DNA of 64,000 bases, taken from assembly GCF_001307035.1 (NCBI RefSeq), contig NZ_LKIU01000005.1:978300-1042299 (forward strand), read 5' to 3'. Below are positions 1-64,000 of this stretch, one piece after another; the stretch's first letter is position 1; each line of letters starts with the position of its first letter. A program made the position numbers and the translations under genes. The stretch comes from Arthrobacter sp. Edens01 (GTDB lineage Bacteria > Actinomycetota > Actinomycetes > Actinomycetales > Micrococcaceae). The notes beneath the pieces were generated by a model. The model was given only the letters and a program-made list of their open reading frames with translations. It made no database searches and had not been told where the DNA came from.

Positions 1-236
1 GGATCGTGGGAGATGAAGAACATGTCCAGGATGACTTCCGCCGGAATAACCTTCTCATCGAAGGTCACCTCAACGACTTCCGCGTGTCCGGTGGTGCCGG
101 AGCACACGCTCTCGTAGTCCGGATGGGCAGTAAAACCGCCGGTGTATCCGGAGACGACGCTCTGCACGCCGCGGGTTTTCTGGTAAATGGCGTCAAGGCA
201 CCAAAAGCAGCCTCCGCCAAGGACATAGGTCTTCAT
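1..236 (-). CDS. msrA: Peptide-methionine (S)-S-oxide reductase MsrA (3' end cut by window edge)
   Basis: Reverse-strand frame starting with ATG at 236 and running off the left edge, so only about 78 N-terminal residues are present. The protein begins MKTYVLGGGCFWCLDAIY, with the GCFWC motif whose first cysteine is the catalytic nucleophile of MsrA. It continues with a YTGG motif and GHAEVVEVTFD, both typical of the family. MsrA reduces methionine-S-sulfoxide in proteins back to methionine using thioredoxin. Divergent from the Nif3-like gene, about 135 bp away. The identification is secure although the C-terminal part, including any resolving cysteine, lies outside the window. Confidence 0.93.
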   Translation of the reverse strand, partial: MKTYVLGGGCFWCLDAIYQKTRGVQSVVSGYTGGFTAHPDYESVCSGTTGHAEVVEVTFDEKVIPAEVILDMFFISHD

Positions 237-371
237 GCTTACGTATAAGCGTCCCAGGGGGCCAAAGATTCCCTTCCACACCCGTCATTCCGCCATTGGT
301 TGTGCCCGGGGAAAGACCGCTGCCGTGTTCTCCGCCCCGGCGGCGCGGCGTGTGCGGTAGAACTTATACCT

Positions 372-1289
372 ATGGAAACCCCACGCAACGGCGAACCCGA
401 GGGAAGCAGCGACGAGCTACCTGAAGAGGGCGGGCCGTCACCGGACTCACGCACACAGCCAAGTCTCGGTGACGTGCTCCTGGCGGTAGAGGAACTTTGG
501 CCTGAATCCCTTGCCGAGGACTGGGACGCAGTTGGGCTGGTGGTTGGCAGGCCCGAGCGGACGGTGGAGCGGATCCTGTTCGCGGTCGACCCCACCCACG
601 AGGTCATCGACGAAGCCCTTGAATGGGGCGCAGACCTGCTCATCACGCATCACCCGCTGCTGCTCAAGGCCGTCCATTCCGTGGCCGGAACAGGTTTCAA
701 GGGCGACGCCGTGCACCGCCTCATCGAGGGCGGCTGTGCACTGGTCACGGCGCATACCAACGGCGACAGCGCGGTTGGGGGAGTCTCCGACGTACTGGCC
801 GATGCTTTCGGCCTGCAGGAGACCGTTCCCTTGGTACCTGCCGCCAACGGGCTGCCGGAGGAAGGCATCGGCAGGGTGGGCAACCTGCCCGACGTCACCA
901 CGCTGGGGGAATTTGCGGAACTTGTGTTCAGCATCATGCCTGCCGTCGCGGGCGGGGTGCGCGCGGCAGGGGACCCGCAGGGGCTCATTCGGCGGGTCGC
1001 CGTCTGCGGCGGGGCAGGGGACAGCCTGTTCGACGCCGTCCGGGCACAGCAGGCCGATGTATATGTCACTGCGGACCTTCGGCACCATCCTGCTTCCGAG
1101 GCCAGGGAAGCGGCGGTGAACGGCCGCCCGTACCTCATTGATGTTTCCCATTTCGGGAGTGAGTGGCTGTGGCTGACCCCCGCTGCCGGTGCCCTTGGGA
1201 ACGTGCTGGCGGACCAGGGATTCGACGTCGAGATAAGGGTCAGTTCCCGCAACACCGATCCGTGGGACTTTGTGCTGACGCCGGGCTAG
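372..1289 (+). CDS. Nif3-like dinuclear metal centre protein (YbgI/YqfO family)
   Basis: A 305-residue protein if read from ATG 372. Seen: DWDAVGLVVG near the start, then HHPLLLK and AHTNGDSAVGGVSDVLA, which carry the histidine and aspartate metal ligands of Nif3 proteins, and a C-terminal CGGAGDSLFDA and TADLRHHPASEA. The family forms hexameric toroids with a two-metal site and is often called a GTP cyclohydrolase I type 2 homologue, but its physiological reaction is unsettled. The frame is open back to a TTG at 300; ATG 372 is preferred because the first residues are low complexity and a possible -10 (TAGAAC, 358-363) lies just upstream, which would make the mRNA nearly leaderless. It is followed by the coiled-coil protein gene, a common actinobacterial arrangement. 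Confidence 0.9.
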   Translation: METPRNGEPEGSSDELPEEGGPSPDSRTQPSLGDVLLAVEELWPESLAEDWDAVGLVVGRPERTVERILFAVDPTHEVIDEALEWGADLLITHHPLLLKAVHSVAGTGFKGDAVHRLIEGGCALVTAHTNGDSAVGGVSDVLADAFGLQETVPLVPAANGLPEEGIGRVGNLPDVTTLGEFAELVFSIMPAVAGGVRAAGDPQGLIRRVAVCGGAGDSLFDAVRAQQADVYVTADLRHHPASEAREAAVNGRPYLIDVSHFGSEWLWLTPAAGALGNVLADQGFDVEIRVSSRNTDPWDFVLTPG

Positions 1290-1363
1290 CCACGCCTGCC
1301 CGCCGGTGGCATAGGCTAGGAGGGCCGCACCAGTCAGGCAAGCGGATTATGTGGAGGTATTTG

Positions 1364-2104
1364 GTGGCAAAAGCATCATCGGCAGAGCAGCTCCGGCTGC
1401 TCGACCTGCAGGCGTTGGATTCCAAGATGAGGCAGCTGGATTCCCGGGCACGCAGCGTTCGGGAGAATCCCGATCTCAAGGCCCTGGCAGCCAAGGCAGC
1501 GGCGGCACGCTCCGCGCTGGGCGCAGCAGCCACCCAAAGTGCCGACATCGAGCGCGAACTTGCCCGCGCCGAGGCCGACGTCGCATCCGTCACGTCCCGC
1601 CTGGAGCGGGACCGGAAGCATTTGGACAGCGGAGCCGGCGGGTCCAAGGAACTGACGGCCCTGCAGAGCGAAATTGAGTCACTTACCCGCCGACGGTCCG
1701 ACCTTGAAGACACCGAGCTCGAAGTCATGGAGCGGCTTGAATCTGTTCGCGGAGTCGAAGCCGAGCGCCGGGCAGAAGCAGCATCCGCTGAGACCGAAAT
1801 GGCTGAGCTGGAAGCCAAGCGTGACGCCGAGCTGGCCGAAATCGAAGCCGAACGCGCCGAAACCATGCGGCAGCGCACCGAACTCGCAGGCCGTTTCGCT
1901 CCAGACCTGCTGGCTGTCTACGAACGGACCCTGGCCCGCCACGGTATTGGTGCTGCCCGTCTCTTCCACGGAACATCCGAGGGTTCAGGCATGCAGCTGA
2001 GCCCCGGTGACCTTGCGGATATCCGGAAGGCCGCGGACGACGACATTGTGTTCTGCCCGGACTCCGGGTGCATCCTGGTCCGTTCCTCGGAATGGGGCAG
2101 CTAA
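1364..2104 (+). CDS. Coiled-coil protein with degenerate C4 zinc ribbon
   Basis: 246 residues from GTG 1364, chosen because GGAGG at 1353-1357 sits six bases upstream and because family members start MAKA..EQLRLLDLQ; an in-frame ATG at 1349 would overlap that site. Residues from about 10 to 180 are a long charged coiled coil rich in Glu, Arg and Ala. The C-terminal part follows the zf-RING_7/C4 zinc-ribbon pattern (LSPGDLADIRKA, then ILVRS), but the first CxxC is replaced by serines (TSEGSGM) and the second is spaced as CPDSGC, so zinc binding is doubtful. The role of the family is not established. It sits between the Nif3-like gene and the RNase H gene, four bases from the latter, suggesting one transcript. 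Confidence 0.85.
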   Translation: MAKASSAEQLRLLDLQALDSKMRQLDSRARSVRENPDLKALAAKAAAARSALGAAATQSADIERELARAEADVASVTSRLERDRKHLDSGAGGSKELTALQSEIESLTRRRSDLEDTELEVMERLESVRGVEAERRAEAASAETEMAELEAKRDAELAEIEAERAETMRQRTELAGRFAPDLLAVYERTLARHGIGAARLFHGTSEGSGMQLSPGDLADIRKAADDDIVFCPDSGCILVRSSEWGS

Positions 2105-2107
2105 GCG

Positions 2108-3061
2108 GTGACCCTGTTCGACCCCTCGGACTCTGAAGTCCATGCCTCACCCGCGCCTTCCCGGCGCGTCCTGATAGTTGAAGCCGACGGCGGGTCCCGC
2201 GGTAATCCCGGCCACGCCGGCTACGGCGCGTTGGTCCGGGATCCGGAGACCAATGCCATCCTGATGGAAAAGGCGGAGTACCTGGGCATCGTCTCCAACA
2301 ACGTGGCCGAGTACTCCGGGCTTATTGCTGCGCTGGAACTGGCACATGAGATTGACCCTGACGCGTGGATCCTGGCGAAGATGGACTCCAAGCTCGTTGT
2401 TGAGCAGATGAGCGGCCGCTGGAAGATCAAGCACGAGGACATGCAGCGGCTCGCGGCGAAGGCCCGGTCAGTGGTCAACCCGCGGCGCGTGAAGTACCAG
2501 TGGATTCCGCGGGAAATCAACAAGGATGCAGACCGTCTCTCCAATGAAGCCATGGATGCCGGAATTGCCGGCGTGCCGTGGAAGGGCCGGGTCCTGCCTG
2601 GTGCTTCCGGCACTGATACAGAGGAAAACGGAAAGGCCGCCGCGGCTGCACCCGCTGATCCTGTTCCCACCGGTCGGCTGCACCACCTGGAGATTTGGGT
2701 GCCGGACTTCCCCCGGGCCGAAGCGAGCCTTGGCTGGCTCCTTGAACGGCTGGGGTATGTCCGCAGGGACTCCTGGTCCTCCGGAGCCAGCTGGATGGGC
2801 GCCGCAGGCTACATTGTCATCGAAGCCGGCACCGACGTCGCAGGGGAGCGCCACGAACGGACCCGGCCGGGCATGAACCATCTGGCTTTCGGCGCCGGTT
2901 CTCCTGCCGACGTCGACCTGCTGGCACGCCGCGCAGCGAGCCACGGATGGTCCCTGCTGTTCGCGGACAAGCACCCGCACGCAGGGGGAGCCGGGCACTA
3001 CGCGGCGTACCTTGAGAACGCGGACGGTTTCGAAGTGGAGCTGGTGGCCGACCGCAGCTAG
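2108..3061 (+). CDS. RNase HI fused to a C-terminal VOC (glyoxalase-like) domain
   Basis: 317 residues from GTG 2108. Residues about 20-150 are RNase HI: EADGGSRGNPG (Asp27), NNVAEYSGL (Glu68), KMDSKLVVEQM (Asp93) and NKDADRLSNEAM (Asp142) supply the four acidic catalytic positions. An Ala/Pro/Glu-rich linker (about 160-190) leads to a second domain at 191-317 with VOC-fold landmarks: HHLEIWVPD (His192/193), MNHLAFGAG (His258) and FEVELV (Glu309 or 311), the usual metal-ligand positions. RNase HI cleaves RNA in RNA-DNA hybrids; the substrate of the VOC part is unknown. In several other actinobacteria RNase H is instead fused to a phosphatase-like domain. Follows the zinc-ribbon gene by three bases. 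Confidence 0.88.
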   Translation: MTLFDPSDSEVHASPAPSRRVLIVEADGGSRGNPGHAGYGALVRDPETNAILMEKAEYLGIVSNNVAEYSGLIAALELAHEIDPDAWILAKMDSKLVVEQMSGRWKIKHEDMQRLAAKARSVVNPRRVKYQWIPREINKDADRLSNEAMDAGIAGVPWKGRVLPGASGTDTEENGKAAAAAPADPVPTGRLHHLEIWVPDFPRAEASLGWLLERLGYVRRDSWSSGASWMGAAGYIVIEAGTDVAGERHERTRPGMNHLAFGAGSPADVDLLARRAASHGWSLLFADKHPHAGGAGHYAAYLENADGFEVELVADRS

Positions 3062-3076
3062 GAACTGCTCTCCTGC

Positions 3077-3847
3077 CTAATGCTCCCCGGGCAGGATCAG
3101 GTTCAGCTGGTACGGCTTGCGCCCCGCGGGCGCGAGGAGCTCAGCTTCCCACTTTTCCGCCGCGGCGGCCAGCAGTTCCTCCGCGGTTGCCGGCGCCTTT
3201 GAATCCCGGGCAAGCAGGTGCCGGGCAAGTTCCCCGCGCGTGTGCTTGGCAAAGTGGGAGACCACCTTGCGCTGGCCGTTCCGTACCTGGAAGACGTTCA
3301 CTGCAGCGGTCCGCTCCGGCGCCGGCTGCCACGCTGCGGCATAGGTGCTGGAGCGGCAGTCAACAACAAGCTGTTCTTCGGCGTGCCTGTTCAACGGTTC
3401 CGTGAGCGCTGCTTTCCAGAACGCAGCCAGGCGGCCTATGCCCGGGAGCTTGGTACCCATCGACAACCGGTAGGCCGGGATGGCATCTCCGAAGCCGATT
3501 GCCCCCCAGAGGGCCGAAATGACAACGACTGCTTCATCCGCGGCGGCCTGCTGGCCGGGCGTCAGCGAATCGTAGCCAAGCGCGTCATACAGGACGCCGG
3601 AGTAGACCTGATGGGCCGGAGCGCAGGGCTCGCCTTCCAGGACAGTGTTCCGCTGGACTTCGGAAGCCAGGGACGCGCCCACGCCCAGCACCGTGTGTGC
3701 GTCCTGTGCGGCACTCGCGTCCATCAGGGCCGAGAGCACTTCCTTGCGGGCAGCGGCCAGTTCGGGAAAACGCAGCAGGTCCGGATTCAGGGCGGGACCG
3801 GACTGGGGGCGTGTTTTGCCCTCGGAGGGCGGCAGGAGGATCAGCAC
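3077..3847 (-). CDS. yaaA: YaaA family peroxide-stress protein (DUF328)
   Basis: 256 residues from GTG 3847, read as VLILLPPSEGKT, the near-invariant start of YaaA proteins. An AGGA seven bases upstream supports this start over the TTG immediately before it. Other family landmarks include GVLYDALGY and ISALWGAIGFGDAIPAYR, and near the end VSHFAKHTRGELARHL. In E. coli YaaA lowers intracellular free iron during hydrogen peroxide stress and binds DNA; that role is inferred here from family. The gene converges on the RNase H-VOC gene with only 15 bases between stops and diverges from the RNase P RNA, whose promoter overlaps its ribosome-binding site. Confidence 0.9.
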   Translation of the reverse strand: MLILLPPSEGKTRPQSGPALNPDLLRFPELAAARKEVLSALMDASAAQDAHTVLGVGASLASEVQRNTVLEGEPCAPAHQVYSGVLYDALGYDSLTPGQQAAADEAVVVISALWGAIGFGDAIPAYRLSMGTKLPGIGRLAAFWKAALTEPLNRHAEEQLVVDCRSSTYAAAWQPAPERTAAVNVFQVRNGQRKVVSHFAKHTRGELARHLLARDSKAPATAEELLAAAAEKWEAELLAPAGRKPYQLNLILPGEH

Positions 3848-3850
3848 CAA

Positions 3851-3880
3851 TTAATCCTAAGGTCCGGCGGCAGGTAGGAT
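3851..3880 (+). promoter_or_regulatory. Candidate promoter of the RNase P RNA gene
   Basis: TTAATC (3851-3856) and TAGGAT (3875-3880) are separated by 18 bases, placing transcription start at about 3887, the expected 5' end of the RNase P RNA. The -35 overlaps the ribosome-binding region of the divergent yaaA. Inferred from spacing only. Confidence 0.5.
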
Positions 3881-3885
3881 TGACC

Positions 3886-4276
3886 GCGGGACGGGTTGGC
3901 CAGGCAATCGCGTCAGGACGGTTTTCGGACCGGACCTGCCGAGGAAAGTCCGGGCTCCGAAGGGCAGGGTGGTGGGTAACGCCCACTCGGGGAAACCCGC
4001 AGGCCAGTGCCACAGAGAAAAGACCGCCCGCACTCGTGTGGGTAAGGGTGAAACGGTGGTGTAAGAGACCACCAGTGCCCCGGGTGACCGGGGCAGCTAG
4101 GTAAACCCCACCCGGAGCAAGGCCATACAGGATGCGTTTGAGGGCTGCCCGCCCGAGCATCCGGGTAGGCCGCTAGAGGGACCCGGCAACGGTTCCCCCA
4201 GATGGATGATTGCCACCTGCTGTTCCGGCAACGGAGCGCAGGTACAAAACCCGGCTTATCGGCCAGCCCGTCCCAC
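3886..4276 (+). ncRNA. rnpB: RNase P RNA (bacterial class A)
   Basis: Conserved P RNA core segments are present in order: GAGGAAAGTCCGGGCT near 3941, the ACAGAGAAA stretch near 4012, the GGTAAGGGTGAAACGGTG region near 4041-4060, and near the 3' end GGCTTATCGGCC. The outermost P1 helix is visible as GGGACGGGTTGGCC (3888-3901) pairing with GGCCAGCCCGTCCC (4261-4274). This is the catalytic RNA that matures tRNA 5' ends. Ends are accurate to a few bases. Confidence 0.95.
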
Positions 4277-4412
4277 TTCACCCGTATGGTCACCATGCCG
4301 GAAACCGACCGTGCATTATGTACACCCGAGTCGGCAGATACAAGCACACCTAAACGTTCTGAGGGAATTTAGGGTGACTTAGTTTTACCGGTACGGTGCG
4401 TCATGTGTCTGC

Positions 4413-5717
4413 ATGAACCTCGGCTATTCTGTGTCGATGGTCACGCTCTCCGCACCCCGCAGGCACCTCGTGCTGCGCAACGCCAACTTCCGGGCGCTTT
4501 GGGTATCGTCGACCATGGGCATCCTGGGTGGCTCGGTGACGGCAGTGGTGCTGCCGGTCATTGCAGCTGTTGAGCTCGGTGCGAGCGACTTCGCCGTTGC
4601 TGCCCTCTCTGGAATGGTTTTTCTCCCCTGGCTTCTGTTCGGGCTGCCGGTCGGCGTCGTAGTGGACCGCCGCAGGCGCCGACCCGTCATTCTGGTTTCG
4701 CTGGTGGCCCGGGTCGTGCTGCTGGCAACCCTTCCAGTGGCGTATTGGCTCGGTGTCCTGACCACGGCGCAGCTTTTTGTGGTCTCATTCCTCGCAGGAC
4801 TCGCTGCGGTCTACTTCACGCTCGCGGAAGCAGCACTGATTCCACGGGCCGTCTCCAAGGATGAACTGGTCGAAGGCAATGGTCTGATGACCGGATCCGG
4901 CGCATCGGCAGACGCAGTTGGCCGGGGACTGGGCGGCTGGATGACGCAGGCAGTTGGTGCTTCCAACTCGCTGCTCGTGCAGGTTGTCGCCTCAATCGCC
5001 TCATTTGTTGCCATCCTGGGTTTGAAGGTCCAGGAGACACTCCCGGTGAGCAGCGAAAAGCCCCACATCTGGCGGGAAATGAATTCAGGGCTCCGCTACA
5101 CACTAAGCACCACGCCGCTGCGTGTCCTGCTCCTGGTGGCTGCGCTCTGGAATCTCGGCGGCAACATCGTTGTGTCCCTGATTGTTCTCCTGGTGGTACG
5201 GACGCTTGGCGAAAACGGCACCTGGCTGGGTTTCCTGATGGCGGCCACCGCAGTAGGGGGCACCGTGGGCGGGCTCACCGTCAAGCGCCTCGCCGACCGG
5301 TTCGGGTCCGGAGTCGTGTGGCGGTATTCAATGTTCCCGGCTGCACTGGGGTACTGCACACTTCTGCTGATGACTCCCGGGTGGGGGATGCTGCCCGGTT
5401 TCTTCGGTATGTTCCTGACGGGACTGGCCATTTCCATGAACATCGTCGTCTCCACCAGTTTCCGCCAGCGGGTCTGTCCGCCGGAGATGATGGGGCGCCT
5501 GGGCTCTGCGACCCGCATGGTCAGCTGGGGAATGCTGGCTGTTGCGTCCCTGGTAGCCGGTGTACTGGCCACCACGGTTGGCGTTCGAGGCGGGATAATC
5601 CTCGGGATTGCCATCGCAGTCCTGGCGCCGGTGGTGGCGTCGATGGGTCCGCTCAAAGGCGTACAGCACCTGGAAGACCTCGAACCTGCCGCACCCGAGC
5701 CTGAGCGCGCGGCTTAG
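4413..5717 (+). CDS. MFS transporter (drug/siderophore exporter type)
   Basis: 434 residues, starting at ATG 4413 or at ATG 4437 (MVTLSAPRRHL), the second giving the more usual short cytoplasmic N-terminus. The sequence is a run of hydrophobic segments, with the inter-domain signature PVGVVVDRRRRRPVILVS between helices 2 and 3 and a repeat-like KRLADRFGSG in the second half. This matches MFS_3/EntS-type exporters that move small molecules out by proton antiport. It stands alone, downstream of the RNase P RNA and upstream of gapB, so nothing in the context points to a substrate. The C-terminus is a short acidic Glu/Pro/Ala tail. Confidence 0.85.
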   Translation: MNLGYSVSMVTLSAPRRHLVLRNANFRALWVSSTMGILGGSVTAVVLPVIAAVELGASDFAVAALSGMVFLPWLLFGLPVGVVVDRRRRRPVILVSLVARVVLLATLPVAYWLGVLTTAQLFVVSFLAGLAAVYFTLAEAALIPRAVSKDELVEGNGLMTGSGASADAVGRGLGGWMTQAVGASNSLLVQVVASIASFVAILGLKVQETLPVSSEKPHIWREMNSGLRYTLSTTPLRVLLLVAALWNLGGNIVVSLIVLLVVRTLGENGTWLGFLMAATAVGGTVGGLTVKRLADRFGSGVVWRYSMFPAALGYCTLLLMTPGWGMLPGFFGMFLTGLAISMNIVVSTSFRQRVCPPEMMGRLGSATRMVSWGMLAVASLVAGVLATTVGVRGGIILGIAIAVLAPVVASMGPLKGVQHLEDLEPAAPEPERAA

Positions 5718-5935
5718 CCGGCACGGCCGAAACCCGCCGGCGGGCTGTGACGAACATCTCCCAGCCCCGTGCGAAGCTGTCTTTGTGGCCTAATACACTT
5801 GTAAGTGGTCCGTCGGCGTACCGTCTGCGCGGATCACAAGACCCAGCCCCTCTGCGGGCTTGCTCCGGCTGGCGCCGGGGGACTTACCAACCGGTCACAA
5901 AGCAGTGCCGGCTGAGACAAAGGATGTGAAGATCT

Positions 5936-7402
5936 GTGAGCCAGAAGTCCGATACCTGCCTGGATGCGTGGATGGACAGGGAAGCGATGGCAGAAGCCAT
6001 GATCCCGCTCATTGGCCGGCTCTACCGGGAGAACAGTGTGGTCACCTCGGTTCACGGCCGTCCGCTGGTCAACCGCTCCGTCATCGACATCTTGAAGGCG
6101 CACCGTTTCGCCCGGCAGATTGACGACGTTGAGCTCCCGGTCGCCGAGACCCTGCCGATTCTCCAGGCCCTTACCGAACTCGAACTTGGTGCAGCGTCCG
6201 TAGACGTGGCCCGCATGAACGCCAAGTACCAGCGTGAAGGCAACGGCGCACCCCTGGTGGACTTCCTGCGTGCCGAACTGGCCGACGTCGCCGGCAAGCA
6301 CGGTGCAGACGAGCGCACCAGCACGGATGTGGTCCTGTACGGTTTCGGCCGGATCGGCCGCCTCCTGGCGCGTATCCTCATTGACCACGAAGGCGGCGGC
6401 CACGGACTGCGGCTTCGGGCCATCGTGGTCCGCAAGGGTGCAGAAAACGACCTCGTGAAGCGGGCGAGCCTGCTGCGGCGCGACTCCGTCCACGGTGCGT
6501 TCCCCGGCACCATCACCGTGGATGAGGAGAACAACACCATCCTCGCCAACGGCACGCTGATCCAGGTGATCTACTCCAACGATCCGAGCACCGTCGACTA
6601 CACGGCTTACGGCATCCATGACGCGATCGTCGTGGATAACACCGGCCGCTGGCGCGATAAGGACGGGCTGGCCCAGCATCTGCAGGCGAAGGGCGCTTCG
6701 CGCGTCCTGCTGACTGCTCCGGGCAAGGGCGACCTGAAGAACATCGTGCACGGCATCAACCACCAGGCCATCACGGATGAGGACAAGATCCTCTCGGCAG
6801 CGTCCTGCACCACGAATGCCATCACGCCGGTGCTGAAGGTCCTCAATGACAAGTTCGGCATTGTGAACGGACACGTGGAGACCGTCCACTCCTTCACCAA
6901 CGACCAGAACCTGATCGACAACTTCCACAAGGGCGACCGCCGCGGGCGCTCCGCTGCGCTGAACATGGTCATCACCGAGACCGGTGCTGCAAAGGCCGTT
7001 GCCAAGGCACTTCCCGAACTGGCCGGAAAGCTCAGCGGCAACGCGATCCGTGTTCCCACCCCCGATGTTTCAATGGCCATCCTGAACGTGAACCTTGAAA
7101 CTGAGACCACCAAGGAAGAGCTGAACACCTTCCTCCGCGAGACCTCGCTGAACTCCGAGCTGCACAAGCAGATCGACTACATCGATTCTCCGGAAGTTGT
7201 TTCCACGGACTTCGTCGGCTCCAAGCGCGCCGGTATTGTTGACGGCCTGGCAACGATTTCCAACGGCAGGAACGCCATTCTCTATGTCTGGTACGACAAC
7301 GAGTACGGCTACAGCTGCCAGGTCATCCGGGTGCTGGAAGAAATGGCGCACGTGAATCCGCCCGCCTTCCCGCGCGCTGAAGAACTGGTCGCCAGCCTCT
7401 AG
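5936..7402 (+). CDS. gapB: Glyceraldehyde-3-phosphate dehydrogenase, long GapB type
   Basis: 488 residues from GTG 5936, with an AAGGAT ribosome-binding site about 12 bases upstream. An N-terminal extension of about 120 residues precedes the Rossmann motif VVLYGFGRIGRLLARIL. The catalytic cysteine is in SAASCTTNAITPVLK (Cys291), and VHSFTNDQNLIDNFHKGDRRGRSAA and WYDNEYGYSCQV are family landmarks. The extended form is the actinobacterial paralogue called GapB, which in Corynebacterium glutamicum acts in gluconeogenesis; the cofactor preference here is not read from sequence. It ends at a strong terminator shared with convergent def. Confidence 0.93.
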   Translation: MSQKSDTCLDAWMDREAMAEAMIPLIGRLYRENSVVTSVHGRPLVNRSVIDILKAHRFARQIDDVELPVAETLPILQALTELELGAASVDVARMNAKYQREGNGAPLVDFLRAELADVAGKHGADERTSTDVVLYGFGRIGRLLARILIDHEGGGHGLRLRAIVVRKGAENDLVKRASLLRRDSVHGAFPGTITVDEENNTILANGTLIQVIYSNDPSTVDYTAYGIHDAIVVDNTGRWRDKDGLAQHLQAKGASRVLLTAPGKGDLKNIVHGINHQAITDEDKILSAASCTTNAITPVLKVLNDKFGIVNGHVETVHSFTNDQNLIDNFHKGDRRGRSAALNMVITETGAAKAVAKALPELAGKLSGNAIRVPTPDVSMAILNVNLETETTKEELNTFLRETSLNSELHKQIDYIDSPEVVSTDFVGSKRAGIVDGLATISNGRNAILYVWYDNEYGYSCQVIRVLEEMAHVNPPAFPRAEELVASL

Positions 7403-7420
7403 CCAGCCGGCAGCAGCGAA

Positions 7421-7464
7421 AAAGTGCCCCGCCCCGGAAACCCGGGCGGGGCACTTTTTTTTGG
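7421..7464. terminator. Bidirectional terminator between gapB and def
   Basis: Perfect 16-base arms AAAAAGTGCCCCGCCC (7421-7436) and its complement (7446-7461), a short loop, and T-runs on both strands. It lies between convergent gapB and def. Confidence 0.93.
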
Positions 7465-7474
7465 ACCGGCGTTC

Positions 7475-8047
7475 CTAGTGGCCGAACGGATCCGGGTCCA
7501 CACCCGGCATCCAGCTCAGTCCCGGAACGTTCCAGCCGTTGGACTTGAGTGTTTTGCGTGCCTTGCGGCCCCACCGGTCGTTCAGCCGGTCCACGTAGAG
7601 TTTCCCGTCCAAATGGTCGTATTCGTGCTGGAGCACGCGGGCAAACCAGCCGGTTGCCTCGAACTGCACCGGAACACCGTTCTCGTCGAAACCGGATACC
7701 CGTGCCCAGTCCGCGCGGGTCAGCGGGAAGTTCTCGCCGGGAACTGAAAGGCAGCCCTCGGTGTCTTCATCCGGATCCGGCGCAGACCCGGGAACCTTGG
7801 TGGTCAGCAGCACAGGATTGACGACGACGCCGCGGTCCGGCGCGTCGTCGTCGTTGGCAAAGTCGAAGGTAAAGATGCGCAGGCTCACACCAACCTGGGG
7901 AGCGGCAAGCCCCACTCCGTTGGCGACGTCCATCGTTTCGTACATATCTGCCACCAGGGTGCGCAGCGAACCGTCGAATGCGGTTACCTCAGCGGCACGG
8001 CGGTGCAGTACGGGCTCACCGTATATAACGATTGGGCGGACGGTCAT
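7475..8047 (-). CDS. def: Peptide deformylase
   Basis: 190 residues. All three deformylase motifs are present: GVGLAAPQVG (44-53), EGCLSVP with metal ligand Cys99, and QHEYDHLDG with His141, Glu142 and His145. The enzyme removes the formyl group from the initiator methionine of nascent proteins. Its ATG overlaps the stop codon of the upstream acyl-CoA dehydrogenase gene (ATGA at 8044-8047), so translation is probably coupled. Bacteria of this group commonly carry more than one def gene; a paralogue elsewhere is likely. A residue run of acidic amino acids (65-95) forms an insertion before the second motif. Confidence 0.96.
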   Translation of the reverse strand: MTVRPIVIYGEPVLHRRAAEVTAFDGSLRTLVADMYETMDVANGVGLAAPQVGVSLRIFTFDFANDDDAPDRGVVVNPVLLTTKVPGSAPDPDEDTEGCLSVPGENFPLTRADWARVSGFDENGVPVQFEATGWFARVLQHEYDHLDGKLYVDRLNDRWGRKARKTLKSNGWNVPGLSWMPGVDPDPFGH

Positions 8048-9231
8048 GGGTTCTGCTTTCCTTCCTGGGTGGCGGGCCGGGTAATGCTGCGGCCTATTAC
8101 TTCACGCATGATTTCAGAGGTCCCGCCAAAGATGGTCAGCAGACGGGCAGCCAGGAAAGCCTGTGCCACGGGGTACTCCATGATGTAACCGTAGCCGCCG
8201 TGCAGCTGCAGGCACCGGTCGGTTACTGACTTGGCCCGTTCGCTCGCCCAAAGTTTCACCTTGGCGGCGGAGACCGCGTCCAGTGCCCCGGAGTTGAAGG
8301 CCTGCACCGCAGAATCAACGTAGGATTCGGTGACTTCAACTTCCGTGAGGATGTCCGCCAGTGCGAAACGCGTGTTCTGGAAGTCGCTGATCCTCGCTCC
8401 GAATGCGCCGCGCTCTGCTGTATAGGCTGCGGTGGCCTCATAGACGGTCCGTGCCACAGCAGAGGACGCAACGGCAATAGCCAGGCGGCCCTGTGGCAGT
8501 TGTCCGGCGGCATATTCGAGCCCACGGCCCTCCTCGCCCACGAGATTCACCTCCGGCACCAGCACATCGTCGAAGTACAGTTCGGCGGTGTCCGAGGCCT
8601 TGAGTCCCATTTTGTCCAGCTGGCGGCCGGTGGTGTAGCCCGCGGTTTTCTCCACCATGAACATGCTGAAGGACTTTGGTCCGCCTCGTCCGGTGCCGCC
8701 GTCGGTCCGTGCAAGTACCAGTGCTGCGTCGCCGCTGATGCCGTTGCCGATGAATGTCTTCTGGCCGTTAAGGATCCAGTTCCCGTCAGCGCTGCGGACC
8801 GCCCTGGTACGGATGCCGCGCAGGTCGCTGCCGGCCCCGGGCTCAGTCCAGGCCACGGAGGTTACTTTGTCCCCGCTGACCATCTGCGGCAGCCAGCGTT
8901 CCTTTAGCTCAGCTGACCCGTAGGCGAGCAGGTGGGGGAGGACCATATCGTCATGGAGATGGAACGCGAGCCCCACTGCAAGGTGGTTTGCGCGGGCGAA
9001 CTCCTCGTCCAGGACAACGCGGTACCGGTAGTCGGGCATGCCTGCACCACCGAACTCTTCGGGGACGGCCAGGCCCAGCAGCCCTTGTTCTCCGGCGGCC
9101 TTCCAGAGACGGCGCGGCATCATGTGCTCGGTTTCCCAGGTGGGGTACCCCGGAGCAACTTCACGGCTGTTGAACTCGCGTGCCAGGTCGCGGAACAGTT
9201 CGTGGTCTTCTTCGAAAAGCGTGCGTTCCAA
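8044..9231 (-). CDS. Acyl-CoA dehydrogenase
   Basis: 395 residues from TTG 9231 (MERTLFEEDHELFRDL), chosen because AAGGAGG lies just upstream; the frame is open further but runs through the adjacent tRNA. Family landmarks: VTSVAWTEPGAGSDLRGI and NGQKTFIGNG (substrate and FAD binding), then LQLHGGYGYIMEYPV with the usual C-terminal FAD-contact region, and IFGGTSEIMREVIGR. It catalyses FAD-dependent alpha,beta-desaturation of an acyl-CoA in fatty-acid or branched-chain degradation; chain-length specificity cannot be read. The last codons overlap the start of def by four bases, an unusual pairing of catabolism with nascent-protein processing. Confidence 0.92.
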   Translation of the reverse strand: MERTLFEEDHELFRDLAREFNSREVAPGYPTWETEHMMPRRLWKAAGEQGLLGLAVPEEFGGAGMPDYRYRVVLDEEFARANHLAVGLAFHLHDDMVLPHLLAYGSAELKERWLPQMVSGDKVTSVAWTEPGAGSDLRGIRTRAVRSADGNWILNGQKTFIGNGISGDAALVLARTDGGTGRGGPKSFSMFMVEKTAGYTTGRQLDKMGLKASDTAELYFDDVLVPEVNLVGEEGRGLEYAAGQLPQGRLAIAVASSAVARTVYEATAAYTAERGAFGARISDFQNTRFALADILTEVEVTESYVDSAVQAFNSGALDAVSAAKVKLWASERAKSVTDRCLQLHGGYGYIMEYPVAQAFLAARLLTIFGGTSEIMREVIGRSITRPATQEGKQNP

Positions 9232-9352
9232 CGCGCCGCCTCCTTGTTCTTGCCTAGGTTCTTTCCTGCCGGCGTTTCGCGGGGACACGTAAAAGGCCGC
9301 CCCGGACAAATCCGAGGCGGCCTTCCTTGAAGCTGTTAACCAGCCTCTTCCG

Positions 9353-9426
9353 GGTGAGTAACGGGGGTTGAACCCGCGACCTCCTGGACCACAACCAGGC
9401 GCTCTGCCAACTGAGCTATACCCACC
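9353..9426 (-). tRNA. tRNA-His (GTG)
   Basis: Cloverleaf on the reverse strand with acceptor GTGGGTA/TACTCAC, anticodon loop TTGTGGT giving anticodon GTG, and T-loop GGTTCAACCC. The extra G at position -1 pairs with C73, as expected for tRNA-His. CCA is not encoded. Confidence 0.96.
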
Positions 9427-9568
9427 ATGTGCACTCAGATTATTTGTTTGCGAAGTCCAGGCGAGTGGTCTTCGCGAACTCATTTATCTGAGGCAGCGGA
9501 TACAAGCTTACACGGTTTTTGGAGTGCTTCTGACACTCTGGTGCCTTAGGCCCCCAAATGTGATGCAG

Positions 9569-10186
9569 CTAACTGTCCGAGGCTGGGCTGCTGATCCGGG
9601 CTGCGATCTTTTTTGCCTCGGCGGAATCGGGTCCGGGGGCGGGTACAAAGATGGCGGCACGGTAGTAGCGCAGCTCGTTGATTGAGTCCTGGATATCACC
9701 CAGCGCACGGTGGCCGCCGTTCTTGGCCGGTGCCTGGAAGTACGCACGGGGGTACCAGCGCCGTGCGAGTTCCTTGATGGTTGAAACGTCGATGATCCGG
9801 TAGTGCAGGTAGTCAATGACTTCAGGCATGTCGCGAGCCAGGAACATCCGGTCTGTCCCCACTGAATTGCCGGCCAGCTGGGCCTTCTTCGGTTCGGGAA
9901 CCCACTTGGTGATGTACTCGATCACCTCTGCTTCGGCTTCTGCCAGCGTCATGCCGCCGGGCAGTTCATCAAGGAGCTTGGAAGTGGTGTGCATCTGGCG
10001 GACGAAGTCGCCCATCTGTTCCAGTGCGGCGTCTTCGGGCTTGATGACGACGTCGACGCCGTCACCGAGGATGTTCAATTCGGAGTCTGTCACCAGCACT
10101 GCGACCTCAATGAGGGCATCAGCGCTGATATCCAGTCCGGTCATTTCGCAGTCGATCCAGACAATGCGTTCGTTAGTTATTGGCAC
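9569..10186 (-). CDS. orn: Oligoribonuclease (DEDDh 3'-5' exonuclease)
   Basis: 205 residues. Exo I motif is IVWIDCEMTGLD with Asp12 and Glu14; the central stretch AQLAGNSVGTDRMFLARDMP is the Orn-specific Exo II region; GGHRALGDIQDSINELRYY carries the final His and Asp of the DEDDh active site. Orn degrades 2-5 nt RNA fragments and in many bacteria hydrolyses pGpG from cyclic-di-GMP turnover. It is transcribed toward the tRNA-His gene. The C-terminal tail is short and Ala/Ser-rich and is probably disordered. Confidence 0.96.
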   Translation of the reverse strand: MPITNERIVWIDCEMTGLDISADALIEVAVLVTDSELNILGDGVDVVIKPEDAALEQMGDFVRQMHTTSKLLDELPGGMTLAEAEAEVIEYITKWVPEPKKAQLAGNSVGTDRMFLARDMPEVIDYLHYRIIDVSTIKELARRWYPRAYFQAPAKNGGHRALGDIQDSINELRYYRAAIFVPAPGPDSAEAKKIAARISSPASDS

Positions 10187-10224
10187 GAGACAAATGTACC
10201 CCTCACCGGTCGGGCGCCGCCGGT

Positions 10225-10866
10225 TCAGAGCTTGGAGTGGCTGCGCTGGCGGCGGTCCTGGCGATCCGGATCCGCAGTCTGAACCGATGCACGGAGGGCA
10301 GGAACGTATGGCTGCACCGGGAGCGAACCGGTTTCAGGCGGGCCAAAAGTGCGGGTCCAGCGGCTTCCGGGGACAGCGGACTCAGTCCGGCGTCCGGTAA
10401 GGAATTCCTGTGCGGCGTCTGGTGCCAGCGGAATGGGCGGGACTTCGGCATGTTGTTTCGCGTTCGTGTCCGGCTGAGGATCCGGAAGGAGGCGGTGTGT
10501 GCCGCCAGCTTCTGCCGCGGGCTCCGAGGACGGAGCCGGGGAGGCGACCGCTGCTTCCGGCGCTGCACTGCGGGAGGCATACCAGGCGCTGACAAAGGCC
10601 GTCAGGAGGAGTCCGGAGGTACCGGCTGTAAATGAAACGGGTATCCCGGCCCAGAGGAGGCAAAGCGCGGTGATGCCGGTCAGGAAAACACCCCAGCCCA
10701 GCAGCTCCGGATTGCGCTGCGCACGTCCTGCCTGCTTCGCGGCGCGTTCTTCGCGCCGCCTGACTTCTGGTTCTGCCCGGTGGCGCCCCACAGCCCATAC
10801 CGCCTTGCCTTGTCCGACCCAACCGGACCAGTCTATGTGAGCCGCAACGCAGTGCCGGTGCAGCAC
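10225..10866 (-). CDS. Uncharacterised membrane protein with Pro/Ala-rich C-terminus
   Basis: About 213 residues if read from GTG 10866; the frame is open to 10986 and other GTG codons are possible, so the start is uncertain. An Arg/Glu-rich N-terminal part (EVRRREERAAKQAGRAQRN) is followed by two closely spaced hydrophobic segments (LLGWGVFLTGITALCLLWAG and a second from about GTSGLLLTAFVSAW), then an acidic, proline-rich tail. I do not recognise the family. It is divergent from mptB with about 200 bp between them and follows orn by about 40 bp in antiparallel terms of position but on the same strand. Confidence 0.55.
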   Translation of the reverse strand: MLHRHCVAAHIDWSGWVGQGKAVWAVGRHRAEPEVRRREERAAKQAGRAQRNPELLGWGVFLTGITALCLLWAGIPVSFTAGTSGLLLTAFVSAWYASRSAAPEAAVASPAPSSEPAAEAGGTHRLLPDPQPDTNAKQHAEVPPIPLAPDAAQEFLTGRRTESAVPGSRWTRTFGPPETGSLPVQPYVPALRASVQTADPDRQDRRQRSHSKL

Positions 10867-11073
10867 GCCGCGGCGTCCCGGAGCGTGTCCATGTCTCGAT
10901 GCTAATATTTGGCCTACTGACGAAGCCGCCGTTGTGGATCCGCCGCCGGAGAGCTGCGCGCGGATTTCGATTGCGGGTGCAGGCATTGCGCGCGCTCATC
11001 CGGGCGCATGCCTATGTGCCCGGCGCCGGTTCGTTGGGACCGCCGCACGAACCAAAGATTGGAACGACCCACG

Positions 11074-12612
11074 ATGACCGCCCAGGTCCCTGCGACCGAG
11101 CCTTCGTCTCCCGAATCGGAGAGCACGAAAACCGACCATCCGAACGTCGCGATCATCCAGGGTTTCATCGGTTCGGTGATGATGCTGGCCGGTTCGCTCG
11201 GCGTGGGATGGCTCTCTCTTTCCTCTTTCGAACTCCGCCGTGTCGAATTCATCATGTGGCTGCGTTTTGAACCCGCGGGTGCGGTCATTTCAGTTCTGCT
11301 GCTCGCCCTGGGCGGGATGCTCCTTGTGCGCTCCTGGCTGCGCTTCGGTCAGCGGATCGGGGACTGGGGGCCGCATTCCAGGCCGTATGTGCTCAAGGCG
11401 ATCCTGGCCTGGGGCGGACCTATGTGCCTGACCCTTCCGCTCTTCAGCCGAGATGTCTTCGCTTACATTGCGCAGGGCCTGGTCATGGTGAGCGGGCTGA
11501 ACCCGTACAAGGACGGCTATTCCCAGATTTCAAACTACCTGCAGCTGGGTGCTGATGATCTTTGGGCACAAAGCCCCACGCCCTACGGCCCGATCTTCCT
11601 CTGGCTCGAAGAGATCGTGGTTCGGATTACGGGCGGCCAGACCGAGTTTTCAATCCTGCTGTTCCGGCTGATCGCGCTGATCGGCGTGGCAATGTGCGTT
11701 TACTACGTGCCCAAGCTGGCCGAACTTCACGGGATCAATCCCAACCGGGCGCTCTGGCTCACTGCAGCCAACCCGCTCTTCCTGACCAACTTCATTGCCA
11801 GCATCCACAACGACGCGCTGATGATCGGGCTGGCCCTCGCGGGACTCTACTATGCTGCAACCAAGCGCGGTGTACTGGGAATCCTGCTGGTCACGCTGTC
11901 CGTGGGGATCAAGCCCATCACGCTGATCTTCCTGCCGTTCATCGGTCTTATGTGGGCAGGCAAGGGTGCTTCCTGGCCGCGCAAGTTCCTGTTCTGGTTC
12001 CTCACGGCAGGGATATCCCTCGGGTTCCTCGCCATTCTCGGCGTCGTCAACGGACTCGGATTTGGCTGGGTCGGCGCTCTGAGCACTCCGGGAAGCGTGT
12101 GGATCTGGTACGCCCCTGTTGGCTTCCTTGGACTTATCGTGGCGACCCTGGGAAATTCGCTGGGGTTGCCCGGCTGGTCCTTCGCGGACTTCGTGCACAC
12201 TATTGGGCGGCTGGCGTCCCTCGCAGTCGTTGCCTGGCTGATGTTCGTGGGGGACTACTCCCGGCTTGTTCGCCGGCTGGCACTGGCCTTCGCCGCGATC
12301 GTCATGCTGGCGCCCATGATCCAGTCCTGGTACGTGGTGTGGCTGATCCCGCTCTTCGCAGTCACCGGCATCCGCAACGACTGGCAGGTCAAGACGCTGT
12401 ACCTGTTCGTGTCCTTCTTTATGGTTTACGCGATCAGCGACCAGCTGGACATCTGGCCGTACTTCGAGTTCAGCCTCAGTGCAGCGCGGCAGATTGCCGC
12501 GGTTACCGCCGTCGCGTTCGCCCTCTACCTGATTTTCCTTGACCCCAAGACCAAGGTGCTCTTCCGCAAGAAGCTTACGGAACCTGTCCCGGGCGAACTG
12601 CGGATTCGCTGA
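11074..12612 (+). CDS. mptB: Polyprenol-phosphomannose-dependent alpha-1,6-mannosyltransferase MptB
   Basis: 512 residues from ATG 11074. Polytopic membrane protein of GT-C type: an N-terminal helix pair, an external loop with QGLVMVSGLNPYKDGY and SPTPYGPIFLWLEE, then ANPLFLTNFIASIHNDALMIG, all typical of MptB. In corynebacteria and mycobacteria MptB uses polyprenyl-phosphate mannose to start the mannan backbone of lipomannan; Micrococcaceae also make lipomannan. The gene overlaps the convergent GT87 gene by 38 bases at its 3' end, so the two related enzymes share their terminal sequence. Upstream ATGs exist (11008) but leave an unlikely N-terminus. Confidence 0.9.
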   Translation: MTAQVPATEPSSPESESTKTDHPNVAIIQGFIGSVMMLAGSLGVGWLSLSSFELRRVEFIMWLRFEPAGAVISVLLLALGGMLLVRSWLRFGQRIGDWGPHSRPYVLKAILAWGGPMCLTLPLFSRDVFAYIAQGLVMVSGLNPYKDGYSQISNYLQLGADDLWAQSPTPYGPIFLWLEEIVVRITGGQTEFSILLFRLIALIGVAMCVYYVPKLAELHGINPNRALWLTAANPLFLTNFIASIHNDALMIGLALAGLYYAATKRGVLGILLVTLSVGIKPITLIFLPFIGLMWAGKGASWPRKFLFWFLTAGISLGFLAILGVVNGLGFGWVGALSTPGSVWIWYAPVGFLGLIVATLGNSLGLPGWSFADFVHTIGRLASLAVVAWLMFVGDYSRLVRRLALAFAAIVMLAPMIQSWYVVWLIPLFAVTGIRNDWQVKTLYLFVSFFMVYAISDQLDIWPYFEFSLSAARQIAAVTAVAFALYLIFLDPKTKVLFRKKLTEPVPGELRIR

Positions 12613-13834
12613 GGGCACCTGCCCGGGCCAGACCCACGATCTTGCCGACCGCCCAGACGAAGAGGGCCATGAGCAGCAGGTTGCGCACGGTCAGCAGCAG
12701 TGCGACCCCGATGTTCAGGTCGTCATAAAGGGCCTCGTAGAACATTGGGTAGACCAGGGTCGTGAGGGCCGCCACGGCTATCATCATGGCCGCGGGCAGC
12801 CGCCAGGCGCGCCCTTCCCAGGCAATGCCAACGGCAACCACAGCGCCAAGCCAGAGCATAAACTGCGGCGAGCCGACCTTGTTGAACACGATGAAGGCTG
12901 CAACGAGGGCCAGGGAGCCGGTGGCCAGCAGGGCACCGGTGTCCGCGCCCCGGCGCAAGGCCCAAATCAGCAGGGCCACGACGGCGACGGCGGCCAGTGC
13001 AAGGAGCGGCGTCATGAGGGCCGCCACCGGCTCGCCCAGGGCACCGCGGACCTCGCGCGTATTAATCACGGTGTCTTCAAAGATGTGCGCATCTGAACGT
13101 CCCAGGATTGCCTGCCACAGGCCGGGAGTGGTGAACGGGGCTTCCAGCTGCATGCCTCGGTCTCCCTGCGCTCCGACGAAGCTCAGCAGGTGCCGAAGGC
13201 CTCCGGCGGCGGTCACGACTGCGGCAATAACTGCGGAAAGTGCCGCACCGGTGATGAGCATGGTCAGGCGGCGCTTTGAAACTGCGAGGACCGCAAGGAT
13301 TACTGCCGCCGGCCAAACCTTCATCCACGTGGCAGCGGAGAGCAGCAGGGAAGCAACCACCGGGCGGGATGCAAGCAGGAGCAGACCCATGATCACCAGC
13401 GGGACGGTGAGTCCGTCAATGCGGCCGACGGCGACCGGCCCGAGCAGGGCGGTGATGCCGAGCCACCAGTAGGCGGCGACGCAGCGCTGGCGGGTTCGCG
13501 GGGCCGTCAGGACGGCAAAGCCTGCAGCATTCAAAGCCGTGAAGATCAGGAACCAGGCGAACTGGTAGGCGCCGTAGCCGAATGCGGATGCCAGCAGCAT
13601 GGGCACCAGCGCGCCGATCGGGTAGACCCAGTCACTGCTGATGCCCTGCCACGCTCCGTCCCGGATTCCTTCGAAGGCCCACTGACGGTAGAACTGGATA
13701 TCGCTGAGAACCTCGCCGGTGAAAATCAGGGGTGAGAGGAGTCCGAAAAAAAGCAGGTGAACGCCGGCGAAGGCCAGCCACAGAGCCTTTGTTTGCATGT
13801 AGCGGGGCTCGGCAGCAACCGGTGAGGACGACAT
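12575..13834 (-). CDS. GT87-type membrane mannosyltransferase
   Basis: 419 residues with about ten hydrophobic helices. The first external loop contains SDIQFYRQWAFEG, resembling the acidic D-x-x-x-Y-xx-W motif of polyprenol-phosphate-mannose-dependent GT-C enzymes (GT87/DUF2029), and a later loop contains NKVGSPQFMLWLG, also characteristic. Such enzymes transfer mannose outside the membrane to lipomannan, PIMs or similar glycolipids. It is convergent with mptB, overlapping by 38 bases, and diverges from the DUF3224 gene. The exact acceptor and linkage cannot be inferred. Confidence 0.82.
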   Translation of the reverse strand: MSSSPVAAEPRYMQTKALWLAFAGVHLLFFGLLSPLIFTGEVLSDIQFYRQWAFEGIRDGAWQGISSDWVYPIGALVPMLLASAFGYGAYQFAWFLIFTALNAAGFAVLTAPRTRQRCVAAYWWLGITALLGPVAVGRIDGLTVPLVIMGLLLLASRPVVASLLLSAATWMKVWPAAVILAVLAVSKRRLTMLITGAALSAVIAAVVTAAGGLRHLLSFVGAQGDRGMQLEAPFTTPGLWQAILGRSDAHIFEDTVINTREVRGALGEPVAALMTPLLALAAVAVVALLIWALRRGADTGALLATGSLALVAAFIVFNKVGSPQFMLWLGAVVAVGIAWEGRAWRLPAAMMIAVAALTTLVYPMFYEALYDDLNIGVALLLTVRNLLLMALFVWAVGKIVGLARAGALSESAVRPGQVP

Positions 13835-13954
13835 GCGAGGTAGTACTCCTTAACAGCGGATTCTGGATGCGCAGGCCGCCGCACCCCAGCGATAAGGGTA
13901 CCTGTGGCGCAACTCCGGCATGCAATCGGAGGCCGAACACGGAATACTGGTGGC

Positions 13955-14431
13955 ATGGCCGACGGAACAGAGCACTCGATCACTGCCGATTTTGAAGTTT
14001 CCTCCTGGGAGCCGACCCCTTATGTAGTGGAGGGGACCAACAGCGAGCTCTCCACCGTTCGTGCGGTCAAGATCTTCGAAGGTCCCGTCACGGGCACGAG
14101 CATTTCCGACCTCCTCCTGGCCGGCAACGCAACAGGGGCCGGCTACGTCGGCAGCGAGGTCTTCGCAGGCAGCGTTGAAGGACGTGAGGGGACCATGGTG
14201 ATACAGCACTGGGGCCTCGCGGAAGGGGAGGCTACGGCGTCGTCCGGCCACATCATTCCGGGCTCGGGAACCGGAGGACTCACGGGAATCTCCGGCGCGG
14301 CGATCTTCTCCCAGACCGAAGACGGGCAGCACCGCGTTGAGCTGCGGGTGTCCTTCCCACAGAATACGGCGGAACAGGATGGTTCCGGGACGGAGCAGCC
14401 TGTCGGCGGACAGGAAGCCGGCTCCCGCTAG
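13955..14431 (+). CDS. DUF3224 domain protein
   Basis: 158 residues from ATG 13955. Sequence shows the all-beta pattern of DUF3224 (allene-oxide-cyclase-like barrel): a start with ADFEVSSWEPTPY, a middle KIFEGPVTGTSISDLLL and later GHIIPGSGTGGLTGISG, where the GTGGLTGI motif is the family hallmark. The function of these small soluble proteins is unknown. The stop codon shares the palindrome CTAG (14428-14431) with the stop of the convergent M50 protease. The last 25 residues are Glu/Gln/Gly-rich and look disordered. Confidence 0.85.
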   Translation: MADGTEHSITADFEVSSWEPTPYVVEGTNSELSTVRAVKIFEGPVTGTSISDLLLAGNATGAGYVGSEVFAGSVEGREGTMVIQHWGLAEGEATASSGHIIPGSGTGGLTGISGAAIFSQTEDGQHRVELRVSFPQNTAEQDGSGTEQPVGGQEAGSR

Positions 14432-15180
14432 CCTGCCAGCCAGCCCGGCAGGGAAAATGCCGGAGCGAGCAACCGGAACGCAGTGGCAGTGCATGCACCT
14501 ATCACCCCGGCGAACAGCCCGAGCCACACGACAGACGGCACGCCCGAGCGCTGGGCCAGGATCCAGGCATCCGAAGACTGCAGCGATCTGCGGCGCCGGG
14601 TGTGGACGGTGACCACGTTGAGCCAGTCCCGGACAGCACCGACCAGCAGGGCGATTCCAAGGGAAGCAACGACGGAGGCCGCAAAGGTGGCCGGAACAAA
14701 CCAGAGCAGCAGCACCGCTGTTACTGCGCAGCCGCCTGCTATCGCCGCCCCCTGTAGATTCCGGATGAACACCAGCGCTGCCGCCAGGACAAGTACACCC
14801 CCTGAGAGGGCGGCAGACGCCCAGCCGGTCTGGGCTGCCCAAATAAGCACCAAGCCAGTCAGGGCCGGAACGGGATAGCCCCAGAACCCGGCCCAGAGGG
14901 CGCCGAACCCGCCACGCCCGAGGCTTTTCATCTGCCCCGAGTGGTCGAACCGCAGTTCAATGCCTGAAATTCGATGGCCGACCAGCAGTGCGGCGAAGGC
15001 ATGTCCGAGTTCGTGGACAAACGTGACGAAAAGTCCAAACCACCGCCATGTTTGCCGGGGCACCGCCAGCAGCACCGCGGCAGCCGTAACAGCCACCAGC
15101 AGCCAGGGGTCTGCCTCCAGGCCACCGGTGCGGCTGAATCCGGACGTGATCCTGTCCCAGAAGCTGACAGCCCAGGTCAA
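14428..15180 (-). CDS. M50-family membrane metalloprotease (M50B type), candidate site-2 protease
   Basis: 250 residues from TTG 15180, which overlaps the TGA of the anti-sigma gene (TTGA, 15177-15180). The zinc motif is FVHELGHAFAALLVG (His56, Glu57, His60) inside a hydrophobic helix, followed by RISGIELRF; a possible third ligand is Asp in QSSDAWILAQ near the C-terminus. About six membrane segments. M50 proteases cleave substrates within the membrane; site-2 proteases release anti-sigma-bound sigma factors. Coupling to the anti-sigma gene makes the anti-sigma factor the natural candidate substrate, an inference. Earlier starts would lie within the anti-sigma frame. Confidence 0.82.
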   Translation of the reverse strand: MTWAVSFWDRITSGFSRTGGLEADPWLLVAVTAAAVLLAVPRQTWRWFGLFVTFVHELGHAFAALLVGHRISGIELRFDHSGQMKSLGRGGFGALWAGFWGYPVPALTGLVLIWAAQTGWASAALSGGVLVLAAALVFIRNLQGAAIAGGCAVTAVLLLWFVPATFAASVVASLGIALLVGAVRDWLNVVTVHTRRRRSLQSSDAWILAQRSGVPSVVWLGLFAGVIGACTATAFRLLAPAFSLPGWLAG

Positions 15181-15941
15181 AGGTCCAGCTGACCCCTCAG
15201 GATCGAATTTCCTGAGTGCTCGGGGTTGCCGTCGTGTGGTTCGTCGGAAATATCCACGATTGGGTAAGCGCTGAGGTCTAACCCGTCCGGGATTCTCAGG
15301 CGCGCCTCGGTGCCGTCCATCTCGCCGAGGCTCACCATGGACGTGATATCCGGTGAGATCAGCCAGACTTCCCGGTAGCCCTCTGCATCGGCACTGCTGG
15401 AGGTGATGACGAGTTCGCGTTCGCCGTCGGGCAGGAGGTCCACGGTGGCGGTACCCTCGTCGCTGTAGGAGGGCAGGGGAGCCAGCGGAACCGAAGCAAT
15501 GACCTCCGGTGCGGGCTCCAAATTGCGCACAACACCCCAGGTCGCTGCTCCCGCGACAACGGCTGCTGCGGCTGCCGCGGCGAGCCATTTTGCTCCGCTG
15601 CGGCGGCGGCGCCGTTCATCTGCGAGGGAAACGGGCTGCGACGTATCAGTGGAAGAGGCCCTCGGACCCGCGCCCGCAGCCGGTTCCTGTCCCCGTGCGT
15701 TTTCCAGCGGATCGCGTCGCAGCGCAGGGTCAAGGTTGAGTGCTTGATGGATCCCGGCCCAGACCGCGGGGGGAGGAACTGACCCCTCCGGAGCGCTGCT
15801 GCGGCCGGCCCGTACAACCCGGCCATAGGCACTGATTTCACTGCGGCACTGTTCACATGACTCAAGGTGCGCCGATTCTTCGGCGGCAGGTTCCTCACCG
15901 AGGGCCAGGAGAGCCAATGCATCATCGTGCAGGTGCTGCAT
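15177..15941 (-). CDS. RskA-family anti-sigma factor
   Basis: 254 residues. The N-terminus carries the zinc-anti-sigma pattern H-x3-C-x2-C (HLESCEQC, about 27-34). A basic stretch (ERRRRRSGAKW) precedes a single membrane helix (WLAAAAAAAVVAGAATWGVV, about 118-137). The outer domain (SVPLAPLPSYSDEG to the end) matches the RskA C-terminal domain with GYREVWLISPD and DLSAYPIVDISDEP. It should hold the adjacent sigma factor at the membrane. Its ATG lies within the end of the sigma gene (20-base overlap) and its stop overlaps the start of the M50 gene, so three products are coupled. Confidence 0.92.
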   Translation of the reverse strand: MQHLHDDALALLALGEEPAAEESAHLESCEQCRSEISAYGRVVRAGRSSAPEGSVPPPAVWAGIHQALNLDPALRRDPLENARGQEPAAGAGPRASSTDTSQPVSLADERRRRRSGAKWLAAAAAAAVVAGAATWGVVRNLEPAPEVIASVPLAPLPSYSDEGTATVDLLPDGERELVITSSSADAEGYREVWLISPDITSMVSLGEMDGTEARLRIPDGLDLSAYPIVDISDEPHDGNPEHSGNSILRGQLDL

Positions 15942-16491
15942 CGCTTACCTCCAATCTTTGCCTCAGTTGAATAAGTCCCCGGCGGATGTGGCTCTTGACC
16001 GTTCCCAGCGGCAGGCTCAGCTGTTCCGATATCTGCTGGTGGGTCATGTCCTCATGGAAGGCCAGGCGGAGAATCGAATGCTGAGGTTCGCCCAGGCGGG
16101 TGAGCTCCGCATCCAGAACCACTTTGTCTGCCACGCCTTCCTGGTCAGGTCCCCGTGTTTCGTCCCGCTCGCTTCGTGCGGCGGCGCCTTCGAGGACGTC
16201 TTCCTCACGGATCCGGGACGAGGTCATTGTTGAAGCAACGTTCCGAGCGATGCCCACCAGCCATGCTGCGAGGGTTGAACGCTCCGGCGAATAGGTCTCG
16301 CGGTACCGCCAGGCACGGATAAAAACTTCCTGCACGGCGTCGTCTGCAGCCCCGGGATCTATGAGGCGCCGCAGCGACATCGTCCGGACCAGCGGAGCGA
16401 AGCGGCGGTATGCCTCGGCAAGGGCTGCCTCCTCACCTGCGGCGAAAGCCTGGTCGAGGCCGTCGTCCCGCTCGGGGGCACCGGATGACAT
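15922..16491 (-). CDS. ECF sigma factor, SigK-like
   Basis: 189 residues. Region 2: LAEAYRRFAPLVRTMSLR, DAVQEVFIRAW and STLAAWLVGIARNVA. Region 4: LRLAFHEDMTHQQISEQL followed by LPLGTVKSHIRRGLIQLRQ, a helix-turn-helix for the -35 element. Pairing with an RskA-type anti-sigma factor downstream is the arrangement of the sigK/rskA operon in mycobacteria, where the regulon includes secreted fasciclin-domain proteins. Here the likely targets are the neighbouring sortase and DUF4397 surface protein, an inference. No autoregulatory promoter match could be identified with confidence upstream. Confidence 0.93.
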   Translation of the reverse strand: MSSGAPERDDGLDQAFAAGEEAALAEAYRRFAPLVRTMSLRRLIDPGAADDAVQEVFIRAWRYRETYSPERSTLAAWLVGIARNVASTMTSSRIREEDVLEGAAARSERDETRGPDQEGVADKVVLDAELTRLGEPQHSILRLAFHEDMTHQQISEQLSLPLGTVKSHIRRGLIQLRQRLEVSDAAPAR

Positions 16492-16559
16492 CGGGGGAGT
16501 ACTCCTGCCGTTGGCCTGCTGACGTGCGGCGCGGGGGGTAGCCCGCGTGCGGATTTTCC

Positions 16560-17225
16560 CTATGATACCGGTGTTGCCGTGAGCACAACGTTATCTTCAT
16601 AGTCGTTCTCCGTGTCGAGCCACTGGCCGCCGCAGGTGACCAGCTTCAGCAGATGATCCCCCGTCCGGTCGAAGAGGCGGTGTCCGTCAAGGGATCGCTT
16701 GGCGATGTTCTCTACCTGCTGTGTCCGGTACACGACGGTGGAGCCGTCTTCCCTTGTCACAGTGACTTTGGTTCCTGGTGCTACGTCCTTCAGGCCGGCG
16801 ATGGGCAGCACCTCCGTTTGTGAGTCCACATGTGCGGCCAGGACCGAAGACCCGGCGTCGGCACCTGGTGCCGGTCCGTAGCGGTACCACCCGGCCTGGA
16901 CGTGGTTGTCGGGAATGGTCATTGCGCCGTTGTCCTCCACTCCGACCGGCACTACCTCCAGGTCGATGCCCGTACCTTCCACCTGGACCCGGACCGGGGC
17001 GGGGATGGCTTCCTCCGCTTCGGGGGAAGCCTGCCGGATTGGAATGCCTGCTGCGGGAGATGACGCAGTGGGGGATGATGGCGCGGACTGCTGAGTCTGC
17101 GGCGAAGCGGAGCTGGCTGCCGGTTCCTGTGCTGCAGGCCCGCCGGCGCACGCTCCCAGCGCCAGAGCTCCGGCGGTCAGCCAGGCTGCAGCGAGGTATC
17201 GGCGGGAGCTTCCGGGGTGGTGCAT
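16560..17225 (-). CDS. Class F sortase, predicted lipoprotein
   Basis: 221 residues. A signal peptide ends in a lipobox-like ALGAC (Cys26), followed by a Ser/Pro/Gln-rich spacer to about 60. The sortase domain has the catalytic histidine in LAAHVDS (His132) and cysteine in LVTCGG (Cys198). The catalytic arginine is normally found about twelve residues after the cysteine (YRDNVV); here that site reads YEDNVV (Glu210), so either the arginine is supplied elsewhere or chemistry is altered. Sortases cleave LPXTG-like signals and anchor proteins or crosslink polymers. It lies between the sigma gene and the DUF4397 gene on the same strand. Confidence 0.88.
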   Translation of the reverse strand: MHHPGSSRRYLAAAWLTAGALALGACAGGPAAQEPAASSASPQTQQSAPSSPTASSPAAGIPIRQASPEAEEAIPAPVRVQVEGTGIDLEVVPVGVEDNGAMTIPDNHVQAGWYRYGPAPGADAGSSVLAAHVDSQTEVLPIAGLKDVAPGTKVTVTREDGSTVVYRTQQVENIAKRSLDGHRLFDRTGDHLLKLVTCGGQWLDTENDYEDNVVLTATPVS

Positions 17226-17272
17226 GTAAGGAGCCTTTCAGGGTGGTTATCGGGGAACTTCGTGATATGGGA

Positions 17273-17314
17273 GAAGGTGCAGTGCAGCCGTCACGCCGGC
17301 TGCACTGCACCTTC
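17273..17314 (-). terminator. 18-bp perfect inverted repeat between DUF4397 and sortase genes
   Basis: Arms GAAGGTGCAGTGCAGCCG (17273-17290) and its exact complement (17297-17314) with a 6-base loop. Its position 29 bases past the DUF4397 stop fits a terminator or an mRNA-stabilising hairpin. There is no T-run on the reverse strand, so termination would be imperfect. Confidence 0.65.
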
Positions 17315-17342
17315 GGATTGGAGGGCGCTGCACGCCCGCGGA

Positions 17343-18170
17343 CTACTCCGCGGAGGTTGCGTCCACGGTGCTGCGGCGGCGGGCCACCACTGCGGTGCCG
17401 GCCAGTGCCATCAGCGTCAGGCCACCGGCGGCGGCAAGCATGACGCCGGAGTTGTCCTGGGCTGCGGGCAGGGCACCCGGCACTGCGTTGGGCGCGCTTT
17501 CCATGCCTTCGACGGTCTGGGTTGCGAGGGCGAGGTTGCCGTCTTCCAGGGAGCCCCATGCGTAGACGATGGTGTGGACACCTTCAGGCAGGGTCAGATC
17601 GGCCGGGCCAATGACAGGCTCAGTCGTGCCTGCTGCCGCCACGGAGGCCGAGATGGTTCCGGCGTCCACGGGAAGTGTCTTCTCATCGGGATTCGCCAGG
17701 TTCGTGATCACCGGTGTGCCGTTGGCGAGCACATCTACAGCGGGAGCGGCGGCCACGTGGCGAACCGTGAGGTGCGCCTTCCCGGCCTCGATGGTGGACA
17801 TGTCATTGGTGTAGAGGTTGGCGGTCGGGGTGCCGTCCTCGGCAAGGTTTGCCACCGCCGTGAAGTTGCCGCCGGCGGTGAGGTCTGCGGTTACCGGACC
17901 GATGATCGGAGCGGAAGCGTCAGCTGCATCCGGAGCGGTAATGGCGAGTTCGTAGCTGCCTGCGGGCAGGGACAGCGGCCCGGCCATACTGCCGGGCGTG
18001 AAGTCATCAAGGGTCAGCTCACCATTGACGTAGACATCCACGGTGGTGTCCGGGACGGCGTGGAAAACTGAGAGCTGGGCCTCATCTGCTGCCGAGGCTG
18101 CGGGTGCGGCTGCCAGGCCTGCTGCGGCTGCCAGGCCGGCTGCTGCAAAAATTGTGGTGGTCCTGCGCAT
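17343..18170 (-). CDS. Secreted DUF4397 protein with C-terminal anchor-like segment
   Basis: 275 residues from ATG 18170, preceded by AGGAG. Signal peptide MRRTTTIFAAAGLAAAAGLA ending near ASAADEA. Two DUF4397 units are seen: LSVFHAVPDTTVDVYVNGEL (about 33-52) with later YELAITAPDAADASAPIIGP, and LTVRHVAAAPAVDVLANGTP with ISASVAAAGTTEPVIGP. The C-terminus has LPAAQ, a hydrophobic stretch (GVMLAAAGGLTLMALAGTAVV) and RRR, the layout of a sortase sorting signal but without LPXTG. The adjacent sortase is the obvious candidate partner. DUF4397 proteins are extracytoplasmic; their ligand is unknown. Confidence 0.88.
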   Translation of the reverse strand: MRRTTTIFAAAGLAAAAGLAAAPAASAADEAQLSVFHAVPDTTVDVYVNGELTLDDFTPGSMAGPLSLPAGSYELAITAPDAADASAPIIGPVTADLTAGGNFTAVANLAEDGTPTANLYTNDMSTIEAGKAHLTVRHVAAAPAVDVLANGTPVITNLANPDEKTLPVDAGTISASVAAAGTTEPVIGPADLTLPEGVHTIVYAWGSLEDGNLALATQTVEGMESAPNAVPGALPAAQDNSGVMLAAAGGLTLMALAGTAVVARRRSTVDATSAE

Positions 18171-18377
18171 GGCTTCTCCTAATGTGTTTTGCCGGCCGTG
18201 TTGCCCGGCTCCTTTGTGGCCTACACCTCCTTTACCGGTGGGGCGGCGGGTTTGGATGCAGAAGTATGAAAAGTTTTTCGAAAACTTTTCCACGCCCGCG
18301 CGTGCCTCCGTATGGCACGCTGCCAGCCGTTTCGCTGCCGGGGACCTGTCCGGGTGCGTAGTATCATCGTTTGGTCT

Positions 18378-18450
18378 GCCCCCGTAGCTCAATGGATAGA
18401 GCAACGGCCTTCTAATCCGTAGGTTGCGCGTTCGAGTCGCGCCGGGGGCA
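18378..18450 (+). tRNA. tRNA-Arg (TCT)
   Basis: Acceptor GCCCCCG/CGGGGGC, anticodon loop CTTCTAA giving TCT, T-loop GTTCGAGTC, discriminator A. CCA (18451-18453) is encoded directly after. Between here and 18672 no other feature was seen. Confidence 0.95.
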
Positions 18451-18672
18451 CCATCCCTGAAGCCTCCAGAGCCCTGCAGTGCGCTGGAGGTTTCACCCTT
18501 TTCCGCTTCCGATCCTTCCGCAGGCACTTCCCCTCCACACCCCCGCGTATGCCAACCGATGACTTCGAATCATCCACATGGCTGACCGGCGCGGTTTTCG
18601 CATACGCGATACCGGCCAGACTGGCTGGACCGGCCAACCGCCGGCACTGAACCGCAGGAGAAGGGCAGATTG

Positions 18673-19239
18673 ATGACTGACACCATTACCCTCCGGGGCT
18701 ACGTTGCGACGGAGGTCCGGACGACAACGGCGGACAGCGGACTGGCCATCGCCGGATTCAGGATGTGCACCACCGAACGGCGGTTCGACCGTGATTCCGG
18801 GTTGTGGGTGGACGGCCATACGAACTGGTACTCGGTCTCGATGTTCCGCCAGCTCGCCACAAACGCCGGGGTGAGCATCCACAAGGGAGACCGGGTGATC
18901 GTAACCGGCAGGCTGCGCGTGCGGCAGTGGGCAACCGACGGCGGCCGCAGCGGGACCTCGGTGGATATCGATGCCGACGCCGTGGGGCACGACCTCATGT
19001 GGGGCACCGCCAACTTCCGGCGGAACATCGGCGAGAAGGCGTCCCTGCGCACTGCGGCTGCAGGGGAGGACGGGGAGACGCAGGGCGGCAACGCATTTGA
19101 GGGGGACGTTGATCCGGTAACGGGGGAACTGCTCGGCTCCGGCGGGGAAACGGACTCTACGGGCGGCCTGGATAACCTGGCGGGGTTTGAGACGCAGAGC
19201 CTGCCTCACGACGCCGAACCCGAGCCCGCCGCCTACTGA
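18673..19239 (+). CDS. Single-stranded DNA-binding protein paralogue (SsbB-like)
   Basis: 188 residues from ATG 18673 (a TTG directly upstream is possible). N-terminal OB fold: TITLRGYVATEVRTTTADSG, FRMCTTERRFDR, then TNWYSVSMFRQLATNAGVSI and GDRVIVTGRLRVRQW, all typical of bacterial SSB. The C-terminal tail is acidic and Gly-rich but ends EPEPAAY rather than the DDDxPF tip that recruits partner proteins. That and its location away from rpsF/rpsR mark it as a secondary SSB of the kind linked to competence or sporulation in other actinobacteria. Followed by a lipoprotein gene 28 bases downstream. Confidence 0.9.
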   Translation: MTDTITLRGYVATEVRTTTADSGLAIAGFRMCTTERRFDRDSGLWVDGHTNWYSVSMFRQLATNAGVSIHKGDRVIVTGRLRVRQWATDGGRSGTSVDIDADAVGHDLMWGTANFRRNIGEKASLRTAAAGEDGETQGGNAFEGDVDPVTGELLGSGGETDSTGGLDNLAGFETQSLPHDAEPEPAAY

Positions 19240-19267
19240 CTGGGCAGCTGCGTGGCAGAATGTCAGG

Positions 19268-19744
19268 GTGAAGGCAGCCAAGCAGGTCAACAGGTTCCGT
19301 TTCCGGATTGGCGCCGCGGCTGCCGTCCCGGCCGTTCTGGCGCTGGCACTCTCCGGCTGCAGTCCTGCCCCGCAGCCGGCGGTTCCGTCCGCATCAGAAT
19401 CCTCGTCAGCAGCCACGGAGGGCAGTCCTGCTCCCGCCGAAGCCGCCCCTGAGCTGTCGGCGCAAGTCCAGGCGGTTGAAGCCGCACTGACCGAGCTGCT
19501 GGCCGCCAGTCCTTCCCCGTCGCGTGAAGCGGTGCGGGAGGCCTATGTCAGTGCCGGTTTCAGCCCGGATGCGGTGGAGGTTTCCCAGGACGGCACGCCG
19601 ACTGGCCTCGGTGTGGACTCGATCGTCTCTGCCGCGCCGGAAGGCAGCGACTGCATCGTCGGCGAGATCCGCGGCGGGAGCCTGAGCATCACCACCATTC
19701 CGGTGTTGTCCAACGGTGACTGCCTTCTGGGAGATGACCGCTAG
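19268..19744 (+). CDS. Putative lipoprotein (possibly DUF6993 type)
   Basis: 158 residues from GTG 19268. Signal sequence with basic start (VKAAKQVNRFRFRIG), hydrophobic core and lipobox LALSGC. A Ser/Pro/Ala-rich spacer follows, then a compact domain with AVREAYVSAGFSPDAVEVS and two cysteines (GSDCIVGEIRGG and SNGDCLLGDDR) that could form a disulfide. I recall similar short lipoproteins in Micrococcales but cannot assign a function. The gene is close behind the SSB paralogue on the same strand and may share its transcript. Confidence 0.75.
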   Translation: MKAAKQVNRFRFRIGAAAAVPAVLALALSGCSPAPQPAVPSASESSSAATEGSPAPAEAAPELSAQVQAVEAALTELLAASPSPSREAVREAYVSAGFSPDAVEVSQDGTPTGLGVDSIVSAAPEGSDCIVGEIRGGSLSITTIPVLSNGDCLLGDDR

Positions 19745-19827
19745 AACGCTCCCTCCCCGGGGCGAATGGCCTCTGGCGCGAGTGCCGCAAATGGCACTTA
19801 GTGGCTTCAACCCACTAGCCTGAGAGC

Positions 19828-21510
19828 ATGGCGGAATTTATCTACACAATGACCAAGGCCCGAAAGGCCGTTGGCGACAAGGTTATCCTCGACGACGTAA
19901 GTATGTCCTTCTATCCCGGCGCCAAGATCGGCGTGGTTGGGCCGAACGGTGCGGGTAAGTCCACCATCCTGAAGATCATGGCGGGCCTGGACACCCCGTC
20001 CAACGGCGAAGCCAGGCTCAGCCCCGGCTACACCGTGGGTATCCTCCTGCAGGAACCGCCCCTGAACGAAGAGAAGACTGTCCTGGGCAACGTCCAGGAA
20101 GGCGTCGGGGAAATCTACTCGAAGATCCAGCGCTTTAACGAGATCTCCGAAGAGATGGCCCAGCCGGACGCTGACTTCGACTCGCTGCTCGAAGAGATGG
20201 GCAAGCTGCAGGAAGCCATCGACGCCGCTGATGCATGGGACATTGATTCCCAGCTCGAACAGGCGATGGACGCACTGCGGTGCCCGCCGCCGGACTCGGA
20301 TGTCACCGTACTCTCCGGTGGTGAGCGGCGCCGTGTCGCGCTCTGCAAGCTCCTGCTGCAGAAGCCGGATCTCCTGCTGCTCGATGAGCCCACTAACCAC
20401 CTCGACGCCGAGAGCGTCCTGTGGCTGGAACAGCACCTCTCCTCGTACCATGGCGCTGTCCTGGCCGTGACCCACGACCGCTACTTCCTCGACCACGTTG
20501 CCGAGTGGATCGCAGAGGTCGACCGCGGACACCTCTACCCGTACGAAGGCAACTACTCGACCTACCTCGAGAAGAAGCGTGCCCGCCTTGAAGTCCAGGG
20601 CAAAAAGGACCAGAAGCTGGCCAAGCGCCTGGCAGACGAACTGGACTGGGTCCGTTCCAACGCCAAGGGCCGCCAGACCAAGTCGAAGGCACGTCTGGCC
20701 CGCTACGAGGAAATGGCAGCCGAAGCCGAGCGCACACGGAAGCTTGACTTCGAAGAAATCCAGATTCCGCCGGGACCGCGCCTTGGTTCCCTGGTTTTGG
20801 AAGCCAAGGACCTGCAGAAGGGCTTCGGTGACCGCAAGCTGATCGACGGGCTGTCCTTCTCGCTGCCCCGCAACGGCATCGTCGGCGTCATCGGGCCGAA
20901 CGGCGTCGGCAAGTCCACACTGTTCAAGACCATCGTTGGACTTGAACCGCTGGACGGCGGCGACCTGAAGATCGGCGAGTCCGTCAAGATCTCCTACGTT
21001 GACCAGTCCCGTGGCGGCATCGATCCCAACAAGACGCTGTGGGAGGTTGTATCCGAAGGACACGACTTCATCCAGGTGGGGCAGGTTGAAATGCCTTCCC
21101 GCGCCTACGTGTCCGCGTTCGGATTCAAGGGACCGGACCAGCAGAAGAAGGCGGGTGTGCTTTCCGGCGGTGAGCGCAACCGGCTGAACCTGGCGATGAC
21201 CCTTAAGCAGGGCGGAAACCTGCTGCTGCTCGATGAGCCGACTAACGACCTTGACGTCGAAACGCTCTCCAGCCTGGAGAACGCCCTGCTCGAGTTCCCC
21301 GGCTGTGCCGTTGTGGTCTCCCACGACCGCTGGTTCCTGGACCGCGTTGCCACGCACATCCTGGCGTGGGAAGGCACTGACGAGAACCCCGCTGACTGGT
21401 ACTGGTTCGAGGGCAACTTCGAGTCCTACGAGCAGAACAAGATTGAACGGCTCGGCCCGGACGCTGCCAAGCCGCACCGCGTTACGCACCGCCGGCTGAC
21501 GCGCGACTAG
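19828..21510 (+). CDS. ettA: Energy-dependent translational throttle protein EttA (ABC-F)
   Basis: 560 residues. Two ABC modules without membrane domains: first with GPNGAGKS, signature LSGGERRRVALCKLL and LLLLDEPTNHLD; second with GPNGVGKS, LSGGERNRLNLAMTL and LLLLDEPTNDLD. The linker between them (EKKRARLEVQGKKDQKLAKR) and the arm region match EttA rather than drug-resistance ABC-F proteins. EttA binds the ribosomal E site and gates entry into elongation according to energy state. Single-gene unit ending at a strong hairpin terminator shared with tesB. Confidence 0.95.
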   Translation: MAEFIYTMTKARKAVGDKVILDDVSMSFYPGAKIGVVGPNGAGKSTILKIMAGLDTPSNGEARLSPGYTVGILLQEPPLNEEKTVLGNVQEGVGEIYSKIQRFNEISEEMAQPDADFDSLLEEMGKLQEAIDAADAWDIDSQLEQAMDALRCPPPDSDVTVLSGGERRRVALCKLLLQKPDLLLLDEPTNHLDAESVLWLEQHLSSYHGAVLAVTHDRYFLDHVAEWIAEVDRGHLYPYEGNYSTYLEKKRARLEVQGKKDQKLAKRLADELDWVRSNAKGRQTKSKARLARYEEMAAEAERTRKLDFEEIQIPPGPRLGSLVLEAKDLQKGFGDRKLIDGLSFSLPRNGIVGVIGPNGVGKSTLFKTIVGLEPLDGGDLKIGESVKISYVDQSRGGIDPNKTLWEVVSEGHDFIQVGQVEMPSRAYVSAFGFKGPDQQKKAGVLSGGERNRLNLAMTLKQGGNLLLLDEPTNDLDVETLSSLENALLEFPGCAVVVSHDRWFLDRVATHILAWEGTDENPADWYWFEGNFESYEQNKIERLGPDAAKPHRVTHRRLTRD

Positions 21511-21530
21511 TCACCGCCATTCGAACAAAT

Positions 21531-21566
21531 ACAAAAGCGCCCTGCCAGCCGGCAGGGCGCTTTTGT
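21531..21566. terminator. Bidirectional terminator between ettA and tesB
   Basis: Perfect 16-base arms ACAAAAGCGCCCTGCC (21531-21546) and complement (21551-21566), 4-base loop, T-rich 3' arm on both strands. Shared by convergent genes. Confidence 0.93.
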
Positions 21567-21583
21567 ATGTCCGGCCAGGGAAA

Positions 21584-22483
21584 CTACTGCGAGGCAGGAT
21601 AATCCGGCAGGCGCAGCATGCCTTCCTGCGCGATGGTTGCCACCAGCTGGCCATCGCGGTTGAAGATCCGTCCGGTGGAGAGGCCCCGGGCTCCTGAGGC
21701 ACTCGGGGATTCCTGCACGTAGAGAAGCCATTCGTCCACGCGCAGCGGCCGGTGCCACCACATGGCATGGTCCAGGCTTGCCACGGACATTCCCCGGGAC
21801 GCCCAGGAGATGCCGTGCCGCCGCAGCACCGGTTCCAGGATGGTGTAGTCAGTGGCATAGGCCAAAGCAGCCCGGTGCAGGTTCTGGTCATCCGGCATGG
21901 GCCCGAATGTCTTCATCCAAACGGCATTGCGTGCCGTCCGTTCCGGATCAGCTTCGAAGTAAACAGGCTGGGACACATGCCGGATATCCATGGGCCGGTA
22001 ATAAGACCAGGCCTTGGCTACGGGGTGGTTGAACTGAGCCAAAAGATCGGCGGTGGTGGGAAGCGACTCAGGATCCGGGATGCCTTCGGGCATTGGCTCC
22101 TGGTGGTCCAGACCTTCATCGGGAATTTGGAAAGACGCAATCAGGGACAGGATCGGCACACCGTTTTGATAGGCGTGCGTGCGGCGCGCGGAAAACGAGC
22201 GGCCGTCGCGCAGCCGCTCCACACCGAAAGTAATCGGCACTTCAGTGTCTCCGGGACGCAGGAAGTACCCGTGCATTGAGTGCATATGCCGGTCCCCGGG
22301 CACTGTGCGCGCCGCCGCCACCAGCGACTGGCCGAGTACCTGCCCGCCGAAGACACGCTTGCGCGGCTCGTGCTGCGACCCGCCGACGAAAATATCCTCG
22401 TCGGTCTTCGCCCCGCCGGCATCGCTGAGATCCAGGAGGTCGATCAGTGCTGCGGTCGGATCAAAGTCTTCGGCTGGTGCCAT
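21584..22483 (-). CDS. tesB: Acyl-CoA thioesterase II
   Basis: 299 residues, the normal TesB length, with two hotdog domains. Landmarks: RVFGGQVLGQSLVAAARTV and HSMHGYFLRPGD in the first, RDGRSFSARRTHAYQNG, then in the second ASLDHAMWWHRPLRVDEWLLY and GRIFNRDGQLVATIAQEG. The catalytic Asp is in ASLDHAMWWH. TesB hydrolyses medium and long acyl-CoAs to free acids. Divergent from the 4HBT gene at 22704, with a 220-bp intergenic region showing no recognisable feature. Confidence 0.94.
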   Translation of the reverse strand: MAPAEDFDPTAALIDLLDLSDAGGAKTDEDIFVGGSQHEPRKRVFGGQVLGQSLVAAARTVPGDRHMHSMHGYFLRPGDTEVPITFGVERLRDGRSFSARRTHAYQNGVPILSLIASFQIPDEGLDHQEPMPEGIPDPESLPTTADLLAQFNHPVAKAWSYYRPMDIRHVSQPVYFEADPERTARNAVWMKTFGPMPDDQNLHRAALAYATDYTILEPVLRRHGISWASRGMSVASLDHAMWWHRPLRVDEWLLYVQESPSASGARGLSTGRIFNRDGQLVATIAQEGMLRLPDYPASQ

Positions 22484-22703
22484 GTGGGTGTGTCTCCTAG
22501 CGGGCGGTGTTCATCAAGCCCGCCGCAGAATACGTCACGGAGGGCCTGTTTCGAGATTAGACGTATCCGCAGGTAACACCCAACATTTGTGCTGGCCGGG
22601 ACACCGTCCGGCTCCACCGGCCGCCGGCAGGAAGCAGTGGGGCTGCTGCGCCGGCTGTTCTCCGCCGGACGCGTTTTCGACGCCGCGGCAGACTCCTGAG
22701 AAG

Positions 22704-23204
22704 ATGGACAGCATGCCTATCCATCGCTTTCCCATCCAGCTGCGCTTCGGCGACGAGGATTCAAACGGCCACGTCAACAACGTCCGCTACGTGCAGTTCC
22801 TGGAGGAAGCCCGCGTAAGGCTCTCACTGCTGCCGCTGGAGCCGGCCGGCAGCCAGGAGTCCGCCGCTGAGGCAGAGACGTTCCGCTCGGTGACGAGGCA
22901 GGCGGGAAGCACCGTGGTCGCCCGGCAGGAGATCGAGTATCTGACGCCGCTTACCTACCGCCAGGACCCGGTCTGGATTGAAATCTGGGTAAGTGCACTC
23001 GGCGGGTCGAGCTTCTCATACGGTTTCCGCATCATGGACGAGGATGCGGGAACGGTATACGCCGTGGCAGAAGCTGCGATGGTGATGGTGGGGCGTGAAT
23101 CCGGCCGTCCGGAGCAGCTGACCGATCGGCAGCGCGCCATCCTCGGCAGCTGGGCAGGCGGACGGGTTCCCTTCCGCCGGGAAGCTGCCGGAGCAGCAAA
23201 GTGA
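22704..23204 (+). CDS. 4-hydroxybenzoyl-CoA thioesterase family protein
   Basis: 166 residues from ATG 22704 (or 163 from ATG 22713). Single hotdog domain: LRFGDEDSNGHVNNVRYVQFLEEARV has the Asp and the HVNN helix typical of YbgC/FcbC-type thioesterases, followed by RQEIEYLTPLTYRQDPVWIEIWV. Expected to hydrolyse a small or medium acyl-CoA; substrate unknown. Its stop overlaps the GTG of the next gene (GTGA at 23201-23204), indicating coupled translation. The neighbouring convergent-divergent tesB gives a local cluster of thioesterases. Confidence 0.88.
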   Translation: MDSMPIHRFPIQLRFGDEDSNGHVNNVRYVQFLEEARVRLSLLPLEPAGSQESAAEAETFRSVTRQAGSTVVARQEIEYLTPLTYRQDPVWIEIWVSALGGSSFSYGFRIMDEDAGTVYAVAEAAMVMVGRESGRPEQLTDRQRAILGSWAGGRVPFRREAAGAAK

Positions 23205-23863
23205 CGCAGGCGCAGAGTCTTCGGCTGGCAGACCCGCAGGTCACAGCCGACCTCAGGAACTTCGTGTCCCGGGCCCGCAGCGCCGACGACGGAGCGGTGC
23301 GCCTGCAGGCGGTCGGGGAAGTGCTGGCGGCCTATGTGTGTGTACTGAGGCCGAGGGTTCTGGGTGAGGCCATGCCCACGGTGATCGGGATGCGTGCAAT
23401 GCCGCTGGGGGTTCCTGCTGAGCTCGACACCACGGTCCAGCTCTCGGCCGTGGCCGACCGGCTGGCGCGGCTGGACTCCGGAGACACAGAGCTTCCAGTT
23501 CCGCCCATGACGGTTTCGGAGAGCTGGGCTGGAATCGCTGCTCCGCGTGCGGGGTGGCAGCATGAAGCAGAGGTGGAAGTTTCCCTGCTGGAGCAGGCGG
23601 CCCATCGGGGCATCAAGGAAGTTGCTGCCCGGATCCCGGGAAACCCGGGAGCGGCGATGGTCAACAATGTGCGCGTGCCGATCTGGAGCGAGCCGATCGC
23701 CGGACTGGCAGCAGAGCTTCCGGCAGGGGCAGCCTTCGCGGCGCTCACACTGGGTTTCCTGCCAAAGTCCGGAACGGCGTCGCTGTTCAGTAACGGACGG
23801 TGGCTGCGGCTTAGCACCAGCACGGGCCATGTACTGGTGCGCCCGCCTTCCGTCCTGTTCTAG
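23201..23863 (+). CDS. Conserved hypothetical protein
   Basis: 220 residues from GTG 23201, overlapping the previous stop by four bases. Predicted soluble: an N-terminal helix with [19 protein letters not shown], a hydrophobic helix [19 protein letters not shown], then a beta-rich C-terminal half ([51 protein letters not shown]). No catalytic motif is apparent and I do not recognise a named family. Co-translation with a thioesterase hints at a metabolic role. It converges on the haemoglobin gene and shares the CTAG stop palindrome (23860-23863). Confidence 0.7.
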
Positions 23864-24303
23864 GCGGAGTTGACCATTGAATGGGCTGCGCGCTCCAGAT
23901 AGTCCCAGAGCGTGGCTTCATGCAGGGGCGCCAGGTCCAGGGAGTCGACGGCGGTGCGCATGTGGCGCAGCCAGGCGTCGCGGGCTGCGGGGGTAACCTG
24001 GAAGGGCATGTGGCGCATCCGCAGACGCGGATGGCCGCGCAGCTCGCCATAGGTCTTTGGCCCGCCCCAGTACTGTTCGAGGAACATCAGGAGCCGTTCC
24101 TTCGCAGGCCCAAGGTCCTCCTCGGGATACATCGGCCGCATCAGCGGGTCGTCTGCGACGCCGTCGTAAAAGACGTCAACGAGCTTCACGAACGTCTCGT
24201 GGCCGCCGACTGCCTCATAGAAGTTGTAGGCGGGCGCGGTGAAACCGGTACCGGGATTCGACGCCGTGAGCGGCAGTGAAGCGGGACGGGGCTGATCAGT
24301 CAT
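23860..24303 (-). CDS. glbO: Group II truncated haemoglobin (trHbO)
   Basis: 147 residues. Very close in pattern to mycobacterial trHb[12 protein letters not shown] (Tyr46, B10), [14 protein letters not shown] (Tyr59, CD1), [25 protein letters not shown] with proximal His98, and ARDAWLRHM (Trp111, G8). An N-terminal extension of about 20 residues precedes the globin fold. Binds oxygen and nitric oxide and is implicated in NO or peroxide chemistry in related organisms. Its ATG overlaps the stop of the upstream MscS gene (24300-24303), so the two are co-translated. Confidence 0.95.
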
Positions 24304-24965
24304 TTACGCTCTTCTTCCTGTAATGCTGCGGAACCGGCTGCGGCCCCGGGTTCATCGGCGGGCGGGACAAATTGGCCCTGGGAACGGTTGCCCACTTTGG
24401 CGAACTCTCCGTTGCGGATGTACCAGATAACGCCGCGCTCATCCACCAGACGGGTGATGCGGATGCCGACCGACTGAACCGTCCCGGTGGTGTCACCGAC
24501 CTCGATTACGTCCCCGATGCCGTACTGGTCTTCCATGGTGATGAACAATCCGGCAAGGGCATCCCGGATGACTTCCCGGGCACCGAAACCAAGGGCGATG
24601 CCGACAATACCCACGCTGGCCAACAGCGGAGCAATGTTGATGCCCACAGCATCCAGGACCATGATGACCGCGACGGTCCAGATGGCGACGGTGACGGAGC
24701 TGCGCAGCAGGGCACCGATGGTGTCCGCCCGCTGGGCACGGCGCTTGTTGTCCAGATTCCGCATTACCGGTTGGGCCCAGCGCAGCCCCTGGGTCCGCAG
24801 CAGTGCAGACCCCTTCTGGGCGCGCGCCACCACCTTGGAAATCAGGAAACGCGCGATGAGCCAGACAATCATGGCGGCCAGGATGATTATCCCGCCTTCG
24901 AGAAGTCCGCTGACGTCGAAGCTCATCTTAATGGGGGGAGTGTCAGTTGTTGCCGGAAGCTGCAC
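24300..24965 (-). CDS. Small-conductance mechanosensitive channel (MscS family)
   Basis: 221 residues from GTG 24965; ATG 24926 ([12 protein letters not shown]) is an alternative giving 208. Three hydrophobic segments: [38 protein letters not shown] and the pore-lining TM3 [20 protein letters not shown], followed by [20 protein letters not shown] and [19 protein letters not shown], the beta domain. It is a compact MscS without N-terminal extra helices and with a truncated C-terminal domain. Releases solutes on hypo-osmotic shock. In one operon with the globin gene. Confidence 0.92.
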
Positions 24966-25052
24966 AGGTGCTGGCCGTCCTTCGAAGTTGGGGGGAAGGG
25001 TACTCCAAGGGTACTGCGGGAGGAACCTGCAGCAGGATCTGTGGAAGGGACC

Positions 25053-25520
25053 TCAGTCCAGCGTGAGGGCCGCGTGTTCCACCGGGAAGTTCACGCTGCG
25101 GGCGATGAAGCATAGCCGGTGTGCTTCATCATGCAGTGAGGAAGCCAGAACGGGGTCGCCGGTGCCAATGCGGACCCTGGGACGCAGCAGGACGGAGGTG
25201 AACTCTCCGCTGCCGTCGCGGTTGAGCCTCAGCGTGCCCTCGGCATTGTCCTCATAGGAGGTGACGCTGATGCCGTTCCTCACCGCCACATGAAGGTAGG
25301 ACAGCATATGGCATTGGGTGAGGGCGGAGAGCAGGAGCTGTTCCGGATTCCAACGGTCCCGGTCGCCATGGAACGTGGGATCAGCCGTGCCGGGCAGATC
25401 CGGCAGGCCGGGGGAGCGGAGCACATGGTCACGGCCGTAGCCGCGGTACGTCTGCGTACCGGTGCCGCGGTTCCCGGTCCATTCAAGGCTGACGCCGTAG
25501 CGGTGTTCTGAGAGGTTCAC
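25053..25520 (-). CDS. OsmC family peroxide reductase-like protein
   Basis: 155 residues from GTG 25520. The two redox cysteines of the OsmC/Ohr fold are in EQLLLSALTQCHMLSYLHV and HDEAHRLCFIARSVNFPV. The N-terminus HRYGVSLEWTGNRGTGTQTY resembles the YhfA/OsmC branch rather than Ohr. These proteins reduce organic hydroperoxides with a thiol cofactor; mycothiol or lipoylated partners are plausible donors in actinobacteria. Stand-alone gene between mscS and pepN on the same strand. Confidence 0.9.
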   Translation of the reverse strand: MNLSEHRYGVSLEWTGNRGTGTQTYRGYGRDHVLRSPGLPDLPGTADPTFHGDRDRWNPEQLLLSALTQCHMLSYLHVAVRNGISVTSYEDNAEGTLRLNRDGSGEFTSVLLRPRVRIGTGDPVLASSLHDEAHRLCFIARSVNFPVEHAALTLD

Positions 25521-25592
25521 AGCTTTAAGCTACCGTGCGGGACCCCGGTCCGGCGGATCGGACGGGATCCCGCACGACGGCGGCTGGCTGCG

Positions 25593-28154
25593 TTAGTGGT
25601 CGGCGGCCTGTGCCTTGAGGGCACGGACCACGCCGTCGCGGTTTTCGAGCAGCAGACGGCGCAGGGCCGGTGCTTCATCCCCTAGCGAGTCCAGGAAGGC
25701 GTCTGTCCGGTCCACGGTCTCCTGGGTCGTCAGGCGGGCCGGGTAAAGGCCCACAACGATCTGCTGGGCGATCTCATGGGTGCGGGTGGCCCACACATCG
25801 CGCAGCGAGTCGAAATAGCGTTCGGCGTACGGTTCCAGGAGACCGGTGTCGTGGACCCGGCTGAAGCCGCCGATCGCTGCCCGCTGGGCGGCGTTGGGCA
25901 GATCCGAGCGAACCACGATGGCATCCCAGGCGGCAGCCTTGGCTTCTGCTGAGGGCAGGGCTGCACGGGCACCGGCTGCGGCCAGCTGGCCGGTTGCCGT
26001 AGCATCCCGTTCCAGCTCGGCGGCGATTTCCGCCTCGCCCATCCGGCCCCCGGCAACGAGTGCGGTGAGCAGTTCCCAGCGCAGGTCCGAGCCAACCTCC
26101 AGGCCGTCCAGGACCAGGTCGCCGGAAAGCAGGGCTGCTACCTCGTCCAGCTGCTCCGGGGTCTGGGCATGGGAAGCGAAGGCCTTGACGAACTGAAGCT
26201 GCGAGTCAGAGCCGGGTGCTGCACCGCGTGCCAGTTCCCATAGGCTGTCGGCTGCCGCCGCGCTCATGGGTTCGCGGTCCTGCGGTGCCACGTAGAACGT
26301 CAGCGTCGTGGCCAGCTGGCGCAGCAGGACCTGCACGACCGATGAGTCGGACTCCGAAGCGATGTTCTGCAGGACGAGTTCAACGTAGTTGCGGGCCGGG
26401 ATTTCCCCGTCACGCGTTGCATCCCAGGCCGAGGCCCAAACGAGAGTGCGCGGAAGCGATTCGGCGATGTCCCTCAGACGGCGGGTGGCCAGGTGCCAGG
26501 AAGCGTCATCCAGGCGGATCTTGGCATAGGCAAGGTCGTCGTCATTAAGCAGGATCAGGTCCGGGCGCTTAAGGCCGGCCAGATCCGGAACTTCGGTGAG
26601 TTCACCGTCGACGTCCAGTTCAACGCGGTGGGTGCGACGCAGCTTGCCGTCCTCGGCAGTGTTGTAGAAACCAACGGCCAGCCGGTGCGGGCGAAGCGTC
26701 GGGTACTCAGTGATCGCAGTCTGCGCGACAGCGAAGGAGGTGATTACGCCGTCGTCGTCCGCCTCAATGACCGGGCGCAGAGTGTTCACGCCTGCTGTTT
26801 CAAGCCACTTGGCGGACCAGTCGCTGAGGTCCCGGCCGCTGGCGGTTTCAAGTTCCGAAAGCAGATCGGAGAGCTCAGTGTTGCCCCACGAGTGCTTGCC
26901 GAAGTACTCGCGGACGCCCTGCATGAACTTGTCCTGGCCAACCCACGCCACCAGCTGCTTGAGGACGGAGGCGCCCTTGGCGTAGGTGATGCCGTCGAAG
27001 TTGACCTGTACGTCTTCGAGGTCACGGATCTCGGCGACGATGGGGTGTGTCGTCGGAAGCTGGTCCTGGCGGTAGGCCCAGGCCTTTTCCATCGAAGCGA
27101 ACGTGGTCCATGCCTGCTTGAACTCGGTGGCCTCTGCAGCGGCCAGGGCAGACATGAACTCCGCGAAGGACTCGTTCAGCCACAGGTCGTTCCACCAGCG
27201 CATGGTGACCAGGTCGCCGAACCACATGTGGGCCAGCTCGTGGAGGACGGTGATGGCACGGCGCTCAACAGTTGCATCGGGCACACGCCCGCGGAAGACG
27301 TAGCTTTCCAGGAAGGTGACGGCTCCGGCGTTCTCCATGGCTCCGGCGTTGAACTCGGGCACAAAGAGCTGGTCGTACTTCTCGAACGGGTACGGGGTGC
27401 CGAACTGGGACTCGTAGAACTCGAAGCCCTGCCGGGTGAGCTCGAAGATGTTCTCGGCGTCGAGGTATTCCATCAAGGATTTGCGGGCGAAGACGCCCAG
27501 TGGAATGGTGCGGCCGTCGGAACTGGTCAGCTCGGAACGGACGGACTGGTACGGGCCTGCGATCAGGGCTGTGATGTAGGACGAGATCCGCGGCGTCGGC
27601 TCGAAGGACCAGGTGGCACTTGGGCTGCCGGAGTCCTCGGCACTGGCATGGACCGGTTCCGGGGTGGGGGAGTTGGAGATGACGTCCCAGTGCTCCGGGG
27701 CCTTCACCGTGAACCGGAAGGTTGCCTTTAGGTCCGGCTGCTCAAACACAGCGAACATGCGGCGCGAGTCCGGTACCTCGAACTGTGAGTAGAGGTAGAC
27801 CTCGTTGTCCACCGGGTCCACGAAACGGTGCAGGCCTTCGCCGGTGTTCATGTAGAAGGCGTCCGCTTCAACCACCAGTTCGTTGCTCGCGGCAAGGTTG
27901 GGAAGCTGGATACGCACGCCGTCGGAGACTTCCTGCGGATCCAGGGACACGCCGTTGAGCGTGATCCGGTGGACCTTGGAAGTGACGGCGTCAATGAAGG
28001 TGGAGGCTCCGGGCTGTGCGCCGAAGCGCACCACCGTGGTGCTGCCAAAGACCTCGTCGCCGCGGGTCAGATCCAGATTGATGTCGTAGGACTCGACATT
28101 AATCAGTTCCGCCCGTTCACGCGCTTCAGCACGGGTGAGATTCATACCTGGCAA
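25593..28154 (-). CDS. pepN: Aminopeptidase N (M1 family)
   Basis: 853 residues from TTG 28154; actinobacterial PepN proteins typically start MPG(T)NLTR, and MPGMNLTRAEARER here fits, although ATG 28145 is also possible. Substrate-recognition motif NAGAMENAG is near residue 270 and the zinc motif HELAHMWFGD near 300, with NESFAEFMS about 20 residues on supplying the third ligand. The long C-terminal ERAP1-like helical domain fills the last 350 residues. The enzyme removes N-terminal residues from peptides in the cytoplasm. Follows the secreted metalloprotease gene on the same strand. Confidence 0.96.
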   Translation of the reverse strand: MPGMNLTRAEARERAELINVESYDINLDLTRGDEVFGSTTVVRFGAQPGASTFIDAVTSKVHRITLNGVSLDPQEVSDGVRIQLPNLAASNELVVEADAFYMNTGEGLHRFVDPVDNEVYLYSQFEVPDSRRMFAVFEQPDLKATFRFTVKAPEHWDVISNSPTPEPVHASAEDSGSPSATWSFEPTPRISSYITALIAGPYQSVRSELTSSDGRTIPLGVFARKSLMEYLDAENIFELTRQGFEFYESQFGTPYPFEKYDQLFVPEFNAGAMENAGAVTFLESYVFRGRVPDATVERRAITVLHELAHMWFGDLVTMRWWNDLWLNESFAEFMSALAAAEATEFKQAWTTFASMEKAWAYRQDQLPTTHPIVAEIRDLEDVQVNFDGITYAKGASVLKQLVAWVGQDKFMQGVREYFGKHSWGNTELSDLLSELETASGRDLSDWSAKWLETAGVNTLRPVIEADDDGVITSFAVAQTAITEYPTLRPHRLAVGFYNTAEDGKLRRTHRVELDVDGELTEVPDLAGLKRPDLILLNDDDLAYAKIRLDDASWHLATRRLRDIAESLPRTLVWASAWDATRDGEIPARNYVELVLQNIASESDSSVVQVLLRQLATTLTFYVAPQDREPMSAAAADSLWELARGAAPGSDSQLQFVKAFASHAQTPEQLDEVAALLSGDLVLDGLEVGSDLRWELLTALVAGGRMGEAEIAAELERDATATGQLAAAGARAALPSAEAKAAAWDAIVVRSDLPNAAQRAAIGGFSRVHDTGLLEPYAERYFDSLRDVWATRTHEIAQQIVVGLYPARLTTQETVDRTDAFLDSLGDEAPALRRLLLENRDGVVRALKAQAADH

Positions 28155-28183
28155 GGAAGAGCCTTTCGAAGTGGAGAGATATC

Positions 28184-28212
28184 GCCGGGGCTGTCAGTGA
28201 GTCAGCCCCGGC
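28184..28212 (-). terminator. Hairpin between metalloprotease and pepN genes
   Basis: Perfect 10-base arms GCCGGGGCTG (28184-28193) and CAGCCCCGGC (28203-28212) with a 9-base loop. No T-run, so it may be a weak terminator or a processing hairpin. Confidence 0.5.
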
Positions 28213-28282
28213 GTCAAAAGTAACAATTGCAACAATCTCTTACTGAGGGCGGTTCTGCCAAGTGGCGCGGGAAAGAACGCCG

Positions 28283-30433
28283 TTAGCGGACTATCCCGAC
28301 TCCCGTTCCCTGCCCGCGTTTCCAGATACCGGTGACGGGCCGATCGCCGGGATTGCCGTACGCGAACTCATGATGCGCCACGGGACGCAGATTACTGTCA
28401 CTCAAGTACCATCTGTTTCCCCGGTGCACCCCTACGGAGGAGAACCCATCTCCGTTCCAGTCGCCGGCGACGGGAACGTCGCCGGCGTTGCCGTATATGA
28501 ATGTGCCGTGCGTGGCAGGCCGTATATTGCTGTTGGTGAGATAGAAGCGGTTGCTCCGGCCCTCGGGGCGGGTTACGCCCAAGGTGTCACATCCATCCCC
28601 ATCCCAGTCACCGGTAATTGCGATGTCCCCCCGCTGTCCAAAGTAGAAGGTGCCATCTACGGGGCCGCTGCTGTTCGAATTCCTCAGAAATACCTTGCCC
28701 TGCCGGTAGACGCCGGGCGTGTCCTTTCCATCCCCGTCCCAGTCACCGCATATTGGCTGGTCACCGGTGTCACCGAAATAGAACACGGACGTGCCTGCGG
28801 ATGAAGAGTTGTTGCTCCTAACAGTCCACTTACCTGCGCGGAACGATGCAGGACTTGCAACTCCGTCACCATTCCAGTCACAGCTCAGTACTTCTTCGGA
28901 TCTGCTGCCGAAGGGGATGGCCGATGCGCCGCTGTTGCGCAGGTGCCATTCAGCTGACTTGGCGGCGACAGTAATTGACGCAGACGACGCCGAGACGGAG
29001 TTGATCTTTACCGTTGTTCCGGTATGCGTTGTGAAGGTCTGACCCGCTTGCCAGGCATGATTGCCGTTGTAGTAACCCGCGAATGGCCGGGTGGAGGGCG
29101 GGATGATCAGCGAGTTCACCGCCCAGGAGTTGGCCTTGTCCGCCTTAACGATCTTCACGCCGCGGTTCCCGGATGGCCCTGACTGCAGGTACTGGTCATA
29201 ACCGGCCGGCTGGCGAAGTTCTATGTAGTAGGTGTCTCCGGACTGTGGATCGGTGAACTTCACCGCCCGGTTGGCGGCAGTGCCGCCCCAGGGACGCAGG
29301 GTATAGGTGCGCGGGGTTCCCGCCCGCCCGGCGTCAGCGATTTCGTTTCCGCGGCCAAAGCTGCCGGCGTCCCAGAAATAGGAGTTGATTACCGGCTGGT
29401 TGTACTGGGCGGATCCCATCAGGTCCGTTGTGTCCCCGTACTCGCGGCTGCTGCACGCGCCGTCGGTCCAGCGGCCGCCGTTTCCGCTTCCCACGTCCTG
29501 GTGTCCGTTTGTGCATTGGAGGCTGTTGGCGTGCAGCAGACCAAGAACATGGCCGACTTCGTGGGTGACAACGTTGTTGGTGAAGGACGACGGGGCGGGC
29601 ATCAAGATACGTCCGGCGGTTCCGCCGACGGTCCAGCCGCCGCCCAGGATACCGCCGTAGCCGCCGGATTTCAGGTCTGCCGTCGGCACAAAGACCACCA
29701 GGGCTGTGTAGGGGTTGTCGACCCATTTCAGTTCCTTGGCGATCTTGTTCATCATCACCGCGTAGTCGTCATTGGCGTTCGCGGTGGAACTGTAGTGGAC
29801 GCGTTCGGAAGCGATGGACATGGACAGGCGCCCGTTGGACATGGAACGCCAGTAGTTGTTGGCGCTGGTAATGGAATTTCTTGCGGACGGCAGGCTGATC
29901 AGGTTCCCGTTGCCGCGCACGGTTGCCCGCACCAGGGTCACCTTGATGTTCCCGGCCCTTGACGGTGCCGCGAGCATGCTTGCGGCACCGCCACGAGCCA
30001 GCATGGGTTCGACGTGTTCGTGCTCTGACTCGACTACCGAGCGGATGCTGCCGTCTTCCTCCGTGACCAGCGGGGTGTCAGGTCCCGGAACAACATGCCC
30101 TTCGCCGACGGGGACATAAACGTATCCGTCATCCTCCGCACCGGCTGTCTCCGATTCCGTTGCCGGGTGGGGCTCCGGGACAGGGGCAACCGCTTCGCTG
30201 GGCGCAGGGACGGGTGCGGGATCGAGAGTCTCCGGAGCAGGCGCCTCAGACGCCTCCTCGTCAGGTAGCTCCGTCCCCTCCGGGGTTGCCTCACCAGTTG
30301 CCGAAGGAACCAGGGGATTCTGGACTTCCGGCGGGATTGCAGGCGCCGTCGCCACGGCGTTCGCAGCCGGAAGGCCTCCGAAGGCAAGCGCCGCCGTCAA
30401 GGTTGCAAGAAGAGCGAGTTTTCCGATTTTCAA
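28283..30433 (-). CDS. Secreted zinc metalloprotease with C-terminal DxDGDG repeats
   Basis: 716 residues from TTG 30433, preceded by AAGGATT. Signal peptide (MKIGKLALLATLTAALAFGG) ending near ANA; a Pro/Glu/Ala-rich propeptide-like region to about 150; a metzincin-like catalytic domain with THEVGHVLGLLH (His291, Glu292, His295, His301) and a later DLMGSAQYN resembling a Met-turn. A beta-rich region follows to about 500, then about five repeats of roughly 47 residues. The domain resembles gametolysin/M11-like secreted proteases. Substrate unknown. Divergent from rpiB; the 227 bp between them show no further feature. Confidence 0.87.
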   Translation of the reverse strand: MKIGKLALLATLTAALAFGGLPAANAVATAPAIPPEVQNPLVPSATGEATPEGTELPDEEASEAPAPETLDPAPVPAPSEAVAPVPEPHPATESETAGAEDDGYVYVPVGEGHVVPGPDTPLVTEEDGSIRSVVESEHEHVEPMLARGGAASMLAAPSRAGNIKVTLVRATVRGNGNLISLPSARNSITSANNYWRSMSNGRLSMSIASERVHYSSTANANDDYAVMMNKIAKELKWVDNPYTALVVFVPTADLKSGGYGGILGGGWTVGGTAGRILMPAPSSFTNNVVTHEVGHVLGLLHANSLQCTNGHQDVGSGNGGRWTDGACSSREYGDTTDLMGSAQYNQPVINSYFWDAGSFGRGNEIADAGRAGTPRTYTLRPWGGTAANRAVKFTDPQSGDTYYIELRQPAGYDQYLQSGPSGNRGVKIVKADKANSWAVNSLIIPPSTRPFAGYYNGNHAWQAGQTFTTHTGTTVKINSVSASSASITVAAKSAEWHLRNSGASAIPFGSRSEEVLSCDWNGDGVASPASFRAGKWTVRSNNSSSAGTSVFYFGDTGDQPICGDWDGDGKDTPGVYRQGKVFLRNSNSSGPVDGTFYFGQRGDIAITGDWDGDGCDTLGVTRPEGRSNRFYLTNSNIRPATHGTFIYGNAGDVPVAGDWNGDGFSSVGVHRGNRWYLSDSNLRPVAHHEFAYGNPGDRPVTGIWKRGQGTGVGIVR
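28290..28895 (-). repeat. Protein-level repeats in the metalloprotease C-terminus
   Basis: Roughly 47-residue units, each with a calcium-loop-like core (DWNGDGVAS, DWDGDGKDT, DWDGDGCDT, DWNGDGFSS), then GVxR, a strand, LRNSN or SDSN, and FxYGxxGDxPV. FG-GAP/VCBS-like repeats of this type usually form beta-propeller or adhesive domains. The last unit has lost the acidic loop. Confidence 0.8.
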
Positions 30434-30660
30434 TGGTGAATCCTTGCATAGCGTTTACGGCGGTACTGGCGTGTGGACGTGGTTCCGCCGGGAACACTCC
30501 AATGCCGGACCTGCCGACGGACGAGACGTTCCCAGCGAAACCACTTGCCTGTGCTGCTATCGGCACAGATGAGCTCCGTGTTACCTGTTTGGGACCGAAT
30601 CCCGCAAAAGTTAAGCTGGTGTCTGGCAGTTCCGCCACCCATCATCAATGAACGGAAATC

Positions 30661-31137
30661 ATGCGCGTCCACATTGCAACAGACCATGCCGGGCTGGAAC
30701 TCAGCTCCCACCTGCAGGAACACCTCACGGCTTCAGGATACGAAGTGGTGGACCACGGGCCGCAGGAATATGACGCCGAAGACGACTACCCCGGGTTCTG
30801 CATTGACGCAGCCAAGGCAGTAGCAGCAGACCAGGAAGCCGGCCTGGATGCGCTCGGTATAGTTCTCGGCGGTTCCGGGAACGGAGAGCAGATCGCCGCG
30901 AACAAGGTCCGTGGAATCCGGGCTGCCCTGGCTTGGAACCTGGACACGGCCCGCCTGGCACGCCAGCACAACAACGCCAACGTCGTCGCCGTCGGCGGCC
31001 GCCAGCACACCCTGGCTGAGGCAACCGAGATTATCGATGCCTTCCTCGCCGAACCCTTCAGCGGAGCCGAGCGCCACGTGCGCCGCATTGCACAGATTGC
31101 CGAGTACGAGGCAAACGGCGCCATCACGGCCCGCTAA
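30661..31137 (+). CDS. rpiB: Ribose-5-phosphate isomerase B
   Basis: 158 residues. Opens RVHIATDHAGLELSSHL, the RpiB substrate-binding start with Asp and His; LGGSGNGEQIAANKVRGIRA contains the anion-binding loop with Ser in place of the catalytic Cys found in E. coli RpiB, as is normal for actinobacterial enzymes (Glu in GNGEQ acts instead). ARQHNNANVVAVGGR closes the active site. Interconverts ribulose-5-P and ribose-5-P. Its TAA overlaps the ATG of nei (TAATG). Confidence 0.93.
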   Translation: MRVHIATDHAGLELSSHLQEHLTASGYEVVDHGPQEYDAEDDYPGFCIDAAKAVAADQEAGLDALGIVLGGSGNGEQIAANKVRGIRAALAWNLDTARLARQHNNANVVAVGGRQHTLAEATEIIDAFLAEPFSGAERHVRRIAQIAEYEANGAITAR

Positions 31138-32027
31138 TGCCTGAAGGTCACTCAATCCACCGGCTGGCCCGGCAGTTCACCTCGGTGTTTGCCGGCCAGC
31201 GGCTGGCGGTCTCCAGCCCGCAGGGCAGGTTTGCCGCCGGCGCGGCGAAGCTCGACGGACAGGTCCTGACCGGGGCCCAGGCGCACGGGAAGCAACTGTT
31301 CCTGGAGTTCGGGAATGACTTGTTCCTGCGTATCCACCTAGGCCTTTACGGTGCCTTCGACTTCGGCGGGGACGACACCTTCCGTGGAGCCTCCAGTATC
31401 GGCGCACCCCGCCGGGTGGGGGAGCAGGAGACGGCGGACGACGGCGATGCCTCCCCCTACGCGGGCCCGCCGCCGCCCAAGGGTGCGGTCAGGGTGCGGC
31501 TGGTCTCGGACCATGGCTGGGCAGACCTGCGCGGCCCCACGGCCTGTGACGTTATTACCGATCCCGAACGCCGTGCCGTGCTGGCCAGGCTTGGGCCGGA
31601 CCCCCTGAATGCAGGGGAGGACAGTGCACTGGAGTTCCAGAGCAGGCTGCTCCGCCGGCGGACACCGGTGGCTGCGCTGCTGATGAACCAGGAGGTGTTG
31701 GCCGGCGTCGGAAACGTCTACCGGGCCGAAGTGCTTTTCCGCCAGCGGATTTCGCCGTGGCACACGGGTACACAGATCCGCCCGGAACAGGCTCAGGGGC
31801 TCTGGGACGATGTCGTGTCCGTCATGACGGACGGCGTTGCAGACGGACGGATAATCACCACCAGGCCGGAACACCGGGAGGACCCCCGCCTTCCGGTGCC
31901 GGTATCCGAGGCGCATTACGTCTACCGGCGGCAGGGACTGCCCTGCAGGATCTGCGGCACGGCGGTGGCTCTGACGGAACTTGCTGCACGGAAACTCTAC
32001 TGGTGCCCTTCCTGCCAGGCTGAGTAG
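31137..32027 (+). CDS. nei: Fpg/Nei family DNA glycosylase (endonuclease VIII-like)
   Basis: 296 residues. Starts MPEGHSIHRLAR: after Met removal the N-terminal Pro2 is the Schiff-base nucleophile and Glu3 the acid. Helix-two-turn-helix region: LLMNQEVLAGVGNVYRAEVLF. C-terminal zinc finger: YRRQGLPCRICGTAVA with LYWCPSCQAE (C-x2-C, C-x2-C). The residues after Pro-Glu-Gly (HS rather than ELP) place it with Nei-type enzymes that excise oxidised pyrimidines. It overlaps rpiB by one base and is followed by a strong terminator. Confidence 0.93.
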   Translation: MPEGHSIHRLARQFTSVFAGQRLAVSSPQGRFAAGAAKLDGQVLTGAQAHGKQLFLEFGNDLFLRIHLGLYGAFDFGGDDTFRGASSIGAPRRVGEQETADDGDASPYAGPPPPKGAVRVRLVSDHGWADLRGPTACDVITDPERRAVLARLGPDPLNAGEDSALEFQSRLLRRRTPVAALLMNQEVLAGVGNVYRAEVLFRQRISPWHTGTQIRPEQAQGLWDDVVSVMTDGVADGRIITTRPEHREDPRLPVPVSEAHYVYRRQGLPCRICGTAVALTELAARKLYWCPSCQAE

Positions 32028-32051
32028 GAGCCAAACTGCAGCGGACAACAA

Positions 32052-32080
32052 AAAAGGCCCCTGGAAACCAGGGGCCTTTT
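32052..32080. terminator. Terminator after nei
   Basis: Perfect 13-base arms AAAAGGCCCCTGG (32052-32064) and complement (32068-32080) with an AAA loop; T-rich on both strands. It separates nei from the oppositely oriented tRNA-Gly. Confidence 0.92.
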
Positions 32081-32095
32081 GAGTTTGTTTGTCCG

Positions 32096-32166
32096 AGGGG
32101 ATGACGGGAATCGAACCCGCGTAATCAGTTTGGAAGACTGAGGCTCTACCATTGAGCTACATCCCC
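32096..32166 (-). tRNA. tRNA-Gly (TCC)
   Basis: Reverse-strand cloverleaf, 71 nt: acceptor GGGGATG/CATCCCC, anticodon loop CTTCCAA giving TCC, T-loop GGTTCGATTCC, discriminator T as usual for tRNA-Gly. CCA not encoded. Confidence 0.96.
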
Positions 32167-32305
32167 GGCGCCGTAAGGCAGGATTTACCTTAGCACGGTA
32201 ATTCGGCGGATGAACAATCGGCGGCTTCCCGTCCTCAGGCAAGGTCGGTGCGTCCCGGAATTGTGCATGTGCCAGTCAATGCCGGTAGGCTGTCAGGTGC
32301 ACTGA

Positions 32306-32379
32306 CGGGGTGTAGCTCAGCTTGGAAGAGCGCCTGCTTTGGGAGCAGGAAGTCGCAGGTTCAAATCCTGTCACCCCGA
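32306..32379 (+). tRNA. tRNA-Pro (TGG)
   Basis: Acceptor CGGGGTG/CACCCCG, anticodon loop TTTGGGA giving TGG, T-loop GGTTCAAATCC, discriminator A. Lies 55 bp upstream of tig. Confidence 0.96.
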
Positions 32380-32434
32380 CTCTGTATAAACGACGGTGCA
32401 GACCAACCCAAGAACCCTCAGGAGAACTAACGCT

Positions 32435-33787
32435 GTGAAGAGCGCTGTAGAAAACCTCACACCCACGCGGGTAAAGCTCAACGTAGAAGTTCCGCTTGAG
32501 GAATTGAAGCCGAGCATCGACGAGGCCTACAAGACCATCGCCACCCAGGTGCAGGTCCCGGGCTTCCGCAAGGGCAAGGTCCCCAACAAGCTCATCGATC
32601 AGCGCGTTGGCCGCGGCTACGTCCTGGAAACCGCCATCAACGAAGGCCTGAACGGCTTCTACCAGGCTGCAGTGCAGGAAACCGGCATCCGTCCGCTGAG
32701 CCGTCCCGAGGTCGAGATCAGCGAAGTTCCCGATCCCACGTCCGACGAAGGCCAGCTGGTCTTCAACGTCGAACTGGACATCCGTCCCGAGGTCGAACTC
32801 CCGGACTACGCCGGCATCGAGGTCACGGTTGAGCCCGCAGAAGCAGGCGATGCCGACATCGAGAAGGCAATGGACGAACTTCGCGGCCGCTTCGGCACGC
32901 TGAAGAGCGTTGACCGCCCCGCCGCCGAAAACGACTTCCTGACCATGGACCTCGTTGCCAAGGTTGACGGCGAAGAGGTCGACTCCGCTTCCGACCTTTC
33001 CTACCAGGTCGGCGCAGGCACCATGCTCGAAGGCATGGATGAGGCCGTCACCGGTCTGTCCGTGGACGAGTCCGCCACCTTCACCACGAAGCTGGCCGGC
33101 GGTGAGCACGCAGGTGCCGACGCCGAGGTCACCGTTACCGTGAAGGCCGTCAAGGAGCGCGAGCTGCCCGAGGCCAACGATGACTTCGCCCAGCTGGCGA
33201 GCGAATTCGACACCATCGCTGAACTGCGCGAAGACCTGGCCAAGCGCGCCGCCGAAGCCAAGGTCATGGAGCAGGGTGTCGAGGCCCGCGACAAGGTGCT
33301 CGAGAAGCTCCTCGAAATGATCGAGGTTCCGGTTCCGGAGTCCGTCATTGAAGAGCAGCTGGACCAGCACTTCAACTCCGACTCTGCGCACGCCGCCGGT
33401 GAAGACCACGACACCGAAGAGCACCGTGCAGAAATCCGTGAGAACACCGCACAGGCGTTCAAGAACGAAATCATCCTGGACGCTGTCGCGGACAAGGAAG
33501 AAGTCGGCGTCAACCAGAACGAACTCATCGACTACATCGTCTCCATGGCCGGCCAGTACGGCATGGACCCGAACCAGTTCGCCCAGCTGATTGACCAGGG
33601 TGGCCAGGTTCCGATGATGGTTGGCGAAGTCCGCCGCCGCAAGGCCCTCGCCAAGGTCCTGGAACTGGCCAAGGTAACCGATACCGCCGGTGCCGAGGTC
33701 GACCTGACCGCTTTTGTCCGCCCCGAGGGTGAAGAAGCAGCCGCTGAGACCGAGGCTGCCGAAGAAGCAGGCGAAGAGAAGGCTTAG
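32435..33787 (+). CDS. tig: Trigger factor (ribosome-associated chaperone and prolyl isomerase)
   Basis: 450 residues from GTG 32435, with AGGAG ten bases upstream. N-terminal ribosome-binding signature [19 protein letters not shown] (about 45-63), central FKBP-type domain ([34 protein letters not shown]), C-terminal chaperone arms and a Glu/Ala-rich acidic tail. It holds nascent chains at the ribosome exit. Placement directly upstream of clpP1P2-clpX is the standard bacterial arrangement linking folding with proteolysis, though tandem hairpins separate tig from clpP1 here. Confidence 0.97.
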
Positions 33788-33794
33788 TCTTTAC

Positions 33795-33857
33795 CGGACC
33801 GGTCACCTCCGGTCCGTATGCAGGAAGCACCGCAGCACTATGCTGCGGTGCTTCCTG
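33795..33857 (+). terminator. Tandem hairpins after tig
   Basis: Two hairpins in a row: CGGACCGG (33795-33802) with CCGGTCCG (33809-33816), then perfect 17-base arms at 33821-33837 and 33841-33857 with a 3-base loop, followed by CGTTT. A strong stop between tig and the clpP promoter region. Confidence 0.85.
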
Positions 33858-33916
33858 CGTTTAAGCCGCAGGCGACAAGGGGCGTTGCAGGTGCTGGCAT
33901 GCCGTCTCGCACCGTG

Positions 33917-33927
33917 CGCCGTCAGCG
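33917..33927 (+). promoter_or_regulatory. Candidate ClgR operator upstream of clpP1P2
   Basis: CGCCGTCAGCG followed by AAC, a CGC-N5-GCG arrangement that fits the recalled ClgR consensus (CGCYNANRGCG) at all but one position. It lies about 135 bp upstream of clpP1. ClgR activates clpP genes in Streptomyces, Corynebacterium and Mycobacterium. A second CGC-N5-GCG (CGCACCGTGCG) overlaps it just upstream at 33908-33918. Confidence 0.45.
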
Positions 33928-34062
33928 AACAGTGCGCGTAACGGGAGCAAAAGGGCAGCGGGAACGGTTAGTGTCCAAGAAGAGATAAACGGCGGTAGCC
34001 AGACGCGGTGCATCAAAATGCACCCGGCCCGGAATTTCCGCCAGAGCGAGAGGTCACTCAGT

Positions 34063-34704
34063 ATGGCAAATGCACCCAGCACACCCACTATGGCTACTGT
34101 GGACCCGGCCAGCCGGGATGACTACATCTACAACCGGCTGCTGAAGGAACGGATCATCTGGCTCGGCTCGGAAGTCCGGGACGACAACGCCAACGCGATT
34201 TGCTCCCAGCTCCTGCTCCTCTCGGCTGAGGATCCGGAAAAGGACATCTTCCTTTACATCAACTCTCCCGGCGGTTCCGTGACGGCCGGCATGGCGATCT
34301 ACGACACCATGCAGTTCATTCCGAACGACGTCGTCACCGTTGCCACCGGCCTCGCAGCTTCCATGGGGCAGTTCCTGCTGTCCTCGGGAACAAAGGGCAA
34401 GCGCTACGCCACCCCGCACGCACGTATCCTGATGCACCAGCCTTCCGGCGGCATCGGCGGCACGGCTTCGGACATCCGGATCCAGGCCGAACTGATCCTG
34501 CACATGAAGCAGGTCATGGCCGAGCTCACCGCTGAGCAGACCGGACAGACTGTTGAGCAGATCCTGAAGGACAACGACCGCGACAAGTGGTTCACCGCAG
34601 AAGAAGGCCTGGCCTACGGGTTCTTCGACAAGATCTCTGCCCACGCCGGCGGCGTCACCGGCGGCGGCGGAACCAACCAGGACCAGGACGGCGAGCAGGG
34701 CTAA
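34063..34704 (+). CDS. clpP1: ATP-dependent Clp protease proteolytic subunit 1
   Basis: 213 residues from ATG 34063 (ATG 34090 would also fit). Catalytic Ser in [14 protein letters not shown], His in ILMHQPSGG and Asp in the [10 protein letters not shown] region; [18 protein letters not shown] is the oxyanion-side motif. In actinobacteria ClpP1 and ClpP2 form mixed tetradecamers that need each other for activity. The C-terminal Gly/Gln-rich tail is short. Separated from clpP2 by 48 bp with an AGGAG site, so one operon. Region 33858-34062 contains the candidate ClgR site and no gene. Confidence 0.96.
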
Positions 34705-34752
34705 CCCAGCCGCCAACCGGCCAGCGCACCACAGACTTCAGGAGTAAAAGCA

Positions 34753-35424
34753 ATGAACCACAATTTTGGAACACCGGGCAGCGCGGCACCGCAGATGCCG
34801 ACCAGCCGTTACGTACTGCCGCAGTTCGAAGAGCGCACGCCTTACGGCTTCAAGCGCCAGGACCCGTACACCAAGCTCTTCGAGGACCGCATCATCTTCC
34901 TCGGCGTGCAGGTGGACGACGCTTCGGCAGATGACGTCATGGCCCAGCTGCTGGTCCTTGAATCCACTGACCCGGACCGTGACATCACGCTGTACATCAA
35001 CTCTCCCGGCGGCTCGTTCACGGCCATGACGGCCATTTACGACACCATGCAGTACATCCGCCCCGAGATCCAGACCGTCTGCCTTGGCCAGGCCGCCAGC
35101 GCTGCGGCCGTGCTGCTCGCTGCCGGTACCCCCGGCAAGCGGCTGGCCCTGCCGAACGCCCGCGTGCTGATCCACCAGCCTGCGCTTGGCGGCGGAGAGC
35201 GCGGACAGGCCTCTGACCTGGAAATCCAGGCAGCTGAGGTTATGCGGATGCGTACCTGGCTGGAGGACACCCTGGCCCTGCACTCGAACAAGACGTCTGA
35301 GGAAGTCAACCGGGACATCGAGCGGGACAAGATCCTGACCGCCGCTGGAGCACTTGAATACGGCCTGATTGACCAGGTTCTTGATTCCCGGAAGATCAAG
35401 ACCCCGGCCATCAACAAGAGCTAG
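34753..35424 (+). CDS. clpP2: ATP-dependent Clp protease proteolytic subunit 2
   Basis: 223 residues. N-terminal extension of about 30 residues, then [20 protein letters not shown]. Catalytic Ser in [14 protein letters not shown], His in [10 protein letters not shown], Asp in [14 protein letters not shown]. The ClpP2 hallmark [20 protein letters not shown] is present. It pairs with ClpP1 upstream and is the likely docking face for ClpX, encoded 230 bp downstream after a hairpin terminator. Confidence 0.97.
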
Positions 35425-35436
35425 AACCAACACTGC

Positions 35437-35468
35437 GCCGTCCCTGCCCGTCATTGGGCGGGGACGGC
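35437..35468 (+). terminator. Terminator after clpP2
   Basis: GCCGTCCCTGCCC (35437-35449) pairs with GGGCGGGGACGGC (35456-35468), one G-T wobble, 6-base loop. Suggests clpX has its own promoter in the 190 bp that follow; a TAGAGT at 35560-35565 is a possible -10. Confidence 0.7.
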
Positions 35469-35657
35469 TGCTGTTTCACCAAACGCGCCGGATGGCCTGA
35501 GGCTCGTAAAAAGGGCGCACCACGGCTTCGGAATTGCTGATTACCCCAACCAAGTGTCCTAGAGTGGATCATGGTTGACTGGCATGGTTTTCCTTCCGGC
35601 ACGTTTTTTCCTCGGCACGGCTACCGCCGTCGGGGACCATCTAAAGGGGACTGAATT

Positions 35658-36950
35658 ATGGCTCGCATTGGTGAGAGCACAGATCTGCTTAAGTGCTCTT
35701 TCTGTGGAAAGAGCCAGAAGCAGGTGCGCAAGCTTATCGCCGGCCCCGGCGTCTACATTTGCGACGAGTGCATCGAACTCTGCAACGAGATCATCGAAGA
35801 GGAACTTTCGGAGACCAGCGAAGGCGATTCCTTCGTCCTCCCCAAGCCCCGCGAGATCTTCGACTCCCTGCAGGAATACGTTATTGGCCAGGAACCGGCA
35901 AAGCGTTCCCTCGCAGTGGCTGTCTACAACCACTACAAGCGCATCCAGGCCGGCCACGCCTCCCGCGGCACCGGAAACCTGGCGGACGCCGTAGGCACCG
36001 AGGACGTCGAGATCGGCAAGTCCAACATCCTGCTGATCGGCCCCACCGGCTGCGGCAAGACCTATCTGGCGCAGACCCTTGCCCGCCGGCTCAACGTGCC
36101 CTTCGCCGTCGCTGACGCCACCGCGCTGACCGAGGCCGGCTACGTGGGCGAGGACGTTGAGAACATCCTCCTCAAGCTCATCCAGGCCGCTGACTACGAC
36201 GTGAAGAAGGCCGAGCAGGGCATCATCTACATCGACGAGATCGACAAGATCTCCCGGAAGAGCGAGAACCCCTCCATCACCCGCGACGTCTCGGGTGAGG
36301 GCGTCCAGCAGGCACTGCTGAAGATCCTTGAAGGCACCGTGGCCTCCGTTCCGCCCCAGGGCGGAAGGAAGCACCCGCACCAGGAATTCATCCAGATCGA
36401 CACCACGAATGTCCTCTTCATCGTGGCCGGTGCGTTCGCAGGCCTGGAGGAGATTATCGGTTCCCGCTCAGGCCGCAAGGGCATCGGTTTCGGTGCGCCG
36501 CTGAACGAAACCAACAAGGACACCGACTCCTACGCGGACGTTATGCCCGAGGACCTGCTGAAGTTCGGTCTGATCCCCGAATTCATCGGGCGCCTGCCGG
36601 TCATCACCACCGTTTCCAACCTTGACCGCTCAGCGCTGATCCAGATCCTCACCGAGCCGAAGAACGCGCTGGTCAAGCAGTTCCAGAAGATGTTCCAGCT
36701 CGACGGCGTCGAACTGGTCTTTGAACCCGAGGCGCTGGACGCCATCGCCGATCAGGCTCTGGGCCGGGGCACCGGTGCACGCGGACTGCGCGCCATCCTG
36801 GAGGAAGTGCTGCTGCCGGTCATGTTCGATCTTCCCAGCCGCGAGGACATTGCCCGCGTGGTTATCACCCGGGAAGCCGTGACGGAGAAGGCTGAACCAA
36901 CGCTCATTTCCCACGACGTCATCGCGAAGCGGCGGAATAAGTCAGCCTGA
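35658..36950 (+). CDS. clpX: ATP-dependent Clp protease ATP-binding subunit ClpX
   Basis: 430 residues. N-terminal C4 zinc-binding domain with Cys13, Cys16, Cys35 and Cys38 (CSFC and CDEC). Walker A GPTGCGKT near residue 128, Walker [11 protein letters not shown], sensor and arginine-finger region [15 protein letters not shown], and pore loop GYVGEDVE. The ClpP-docking loop region follows. Unfolds substrates and feeds them to ClpP1P2. The ATG is preceded by AAGGGG. Transcribed in the same direction as clpP1P2 but after a terminator. Confidence 0.97.
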
Positions 36951-37013
36951 TTGCGCGCTGGCGCACGTGGGACATGATTCCGTCCGCACCAATTCTTAAC
37001 GAGGAGTAAGCCT

Positions 37014-37625
37014 GTGCCCGAGAATACTGCTGTTGCCGATTTCTGGTTCGATCCCACCTGCCCGTTCGCCTGGGTGACCTCGCGCTGGATGGGTGAAGTC
37101 GAGCAGGTACGCGACGTCCGCACCGAATGGCACGTCATGTCCCTCTCCGTCCTCAACGAAGGACGGGACCTTCCCGAGGACTACCGCGCCCGCATCGACA
37201 AGGCCTGGGGTCCGGTCCGCGTCATCATCGCCGCAGCAGAACTGCACGGCCAGGAGAACATCAAGAAGCTCTACGACGCCATGGGCACCCGCATCCACGT
37301 GCAGGGCATGAAGGATTACGACGCAGTAATCGCAGAGGCTCTGGCCGAAGTTGGACTGCCGGCTGAACTGGCCGACGTCGCCGCTACAGACAAGTTCGAC
37401 ACCCAGCTGCGTGCCTCGCACCAGGAAGCAATCGACAAGGTGGGCGACGACGTCGGCACCCCCGTGGTCGCTTTCAACGGCACCGCCTTCTTCGGTCCCG
37501 TCCTGACCCGAATCCCGCGCGGGGAAGAGGCAGGAAAGATGTTCGACGGCGCACTCGCGCTGGCCTCGAACCCGCACTTCTTCGAAATCAAGCGCAGCCG
37601 CACCGAGAACCCGCAGTTCGGCTAA
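37014..37625 (+). CDS. Mycothiol-dependent nitroreductase-like DsbA-family protein (Rv2466c homologue)
   Basis: 203 residues from GTG 37014, with GAGGAG upstream. It matches the recalled Mycobacterium tuberculosis Rv2466c pattern throughout: [77 protein letters not shown] and [15 protein letters not shown]. Rv2466c reduces substrates, including nitro prodrugs, with mycothiol. The active-site CxxC is CPFA here (Cys16, Ala19), so only the nucleophilic cysteine remains. Lies between clpX and valS, as is common in actinobacteria, and ends at a strong terminator. Confidence 0.9.
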
Positions 37626-37639
37626 GAGCCGCTAAACAT

Positions 37640-37675
37640 AAAGTGCCCGGCCGGAATGATCCGGCCGGGCACTTT
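37640..37675. terminator. Bidirectional terminator between nitroreductase-like gene and valS
   Basis: Perfect 15-base arms AAAGTGCCCGGCCGG (37640-37654) and complement (37661-37675), 6-base loop. Shared by convergent genes. Confidence 0.9.
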
Positions 37676-37688
37676 GTGTTTTTGCTGC

Positions 37689-40304
37689 CTACTCTGCGGG
37701 CGCCAGTTCGACGTCGCTTACCGTCAGCTCGGCGTCGGCGGCTTTCAGCTCAAGGTTCCGGACGTTGCCTGCTGCCAGCAGATCAGGCAGGCCGGCACGC
37801 AGCCGCTCAACCAGGGCAGCCGGGGCGGTTACCGTGGCATTGAGGACCTCGGTGCGCTGCTTGACCTTGGCTTCGGACTTGGCCTTGCGGATGCCGCCCA
37901 GTGCCTGGGCAACGGTTCCCAGGATTGCGGCGTCGGCTCCGGTGACACCGGCGGACAGACCCTGAACCTCCGGCCAGGAAGCACGGTGGACGGATCCGGC
38001 GCGCCACCAGCTCCAGACCTCTTCGGTGGCGAAGGGCAGGAACGGGGCGAACAGGCGAAGCAGCGAATCCAGGGTGGTGGCCAGGGTGGCCAGCACGGAG
38101 GCCTGCTCCGCGTCGCCTGCGGCACCGTAGGCGCGGTCCTTGATCAGCTCCACGTAATCGTCCGTGAAGGACCAGAAGAAGGACTCGGTGATCTGCAGCG
38201 CCCGGGCGTAGTCGTAGCTGTCGAACGCCTTGGTCGCGTTGTTCACCACGTCCACCAGCTGCACCAGCAGGGACTGGTCCAGCGGGTTGGTGATAGCCGA
38301 GGCATCATCTTTGACCACATTCGCCTCTGTGGCTCCGAGGTTCAGCACGAACTTTGAGGCGTTCAGAAGCTTGATGGCCAGCCGGCGGCCGATCTTCATC
38401 TGTGCGATCTCGTAAGCGGTATCCGCGCCAAGGCGGGCCGAGGCAGCCCAGTAGCGGACGGCGTCGGACCCGTATTCATTGAGCACATCGGTGGGGACCA
38501 CCACGTTGCCCTTGGACTTGGACATCTTCTTGCGGTCCGGGTCCAGGATCCAGCCGGAGATGGCGGCGTGCCTCCACGGGGCAGCGTGCTGCAGCGCGTC
38601 GGCGCGGACCACGGAGGAGAACAGCCAGGTACGGATGATGTCGTGGCCCTGCGGGCGCAGGTCGAACGGGAAGACCTTGGAGAACAGGTCCTCGTCCACA
38701 CCCCAGCCGCCCACGATCTGCGGGGTGAGCGACGAGGTTGCCCAGGTGTCCAGCACATCGGCGTCGCCGATGAAGCCGCCGGGCTGGTTGCGCTGCGACT
38801 CCTCGTAGCCCGGCGCCGGGTCGGCAGCCGGATCAGCCGGGAGTGCCTCGAAGGCAGGCAGGATTGGGTTGTCGTAGTCCGGGTTGCCGGAGTTATCCAG
38901 CGGGTACCAGACCGGAACCGGCACACCGAAGAAGCGCTGGCGGGACACCAGCCAGTCACCGTTCAGGCCTTCGATCCAATTCTCGTAGCGGGAGCGCATG
39001 AACGCCGGGTGGAAGTCGATTTCCTTGCCGCGGGCGATCAGGGCCTCGCGGCGGTCCGCGTCGCGTCCGCCGTTGCGGATGTACCACTGGCGGCTGGTGA
39101 CAACCTCAAGCGGCTTGTCACCCTTTTCGAAGAAGTTCACCGGGTGGGTGATCTTCTTCGGTTCGCCGTCCAGGTCGCCGCTTTCGCGGAGCATCTCCAC
39201 GACGGCTTCCTTGGCGCTGAAGACTGTCTTGCCGGCAACGGCGGCGTAGTTTTCCCGGGCCGCGTCAGTCTGAATCCATTCCGGGGTGTCCGCAAGGATG
39301 CGGCCGTCGCGGCCGATCACGGCGCGGGTGGGCAGGTTCAGTTCACGCCACCAGGTGACGTCAGTGAGGTCGCCGAAGGTACAGATCATCGCAATGCCCG
39401 AGCCCTTGTCCGGCTTGGCCAGCGGGTGCGCCTTGACTTCAACCTCAACGTCGAAAAGCGGGGACTTCACCGTGGTGCCGAACAGACGCTGGTAGCGCTC
39501 GTCGTCGGGGTGTGCCACCAGCGCCACGCAGGCGGGGAGCAGTTCCGGGCGGGTGGTCTCGATGTAGATCTTTTCGCCGTCCGGGGCGTGGAAGCTGACC
39601 CTGTGGTACGCGCCGGGCTGCTCGCGGTCCTCAAGCTCGGCCTGGGCTACAGCGGTGCGGAAGGTGACATCCCAGAGGGTGGGGGCTTCGGCCATGTAGG
39701 CGTCGCCGGCCTTCAGGTTCTCCAGGAAGGCTCGCTGGCTGACGGCGCGGGAGTGGTCGTCAATGGTCCGGTAAGTGCGGGTCCAGTCGACGGACAGGCC
39801 AAGGGTGCTGAAGAGGTTCTCGAAGACCTTTTCGTCCTCCACAGCCAGCTCTTCGCAGAGTTCGATGAAGTTGCGGCGGGAGATGACGTCGAAGTCGCGC
39901 TGGTTCTTTGGGGCCGTTGCCGGCGGACGGTAATCGGGATCGTACGGCCTGGTCGGATCGCAGCGGACGCCGTAGTAGTTCTGCACCCGGCGTTCGGTGG
40001 GAAGGCCGTTGTCGTCCCAGCCCATCGGGTAAAAGACGTTCTTGCCCTTCATCCGCTGGTAGCGGGCCAGGACATCAGTCTGCGTGTAGGAGAACATGTG
40101 TCCTACGTGCAGGGAACCTGAAGCAGTCGGCGGGGGAGTGTCAATCGAGTAGACCTCATCCCGGACCGTGTCGGGATCAAAGGCGTACGTGCCCTCCTCG
40201 CGCCAGCGGCGGCTAAGGGTCTCTTCCAGCCCTTCCAGGGCGGGTTTGTCAGGAACGGAAACGGTCGCAGCGGGCGTGTCTGTGCCCGGGATATTGTCAG
40301 CCAT
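37689..40304 (-). CDS. valS: Valyl-tRNA synthetase
   Basis: 871 residues. HIGH-type motif in TASGSLHVGHMFSYTQTD (about 40-57), GWDDNGLPTERRVQNYYG after it, the editing domain in the middle, and KMSKS in DRKKMSKSKGNVVVP. The C-terminal part has the anticodon-binding helices and a short coiled-coil arm. Charges tRNA-Val and hydrolyses mischarged Thr-tRNA. Divergent from the DUF488 gene. No T-box or other leader element was recognised in the 110 bp upstream. Confidence 0.97.
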   Translation of the reverse strand: MADNIPGTDTPAATVSVPDKPALEGLEETLSRRWREEGTYAFDPDTVRDEVYSIDTPPPTASGSLHVGHMFSYTQTDVLARYQRMKGKNVFYPMGWDDNGLPTERRVQNYYGVRCDPTRPYDPDYRPPATAPKNQRDFDVISRRNFIELCEELAVEDEKVFENLFSTLGLSVDWTRTYRTIDDHSRAVSQRAFLENLKAGDAYMAEAPTLWDVTFRTAVAQAELEDREQPGAYHRVSFHAPDGEKIYIETTRPELLPACVALVAHPDDERYQRLFGTTVKSPLFDVEVEVKAHPLAKPDKGSGIAMICTFGDLTDVTWWRELNLPTRAVIGRDGRILADTPEWIQTDAARENYAAVAGKTVFSAKEAVVEMLRESGDLDGEPKKITHPVNFFEKGDKPLEVVTSRQWYIRNGGRDADRREALIARGKEIDFHPAFMRSRYENWIEGLNGDWLVSRQRFFGVPVPVWYPLDNSGNPDYDNPILPAFEALPADPAADPAPGYEESQRNQPGGFIGDADVLDTWATSSLTPQIVGGWGVDEDLFSKVFPFDLRPQGHDIIRTWLFSSVVRADALQHAAPWRHAAISGWILDPDRKKMSKSKGNVVVPTDVLNEYGSDAVRYWAASARLGADTAYEIAQMKIGRRLAIKLLNASKFVLNLGATEANVVKDDASAITNPLDQSLLVQLVDVVNNATKAFDSYDYARALQITESFFWSFTDDYVELIKDRAYGAAGDAEQASVLATLATTLDSLLRLFAPFLPFATEEVWSWWRAGSVHRASWPEVQGLSAGVTGADAAILGTVAQALGGIRKAKSEAKVKQRTEVLNATVTAPAALVERLRAGLPDLLAAGNVRNLELKAADAELTVSDVELAPAE

Positions 40305-40416
40305 GGTGCCATTCTCCCACGGGTGCCGGTGCCCTCGTCATCTGTGTCGTGGTCTGCGAACTCCCGTTGCCGCAGGCCCCTTCCGGGGGCACCTGCAGCG
40401 GCCTAGCATCCGGTAC

Positions 40417-40785
40417 ATGGCTGAAATGTATCCGTCCCAGGTGCGCGTGCGGCGCATTTATGCAGAGCCCGACGGCGGTTTCCGGGTGCTGGTGGACCGG
40501 CTCTGGCCGCGCGGGGTCTCCAAGGCGCGGGCTGACCTGGACGAGTGGTTCAAGGAAGGAGCACCCAGTACAGAGCTGCGGGAGTGGTTTGGGCACCAGC
40601 CGGAGAGGTGGCAGGGCTTCGTGGAGCGCTACACGCAGGAGCTGGAGGATAACGACGCCGTAGCTGACTTCGCGGCCGCCTGCGCTTCCCGGCCGGACAC
40701 GGTGCTGCTGTACGGCACGCGGAACGAGCAGGAGAACGAGGCGGTGGTGCTGCGGGACTACTTGCTGGGCCGGAACTTCACGTAG
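40417..40785 (+). CDS. DUF488 family protein
   Basis: 122 residues from ATG 40417 (ATG 40426 also possible). The family motif RVLVDRLWPRGVSKARADLD is clear, then EWFGHQPERWQGFVERY and a C-terminal TVLLYGTRNEQENEAVVLRDYL, where other members have LLYAAKDxxHNxAxVL. Function is unknown; members are small soluble proteins in many bacteria. The 3' end overlaps the convergent PGPGW gene by 28 bases. Confidence 0.88.
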   Translation: MAEMYPSQVRVRRIYAEPDGGFRVLVDRLWPRGVSKARADLDEWFKEGAPSTELREWFGHQPERWQGFVERYTQELEDNDAVADFAAACASRPDTVLLYGTRNEQENEAVVLRDYLLGRNFT

Positions 40786-41201
40786 CTGTACACCACCAGG
40801 GCGATGGCAATGCAGCCGGAGAGAATAAGTGCCGTTCCCGTGGTCCAGCCGCCCGGAAGCCACCACGTGTCCTCCAGCGGCCACCACGAGGGCACCCTGC
40901 GCCACAGTCCCCAGGTGATACCGGCAGCGATTAGCGTCAGGGCACTGGTCAGGGCAACGGCAATCCGGCCCCAGGACTGCACCCCCTGTTCGGCCGCGCG
41001 GAAGGCCTGGACTTTCACGGGATGCAGCCAGCGGCTGGCCCAGTGGTAGCGAAGGGACAGGATTGCCAGGCCGGCGACCAGCATGAGCAGGCCCGGACCG
41101 GGAAGCACCAGGGCGACAGCTCCGAGCGCAATCAGGGTCCAGCCGGCCACTTCAATGCCCGTGCGGCGGACCCAGGCGGGGATTCTGTCAGTGCGCGGCA
41201 T
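40758..41201 (-). CDS. PGPGW (TIGR02611-like) transmembrane protein
   Basis: 147 residues from ATG 41201. The defining motif is LVLPGPGLLMLVAGLAILS in the first hydrophobic hairpin, followed by a basic loop (HWASRWLHPVKVQAF) and two more hydrophobic segments (VALTSALTLIAAGITWGLW, ALILSGCIAIALVVYSYV). Small integral membrane protein of unknown function, found widely in actinobacteria. Overlaps the DUF488 gene tail to tail and faces the inverted-repeat cassette upstream. Confidence 0.85.
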   Translation of the reverse strand: MPRTDRIPAWVRRTGIEVAGWTLIALGAVALVLPGPGLLMLVAGLAILSLRYHWASRWLHPVKVQAFRAAEQGVQSWGRIAVALTSALTLIAAGITWGLWRRVPSWWPLEDTWWLPGGWTTGTALILSGCIAIALVVYSYVKFRPSK

Positions 41202-41274
41202 GCTTCCAGCTTCGCATAACGTCTGCCCCGGACCGATACTGCCGGGGCGGTCGGCGGAGGGGTTGGCCGTGCAT

Positions 41275-41364
41275 GGTTTCCCAGTCGTCGTTGCGGGTGT
41301 TGCTTGTGTGGTCCCGCAGGTGGTTGTGGGTAACGGGCGGTGGGAATCCGTGCGCACGGAGCCG
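41275..41364 (+). repeat. Copy 1 of a 90-bp inverted repeat flanking the nuclease gene
   Basis: Aligns without gaps to the reverse complement of 42379-42468; by hand count 61 of 90 bases match. Shared blocks include GTTTCCCAG at the outer end and TGGGAATCCGTGCG at the inner end of this copy. Read in the matching frame both copies give FPxxVxGVxxxVP then WESVR. It lies in the 237 bp between the PGPGW gene and the nuclease gene, which has nothing else recognisable. Confidence 0.75.
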
Positions 41365-41438
41365 TCCACCGGCGTCGTCCGTCCCTGCACAGCCGGCCGA
41401 ACCGCTCCTCGAACGATTCTCTTTCCACCTATGCATCC

Positions 41439-42293
41439 GTGGACAGCATACGGACCCAGCGCGGGCGGCAGTCTGGATCTGTGCATGCTATCGAGGCAGT
41501 CTGCCAAATCCATTACGGAGTGATCAGCACCGGAGCGCTCGCCGCCAATGGGTTTGGCCGCTCCAAGGTAGCGGCCGCTGAACGCAGTGGACTGCTGCAG
41601 CGTGCGGGCCGGGGCTACTACCGCTTGGAGGGTGCGCCCGCAGAGCTGGTTGCCGCCGCTTCGCTGGGGATGTCCCTGACATGCGTGTCTGCGGCTGATG
41701 TGCAGGGGTGGTGGGTACTGAATCGGCCCGACGGGCTGCATTTGCGTGCTGACAAGTCGGTCCATGGCCCCGGAATCCATCTCCACCGGGGCAGGAGGTC
41801 AGCGGCGAGGCTGGTGTGTTCGCCGTCGGCCATAGTCCTGGACGCATTCCGGTGTCTTCCGCAACTTGATGCGCTGCTGATTGCCGAATCAGCTGTTGCC
41901 CGCAATGCCGTCTCAAAGTCGGCGCTTATCCGTGCCTTCAATCGGCCGCAGGACTGGCGCGTCCGTGCACTTCTGGAAGGAACGAGCCGGAAGACGGCCT
42001 CACCGCTGGAGGTCTGCGCCCGCTACCACTTATGGGCAGCAGGGCTTCCGGTTCAGCGGGAAGTGATGGTTGCGGGTGTGGGGCGCGTGGACTTTCTGGT
42101 TGGCGAACGGCTCATCGTGGAAATAGACGGCTATGAGTTTCACAGCGGCCGGAATGAGTACCGTAAGGATCGGGATCGATGGAACCGTGCCACGGCTCAG
42201 GGATTCATTACCCTGCGCATCACTGCCGAGATGATCCTTCGGAACCCGGAGGAGTTCGTCCGGCTAGTCCGAGCAGCGGCTGCTAGAGCCTGA
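41439..42293 (+). CDS. wHTH (AbiEi-like) plus DUF559 nuclease-domain protein
   Basis: About 284 residues if read from GTG 41439; GTG 41481 (VHAIEAVCQIH) is an alternative and the frame is open further upstream. The N-terminal part, GVISTGALAANGFGRSKVAA then GLLQRAGRGYYRL, resembles the winged-helix of AbiEi-type antitoxins. The C-terminal 100 residues hold a Vsr/DUF559 endonuclease fold: GVGRVDFLVGERLIVEIDGYEFHS, with the Asp and the E-x-D of a PD-(D/E)xK site, then KDRDRWNRATAQGFITLRI. Such proteins are numerous in Micrococcaceae but have no agreed role; defence or a toxin-antitoxin relation is conjecture. Flanked by inverted repeats. Confidence 0.78.
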   Translation: MDSIRTQRGRQSGSVHAIEAVCQIHYGVISTGALAANGFGRSKVAAAERSGLLQRAGRGYYRLEGAPAELVAAASLGMSLTCVSAADVQGWWVLNRPDGLHLRADKSVHGPGIHLHRGRRSAARLVCSPSAIVLDAFRCLPQLDALLIAESAVARNAVSKSALIRAFNRPQDWRVRALLEGTSRKTASPLEVCARYHLWAAGLPVQREVMVAGVGRVDFLVGERLIVEIDGYEFHSGRNEYRKDRDRWNRATAQGFITLRITAEMILRNPEEFVRLVRAAAARA

Positions 42294-42378
42294 AATGGAC
42301 GCTCCGGTCCGGTCATCGGCTCCGGCTTGGTGCTGCAAATGAGGTGGGGTTTCGGCCCCAGCAGTTCCCCGGAAACTA

Positions 42379-42468
42379 CGGGCGGAGACGCACGGATTCC
42401 CAGCCGTCGTTGTATACGGCAGCCAGTGGGACCTCACGGGTAACACCGGTAACGAGGGCTGGGAAACT
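42379..42468 (-). repeat. Copy 2 of the 90-bp inverted repeat
   Basis: Reverse complement aligns to 41275-41364 without gaps. On this strand it reads FPALVTGVTREVP and NDGWESVRLRP followed by a stop. Upstream on this strand (42500-42570) there is a duplicated TCGCGGCGG word. The 325 bp between the nuclease gene and the SDR gene contain no other feature I could support. Confidence 0.75.
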
Positions 42469-42618
42469 GCGCCGCCCAGGGCGCCACGAGCCTGCTGAGC
42501 ACGCAGCCCCGTCACCCGCGTAGCCTGGCCGCCGCGACGCAGCGAGACAGCCCACCGCCGCGACACAGCACGACCCGCACCGGGCCGCAGGCAACACAAG
42601 TTCGCTAGGGTTGCTCCC

Positions 42619-43362
42619 ATGACGAACAAGCGCGTGGTTGTAACCGGAGCAAGCTCGGGAATCGGTGCGGCAGCAGTCCGTGCCCTGCGGAAGACAGGTT
42701 GGGACGTCATCGCCGTCGCCCGCCGCCGGGAACGCCTGCAGGAACTGGCAGAGGAAACCGGCGCCCGGATCGTTGCCTGCGACGTCACCGACCGCCAGTC
42801 CGTGGATGCAATGGCCCGCGAGGTGCTGGCAGACGGGGGAGTGGACGCCATCGTCAACAACGCCGGAGGCGCTTTCGGCATGGACCCGGTAGCGGCAGGC
42901 AAGCCCGAAGACTGGGTAAACATGTACAACGTCAACGTGCTTGGCGCGCTCAACGTGACCCAGGCCTTCCTTCCGGCACTGCGGGACAACGGGCACGGCT
43001 CCATCCTGATGCTCACCTCAACCGCCGCGCTCGCAGCCTACGAAGGCGGAGCCGGATACTGTGCAGCCAAGGCCGGGGAACAGGCGATGACCCAGGCACT
43101 GCGGCTGGAGGAAGCCGAACACAACGTGCGCGTCATCGAGATCCTGCCGGGCATGGTGAAGACGGAGGAGTTCTCCCTGAACCGGCTCGGCGACGCAGCA
43201 GCCGCGGAGAAAATCTACGCCGGCGTCGAAAAGCCCCTCACGGCAGAGGACGTTGCAGACGTCATGGCCTACGCCCTGAACGCGCCGCACCACGTCAACC
43301 TCGACCAGGTGGTCATCCGTCCCGTGGCCCAGGCTGCGCAGCACAAGGTGATCCGCCGCTAG
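42619..43362 (+). CDS. Short-chain dehydrogenase/reductase
   Basis: 247 residues. Classical SDR: cofactor motif VVVTGASSGIGAAAV (TGxxxGxG), DVTDRQSVD, NNAGG, catalytic Ser in LMLTSTAALA, and YCAAKAG with Tyr and Lys of the YxxxK site. The basic residues after the second strand (VARRRERL) favour NADP(H). Closest in pattern to YdfG/serine-dehydrogenase-like SDRs with the C-terminal LTAEDVADVMAYALNAPHHVN. Substrate not determined. Lies alone between the repeat cassette and the ileS leader. Confidence 0.92.
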   Translation: MTNKRVVVTGASSGIGAAAVRALRKTGWDVIAVARRRERLQELAEETGARIVACDVTDRQSVDAMAREVLADGGVDAIVNNAGGAFGMDPVAAGKPEDWVNMYNVNVLGALNVTQAFLPALRDNGHGSILMLTSTAALAAYEGGAGYCAAKAGEQAMTQALRLEEAEHNVRVIEILPGMVKTEEFSLNRLGDAAAAEKIYAGVEKPLTAEDVADVMAYALNAPHHVNLDQVVIRPVAQAAQHKVIRR

Positions 43363-43380
43363 CCTCCCGCAGGCCGGGGC

Positions 43381-43411
43381 TTCGACATCAGCCCCGGCCG
43401 TGGCCTAAACT
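43381..43411 (+). promoter_or_regulatory. Candidate promoter for the ileS T-box leader
   Basis: TTCGAC (43381-43386) and TAAACT (43406-43411) with a 19-base spacer, just upstream of the T-box stem carrying the specifier. Spacing is at the long end, so support is modest. Confidence 0.35.
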
Positions 43412-43420
43412 GGCCCAAGC

Positions 43421-43681
43421 AGCTTTGACCCGGCCATCACCGGTGAGCTTCCGGAAGAACAGTGCAGAACTCAAGCAGAACTGAATGCGCCTAGTAGAAC
43501 CGGACGGGTAAGCCCGTCACAGCAGTCAACGAGCGGCAGCCGGCGCGCACCCATCAGGATTGGGCGTACGACGGCGGCAAGCGAGGTGGTACCGCGGCTT
43601 ATCCCCGGCGTTCGCGCCGGGAAGACAAGTTCGCCCTCGCATCCTGTTTCACAGCCAGATTCATTTGCCGCTACCAGGATG
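43421..43681 (+). promoter_or_regulatory. Translational T-box riboswitch (tRNA-Ile) upstream of ileS
   Basis: The T-box core TGGTACCGCGG is at 43587-43597. Its helix is closed by GCGAGG (43581-43586) with CCTCGC (43635-43640), enclosing an inner hairpin CCCGGCG/CGCCGGG. A short specifier stem near 43429-43445 exposes ATC (43436-43438), an isoleucine codon. The alternative helix pairs CATCCTG (43640-43646) with CAGGATG (43675-43681), hiding the ribosome-binding site of ileS. Uncharged tRNA-Ile would favour the first helix and free the site. The very short stem I is the known actinobacterial ileS type, acting on translation. Confidence 0.92.
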
Positions 43682-43687
43682 ACGAAC

Positions 43688-46600
43688 ATGCCACAGATCT
43701 ACCCCAAGGCCTCCACCGGCGAATCCGCCGAAGCAGCAGCCTCCTCTCCCAGGTTCCCCGAGATCGAAGAACGGGTCCTGAAGTACTGGGACGAGGACGG
43801 CACCTTCCAGGCCTCCATCGACGCCCGGCCCGCCGGCGAAGATGGCTCCAACGAGTTTGTCTTCTACGACGGCCCTCCCTTCGCCAACGGCCTGCCGCAC
43901 TACGGCCACCTGCTCACCGGCTACGTCAAGGATCTGGTGGCCCGCTACCAGACCCAGCGCGGACACCGCGTTGAGCGCCGCTTCGGCTGGGACACCCACG
44001 GGCTGCCCGCTGAACTGGAAGCCATGAAGCAGCTCGGCATGAGTGACAAGGTCCAGATCGAGAAGATGGGCATCGACAAGTTCAACGATGCCTGCCGCGC
44101 CTCGGTCATGAAGTACGCCGGTGAATGGCAGGACTACGTCACCCGCCAGGCTCGCTGGGTGGACTTCGAGAACGACTACAAGACGCTCAACGTCGAGTAC
44201 ATGGAGTCGGTCATCTGGGCCTTCAAGACCCTGCATGAAAAGGGCCTGACCTACAGCGGTTTCCGGGTGCTCCCGTACTGCTGGAAGGACGAGACTCCGC
44301 TGTCCAACCATGAGCTGCGCATGGATGACGACGTCTACAAGATGCGCCAGGACCAGACCGTCACCGTGACGTTCCCGATCATCGCCGGGGACAACGTGCT
44401 CTCCGCCGAGCTCGAGGGCGTCAACGCCATCGCCTGGACCACCACGCCGTGGACGCTGCCCACCAACCTGGCCCTCGCCGTCGGGCCGGACGTTCGTTAC
44501 GCCGTCGTGCCCGCCGGCCCCAACGGCACCCTGGTGGATCAGGGAACAGCCGGTGAAGGCCGCTTCCTGCTGGCCGAAGACCTCGTCGCTTCCTACGCCA
44601 AGGATTTGGGGTACGACGACGCCGATGCGGCCCGTGCCGCCGTCACCTCCGTGCACACGGGCAAGGAACTCGAAGGCCTGCGCTACACGCCGCTCTGGGA
44701 CTACTACGCCGACGCCGAAAAGTGGGGCACGTCCAACGCCTGGAAGTTCGTTGTGGCCGACTACGTCACCACGACCGACGGCACCGGCATTGTCCACCAG
44801 GCTCCGGCCTACGGTGAAGATGACCAGAAGGTCTGCGAAGCCAACGGCATCCCCGTCATCCTCTCCGTCGATGAAGGCGGCAAGTTCCTGCCCATGTTCG
44901 GCGAAGGGCCGCTGTCCGAAATCGCCGGCCTGCAGGTCTTCGAGGCGAACAAGCCGATCACCCGCGAGCTCAAGTCCGAAGGCCGCCTGCTGCGCCAGGC
45001 CAGCTACGAGCACTCCTACCCGCACTGCTGGCGCTGCCGGAACCCGCTGATCTACAAGGCAGTGTCCTCCTGGTTCGTGGAGGTCACCAAGATCAAGGAC
45101 CGCATGATCGAGCTGAACCAGGAGATCAACTGGATCCCGGAGAACGTCAAGGACGGGCAGTTCGGCAAGTGGCTCGAAAATGCCCGCGACTGGTCGATCA
45201 GCCGCAACCGGTACTGGGGCAGTCCCATCCCGGTGTGGGTTTCGGACGACCCCAACTACCCGCGCACCGACGTCTACGGTTCCCTCGCGGAGATGGAAGC
45301 CGACTTCGGCCGCCTGCCGCTGAACAAGGAAGGCCAGCCGGACCTGCACCGTCCGTTCATCGATGAACTGACGCGCCCCAACCCGGACGATCCCACCGGC
45401 AAGTCCACCATGCGCCGGGTCGAGGACGTGCTGGACGTATGGTTCGACTCCGGTTCGATGCCGTACGCCCAGGTGCACTACCCGCATGAGAACGCCGACT
45501 GGTTCGAGCACCACAACCCGGGCGACTTCATTGTGGAGTACATCGGCCAGACCCGCGGCTGGTTCTACACGCTGCACATCCTGGCCACGGCTCTCTTTGA
45601 CCGCCCGGCATTCCGCAACGTCATCAGCCACGGCATCGTGCTTGGCTCGGACGGGCAGAAGATGTCCAAGTCCCTGCGGAACTACCCGGACGTTTCCGAG
45701 GTCCTGGACCGCGACGGTTCCGACGCCATGCGCTGGTTCCTGATGGCTTCCCCGATCCTGCGCGGCGGCAACCTGGTTGTCACCGAACAGGGCATCCGCG
45801 ACGGCGTCCGCCAGGTCATCCTGCCGCTGTGGAACGTGTGGCACTTCTTCACCCTCTACACCAACGCCGCCAACAACGGCGCCGGCTATGAGGCAACACT
45901 GCGCCACGAGTCCACCGAGCCGCTGGACACCTACATGCTGGCCGCCACCGGGGACCTCATCCGGGACATGACGACGGCGCTGGACACCTATGACGTGTCC
46001 GTCGCCTGCGAAATGCTGCGTGCCTACATGGACACGCTCACCAACTGGTACGTCCGCCGCAGCCGCACCCGGTTCTTCGACGAAGACACCCAGGCCTTTG
46101 ATGTGCTCTACACCTGCCTCGAAGCGCTCTGCAGGGTGGCAGCACCGCTGCTTCCCCTGGTCTCCGAGGAGATCTGGCGCGGCCTGACCGGCGGGCGCTC
46201 CGTGCACCTGACTGACTGGCCCGAAGCCGGTGCCTTCCCGCGGGATCCGGACCTGGTGGCCCGGATGGACCTGACCCGGAAGATCGCCTCCGTCGGTTCC
46301 TCGCTTCGCAAGGCCGCCAACCTCCGCGTGCGGCTGCCGCTCGCAGGCATGACCGTGGTGGCACCGGACGCAGAGGCGCTCGAAGGCCACTTCGCGGCAA
46401 TCATCGCCGATGAACTGAACCTCAAGTCCGTCCGTCTTGTTGATGCAGGTGCCGCGGATCCCGCGGAGTTCGGCATCACGCAGAAGCTCGTCGTCAACGC
46501 CCGCGCAGCGGGTCCGCGCCTGGGCAAGAACGTCCAGACGGCCATCAAGGCCTCGAAGTCAGGGGACTGGTCCGTAGCGGAAGACGGCACGGTGACTGCC

Positions 46601-46990
46601 GGCGGCCTGGAACTCCAGGAGCACGAGTACACACTGGAAACCGTCGTGGAGTCCGGAGAGGGCGAATCCTCAAAGGCAGTTGCAGTGCTGCCCGGAGGGG
46701 GCTTCCTGGTCCTGGACACGGAGGTCACCCCTGAGCTGGCCGCCGAGGGCACCGCACGCGATGCCATCCGCGCCATCCAGCAGGCCCGCCGCGACGCAGA
46801 CCTGCACATCAGCGACCGGATCCGCACTACCATCTCCACAACGGAGGCCGACGCGGCCGCGCTGGAAGCCAACGTCAGCCTCATCAAGGCCGAGACGCTT
46901 ACGGCGGAGCTGATTGTTGTCGGCGACCTGGCGGTCAAGGACAACGACAAGGACACCGACAAGTACATCGTGACCGTGGAGAAGATCTGA
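43688..46990 (+). CDS. ileS: Isoleucyl-tRNA synthetase, type 2 (eukaryotic-like clade)
   Basis: 1100 residues from ATG 43688, with AGGA eight bases upstream; ATG 43679 is inside that site. HIGH-type motif is [15 protein letters not shown], the variant typical of IleRS2, and KMSKS is [13 protein letters not shown]. The editing domain has [12 protein letters not shown], and [18 protein letters not shown] is also IleRS2-like. The long C-terminal extension binds the tRNA. Type 2 enzymes are generally poorly inhibited by mupirocin. Regulated by the T-box leader. Its TGA overlaps the ATG of folC, so both are under the same control at the transcript level. Confidence 0.96.
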
Positions 46991-48369
46991 TGAGCACTGA
47001 AGACACCCCGTCAGGCTCCATTGACGGTTTCTCCGTGGAAAGCGTCTACGCTGAGCTGCTCAGCCGCGCCCCGGAAAACAAGATGGAGCCGCGCATGGCT
47101 CCGCTTTTCCGGGCCATGGAAATCCTGGGCGCGCCGAACAAGGCGTTCCCGATCATCCACATCACGGGGACCAACGGCAAGACCTCGACGGCGCGGCTGA
47201 TCGAGGGCGGCCTGCGCGCCTACGGGCTGCGCACCGGCCGCTACACCAGCCCGCACCTGACCAAGGTCACCGAGCGCATCAGCATCGACGGTGAACCGGT
47301 GGCGGACGAGACCTTCGTCCGGATCTGGGACGAGATCCATCCATACCTGCAGATGGTCGACGCCGAACTGGACGCCGCGGGGGAACCCCGGCTCACCTAT
47401 TTCGAGTGCGTCACGATCCTGGCGTTCGCGGTCTTCGCGGACGAACCGGTGGACGTGGCCGTGATCGAGGTTGGCCTGGGCGGCATCACCGATGCCACGA
47501 ACGTGGGCGACGGCGCCGTTTCCGTGGTGACCCCTATTTCGCTGGACCACACCGAGCTGCTCGGTGACGACGTCGCGGACATCGCCCTGGAGAAGGCCGG
47601 GATCATCAAGGAAAACGGCTTCCTGGTCAGTGCCGCCCAGCCGGTTGAAGCTGCGCAGGTCCTGTTGGAGAAGGCCACTGAGGCAGGAGTCCCGTTCCGG
47701 TTCGAAGGAATCGAGTTCGGCGTTGAGTCCCGCACCATGGCCGTTGGCGGCCAGATGGTGACAGTCAACGGGCTGGCCGGACGCTACGAGGACCTGCTGG
47801 TGCCGCTGCATGGCGAGCACCAGGCGCAGAACGCCGCAGTTGCCGTCGCCGCGCTGGAGGCGTTCATTGGCGGCGGGAACAAGGAACTCGACGTCGAACT
47901 GCTGCGTACCGGTTTCCAGACGGTGACATCTCCGGGCCGGCTGGAGGTTGTCCGCACAGCACCGACGATCATTGTGGATGCTGCGCACAACCCGGCCGGC
48001 GCCAAGGTGAGTGCCCAGGCAGTGCTTGAGTCCTTCAACCTGTCTTCGCTGGTACTGGTGGTGGGCATCCTGGCAGAAAAGGACGCCGTCGGGATCCTTG
48101 CCGAACTGCATGAGGTACTCGGGGACATCGTCACCGGCATCTGCCTCACCCAGTCCAGCTCGCCGCGGGCCATCCCGGCGGATGAACTTGTTCAGGACGC
48201 CGTGGACGCCGGATTTGCCGACGAGGACATCCAGGTTGAACAGGGCCTGGACAATGCGATCGAGTGGGCTGTGGCCAAGGCGGAGGAAAACAACGACCTC
48301 GCCGGGGGAGTGCTCGTCATCGGTTCCATCACGGTGGTCGCGGAAGCGCGCACCCTTCTCGGAAAGTAA
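46990..48369 (+). CDS. folC: Folylpolyglutamate synthase / dihydrofolate synthase
   Basis: 459 residues. ATP-binding loop HITGTNGKTSTARLIEGGL, then GRYTSPHLTKVTERISIDG (Omega loop), VAVIEVGLGGITDATN and SLDHTELLGDD, and in the C-terminal domain DAAHNPAGAKVSAQ, all family hallmarks of FolC/Mur ligases. Adds glutamates to folates, and in many bacteria also makes dihydrofolate from dihydropteroate. Overlaps ileS by one base (TGATG) and is followed by the DUF4233 gene four bases later. Confidence 0.95.
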   Translation: MSTEDTPSGSIDGFSVESVYAELLSRAPENKMEPRMAPLFRAMEILGAPNKAFPIIHITGTNGKTSTARLIEGGLRAYGLRTGRYTSPHLTKVTERISIDGEPVADETFVRIWDEIHPYLQMVDAELDAAGEPRLTYFECVTILAFAVFADEPVDVAVIEVGLGGITDATNVGDGAVSVVTPISLDHTELLGDDVADIALEKAGIIKENGFLVSAAQPVEAAQVLLEKATEAGVPFRFEGIEFGVESRTMAVGGQMVTVNGLAGRYEDLLVPLHGEHQAQNAAVAVAALEAFIGGGNKELDVELLRTGFQTVTSPGRLEVVRTAPTIIVDAAHNPAGAKVSAQAVLESFNLSSLVLVVGILAEKDAVGILAELHEVLGDIVTGICLTQSSSPRAIPADELVQDAVDAGFADEDIQVEQGLDNAIEWAVAKAEENNDLAGGVLVIGSITVVAEARTLLGK

Positions 48370-48373
48370 GCAC

Positions 48374-48826
48374 ATGGCACGTATGACCAAGGCCCAGCGC
48401 GAATGGCGCCCGGGCATGCCCAAAAAGCGCCGCTCCATCCGGGTGATGTTTGCATCCACTGTCCTGAGCCTGGAAGCGTTCGTGGTGCTGTTCGGAACCC
48501 TGGCCATTTTTGGACTGCAGCGGGACCGGGTGGAACCGCTGGTGATCCTTGCCGGGGGAATTCTTCTCGCGGTCGCGCTGATCGTCGCCTGCGCGTTCCT
48601 CTCCAAGCCCGCAGGTCCCTGGATCGGCTGGATCCTGCAGCTGTGCATCATCGCCACGGGTTTCCTGGAACCCATGATGTTCCTGGTAGGTGCTCTCTTC
48701 GCGGGGACCTGGTGGTATGCGCTGCGTGCCGGCGCCCGCCTTGACCGGGAAAACCGGCAGCGGGATGCGGAACAGGCGCAGTGGGAAGCCACCCATTCGA
48801 CGGAAACCGGCGAAGCCAGCAGTTAG
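48374..48826 (+). CDS. DUF4233 membrane protein
   Basis: 150 residues from ATG 48374. Four hydrophobic helices: MFASTVLSLEAFVVLFGTLA, PLVILAGGILLAVALIVACA, WIGWILQLCIIATGFLEPMM and FLVGALFAGTWWYAL, between a basic N-terminus and a charged tail. DUF4233 proteins characteristically sit immediately downstream of folC in actinobacteria. Function unknown; a folate or precursor transport role is sometimes imagined from position but is not shown by the sequence. Part of the ileS-folC-DUF4233-ndk run. Confidence 0.88.
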   Translation: MARMTKAQREWRPGMPKKRRSIRVMFASTVLSLEAFVVLFGTLAIFGLQRDRVEPLVILAGGILLAVALIVACAFLSKPAGPWIGWILQLCIIATGFLEPMMFLVGALFAGTWWYALRAGARLDRENRQRDAEQAQWEATHSTETGEASS

Positions 48827-48867
48827 GCTTAGAACCAGCTACCCCAACCTCCAAGGAGATACCAAGC

Positions 48868-49287
48868 GTGAGCACCGAGCGCACACTCGTCCTGATCAAG
48901 CCCGACGGCGTCAAGCGGAACCTGACCGGCGCCATTCTGGCCCGCATTGAAGCCAAGGGTTACACCATGGTCGAACTCAAGAAGATGGACGCTACCCGGG
49001 AACTGCTCGAGGAGCACTACGCCGAGCACGTTGGCAAGCCGTTCTTCGAGCCGCTGGTCGAATTCATGCTCAGCGGTCCGATCGTGGCGGCTGTCTTCGA
49101 AGGCCAGCGCGTCATCGAAGGCTTCCGTTCACTGGCGGGCACCACCGAACCGACCACGGCTGCGCCGGGAACAATCCGCGGCGACTTTGGCCGGGACTGG
49201 GGAACCAAGGTGCAGCAGAACCTGGTCCACGGCTCGGATTCTGTTGAGTCCGCAGAACGCGAGATCGGCATCTGGTTCGGCAAGTAA
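48868..49287 (+). CDS. ndk: Nucleoside diphosphate kinase
   Basis: 139 residues from GTG 48868 with AAGGAGA nine bases upstream. ERTLVLIKPDGVKRNLTG at the start, SGPIVAAVFEGQRVI and GTIRGDFGRDWG in the middle, and the phosphate-accepting histidine in NLVHGSDSVESAEREI. Transfers phosphate between nucleoside tri- and diphosphates. Last gene of the ileS operon, ended by an imperfect hairpin. Confidence 0.97.
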   Translation: MSTERTLVLIKPDGVKRNLTGAILARIEAKGYTMVELKKMDATRELLEEHYAEHVGKPFFEPLVEFMLSGPIVAAVFEGQRVIEGFRSLAGTTEPTTAAPGTIRGDFGRDWGTKVQQNLVHGSDSVESAEREIGIWFGK

Positions 49288-49307
49288 CAGCTTTTCCGGA
49301 TTGACTG

Positions 49308-49347
49308 GCAGCAGGCCGGCCCCCGTTACGGGGTGCCGGCCTGCTGC
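49308..49347 (+). terminator. Terminator after ndk
   Basis: GCAGCAGGCCGGC (49308-49320) and CCCC pair with GGGG (49330-49333) and GCCGGCCTGCTGC (49335-49347), one bulged T. GC-rich, without a T-run. Confidence 0.7.
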
Positions 49348-49380
49348 ATATTCAGGGCAGCCATGGCTAGGCTGGGGCGC

Positions 49381-50025
49381 ATGGCAATCATCTACCAGGC
49401 TGACCTGCACCCTACGAAAATGGAATTGATCTCCGGCTGGCTCCCCACGGCGCCGTGGTTCCCGCCGGAGGAGGCCGGATCCGGGATCCAGGCCGAGCCC
49501 CTTGCCGCCTACCGTTTCGATGACCCGAAGGGCGAAGTGGGCATGGAGACGCACATTGTGCGTGCCGGCACGCAGACCGTCCAGGTTCCGCTGACCTATC
49601 GGCCAGGACCGCTGCAGGGCGCCGAAGCTTTTTTGGTGGGAACAATGGAGCACTCGGTGCTGGGCCGGCGCTGGGTGTACGACGCGTGCGGGGACCCGGT
49701 ATATGTGGACGCCTTCGCCGCGGCAGTGATCGACGGCGTTGGCCAGGCTTCGCTTTACACCGAGGAAAACGGCGTCCGCCGCGAACTCCCGCAGACCATG
49801 ACGCTTGAAACCAGCGGCATGCCCGACGGCGAGGAACTGGTGGAGGCACCGGAGCGGGAACCTGCGGGGTGGACCGTGACCAGAATGCAGAAAGAGCACT
49901 GGGAGCTCTCCCTGGTCCGGCTTCTTGACCTGGGCGGGCGGGCTGCACCGCCGCCGTCGCTCGTGGGAGTGTGGGACGGCCAGCGCGAGCCCGCTGTACT
50001 CGGATGGGCCTTCCCGCTCGGCTAG
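49381..50025 (+). CDS. Maltokinase N-terminal cap-like protein (CG0192 related)
   Basis: 214 residues from ATG 49381. Begins MAIIYQADLHPTKMELISGW, continues AYRFDDPKGEVGMETHIVRA, TVQVPLTYRPGPL and GTMEHSVLGRRWVYDACGDP, which match the cap domain found at the N-terminus of actinobacterial maltokinases. The kinase domain itself is absent, so it is a free-standing cap domain. A link to trehalose/glycogen (GlgE) metabolism is inferred from the domain only. Single gene between ndk and the VKOR gene. Confidence 0.72.
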   Translation: MAIIYQADLHPTKMELISGWLPTAPWFPPEEAGSGIQAEPLAAYRFDDPKGEVGMETHIVRAGTQTVQVPLTYRPGPLQGAEAFLVGTMEHSVLGRRWVYDACGDPVYVDAFAAAVIDGVGQASLYTEENGVRRELPQTMTLETSGMPDGEELVEAPEREPAGWTVTRMQKEHWELSLVRLLDLGGRAAPPPSLVGVWDGQREPAVLGWAFPLG

Positions 50026-50036
50026 GAGCCCGGTGC

Positions 50037-50069
50037 GGCACTGCCGGTCCCGCCGGGACCGGCAGTGCC
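50037..50069. terminator. Bidirectional terminator
   Basis: Perfect 15-base arms GGCACTGCCGGTCCC (50037-50051) and complement (50055-50069) with a 3-base loop, between convergent genes. Confidence 0.82.
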
Positions 50070-50080
50070 CTGCCAGTGGA

Positions 50081-50731
50081 TCAGCTGCCCAGGAACGAGT
50101 TCATAAAGCGGAAGAAGATTGAGGCAGCTGTTGCCACCCACAGCAGTGCGGTGATGACCCAGGCCCATTCCGACACAAAACGAACCAGCGCGGCCGGTGC
50201 CGGAATTACACCGTGGGCGAGGTTGCGGACAGTAGTGAAGACGAACAGCGGAATCATGGCGGTCCAGACAACAATGCAGTAGATGCACAGGACATAGATG
50301 TCGAAGAGGGCCTGGCTCCAGAGCCACACGACGAAGACCATGCCGAGCGTCACGCCGGCCTGGACGGCAGCCCAGTACCAGCGGGCAAACCGGCCGCCTG
50401 CCAGCATGGACATGGCGACCGTGATCATCACCGCGAATGCCACTATGCCGATCAGCGGGTTCGGGAAGCCGAACAGTGCTGCCTGCCAGGTCTGGAAGAC
50501 CGTTCCGCAGGAGACCCAGGGGCTGATGTCGCAGCTCGTAATGTAGGTGGAATCCGCGTAGACGCGGAGGCGCTCGATAACCAGGATTCCGGAACCCAGC
50601 CAGCCGATAACCGAGGTGATGAGGACCAGCCACGCGAACGGTTTTTGCTGCACGGAGCGGACGATCCCGGCTTCGCCGGCGCTCCCGTCCGGGGCCGCGG
50701 CGGGGGTGGTGCTGATGGAACGGGAAGGCAC
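50081..50731 (-). CDS. Vitamin K epoxide reductase (VKOR) family protein
   Basis: 216 residues from GTG 50731. Five hydrophobic helices. Redox pairs: Cys67 and Cys75 in the outer loop (TSCDISPWVSCGTVFQ) and the membrane CIYC (Cys149, Cys152). NPLIGIVAF after the loop is typical of bacterial VKOR. Bacterial VKOR re-oxidises DsbA-like proteins with quinone, taking the DsbB role in actinobacteria. No DsbA partner is adjacent. Divergent from rne. Confidence 0.93.
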   Translation of the reverse strand: MPSRSISTTPAAAPDGSAGEAGIVRSVQQKPFAWLVLITSVIGWLGSGILVIERLRVYADSTYITSCDISPWVSCGTVFQTWQAALFGFPNPLIGIVAFAVMITVAMSMLAGGRFARWYWAAVQAGVTLGMVFVVWLWSQALFDIYVLCIYCIVVWTAMIPLFVFTTVRNLAHGVIPAPAALVRFVSEWAWVITALLWVATAASIFFRFMNSFLGS

Positions 50732-50801
50732 GTGCTGCTCCTTTAGCCGGGTGTCGGTGGTCCGATTCTATGTGGTTGCTAGAGCCTATTTGACCTCCGT
50801 G

Positions 50802-51153
50802 TGAGATAATGGCTGTGGCTGATAGCGGAACCACATTCCGTTATCGGTCCAGCGACAGGCTTCCGGTGCTGTCGGCGATGCTTCCCAAGGCAAGAATGCC
50901 CATCAATCCGGATGGGGCAGGGGAATCCGCCGAACAGCCCTACCCAGCCCAAACGCCTAGCCGTTCCGAGCAGGTAGCAGGAAAAGCGCCGCTGGTCTTG
51001 CGAGTGATGCCGCGCCCTCACGATGGTGCGACCTCGGATGACATTTAGACGACTTCCGGCTGGCGCTGGCTTTGATGCCCCCGCACAGCCGATACATTGC
51101 CCTCCGGGCATTGGAATGTGGCCAGTGCCGCGGGGGCCGGAGCATAGCTTTAT
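50802..51153 (+). promoter_or_regulatory. Candidate promoter and long structured 5' leader of rne
   Basis: An extended -10, TGAGATAAT (50802-50810), has no good -35 at the usual distance. About ten bases later GATAGCGGAA (50821-50830) pairs with TTCCGTTATC (50836-50845), one G-T wobble. A second hairpin has arms GCCCCCGC (51077-51084) and GCGGGGGC (51130-51137) directly before a GGAG (51139-51142) and ATG 51154. The leader would be about 340 nt. The 420 bp between the VKOR gene and rne contain no gene. Confidence 0.5.
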
Positions 51154-54100
51154 ATGAATATTGACCGCACAACAGAAGAAGCAGTTGAACCCGCTGAGAC
51201 GGCCCCGGCCGTTCCCCCGATGACGGAAACGGATTCGCCGGCTGACGAAGCTGTCAAAACACCGGCTAAGCGAGCCCCGCGGGCACGCCGCAAGACGGCC
51301 GCTGCGCCGGCAGCGGAGCGGGAGGAACCCGCACTGACTGAATCCCCCGCCGAGCAGGCCTCTGCGGCGCCTGCCGTGGACGAGGCCGAGCCCGCCGCGA
51401 AGCCAAAGCGGACCCGAGCCCCGCGCCGCAAGCCGGCTGCGGCGGCAGAGGAAACCCCCGCCGCCCCGGGTGCTGGCGAAGAGCCGGCTACCGCAGATAC
51501 CGAAGCCCCCGCACCCGCCGCCGAAGCACCCGCCAAGACCGTTCGCCGTCGCCGTGCCCCGGCCAAGAAAGCCGCCGAGGCAGTTCCCGATGATGCAGAA
51601 CAGGCTGTCAGCGGTGCCGGGGAGCCCGAAGCGCCCGTCGAAACGGCACCGGCACCCCGGACACGTACCAGGCGCCGCGCAACCGCCAAGGCAGGTCCTG
51701 CCGCCGAGGCCGCGGCTCCCTCGGACAAGGTTCCTGCAGACGAGGCCCCCGCAGACAAGGAACAGGTCGAAGCTCCCGCCGACGCAGCTCCTGCTGATGC
51801 CGTAACGCCGGCTGAAGAAGCGCCGAAGGCCAAGGGCGCCAAGGAAGAAGAGAGCAAGCCTGCGGCTGCCGCTGCGGTCCTTGATCCCTTCGCCATCCCG
51901 GAATCACCGACTTCCGTCCTTTTCCACGCTCCCGACCTCACCGCGGTCCAGGCCCTGGCCGCTGCCGCTGCCTCAGCCGAGGGCAGCGACGAGGACGAAT
52001 CCGATGAAGAATCCCGGGAGTCCAACCGTTCACGCCGCAGCCGCCGCCGCAGCCGGGGCCGGTCACGCACTGAGGGCGAGGCAGGTACCGACAGCGAAGG
52101 CGCTGACGGCAGCGATGCAGCTCCCGCCGAGGAAAACGCCGAGGGCGTCACCTCACGGCGCCGCCGTCGCCGCCGCCGCGGTGACGCGGACCTGGAACTG
52201 ACCGGAGGATCCGACGACGATCCGCCCAACACGGTGACCCGCGTGCGTGCGCCCCGGGCCCACGCGGACGCTCCGGTGAGCGACCGCGTCACGTCCGTAA
52301 AGGGTTCCACCCGCCTGGAAGCCAAGAAGCAGCGCCGGCGCGAATCCCGTGAGTCCGGCCGCCGCCGCCACGTCATCACCGAGGCTGAGTTCCTGGCGCG
52401 CCGCGAATCCGTGGACCGGCAGATGATCGTCCGGCAGCGCGACGACAGGATCCAGATTGGCGTCCTCGAAGACGGCGTCCTGGCTGAGCACTTCGTTTCC
52501 AACACGCAGCAGGATTCCCTGATCGGCAACGTCTACGTCGGCAAGGTCCAGAACGTGCTGCCCAGCATGGAAGCTGCCTTCGTCGACATTGGCCGCGGCC
52601 GCAACGCCGTGCTCTATGCCGGTGAGGTCAACTGGGATGCCGCAGGCCTGGACGGCCAGCCGCGCCGCATTGAACTTGCACTGAAGTCCGGGGATTCCGT
52701 CCTGGTCCAGGTCACCAAGGACCCGGTGGGCCACAAGGGTGCCCGCCTGACCAGCCAGATCTCCCTGCCCGGCCGCTACCTGGTATACGTCCCGGGCGGC
52801 TCCATGACCGGCATCTCCCGCAAGCTGCCCGACGTCGAGCGCAACCGGCTCAAGAAGATCCTCAAGGACCACCTTCCGCAGAACGCCGGCGTCATTGTCC
52901 GCACGGCGGCCGAAGGTGCTTCCGAAGAGGAGCTGATGAATGACATCAACCGCCTGCGTGCACAGTGGGAGAACATCGAGGCGAAGGCAAAGTCCACCAA
53001 GACCCTTCCCCCGGAGCTGCTCTACGGCGAACCGGACCTGACCATCAAGGTTGTCCGTGACGTCTTCAACGAGGACTTCTCCAAGCTGATCGTTTCCGGT
53101 GAGGAAGCCTGGGACACCATCGAGGCCTACGTGACCTACGTAGCCCCGGATCTGGTGGGACGGCTGGAAAAGTGGACCAAGGACGAAGACATCTTCGCGG
53201 CCAGCCGCATCGATGAGCAGATCGCGAAGGCCCTGGACCGCAAGGTGTTCCTGCCTTCGGGCGGGTCGCTGGTAATCGACCGCACCGAAGCCATGACCGT
53301 AGTGGACGTCAACACCGGCAAGTTCACCGGCAGCGGGGGCAACCTCGAAGAGACAGTCACCAAGAACAACCTGGAAGCGGCCGAGGAAGTTGTCCGCCAG
53401 CTGCGGCTGCGGGACATTGGCGGCATCATCGTCATTGACTTCATCGACATGGTCCTGGAAGCCAACCGTGACCTTGTGCTGCGCCGTCTGGTCGAGTGCC
53501 TGGGCCGTGACCGGACCAAGCACCAGGTTGCCGAGGTCACCTCGCTGGGCCTGGTACAGATGACGCGCAAGCGGATGGGCACCGGCCTGCTGGAAGTCTT
53601 CGGCGAAGAATGCCAGCACTGCGCAGGCCGCGGTGTCATCACGCACGACATCCCCGTGGAACACCGGCGCAGCACCAGCCACACCAGCCACGCAGTGTCC
53701 GAGGACAACCACTCCGCGCACCTGAAGCAGGAAAAGCAGACCCGCGGAGAGCGCAAGCGCCGCAGCCGGGGCGGACAGAACCAGAACCAGCAGCAGCCCG
53801 CAGCGCCGGTTGAGCAGCCCAAGGTGGAAGAACCGCAGACCGACGACGCCGAGCGCGCCGCAAAGGCCGAGGCGGCCCGCGCTGCCCTGGCTACGATCGC
53901 TGCCGCCACGGCAGCGGCGCACGACGCCGGTACCGAGGCTCCCGCCGAGGAGAATGCGTCCCGGACGGATGCAGCTGCGGAGGCCGGTGAGAAGCCGCTG
54001 ATCAAGGAACCGCACGACGACGTTCCGGCAGAAGCCGGGGCTATCCTGCGGATCCAGGGAGAAACTGTGGTGGTTCCCCGCAGGGAACGGCGCCGGCCGG

Positions 54101-54477
54101 TACGCCAGGACGTCCAGCTGACGCTGGAAAGCCTTACCGAGGCGTTCAATGAGGTTTCTCCGGTCTCCGGCCGGGAACCGCAGCCGGCGAAGGATGAGCA
54201 GGCTTCGGCCGGCACGGAAAAGGGCAACGGCCGGGGAACCGGCGAGCCCGTGCGTGAAGCGGCTCCGGAAGCTGCTGAGCCTGCCCGCCGCCCTCGCCGC
54301 CGCCGTGCAGCACGCAGCCCGCAGGGATCTGCTGACGCACAGATCATTCAGGAGCGGGATGCCTCCGGCGCCCAAGGCAGCAGCACAACTGCGGTCGCCG
54401 CCGCGCCGGCTGCTCCGCGGGCCGAGGCTGCCGCACCGGTAATCCTTGGGGTCGGGGTTCCCGCCTCGGACCTCTAA
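51154..54477 (+). CDS. rne: Ribonuclease E/G with long low-complexity flanks
   Basis: 1107 residues. Residues 1 to about 400 are Ala/Glu/Pro-rich with arginine patches; S1 domain about 430-520 (NVYVGKVQNVLPSMEAAFVDIG); catalytic core with metal Asp in MTVVDVNTGKFTG (about 715) and IGGIIVIDFIDM (about 760); Zn-link CQHC (about 819-822). The C-terminal 280 residues are again Ala/Glu/Arg-rich, a scaffold region for partner proteins. It processes rRNA and decays mRNA. The core is in the middle of the protein, the actinobacterial layout, unlike E. coli where it is N-terminal. The ATG follows a long leader. Confidence 0.95.
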   Translation: MNIDRTTEEAVEPAETAPAVPPMTETDSPADEAVKTPAKRAPRARRKTAAAPAAEREEPALTESPAEQASAAPAVDEAEPAAKPKRTRAPRRKPAAAAEETPAAPGAGEEPATADTEAPAPAAEAPAKTVRRRRAPAKKAAEAVPDDAEQAVSGAGEPEAPVETAPAPRTRTRRRATAKAGPAAEAAAPSDKVPADEAPADKEQVEAPADAAPADAVTPAEEAPKAKGAKEEESKPAAAAAVLDPFAIPESPTSVLFHAPDLTAVQALAAAAASAEGSDEDESDEESRESNRSRRSRRRSRGRSRTEGEAGTDSEGADGSDAAPAEENAEGVTSRRRRRRRRGDADLELTGGSDDDPPNTVTRVRAPRAHADAPVSDRVTSVKGSTRLEAKKQRRRESRESGRRRHVITEAEFLARRESVDRQMIVRQRDDRIQIGVLEDGVLAEHFVSNTQQDSLIGNVYVGKVQNVLPSMEAAFVDIGRGRNAVLYAGEVNWDAAGLDGQPRRIELALKSGDSVLVQVTKDPVGHKGARLTSQISLPGRYLVYVPGGSMTGISRKLPDVERNRLKKILKDHLPQNAGVIVRTAAEGASEEELMNDINRLRAQWENIEAKAKSTKTLPPELLYGEPDLTIKVVRDVFNEDFSKLIVSGEEAWDTIEAYVTYVAPDLVGRLEKWTKDEDIFAASRIDEQIAKALDRKVFLPSGGSLVIDRTEAMTVVDVNTGKFTGSGGNLEETVTKNNLEAAEEVVRQLRLRDIGGIIVIDFIDMVLEANRDLVLRRLVECLGRDRTKHQVAEVTSLGLVQMTRKRMGTGLLEVFGEECQHCAGRGVITHDIPVEHRRSTSHTSHAVSEDNHSAHLKQEKQTRGERKRRSRGGQNQNQQQPAAPVEQPKVEEPQTDDAERAAKAEAARAALATIAAATAAAHDAGTEAPAEENASRTDAAAEAGEKPLIKEPHDDVPAEAGAILRIQGETVVVPRRERRRPVRQDVQLTLESLTEAFNEVSPVSGREPQPAKDEQASAGTEKGNGRGTGEPVREAAPEAAEPARRPRRRRAARSPQGSADAQIIQERDASGAQGSSTTAVAAAPAAPRAEAAAPVILGVGVPASDL

Positions 54478-54488
54478 GCGTCCCTCAG

Positions 54489-54543
54489 CAGCACACAGCA
54501 CAGCTCCCGTCCGGACTCCGGGCGGGAGCTGTGCTGTGTGCTG
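54489..54543 (+). terminator. Long inverted repeat after rne
   Basis: Perfect arms of 21 bases (54489-54509 and 54523-54543) with a 13-base loop that itself contains CCGG words. No T-run follows. Likely the rne terminator or a stabilising 3' hairpin. Confidence 0.75.
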
Positions 54544-54554
54544 ATCCTCTGCGG

Positions 54555-54583
54555 TTGGGGCCGGTCCGCCAGTGCTATAGAAT
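54555..54583 (+). promoter_or_regulatory. Candidate promoter of rplU-rpmA
   Basis: TTGGGG (54555-54560), a 17-base spacer and TAGAAT (54578-54583) fit a housekeeping promoter. Start would be near 54590. Confidence 0.6.
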
Positions 54584-54589
54584 GGTAGT

Positions 54590-54810
54590 AAGCGCAGTGA
54601 CGTCCCCAGTACGGCCGGAGGATGGCACGCCGGGGTCAGCCGTGCATTTGCGGCATATAGGTCCCTTAGCGTAGCCTTGAACTTCGGTGCGAACGCCTTC
54701 TAAGCCGTTATTCGGTACAGGGCGTGACTGCATGGCGCAAACCGGACACATTTGAAGGTCCGGGGAAGTGCGCATCCAAGTATTAAACGTCGAGAGAAGT
54801 GAGTTCCCAA
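54590..54810 (+). other. About 220-nt 5' leader of rplU
   Basis: No gene is supported on the forward strand between the candidate promoter and rplU. Leaders of this length on ribosomal-protein operons often bind the encoded protein. I could not match it to a named L21 leader motif. Confidence 0.35.
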
Positions 54811-55122
54811 GTGGTGTACGCGATTGTCCGCGCTGGCGGCCGCCAAGAAAAGGTTTCCGTCGGAGACCTCGTAACCCTGGACCGCGTCCCCGGTGGAGCC
54901 GGTAGCACTTTTGAGCTGCCTGCCCTGCTTTTGGTTGATGGCGACAAGGTCACCTCTGCCGCCAAGGACCTGGCCAAGGTTACGGTTACGGCAGAAGTTA
55001 TCGAAAACTTCCGGGGTCCGAAGATTGTTATCCAGAAGTTCAAGAACAAGACCGGTTACAAGAAGCGTCAGGGCTACCGCTCCTCGCTGACCAAGGTCAA
55101 GGTCACCTCCATCAACTCCTGA
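54811..55122 (+). CDS. rplU: Ribosomal protein bL21
   Basis: 103 residues from GTG 54811 ([19 protein letters not shown]), chosen because it gives the normal L21 length and has an AAGTGAG site upstream; GTG 54799 and GTG 54814 also exist. The end [23 protein letters not shown] is the L21 hallmark. Part of the 50S subunit, binding 23S rRNA near L20. Operon with rpmA, 93 bp downstream. Confidence 0.97.
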
Positions 55123-55215
55123 TTCCTAACGTCCGGGACCACGTGGTTCCGGATCGCGGGAGTTGTGCCCGCACCTAGGCATCAAAGTCAGTCATAGCAA
55201 AGGCAGGATTAGAAA

Positions 55216-55473
55216 ATGGCACATAAGAAAGGTGCGAGCTCTACTCGCAACGGCCGCGACTCCAACGCTCAGTTCCTGGGCGTGAAGCGCTTCGGCGGCC
55301 AGGTCGTCAAGGCCGGCGAGATCATCGTTCGCCAGCGTGGCACCCACTTCCACCCCGGCGCAGGCGTTGGCCGCGGTGGAGACGACACGCTGTTCGCCCT
55401 GGAGGCAGGCGCTGTTGAGTTCGGCAGCCGTCGTGGCCGCCGCGTCGTGAACATCGTCGCAGCAGCCGAGTAA
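55216..55473 (+). CDS. rpmA: Ribosomal protein bL27
   Basis: 85 residues. [20 protein letters not shown] at the start and [20 protein letters not shown], then [20 protein letters not shown]. The N-terminal tail reaches the peptidyl-transferase centre. There is no N-terminal extension of the kind cleaved by Prp in Firmicutes. Followed by a strong terminator before obg. Confidence 0.98.
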
Positions 55474-55486
55474 TTTCGGCACATAG

Positions 55487-57151
<1,665 letters not shown>

Positions 57152-57203
57152 TCGCTTCACAGACACGGAGCCCGGGCGGGCTTGGGCATAGGCTGGTTCG
57201 GTC

Positions 57204-58448
57204 ATGACTGAAGAAACAGCTGAAGCAAAGACCATTGCCACACCCAGGCGCCCGCTCAAATCAAGGGCAGGGCTCGCCCGTGCCCGCCGGATCGTCGTCA
57301 AGGTAGGTTCGTCCTCCCTGACCTCGGTCGCCGGCGGTATTTCCGACGAAGCGCTGACGTCCCTTGCGGACGTCCTCGCGGCCCGGCGGGGGCAGGGCAC
57401 TGAGATCATCCTGGTGTCCTCCGGTGCGATTTCGGCAGGCCTGGCCCCGCTGGGCCTGTCCAAGCGCCCGTCCCAGCTCTCCACCCAGCAGGCTGCAGCA
57501 AGCGTCGGCCAGGGCCTGCTGATGGCGCGTTACACCGAAGCGTTTGGGCGCCATGGCGTCACCGTGAGCCAGGTGCTGCTCACCATCGAAGACCTCATGC
57601 GGCGCACCCATCACGCCAACGCCCACCGGGCGCTGGAGCGGCTGCTGAACTTCGGCGTCGTGCCTATCGTCAATGAGAACGACACCGTGGCGAGCCACGA
57701 GATCCGCTTCGGCGACAACGACCGCCTGGCTGCCCTGGTAGCCCACCTGGTGAAGGCCGATGCCCTGATCCTGCTCTCCGACGTCGACGCGCTCTACGAC
57801 GGCCCGCCGTCCGCAGGCGCCCGCCGCATTCCGGAGGTCACAGGCCTGAAAGACCTCGAAGACGTCCGGATCGGCAAGGTCGGCAAAGCCGGCGTGGGAA
57901 CCGGCGGCATGGTCACAAAGGTCGAAGCCGCCACCATCGCGGCACAGTCCGGGATTCCGGCGCTGGTTACGTCCACCGACAACGCCGCAGCGGCGCTGGC
58001 CGGGGAAGATGTTGGCACCTGGTTCACCACACGCGGTGTCCGCCAGCCCATCCGCCTTCTGTGGCTGGCCCACCTGGCCCGCATCCAGGGAACACTGGTG
58101 CTGGACGACGGCGCTGCCCGGGCTGTGGGGGAGCGGCGCCGTTCGCTCCTGCCCGCCGGAATCGTCGCCGTCGAGGGCCATTTCGAACCCGGCGACCCGG
58201 TGGCACTGCGCGATACCTCGGGACGGGTGCTGGCCCATGGCCTGACGAACTACGCCTCGGACGAGCTCCCGCGGATGCTTGGCCGTTCAACCCGGGAACT
58301 GGCGAAGGAACTGGGCAGGGGCTACGAGCGTTCCGTCGTGCACGTTAATGACCTGGTGATCCTCCAGCCGCACGGGTCCTCGGCGGTCCAGGCAGCCGCG
58401 TCACGGACCCCGCAGGCCGACGGCACCGCCGCTACACTGGGATCATGA
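57204..58448 (+). CDS. proB: Glutamate 5-kinase
   Basis: 414 residues. Amino-acid kinase domain: RIVVKVGSSSLTSVAGGIS, IILVSSGAISAGLAPLG, FGVVPIVNENDTVASHEIRF and GTGGMVTKVEAATIAAQSGI. C-terminal PUA domain from about 290 (GTLVLDDGAARAVGERRRSLLPAG). Phosphorylates glutamate in the first step of proline synthesis and is expected to be inhibited by proline. The ATGA overlap (58445-58448) couples it to proA. Confidence 0.96.
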   Translation: MTEETAEAKTIATPRRPLKSRAGLARARRIVVKVGSSSLTSVAGGISDEALTSLADVLAARRGQGTEIILVSSGAISAGLAPLGLSKRPSQLSTQQAAASVGQGLLMARYTEAFGRHGVTVSQVLLTIEDLMRRTHHANAHRALERLLNFGVVPIVNENDTVASHEIRFGDNDRLAALVAHLVKADALILLSDVDALYDGPPSAGARRIPEVTGLKDLEDVRIGKVGKAGVGTGGMVTKVEAATIAAQSGIPALVTSTDNAAAALAGEDVGTWFTTRGVRQPIRLLWLAHLARIQGTLVLDDGAARAVGERRRSLLPAGIVAVEGHFEPGDPVALRDTSGRVLAHGLTNYASDELPRMLGRSTRELAKELGRGYERSVVHVNDLVILQPHGSSAVQAAASRTPQADGTAATLGS

Positions 58449-59767
58449 CCGTCCAAGACACCTCTTCCGTGCCCGAGAACCGCACTGCTTCCGCCGCGCC
58501 CTCGCCGGAGGAAGTGGAAGCCGGAGTCCACCGGATCGCGGACCGGGCACGTGCCGCCTCGCGCCGCATGGCCCGGGCTAACCGCGCCTGGAAGGATCTG
58601 GCACTCGAGCAGATTGCCCAGGATGTAGTGGCGCGCCGCGACGTCGTTCTGGCTGCCAATGCCAGGGACGTGGAACGCGGCCGGGAGAACGGCACCTCCG
58701 AAGCACTCCTGGACCGGCTGACCCTCACCGTCGAACGCATTGACGGCCTGGCAGCCGCCCTGCGGAACCTGGCCGGCCTGCCTGATCCCGTGGGATCGGT
58801 GGCGCGGGGCCAGACCCTGCCCAACGGCCTGCGGATGCGCCAGGTCCATGTGCCCCTGGGTGTTGTCGGGGCGATTTACGAGGCCCGGCCGAATGTCACG
58901 CTGGACATCGCAGGGCTGGCGCTGAAGAGCGGCAACGCAGTGATCCTGCGCGGCGGCAGTGCCGCTGCGGAGACCAACACCGTGCTGGTCAACCTCATCC
59001 GCGATGCACTCGATACCGTGGGACTGCCCTCGGACGCAGTGCAGACGATCGATCAGTACGGACGCCCCGGCGCGAACTTCCTGATGAAGGCGCGCGGACG
59101 GGTGGACGTCCTGATTCCGCGCGGCGGCCGGGAACTGATCCAGAACGTGGTCACCAACGCCGCTGTTCCCGTGATCGAAACGGGTGAAGGCAACGTCCAC
59201 ATCTACCTGGATGAATCCGCCCCGGAAGAAATGGCAGTGGACATCCTCCTCAACGCAAAGACCCAGAGGCCCAGCGTCTGCAACACCGTGGAAACCCTCC
59301 TGGTGCACAGCAACTCCGCTGCCGCCCGGGAAGTGCTGGCTGTGCTGGCGTCTGCCGGTGTCCGGCTGCACGCCGACGACCGGATCCGCTCGATCCTGCC
59401 CGAAGGCGCCACTGCCAGCGAGGCCACGGAAGAAGACTGGGGACGTGAGTACATGGACCTTGACCTGGCGGTTGCCATGGTCGACTCCATGGATGAAGCC
59501 CTTTTGCACATCCGGACCTGGTCCACCGGGCACACCGAAGCCATCATTACCAATGACCTGGCCAATGCCGAGCGTTTCATCGCCGAGATCGATTCCGCCG
59601 CGGTGATCGTCAACGCTTCCACCCGCTTCACCGACGGCGGCGAACTGGGCCTTGGCGCGGAAGTTGGCATCTCCACCCAGAAGATGCATGCCCGCGGGCC
59701 CATGGGTCTCAAGGAACTGACCACCACCAAGTGGATCATCCAGGGCGACGGCCAGGTACGCGGCTAG
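58445..59767 (+). CDS. proA: Gamma-glutamyl phosphate reductase
   Basis: 440 residues. Landmarks: VPLGVVGAIYEARPNVTLD, LKSGNAVILRGGSAAAETN, and the active-site cysteine in KTQRPSVCNTVETLLVH; near the end SSTRFTDGGELGLGAEVGIS-like ASTRFTDGGELGLGAEVGIS and GLKELTTTKWIIQG. Reduces gamma-glutamyl phosphate to glutamate semialdehyde with NADPH. Its start overlaps the end of proB. The following gap of about 100 bp leads to a small membrane-protein gene. Confidence 0.97.
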   Translation: MTVQDTSSVPENRTASAAPSPEEVEAGVHRIADRARAASRRMARANRAWKDLALEQIAQDVVARRDVVLAANARDVERGRENGTSEALLDRLTLTVERIDGLAAALRNLAGLPDPVGSVARGQTLPNGLRMRQVHVPLGVVGAIYEARPNVTLDIAGLALKSGNAVILRGGSAAAETNTVLVNLIRDALDTVGLPSDAVQTIDQYGRPGANFLMKARGRVDVLIPRGGRELIQNVVTNAAVPVIETGEGNVHIYLDESAPEEMAVDILLNAKTQRPSVCNTVETLLVHSNSAAAREVLAVLASAGVRLHADDRIRSILPEGATASEATEEDWGREYMDLDLAVAMVDSMDEALLHIRTWSTGHTEAIITNDLANAERFIAEIDSAAVIVNASTRFTDGGELGLGAEVGISTQKMHARGPMGLKELTTTKWIIQGDGQVRG

Positions 59768-59872
59768 GAGCCCGGACCGGATGCGGACTGCGGCGTTCTC
59801 GCCGCGGACGCGTACCATTGATCTAGAAACGATGCTCTGCCGGGACGCCCGGCGGTTGATTTAGGGAGATTC

Positions 59873-60106
59873 ATGCTGATCCAGCTTTCAAGTGCTGCGC
59901 TGATGGCGGCCGAAGTTGCCGAAGAACACGCAGGAACGTCACCGTTCGTATACGGCGGGGTCATCTTCGGAATTTTCATGGTGCTTATGTTCGCCACCAT
60001 GGCTTTCACCAGCCTTGGCCACCGCCACGAGGCCGTGCCGGAGCACGTGGATCCGCAGCGTCAGTTCCCGAACAAGCACGACCACGGCCAGGGCATCCCC
60101 GAATAG
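59873..60106 (+). CDS. Small single-helix membrane protein
   Basis: 77 residues from ATG 59873 with AGGGAGA upstream. One membrane helix (FVYGGVIFGIFMVLMFATMA) and a hydrophilic C-terminus with clustered histidines (SLGHRHEAVPEH, KHDHGQG) that might bind metal or simply be pH sensitive. Position between proA and nadD is conserved in related genomes as far as I recall; function unknown. Good coding pattern and a clear ribosome-binding site support it despite its size. Confidence 0.75.
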   Translation: MLIQLSSAALMAAEVAEEHAGTSPFVYGGVIFGIFMVLMFATMAFTSLGHRHEAVPEHVDPQRQFPNKHDHGQGIPE

Positions 60107-60136
60107 GACAGCCCTGCGGGCGGACCGGTTGGGACC

Positions 60137-60793
60137 ATGAATAGTGCACAGAAGGACACGGCTGAAACCAGCCGTCCCTACCGGCTGGGCGTGATGGGCG
60201 GGACGTTTGATCCCATCCACCACGGCCACCTCGTGGCCGCAAGCGAAGTGGCCTCTGTTTTCGACCTCGACGAAGTGGTCTTTGTGCCCACCGGTGAACC
60301 GTGGCACAAGTCCGCCCAGGAGGTTACTCCGGCGGAGCACCGTTATTTGATGACGGTAATCGCCACGGCTTCGAATCCACGCTTCAAGGTCAGCCGCGTG
60401 GACATCGACCGGCCCGGCCCGACGTATACGATCGATACGCTCCGCGACCTTCGCAGTGCGCGTCCGGATGCTGAATTGTTCTTCATTACGGGCGCGGACG
60501 CGATGGCGCAGATCCTTTCCTGGAAGGACGTCCAGGAGCTGTGGTCACTGGCGCACTTCGTCGGAGTGACCAGGCCCGGCCACGAACTGCAGAACATGGG
60601 CAGGGATGACGTCAGTCTCCTGGAGGTCCCGGCGATGGCCATCTCTTCAACGGATTGCCGCGCGCGCGTCGCGGCATCGGAGCCGGTCTGGTACCTGGTG
60701 CCGGACGGCGTGGTGCAGTACATCGCCAAGCACAATCTGTACACCCCGGTTCAGCAGCAGGCGAGACCCGCCACTACTGAGCCAGTAGCCTGA
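60137..60793 (+). CDS. nadD: Nicotinate-nucleotide adenylyltransferase
   Basis: 218 residues. Nucleotidyltransferase motif [20 protein letters not shown], then [13 protein letters not shown] and [17 protein letters not shown], and the late [11 protein letters not shown] (family ISSTxIR, with Cys in place of the usual hydrophobic residue). Makes nicotinic acid adenine dinucleotide from NaMN and ATP in NAD synthesis. Follows the small membrane protein by 30 bp; upstream of the low-complexity protein and rsfS, the usual nadD-rsfS neighbourhood. Confidence 0.95.
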
Positions 60794-60818
60794 GCGATCA
60801 ACACCGGATGGGTAGGAA

Positions 60819-62165
60819 ATGACGAACGGTCCAGAGTCCGCAGACGCACCCCGACGCAGCCGCCGTGCGGCTGAATCAGGGGCAGCTGCCGGAGCGCAGG
60901 AACGGGAGTCCCAGCAGCGGGCCAGGGACCGCGAGGCGCTCAGGGCCTACAAGGCACTGACCGACAACCAGCCCCGCCGCGAAACTTCGGATGCCAATCC
61001 GCCTACCCGGCGGCAGCTTCGGCTCGCGCAGCAGGCCGCACAGCAGGCTGCGCAGCAGCGCGACACTGCACCTGCCAGTCCCGCAGCGGCGGCAGCGCCG
61101 GAAGCGGCGGATGCGGTTCACGGCGGTGCGCACGCGGCCAACGTGCGGAGCACTGCTGCGGCTCCCGCGCAGTCGGCCCCTCCGGTCCCCGCAGCTCCGG
61201 CTACCCGCCGCGAACGCCGCCGCAGGGCGGCCGAAGAGGCAGGCCCGGAAGCAGCTCCGGGGCAGGCACGGGCAGCAGCGGGACAGGTCGTCAGTCCTGT
61301 TACACCTGCACCCGGGCACGCTCCCTCCATCCAGGAGAAGCCTGCATCCGGGAACAAGCCCGTGGCTCAGGATCCAGGGGTGCAGAAGCAGACAGCATCC
61401 GCACCTTCGCCGGATGCAGCTAAGCAGGCGCCGGCTGAGCCGAACGCCGATGTAGCGAACATGACGGTTGAACAGGCCCTGGCAGCCCGTGAAGCTCTGA
61501 AACACCAGGCACGCAACCAGGTGGCCGCCATGGAGGCGCTTCAGCAGACTGACCCAAACGCCGTGGATCTGGAGCTGCTGGCGCAGCAGCGGGCGCTGGC
61601 CGAGCGCGCTGCAGTGCTCAACCGGCGCACCCAGAACATCCAGCGACTGGCACAGGAGAACGAACAGCGCAGGTCGTCCACTCAGTCGGATCCCACCGCC
61701 GCCCACAACCTGGCGATGGTCACGCCGCTGGAGTTCGTGGAAGTACCCGGGCTCGACCGCCCGGTCATGAAGCCCCCGCCCACTTCCCACGTGCCGGTGG
61801 TAACGTCGTCGAACCCGGCTGCCCGCAAGGCACCGGCAACGGGACGGATGCCCTCGGTCCGCCAGTCCGGGGCTGATCGTCGCCCCGGATGGACACCGGA
61901 GAAGGCACCCGCCGCGGCCGCTGAAGTGCGCCACTCAAAGATTCTGGCCAGGGCTGATGCCCTGGTAAACGCACCGCTTGAAGCGGATCAGGGGGCCAAG
62001 CCGGTGGGCGCGCGCAGCGCCTTCGGACTGGATCCCCTGGATGTTATGACTGCAGGCCTCGGCCGCACCCGGCGGATACGGTTTGTATCCTTGGGAATTG
62101 TGGGCGTGGGCCTTCTGGCCCTCACCCTCGGAGTATTAATGATCGTCGGCGGCCTTGGCAGCTGA
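60819..62165 (+). CDS. Low-complexity protein with C-terminal membrane anchor
   Basis: 448 residues from ATG 60819 with GGTAGGAA upstream. Residues 1 to about 210 are Ala/Gln/Arg/Pro-rich (QLRLAQQAAQQAAQQRDTAP is typical); a coiled-coil-like middle (VEQALAAREALKHQARNQVA, LLAQQRALAERAAVLNRRTQ); and one helix at the end (FVSLGIVGVGLLALTLGVLM). Topology would be a large cytoplasmic part. I do not recognise the family. Located between nadD and rsfS, 19 bases before the latter. Confidence 0.75.
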   Translation: MTNGPESADAPRRSRRAAESGAAAGAQERESQQRARDREALRAYKALTDNQPRRETSDANPPTRRQLRLAQQAAQQAAQQRDTAPASPAAAAAPEAADAVHGGAHAANVRSTAAAPAQSAPPVPAAPATRRERRRRAAEEAGPEAAPGQARAAAGQVVSPVTPAPGHAPSIQEKPASGNKPVAQDPGVQKQTASAPSPDAAKQAPAEPNADVANMTVEQALAAREALKHQARNQVAAMEALQQTDPNAVDLELLAQQRALAERAAVLNRRTQNIQRLAQENEQRRSSTQSDPTAAHNLAMVTPLEFVEVPGLDRPVMKPPPTSHVPVVTSSNPAARKAPATGRMPSVRQSGADRRPGWTPEKAPAAAAEVRHSKILARADALVNAPLEADQGAKPVGARSAFGLDPLDVMTAGLGRTRRIRFVSLGIVGVGLLALTLGVLMIVGGLGS

Positions 62166-62183
62166 TACCAAACAAGGAGACAT

Positions 62184-62570
62184 GTGAGCGCCACCGAATC
62201 ATCCATGAATATCGCCCGGACCGCTGCCAAAGCGGCGTCGGCCAAGCTGGCGGATGACATCGTCGCCATCGACGTGAGCGAGCGGCTGGCGATCACGGAC
62301 GTTTTCCTCATCGCGTCTGCCTCCAACGAACGCCAGGTCAACGCCATTGTGGACGGCGTGGAGGAAGAACTGGCCAAGGAAGGGCTGAAGCCGGTCCGCC
62401 GGGAAGGCCGCAGCGAAGGCCGCTGGGTGCTGCTGGACTACGCCAACGTTGTGGTGCACGTCCAGCACGAGGAAGACCGTGTCTTCTACGCCCTGGAACG
62501 GCTCTGGAAGGACTGCCCCGCGGTGGATCTCCAGCTCCCCGAAGGGGAAGCTGCAGCCGGGCAGGACTAG
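62184..62570 (+). CDS. rsfS: Ribosomal silencing factor RsfS
   Basis: 128 residues from GTG 62184 with AAGGAGA upstream. DIVAIDVSERLAITDVFLIA and ASNERQVNAIVDGVEEEL then GRWVLLDYANVVVHVQHEED are the RsfS/DUF143 signatures. It binds L14 and blocks subunit joining when nutrients are low. Last gene of the nadD group. The 185 bp after it hold a possible tRNA promoter. Confidence 0.96.
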   Translation: MSATESSMNIARTAAKAASAKLADDIVAIDVSERLAITDVFLIASASNERQVNAIVDGVEEELAKEGLKPVRREGRSEGRWVLLDYANVVVHVQHEEDRVFYALERLWKDCPAVDLQLPEGEAAAGQD

Positions 62571-62633
62571 CTCCTGAGGTGCGGGGCAGCGCCCTGGAAC
62601 TGCTCCGCACCGCCTGAATTCCACTGCTGTAGT

Positions 62634-62667
62634 TTGATTTTGCACTGTGCGGCATCTGTACTAAAGT
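62634..62667 (+). promoter_or_regulatory. Possible promoter of the tRNA-Ala pair
   Basis: TTGATT (62634-62639) and TACTAA (62659-62664, 19-base spacer) or TAAAGT (62662-62667) lie about 90 bp upstream of the first tRNA-Ala. Suggestive only. Confidence 0.35.
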
Positions 62668-62755
62668 AGAGGAGTTGCTTCGCCCCGGAGGGAAAAACCG
62701 GAACGAAGAACACATCCGATTTACTTCCTGTGATGTACTTTATTGCGGGCAATTC

Positions 62756-62828
62756 GGGGCTGTGGCGCAGCTGGTAGCGCACCTGCATGGCATGCAGGGG
62801 GTCAGGGGTTCGAGTCCCCTCAGCTCCA
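62756..62828 (+). tRNA. tRNA-Ala (GGC), copy 1
   Basis: 73 nt with acceptor GGGGCTG/CAGCTCC, anticodon loop ATGGCAT giving GGC, T-loop GGTTCGAGTCC, discriminator A. Followed by CCG, so CCA is not encoded. Confidence 0.96.
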
Positions 62829-62899
62829 CCGATGGACTTTACCGGGCAGCCGGTGTCCAGGGCCGGGATTTTGTTCCCCGGTGGAAATCAAACTGAATT

Positions 62900-62972
62900 G
62901 GGGCTGTGGCGCAGCTGGTAGCGCACCTGCATGGCATGCAGGGGGTCAGGGGTTCGAGTCCCCTCAGCTCCA
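62900..62972 (+). tRNA. tRNA-Ala (GGC), copy 2
   Basis: Identical over all 73 bases to copy 1, 71 bp downstream. Here CCA (62973-62975) follows the discriminator. A terminator hairpin closes the unit. Confidence 0.96.
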
Positions 62973-62982
62973 CCAATTCCAG

Positions 62983-63012
62983 AAATACCCCGGTCTGCAG
63001 ACCGGGGTATTT
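62983..63012. terminator. Terminator after the tRNA-Ala pair
   Basis: Palindrome with 14-base arms AAATACCCCGGTCT (62983-62996) and complement (62999-63012), followed by CTTGTT. Also serves the convergent dehydrogenase gene. Confidence 0.88.
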
Positions 63013-63029
63013 CTTGTTAATGGCCACCT

Positions 63030-64000
63030 CTAGTCGCTGGCCAGCGTGAGTCCGGCTGAGGCACAGAGAGTCGTGAGGCCTTCGAGCCCGAAGGCCTGGA
63101 CCGGGCCCAGGACACCGCTGCCGACTGCCTTCCCCTGCTGCAGCGCCATTGCCCCCTCTGCCAGCAGTTCACCGGTCAGCGTATAGACGTTCGGCCCCTG
63201 GACATGAACCTCAACGGCAGGCCTGCCGTCCTGTCCGTCGAGCTCTGCTACCGCGTGGCTCAGGGATTTGGAACGTTCCTGCGCGTCCGGTCCGCCGCCT
63301 GAGCCGCCTGCCTGTTTGGCAGCAGCGGCGAGGATTCTCTTTCCAGCAGGCACACGTTCCAGCTTCTGGGTCACCCAGGTGAGGGGACCGGCAATGCGGC
63401 TCAGGGCGGGGAACCAGCCGTTATATACCTCGACGGCCCCAAGATCCGCGAAGGCCTCGGGCAGGAACAGCACTTCGGTGCCGGTTGCGAGGAAGGCCCG
63501 CCTCACCCGGCCGTGGATACGGAAGGCATGTGTCCGGCTGGCCATCCTTGTGTACTGGAGGGAACCGGCGCGCCAGACAGCCGCCGGCAGTGCCAGGCCT
63601 TCAGCGAGCGTCGCCCGCGTTCCGCCGCTAATGCCCCGGCGCAGGGAACCAACCGTGAAATAGCCGATGCTCAGCCTCCCGGCCGCAGTACCGGCACGCT
63701 CGGCAGCGACGGCCCCCGCCAGGGTGCCGGGAACGTAGTCGTATCCGAAGGCGGGGACCATGGTGGCACCATTGCCGGCAGCCTGTGCCGAATAACGCCG
63801 GCGCACCTCCTGGACAAAGTCGACTTCACCCGTGGAATCCAGGTAGTGCGCCCCAACCTCAGCGGCAGCTGCGGCCGCGGCATGGCCAAAGCGGCTGAAC
63901 GGACCCACCGTGGACACCAGCACGTCGCCGGGGTCCACCAGCGCCCGTACGGTGGACGGGTCCGTGACGTCGGCAGTCTGGAACGGGAGGCCGTGCGGGT
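63030..64000 (-). CDS. Saccharopine dehydrogenase-like NAD(P)-binding protein (5' end cut by window edge)
   Basis: About 323 residues are present and the frame continues past 64000, so the N-terminal Rossmann fold is incomplete. Seen near the start: LVSTVGPFSRFGHAAAAAAA and AHYLDSTGEVDFVQEV, then MVPAFGYDYVPGTLAGAVAA, the pattern of the saccharopine-dehydrogenase-like trans-acting enoyl reductase group. These oxidoreductases act on lipids in mycobacteria and on unknown substrates elsewhere. Convergent with the tRNA-Ala pair. Confidence 0.85.
   Translation of the reverse strand, partial: PHGLPFQTADVTDPSTVRALVDPGDVLVSTVGPFSRFGHAAAAAAAEVGAHYLDSTGEVDFVQEVRRRYSAQAAGNGATMVPAFGYDYVPGTLAGAVAAERAGTAAGRLSIGYFTVGSLRRGISGGTRATLAEGLALPAAVWRAGSLQYTRMASRTHAFRIHGRVRRAFLATGTEVLFLPEAFADLGAVEVYNGWFPALSRIAGPLTWVTQKLERVPAGKRILAAAAKQAGGSGGGPDAQERSKSLSHAVAELDGQDGRPAVEVHVQGPNVYTLTGELLAEGAMALQQGKAVGSGVLGPVQAFGLEGLTTLCASAGLTLASD

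Follow-up and report, generated by a model that had tools for sequence, protein, structure and literature searches.

The analysis of the window (the whole stretch of DNA that was analysed, 64,000 nucleotides) identified five adjacent genes, all on the minus strand and running from position 18170 down to 14428. The genes encode a DUF4397 protein, a sortase, an ECF sigma factor, an RskA-like anti-sigma factor and an M50B protein (Table 1). A preliminary description of this DNA had given the same genes, on one strand, and the same coordinates, and all were borne out by the reading frames and by Pfam matches above the curated cut-offs. The two gene overlaps in that description were likewise present. 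The sigma and anti-sigma genes share 20 bases, and the TTG start codon of the M50B gene (15178-15180) overlaps the TGA stop codon of the anti-sigma gene (15177-15179) to form the four bases TTGA. The TTG start is plausible rather than certain, the frame staying open upstream to an ATG at 15588. The overlaps are consistent with co-translation of the sigma factor, the anti-sigma factor and the M50B protein.

Table 1. Features of the locus, listed in the direction of transcription of the surface-protein gene
Feature	Position in the window	Strand	Support
Putative SigK-type promoter TGCATCC-N16-CGGTAA, upstream of the DUF4397 gene	18232-18260	-	Loose pattern in 36/37 loci
DUF4397 secreted protein, 275 aa	17343-18170	-	PF14344, 109 bits
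18-bp perfect inverted repeat, DUF4397-sortase intergenic, without a T-run	17273-17314	-	Sequence reading
Class F-like sortase, lipobox-like cysteine near start	16560-17225	-	Pfam Sortase PF04203, 56 bits
ECF sigma factor, SigK-like, no cysteines	15922-16491	-	Sigma70_r2, 56 bits; r4, 42 bits
RskA-like membrane anti-sigma factor, HxxxCxxC and RskA_C domain	15177-15941	-	RskA_C PF10099, 55 bits
M50B-family membrane metallopeptidase, TTG start assumed	14428-15180	-	PF13398, 141 bits

The inverted repeat between the DUF4397 and sortase genes has counterparts in the Arthrobacter citreus/koreensis/luteolus group. The stem measures 16-19 bp in A. koreensis, A. citreus and A. gallicola and only 9 bp in A. 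gandavensis; no stem of at least 8 bp was found in the other three group loci. An A/T-rich palindromic stretch (GAAAAGTTTT / AAAACTTTTC) lies at 18267-18292, just upstream of the promoter motif. At the opposite end of the locus, a DUF3224 gene is convergent with the M50B gene, with a 4-base overlap, and is followed by a GT87-family glycosyltransferase gene (12575-14431).

The conservation of the locus was analysed in 149 genomes of the family. A module genome was defined by a match to an RskA-like profile, built from 18 sequences, with E < 1e-50. This cut was our own; 37 of the 149 genomes had such a strong match and 45 matched at E up to 1e-6, and diverged modules could escape the profile. 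The genes for DUF4397, sortase, sigma factor and RskA were present in the same order and on one strand in 28 of the 29 RskA loci from other genera of the family. A single locus of these other genera (L157) was without a recognised sortase, and when the sortase was disregarded, the order and strand of the remaining three genes were kept in 29/29. The flanks of the module differed among the loci. At class level, a DUF4397 relative was present in 38 of 296 genomes. Among 28 DUF4397 loci from outside the family, read with flanks of up to 1.5 kb (shorter at three loci), a sortase adjoined in 25, a sigma or RskA-like gene was present in the flank in 21, and both were present in 20. The sigma gene was divergent at four of the out-of-family loci (L221, L228, L229 and L242). 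The DUF4397 region of L226 (genome G342) looks broken or rearranged, with stop codons inside the match and an RskA-like gene on its upstream side.

The region upstream of the DUF4397 gene carried TGCA(T/A)C(C/T) at 80-101 bases before the start codon in all 37 family loci. A two-box pattern was found there in 36/37 loci in its loose form (shuffled mean of 0.83, maximum of 4) and in 26/37 in its strict form (shuffled mean of 0.09, maximum of 1); as the loci are related and the pattern was defined after their inspection, the single-base shuffle overstates independence. The loose pattern was found upstream of the sortase gene in 5/36 loci, the sigma gene in 1/37 and the RskA gene in 1/37, and upstream of the M50B gene in 0/8 regions of the group and in 1/102 M50B upstream regions, with the upstream regions of these control genes taken from the longest frame and therefore possibly misplaced. 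A scan of the window's own genome with TGCATCCN{14,19}GGTA returned seven sites, against two for the reversed pattern, and one of the seven was inspected. A locus outside the family, L222, carries GCATCC-N17-CGAATA and was kept outside the counts. The mycobacterial SigK consensus is CCATCC-N16/17-CGAATA. The motif upstream of the DUF4397 gene resembles SigK promoters and was annotated as a putative promoter. The relevant portions of two papers describe SigK sites as conserved among Actinobacteria (PMC7509140, PMC10202637). With the gene order conserved in the family and partly checked across the class, and a promoter-like motif before the surface-protein gene, the linked unit of sigma factor, anti-sigma factor, sortase and surface protein that had been proposed for this locus was upheld. 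No paper joining DUF4397, sortase and SigK was found among the titles and abstract openings searched.

The DUF4397 protein has a signal-peptide-like start, a C-terminal hydrophobic segment and a basic tail. The LPXTG motif was absent from the last 80 residues of all 20 aligned DUF4397 proteins, the window protein included. The residues P227 and V230, ahead of the hydrophobic tail, were invariant in this alignment, and LAGTA was present inside the tail in three of the 20. The sortase has the Pfam sortase domain, with H132 and C198 invariant in 15/15 module sortases. Sortases carry an active-site arginine after the cysteine. No arginine follows C198 in the window sortase and none is conserved in the 15 module sortases, as read from an alignment with no structure placing the active site. 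Of the paralogues of the sortase in the same genome, L006 and L007 likewise have D-N where the arginine might stand, and L005 has arginines there. The search for solved structures returned none for the sortase or M50B profiles, the one sortase match being due to chance. The DUF4397 protein and the sortase may be a dedicated enzyme-substrate pair.

The M50B protein of the window exceeded the cut-off of the PF13398 profile (141.4 against 26). The zinc-site residues H56, E57, H60 and D204 were invariant in 15/15 sequences of one alignment and in 122/122 of a larger one; six of 128 sequences, all with HE(M/V)GH, had been left out of the larger alignment by the motif filter, and HExxH itself was present in 128/128, duplicate genomes included. 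An active M50 metallopeptidase would be expected to have these residues. M50B was found in 99 of the 149 family genomes and in 22 of 32 genera, mostly as a single copy, in a single-sequence search that was repeated by profile. It was also found in 126 class genomes outside the family (129 of 296 when the three belonging to the family are counted). Five partial secondary matches (L108-L112) were kept outside these counts.

An RskA-M50B adjacency was observed at 8/8 loci of the window's own genus and in 15/15 genomes of the Arthrobacter citreus/koreensis/luteolus group. The 15 comprise eight genomes from the family search and 11 named loci, with four shared. The 11 (of 30 named loci) with RskA followed by M50B are from Arthrobacter koreensis, gandavensis, gallicola, pullicola, citreus, luteolus, zhaoxinii and yangruifuii and three further species; the 19 outside the group (Brevibacterium, other Arthrobacter, Zafaria, Zhihengliuella and Paenarthrobacter) had no module gene in the flank. 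The TTGA overlap was present in four of the 15 genomes (the window, A. koreensis, A. gandavensis and A. citreus). The TTG directly followed the stop codon in one, and 20-49 bases separated the stop from the first possible in-frame start in the remaining ten. Within the group, the RskA-M50B adjacency held; beyond it in Micrococcaceae, where conservation of the five-gene order had been put forward as a check, M50B did not adjoin the module at the loci examined. Loss of the adjacency in relatives had been named in the preliminary description as an outcome that would speak against its reading, and beyond the group this outcome was obtained.

The two components also varied independently of each other across the family. 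No RskA, sigma or DUF4397 match was found in the stretch read around the 91 M50B loci of other genera, 85 of which had 3.9 kb or more on each side and six less; one of them (L043) had a sortase about 5 kb away. Conversely, no M50B match was present within the 8-12 kb read around RskA in the 29 module genomes of other genera, and no module gene lay beside M50B at the best 27 of the 126 out-of-family M50B loci, with flanks of up to 1.5 kb. M50B was not detected in 11 of the 37 module genomes, profile search included, and 73 of the 99 M50B genomes had no strong RskA match. By hand tally, the module was present in 26/99 M50B-positive and 11/50 M50B-negative genomes (p = 0.69), and in 18/91 and 11/50, respectively, when the own genus was excluded (p = 0.83). 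M50B had no steady partner in other genera, no neighbour cluster exceeding 16 of 102 loci once M50B and its antisense frames, which form a cluster of 42 loci, were set aside. In the group, ssb, the DUF6993 lipoprotein gene, the GT87 gene, the DUF3224 gene and tRNA-Arg were conserved at 8/8 loci and ettA at 7/8, where ssb and ettA are names that we assigned. Since these unrelated neighbours are equally conserved, the RskA-M50B adjacency reflects general local synteny and carries no extra signal. An ancestral place of M50B by ssb was also considered; as judged by eye, G029 alone among genomes outside the genus had ssb, tRNA-Arg and ettA near M50B, at distances of up to about 6 kb. M50B is thus probably a lineage-specific neighbour that lies outside the core of the module.

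The alternative that survives best is that, in the group, M50B shares a transcript with the module but has other membrane proteins as its targets, the two being linked in expression only. The shared strand and the short distances in the group (a 4-base overlap, or gaps of 49 bases at most) would accord with this. M50B neighbours differ between genera, so that such coupling is not general, and we give the alternative somewhat less than an even chance. That M50B was recruited in the group to serve the RskA-like anti-sigma factor as its dedicated site-2 protease, making a five-gene circuit, is considered improbable. The adjacency in 15/15 group genomes, the TTGA overlap in four and the HExxH motif with its invariant aspartate are compatible with recruitment, and the known anti-sigma site-2 proteases belong to M50. 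Like Rip1 and those other proteases, the M50B protein is an M50-type HExxH membrane metallopeptidase; unlike Rip1, it is of the M50B subfamily, has no PDZ match in Pfam and has no known substrate. Among the loci examined, M50B stands beside an anti-sigma gene in only one genus group. The absence of the adjacency from the other-genera loci examined, the occurrence of module and M50B in separate genomes and the equal conservation of other group neighbours all argue against recruitment, and a Rip1-type protease is present in the genome. The self-contained five-gene circuit with a dedicated protease, as proposed in the preliminary description, was not supported: M50B and the module occur independently of each other, and the five-gene unit was rejected with M50B beside RskA in a single Arthrobacter group. 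The idea of an envelope module held in outline; the dedicated protease was not supported outside the group and is at most a candidate reading within it.

The identity of the sigma/anti-sigma pair was assessed against curated profiles. The labels 'SigK-like' and 'class F' that had been given to the sigma factor and the sortase proved loose: similarity was found for both, but the scores lay below the NCBIfam cut-offs (96.0 bits against 226 for the SigK model NF007228; 125.9 against 166 for the class F model NF033748). The sigma factor lacks the cysteine pair of the SigK type, having none. In the part of PMC7509140 that deals with ECF19, two conserved cysteines are given for 56% of that group (SigK belonging to ECF18/ECF19). 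The anti-sigma factor exceeded the Pfam RskA_C cut-off (55 against 29.4) and scored below that of the NCBIfam equivalog NF052375 (60.1 against 100); HxxxCxxC was present in 34 of the 37 RskA-like anti-sigma factors of the family module loci.

A second pair was found in the same genome at L171 (L171:5093-8232, G000:C4), with scores of 212.4 for the sigma factor (SigK cut-off of 226) and 164 for the anti-sigma factor (cut-off of 100). Like the window pair, it has a secreted protein and a sortase as neighbours, the latter scoring 167.9 on the class F model (cut-off of 166). Unlike in the window, the arrangement is divergent, the secreted protein has no Pfam match, and the pair is much nearer to SigK/RskA. 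A sigma/RskA pair with a sortase in a similar divergent layout was also seen at L174 (G118). The sequence CCATCC-N16-CGAATG was found by eye before the L171 secreted-protein gene at 6707; the scripted pattern required a final A and hence did not list this site. Because the L171 pair scores nearer to SigK/RskA, the window pair is, judged by its profile scores, a SigK/RskA-like paralogue of it. The window pair probably has its own promoter preference. That the window pair is the genome's SigK/RskA itself, orthologous to the mycobacterial system, is very improbable: the profile similarity to SigK and RskA_C and the similar form of the promoter-like motif are outweighed by the L171 scores (212 and 164, against 96 and 60 for the window pair) and by the site before the L171 secreted-protein gene, and SigK orthology of the window sigma factor was rejected on the 96 bits here against 212.

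A wider reading, which we put forward as speculative and on balance doubtful, would see a class-wide actinobacterial module. An insulated SigK-like sigma/anti-sigma pair would act through one promoter on a DUF4397 protein and a dedicated sortase, with a non-LPXTG, P-x-x-V sorting signal and a sortase without the usual arginine. In this genome, a second sigma/anti-sigma/sortase module would stand alongside, differing in its secreted protein and in a promoter of shifted sequence.

Taken together, the findings indicate that the locus is likely to be an ECF module of four genes which switches on the DUF4397 surface protein, with M50B as a lineage-specific neighbour. In the mechanism that we infer, from promoter recognition and signal through proteolysis and read-through to the sortase-substrate relation, the membrane RskA-like anti-sigma factor would hold the SigK-like sigma factor until an envelope signal led to its removal. 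Most simply, removal would begin with a first cut, after which a Rip1-type site-2 protease from another part of the genome would act, as happens to RskA in Mycobacterium tuberculosis. The sections of PMC7509140 and PMC10202637 on that system describe cleavage of RskA by Rip1 and a first-cut protease that is not known there. In the window's genome, a Rip1-type protein that matches PF02163 and has a PDZ domain is encoded next to dxr, and by parsimony it may serve the window anti-sigma factor; the choice is not forced, because a second PF02163 M50 membrane protease of 410 aa, without a PDZ match, is present (L003:760-1992, G000:C5). The freed sigma factor would start transcription at a single conserved promoter ahead of the DUF4397 gene, giving the surface protein. 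The class F-like sortase would perhaps be made by read-through and may attach the DUF4397 protein, and M50B, which follows the module in a single Arthrobacter group, may be co-transcribed.

The proposed module is similar to the mycobacterial sigK-rskA system with mpt70/mpt83, in which an ECF sigma factor and an RskA_C-type membrane anti-sigma factor control secreted or surface proteins, and its promoter has a form similar to the mycobacterial consensus given above. Unlike that system, the output in the window is a DUF4397 protein together with a sortase in the same block, and the sigma factor is cysteine-free, with another sigma factor of the genome matching SigK better.

The family-wide comparison bears on the tempting inference that a protease encoded next to an anti-sigma factor is dedicated to it, which was unsupported here beyond one genus group. 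It brought out a better supported unit, consisting of the sigma factor, the anti-sigma factor, the promoter, the surface protein and the sortase. Should the sortase prove to act on the DUF4397 protein, the two would form a natural pair of enzyme and substrate in which the sorting signal is unusual. The DUF4397 promoter could serve as a reporter in the search for the envelope signal.
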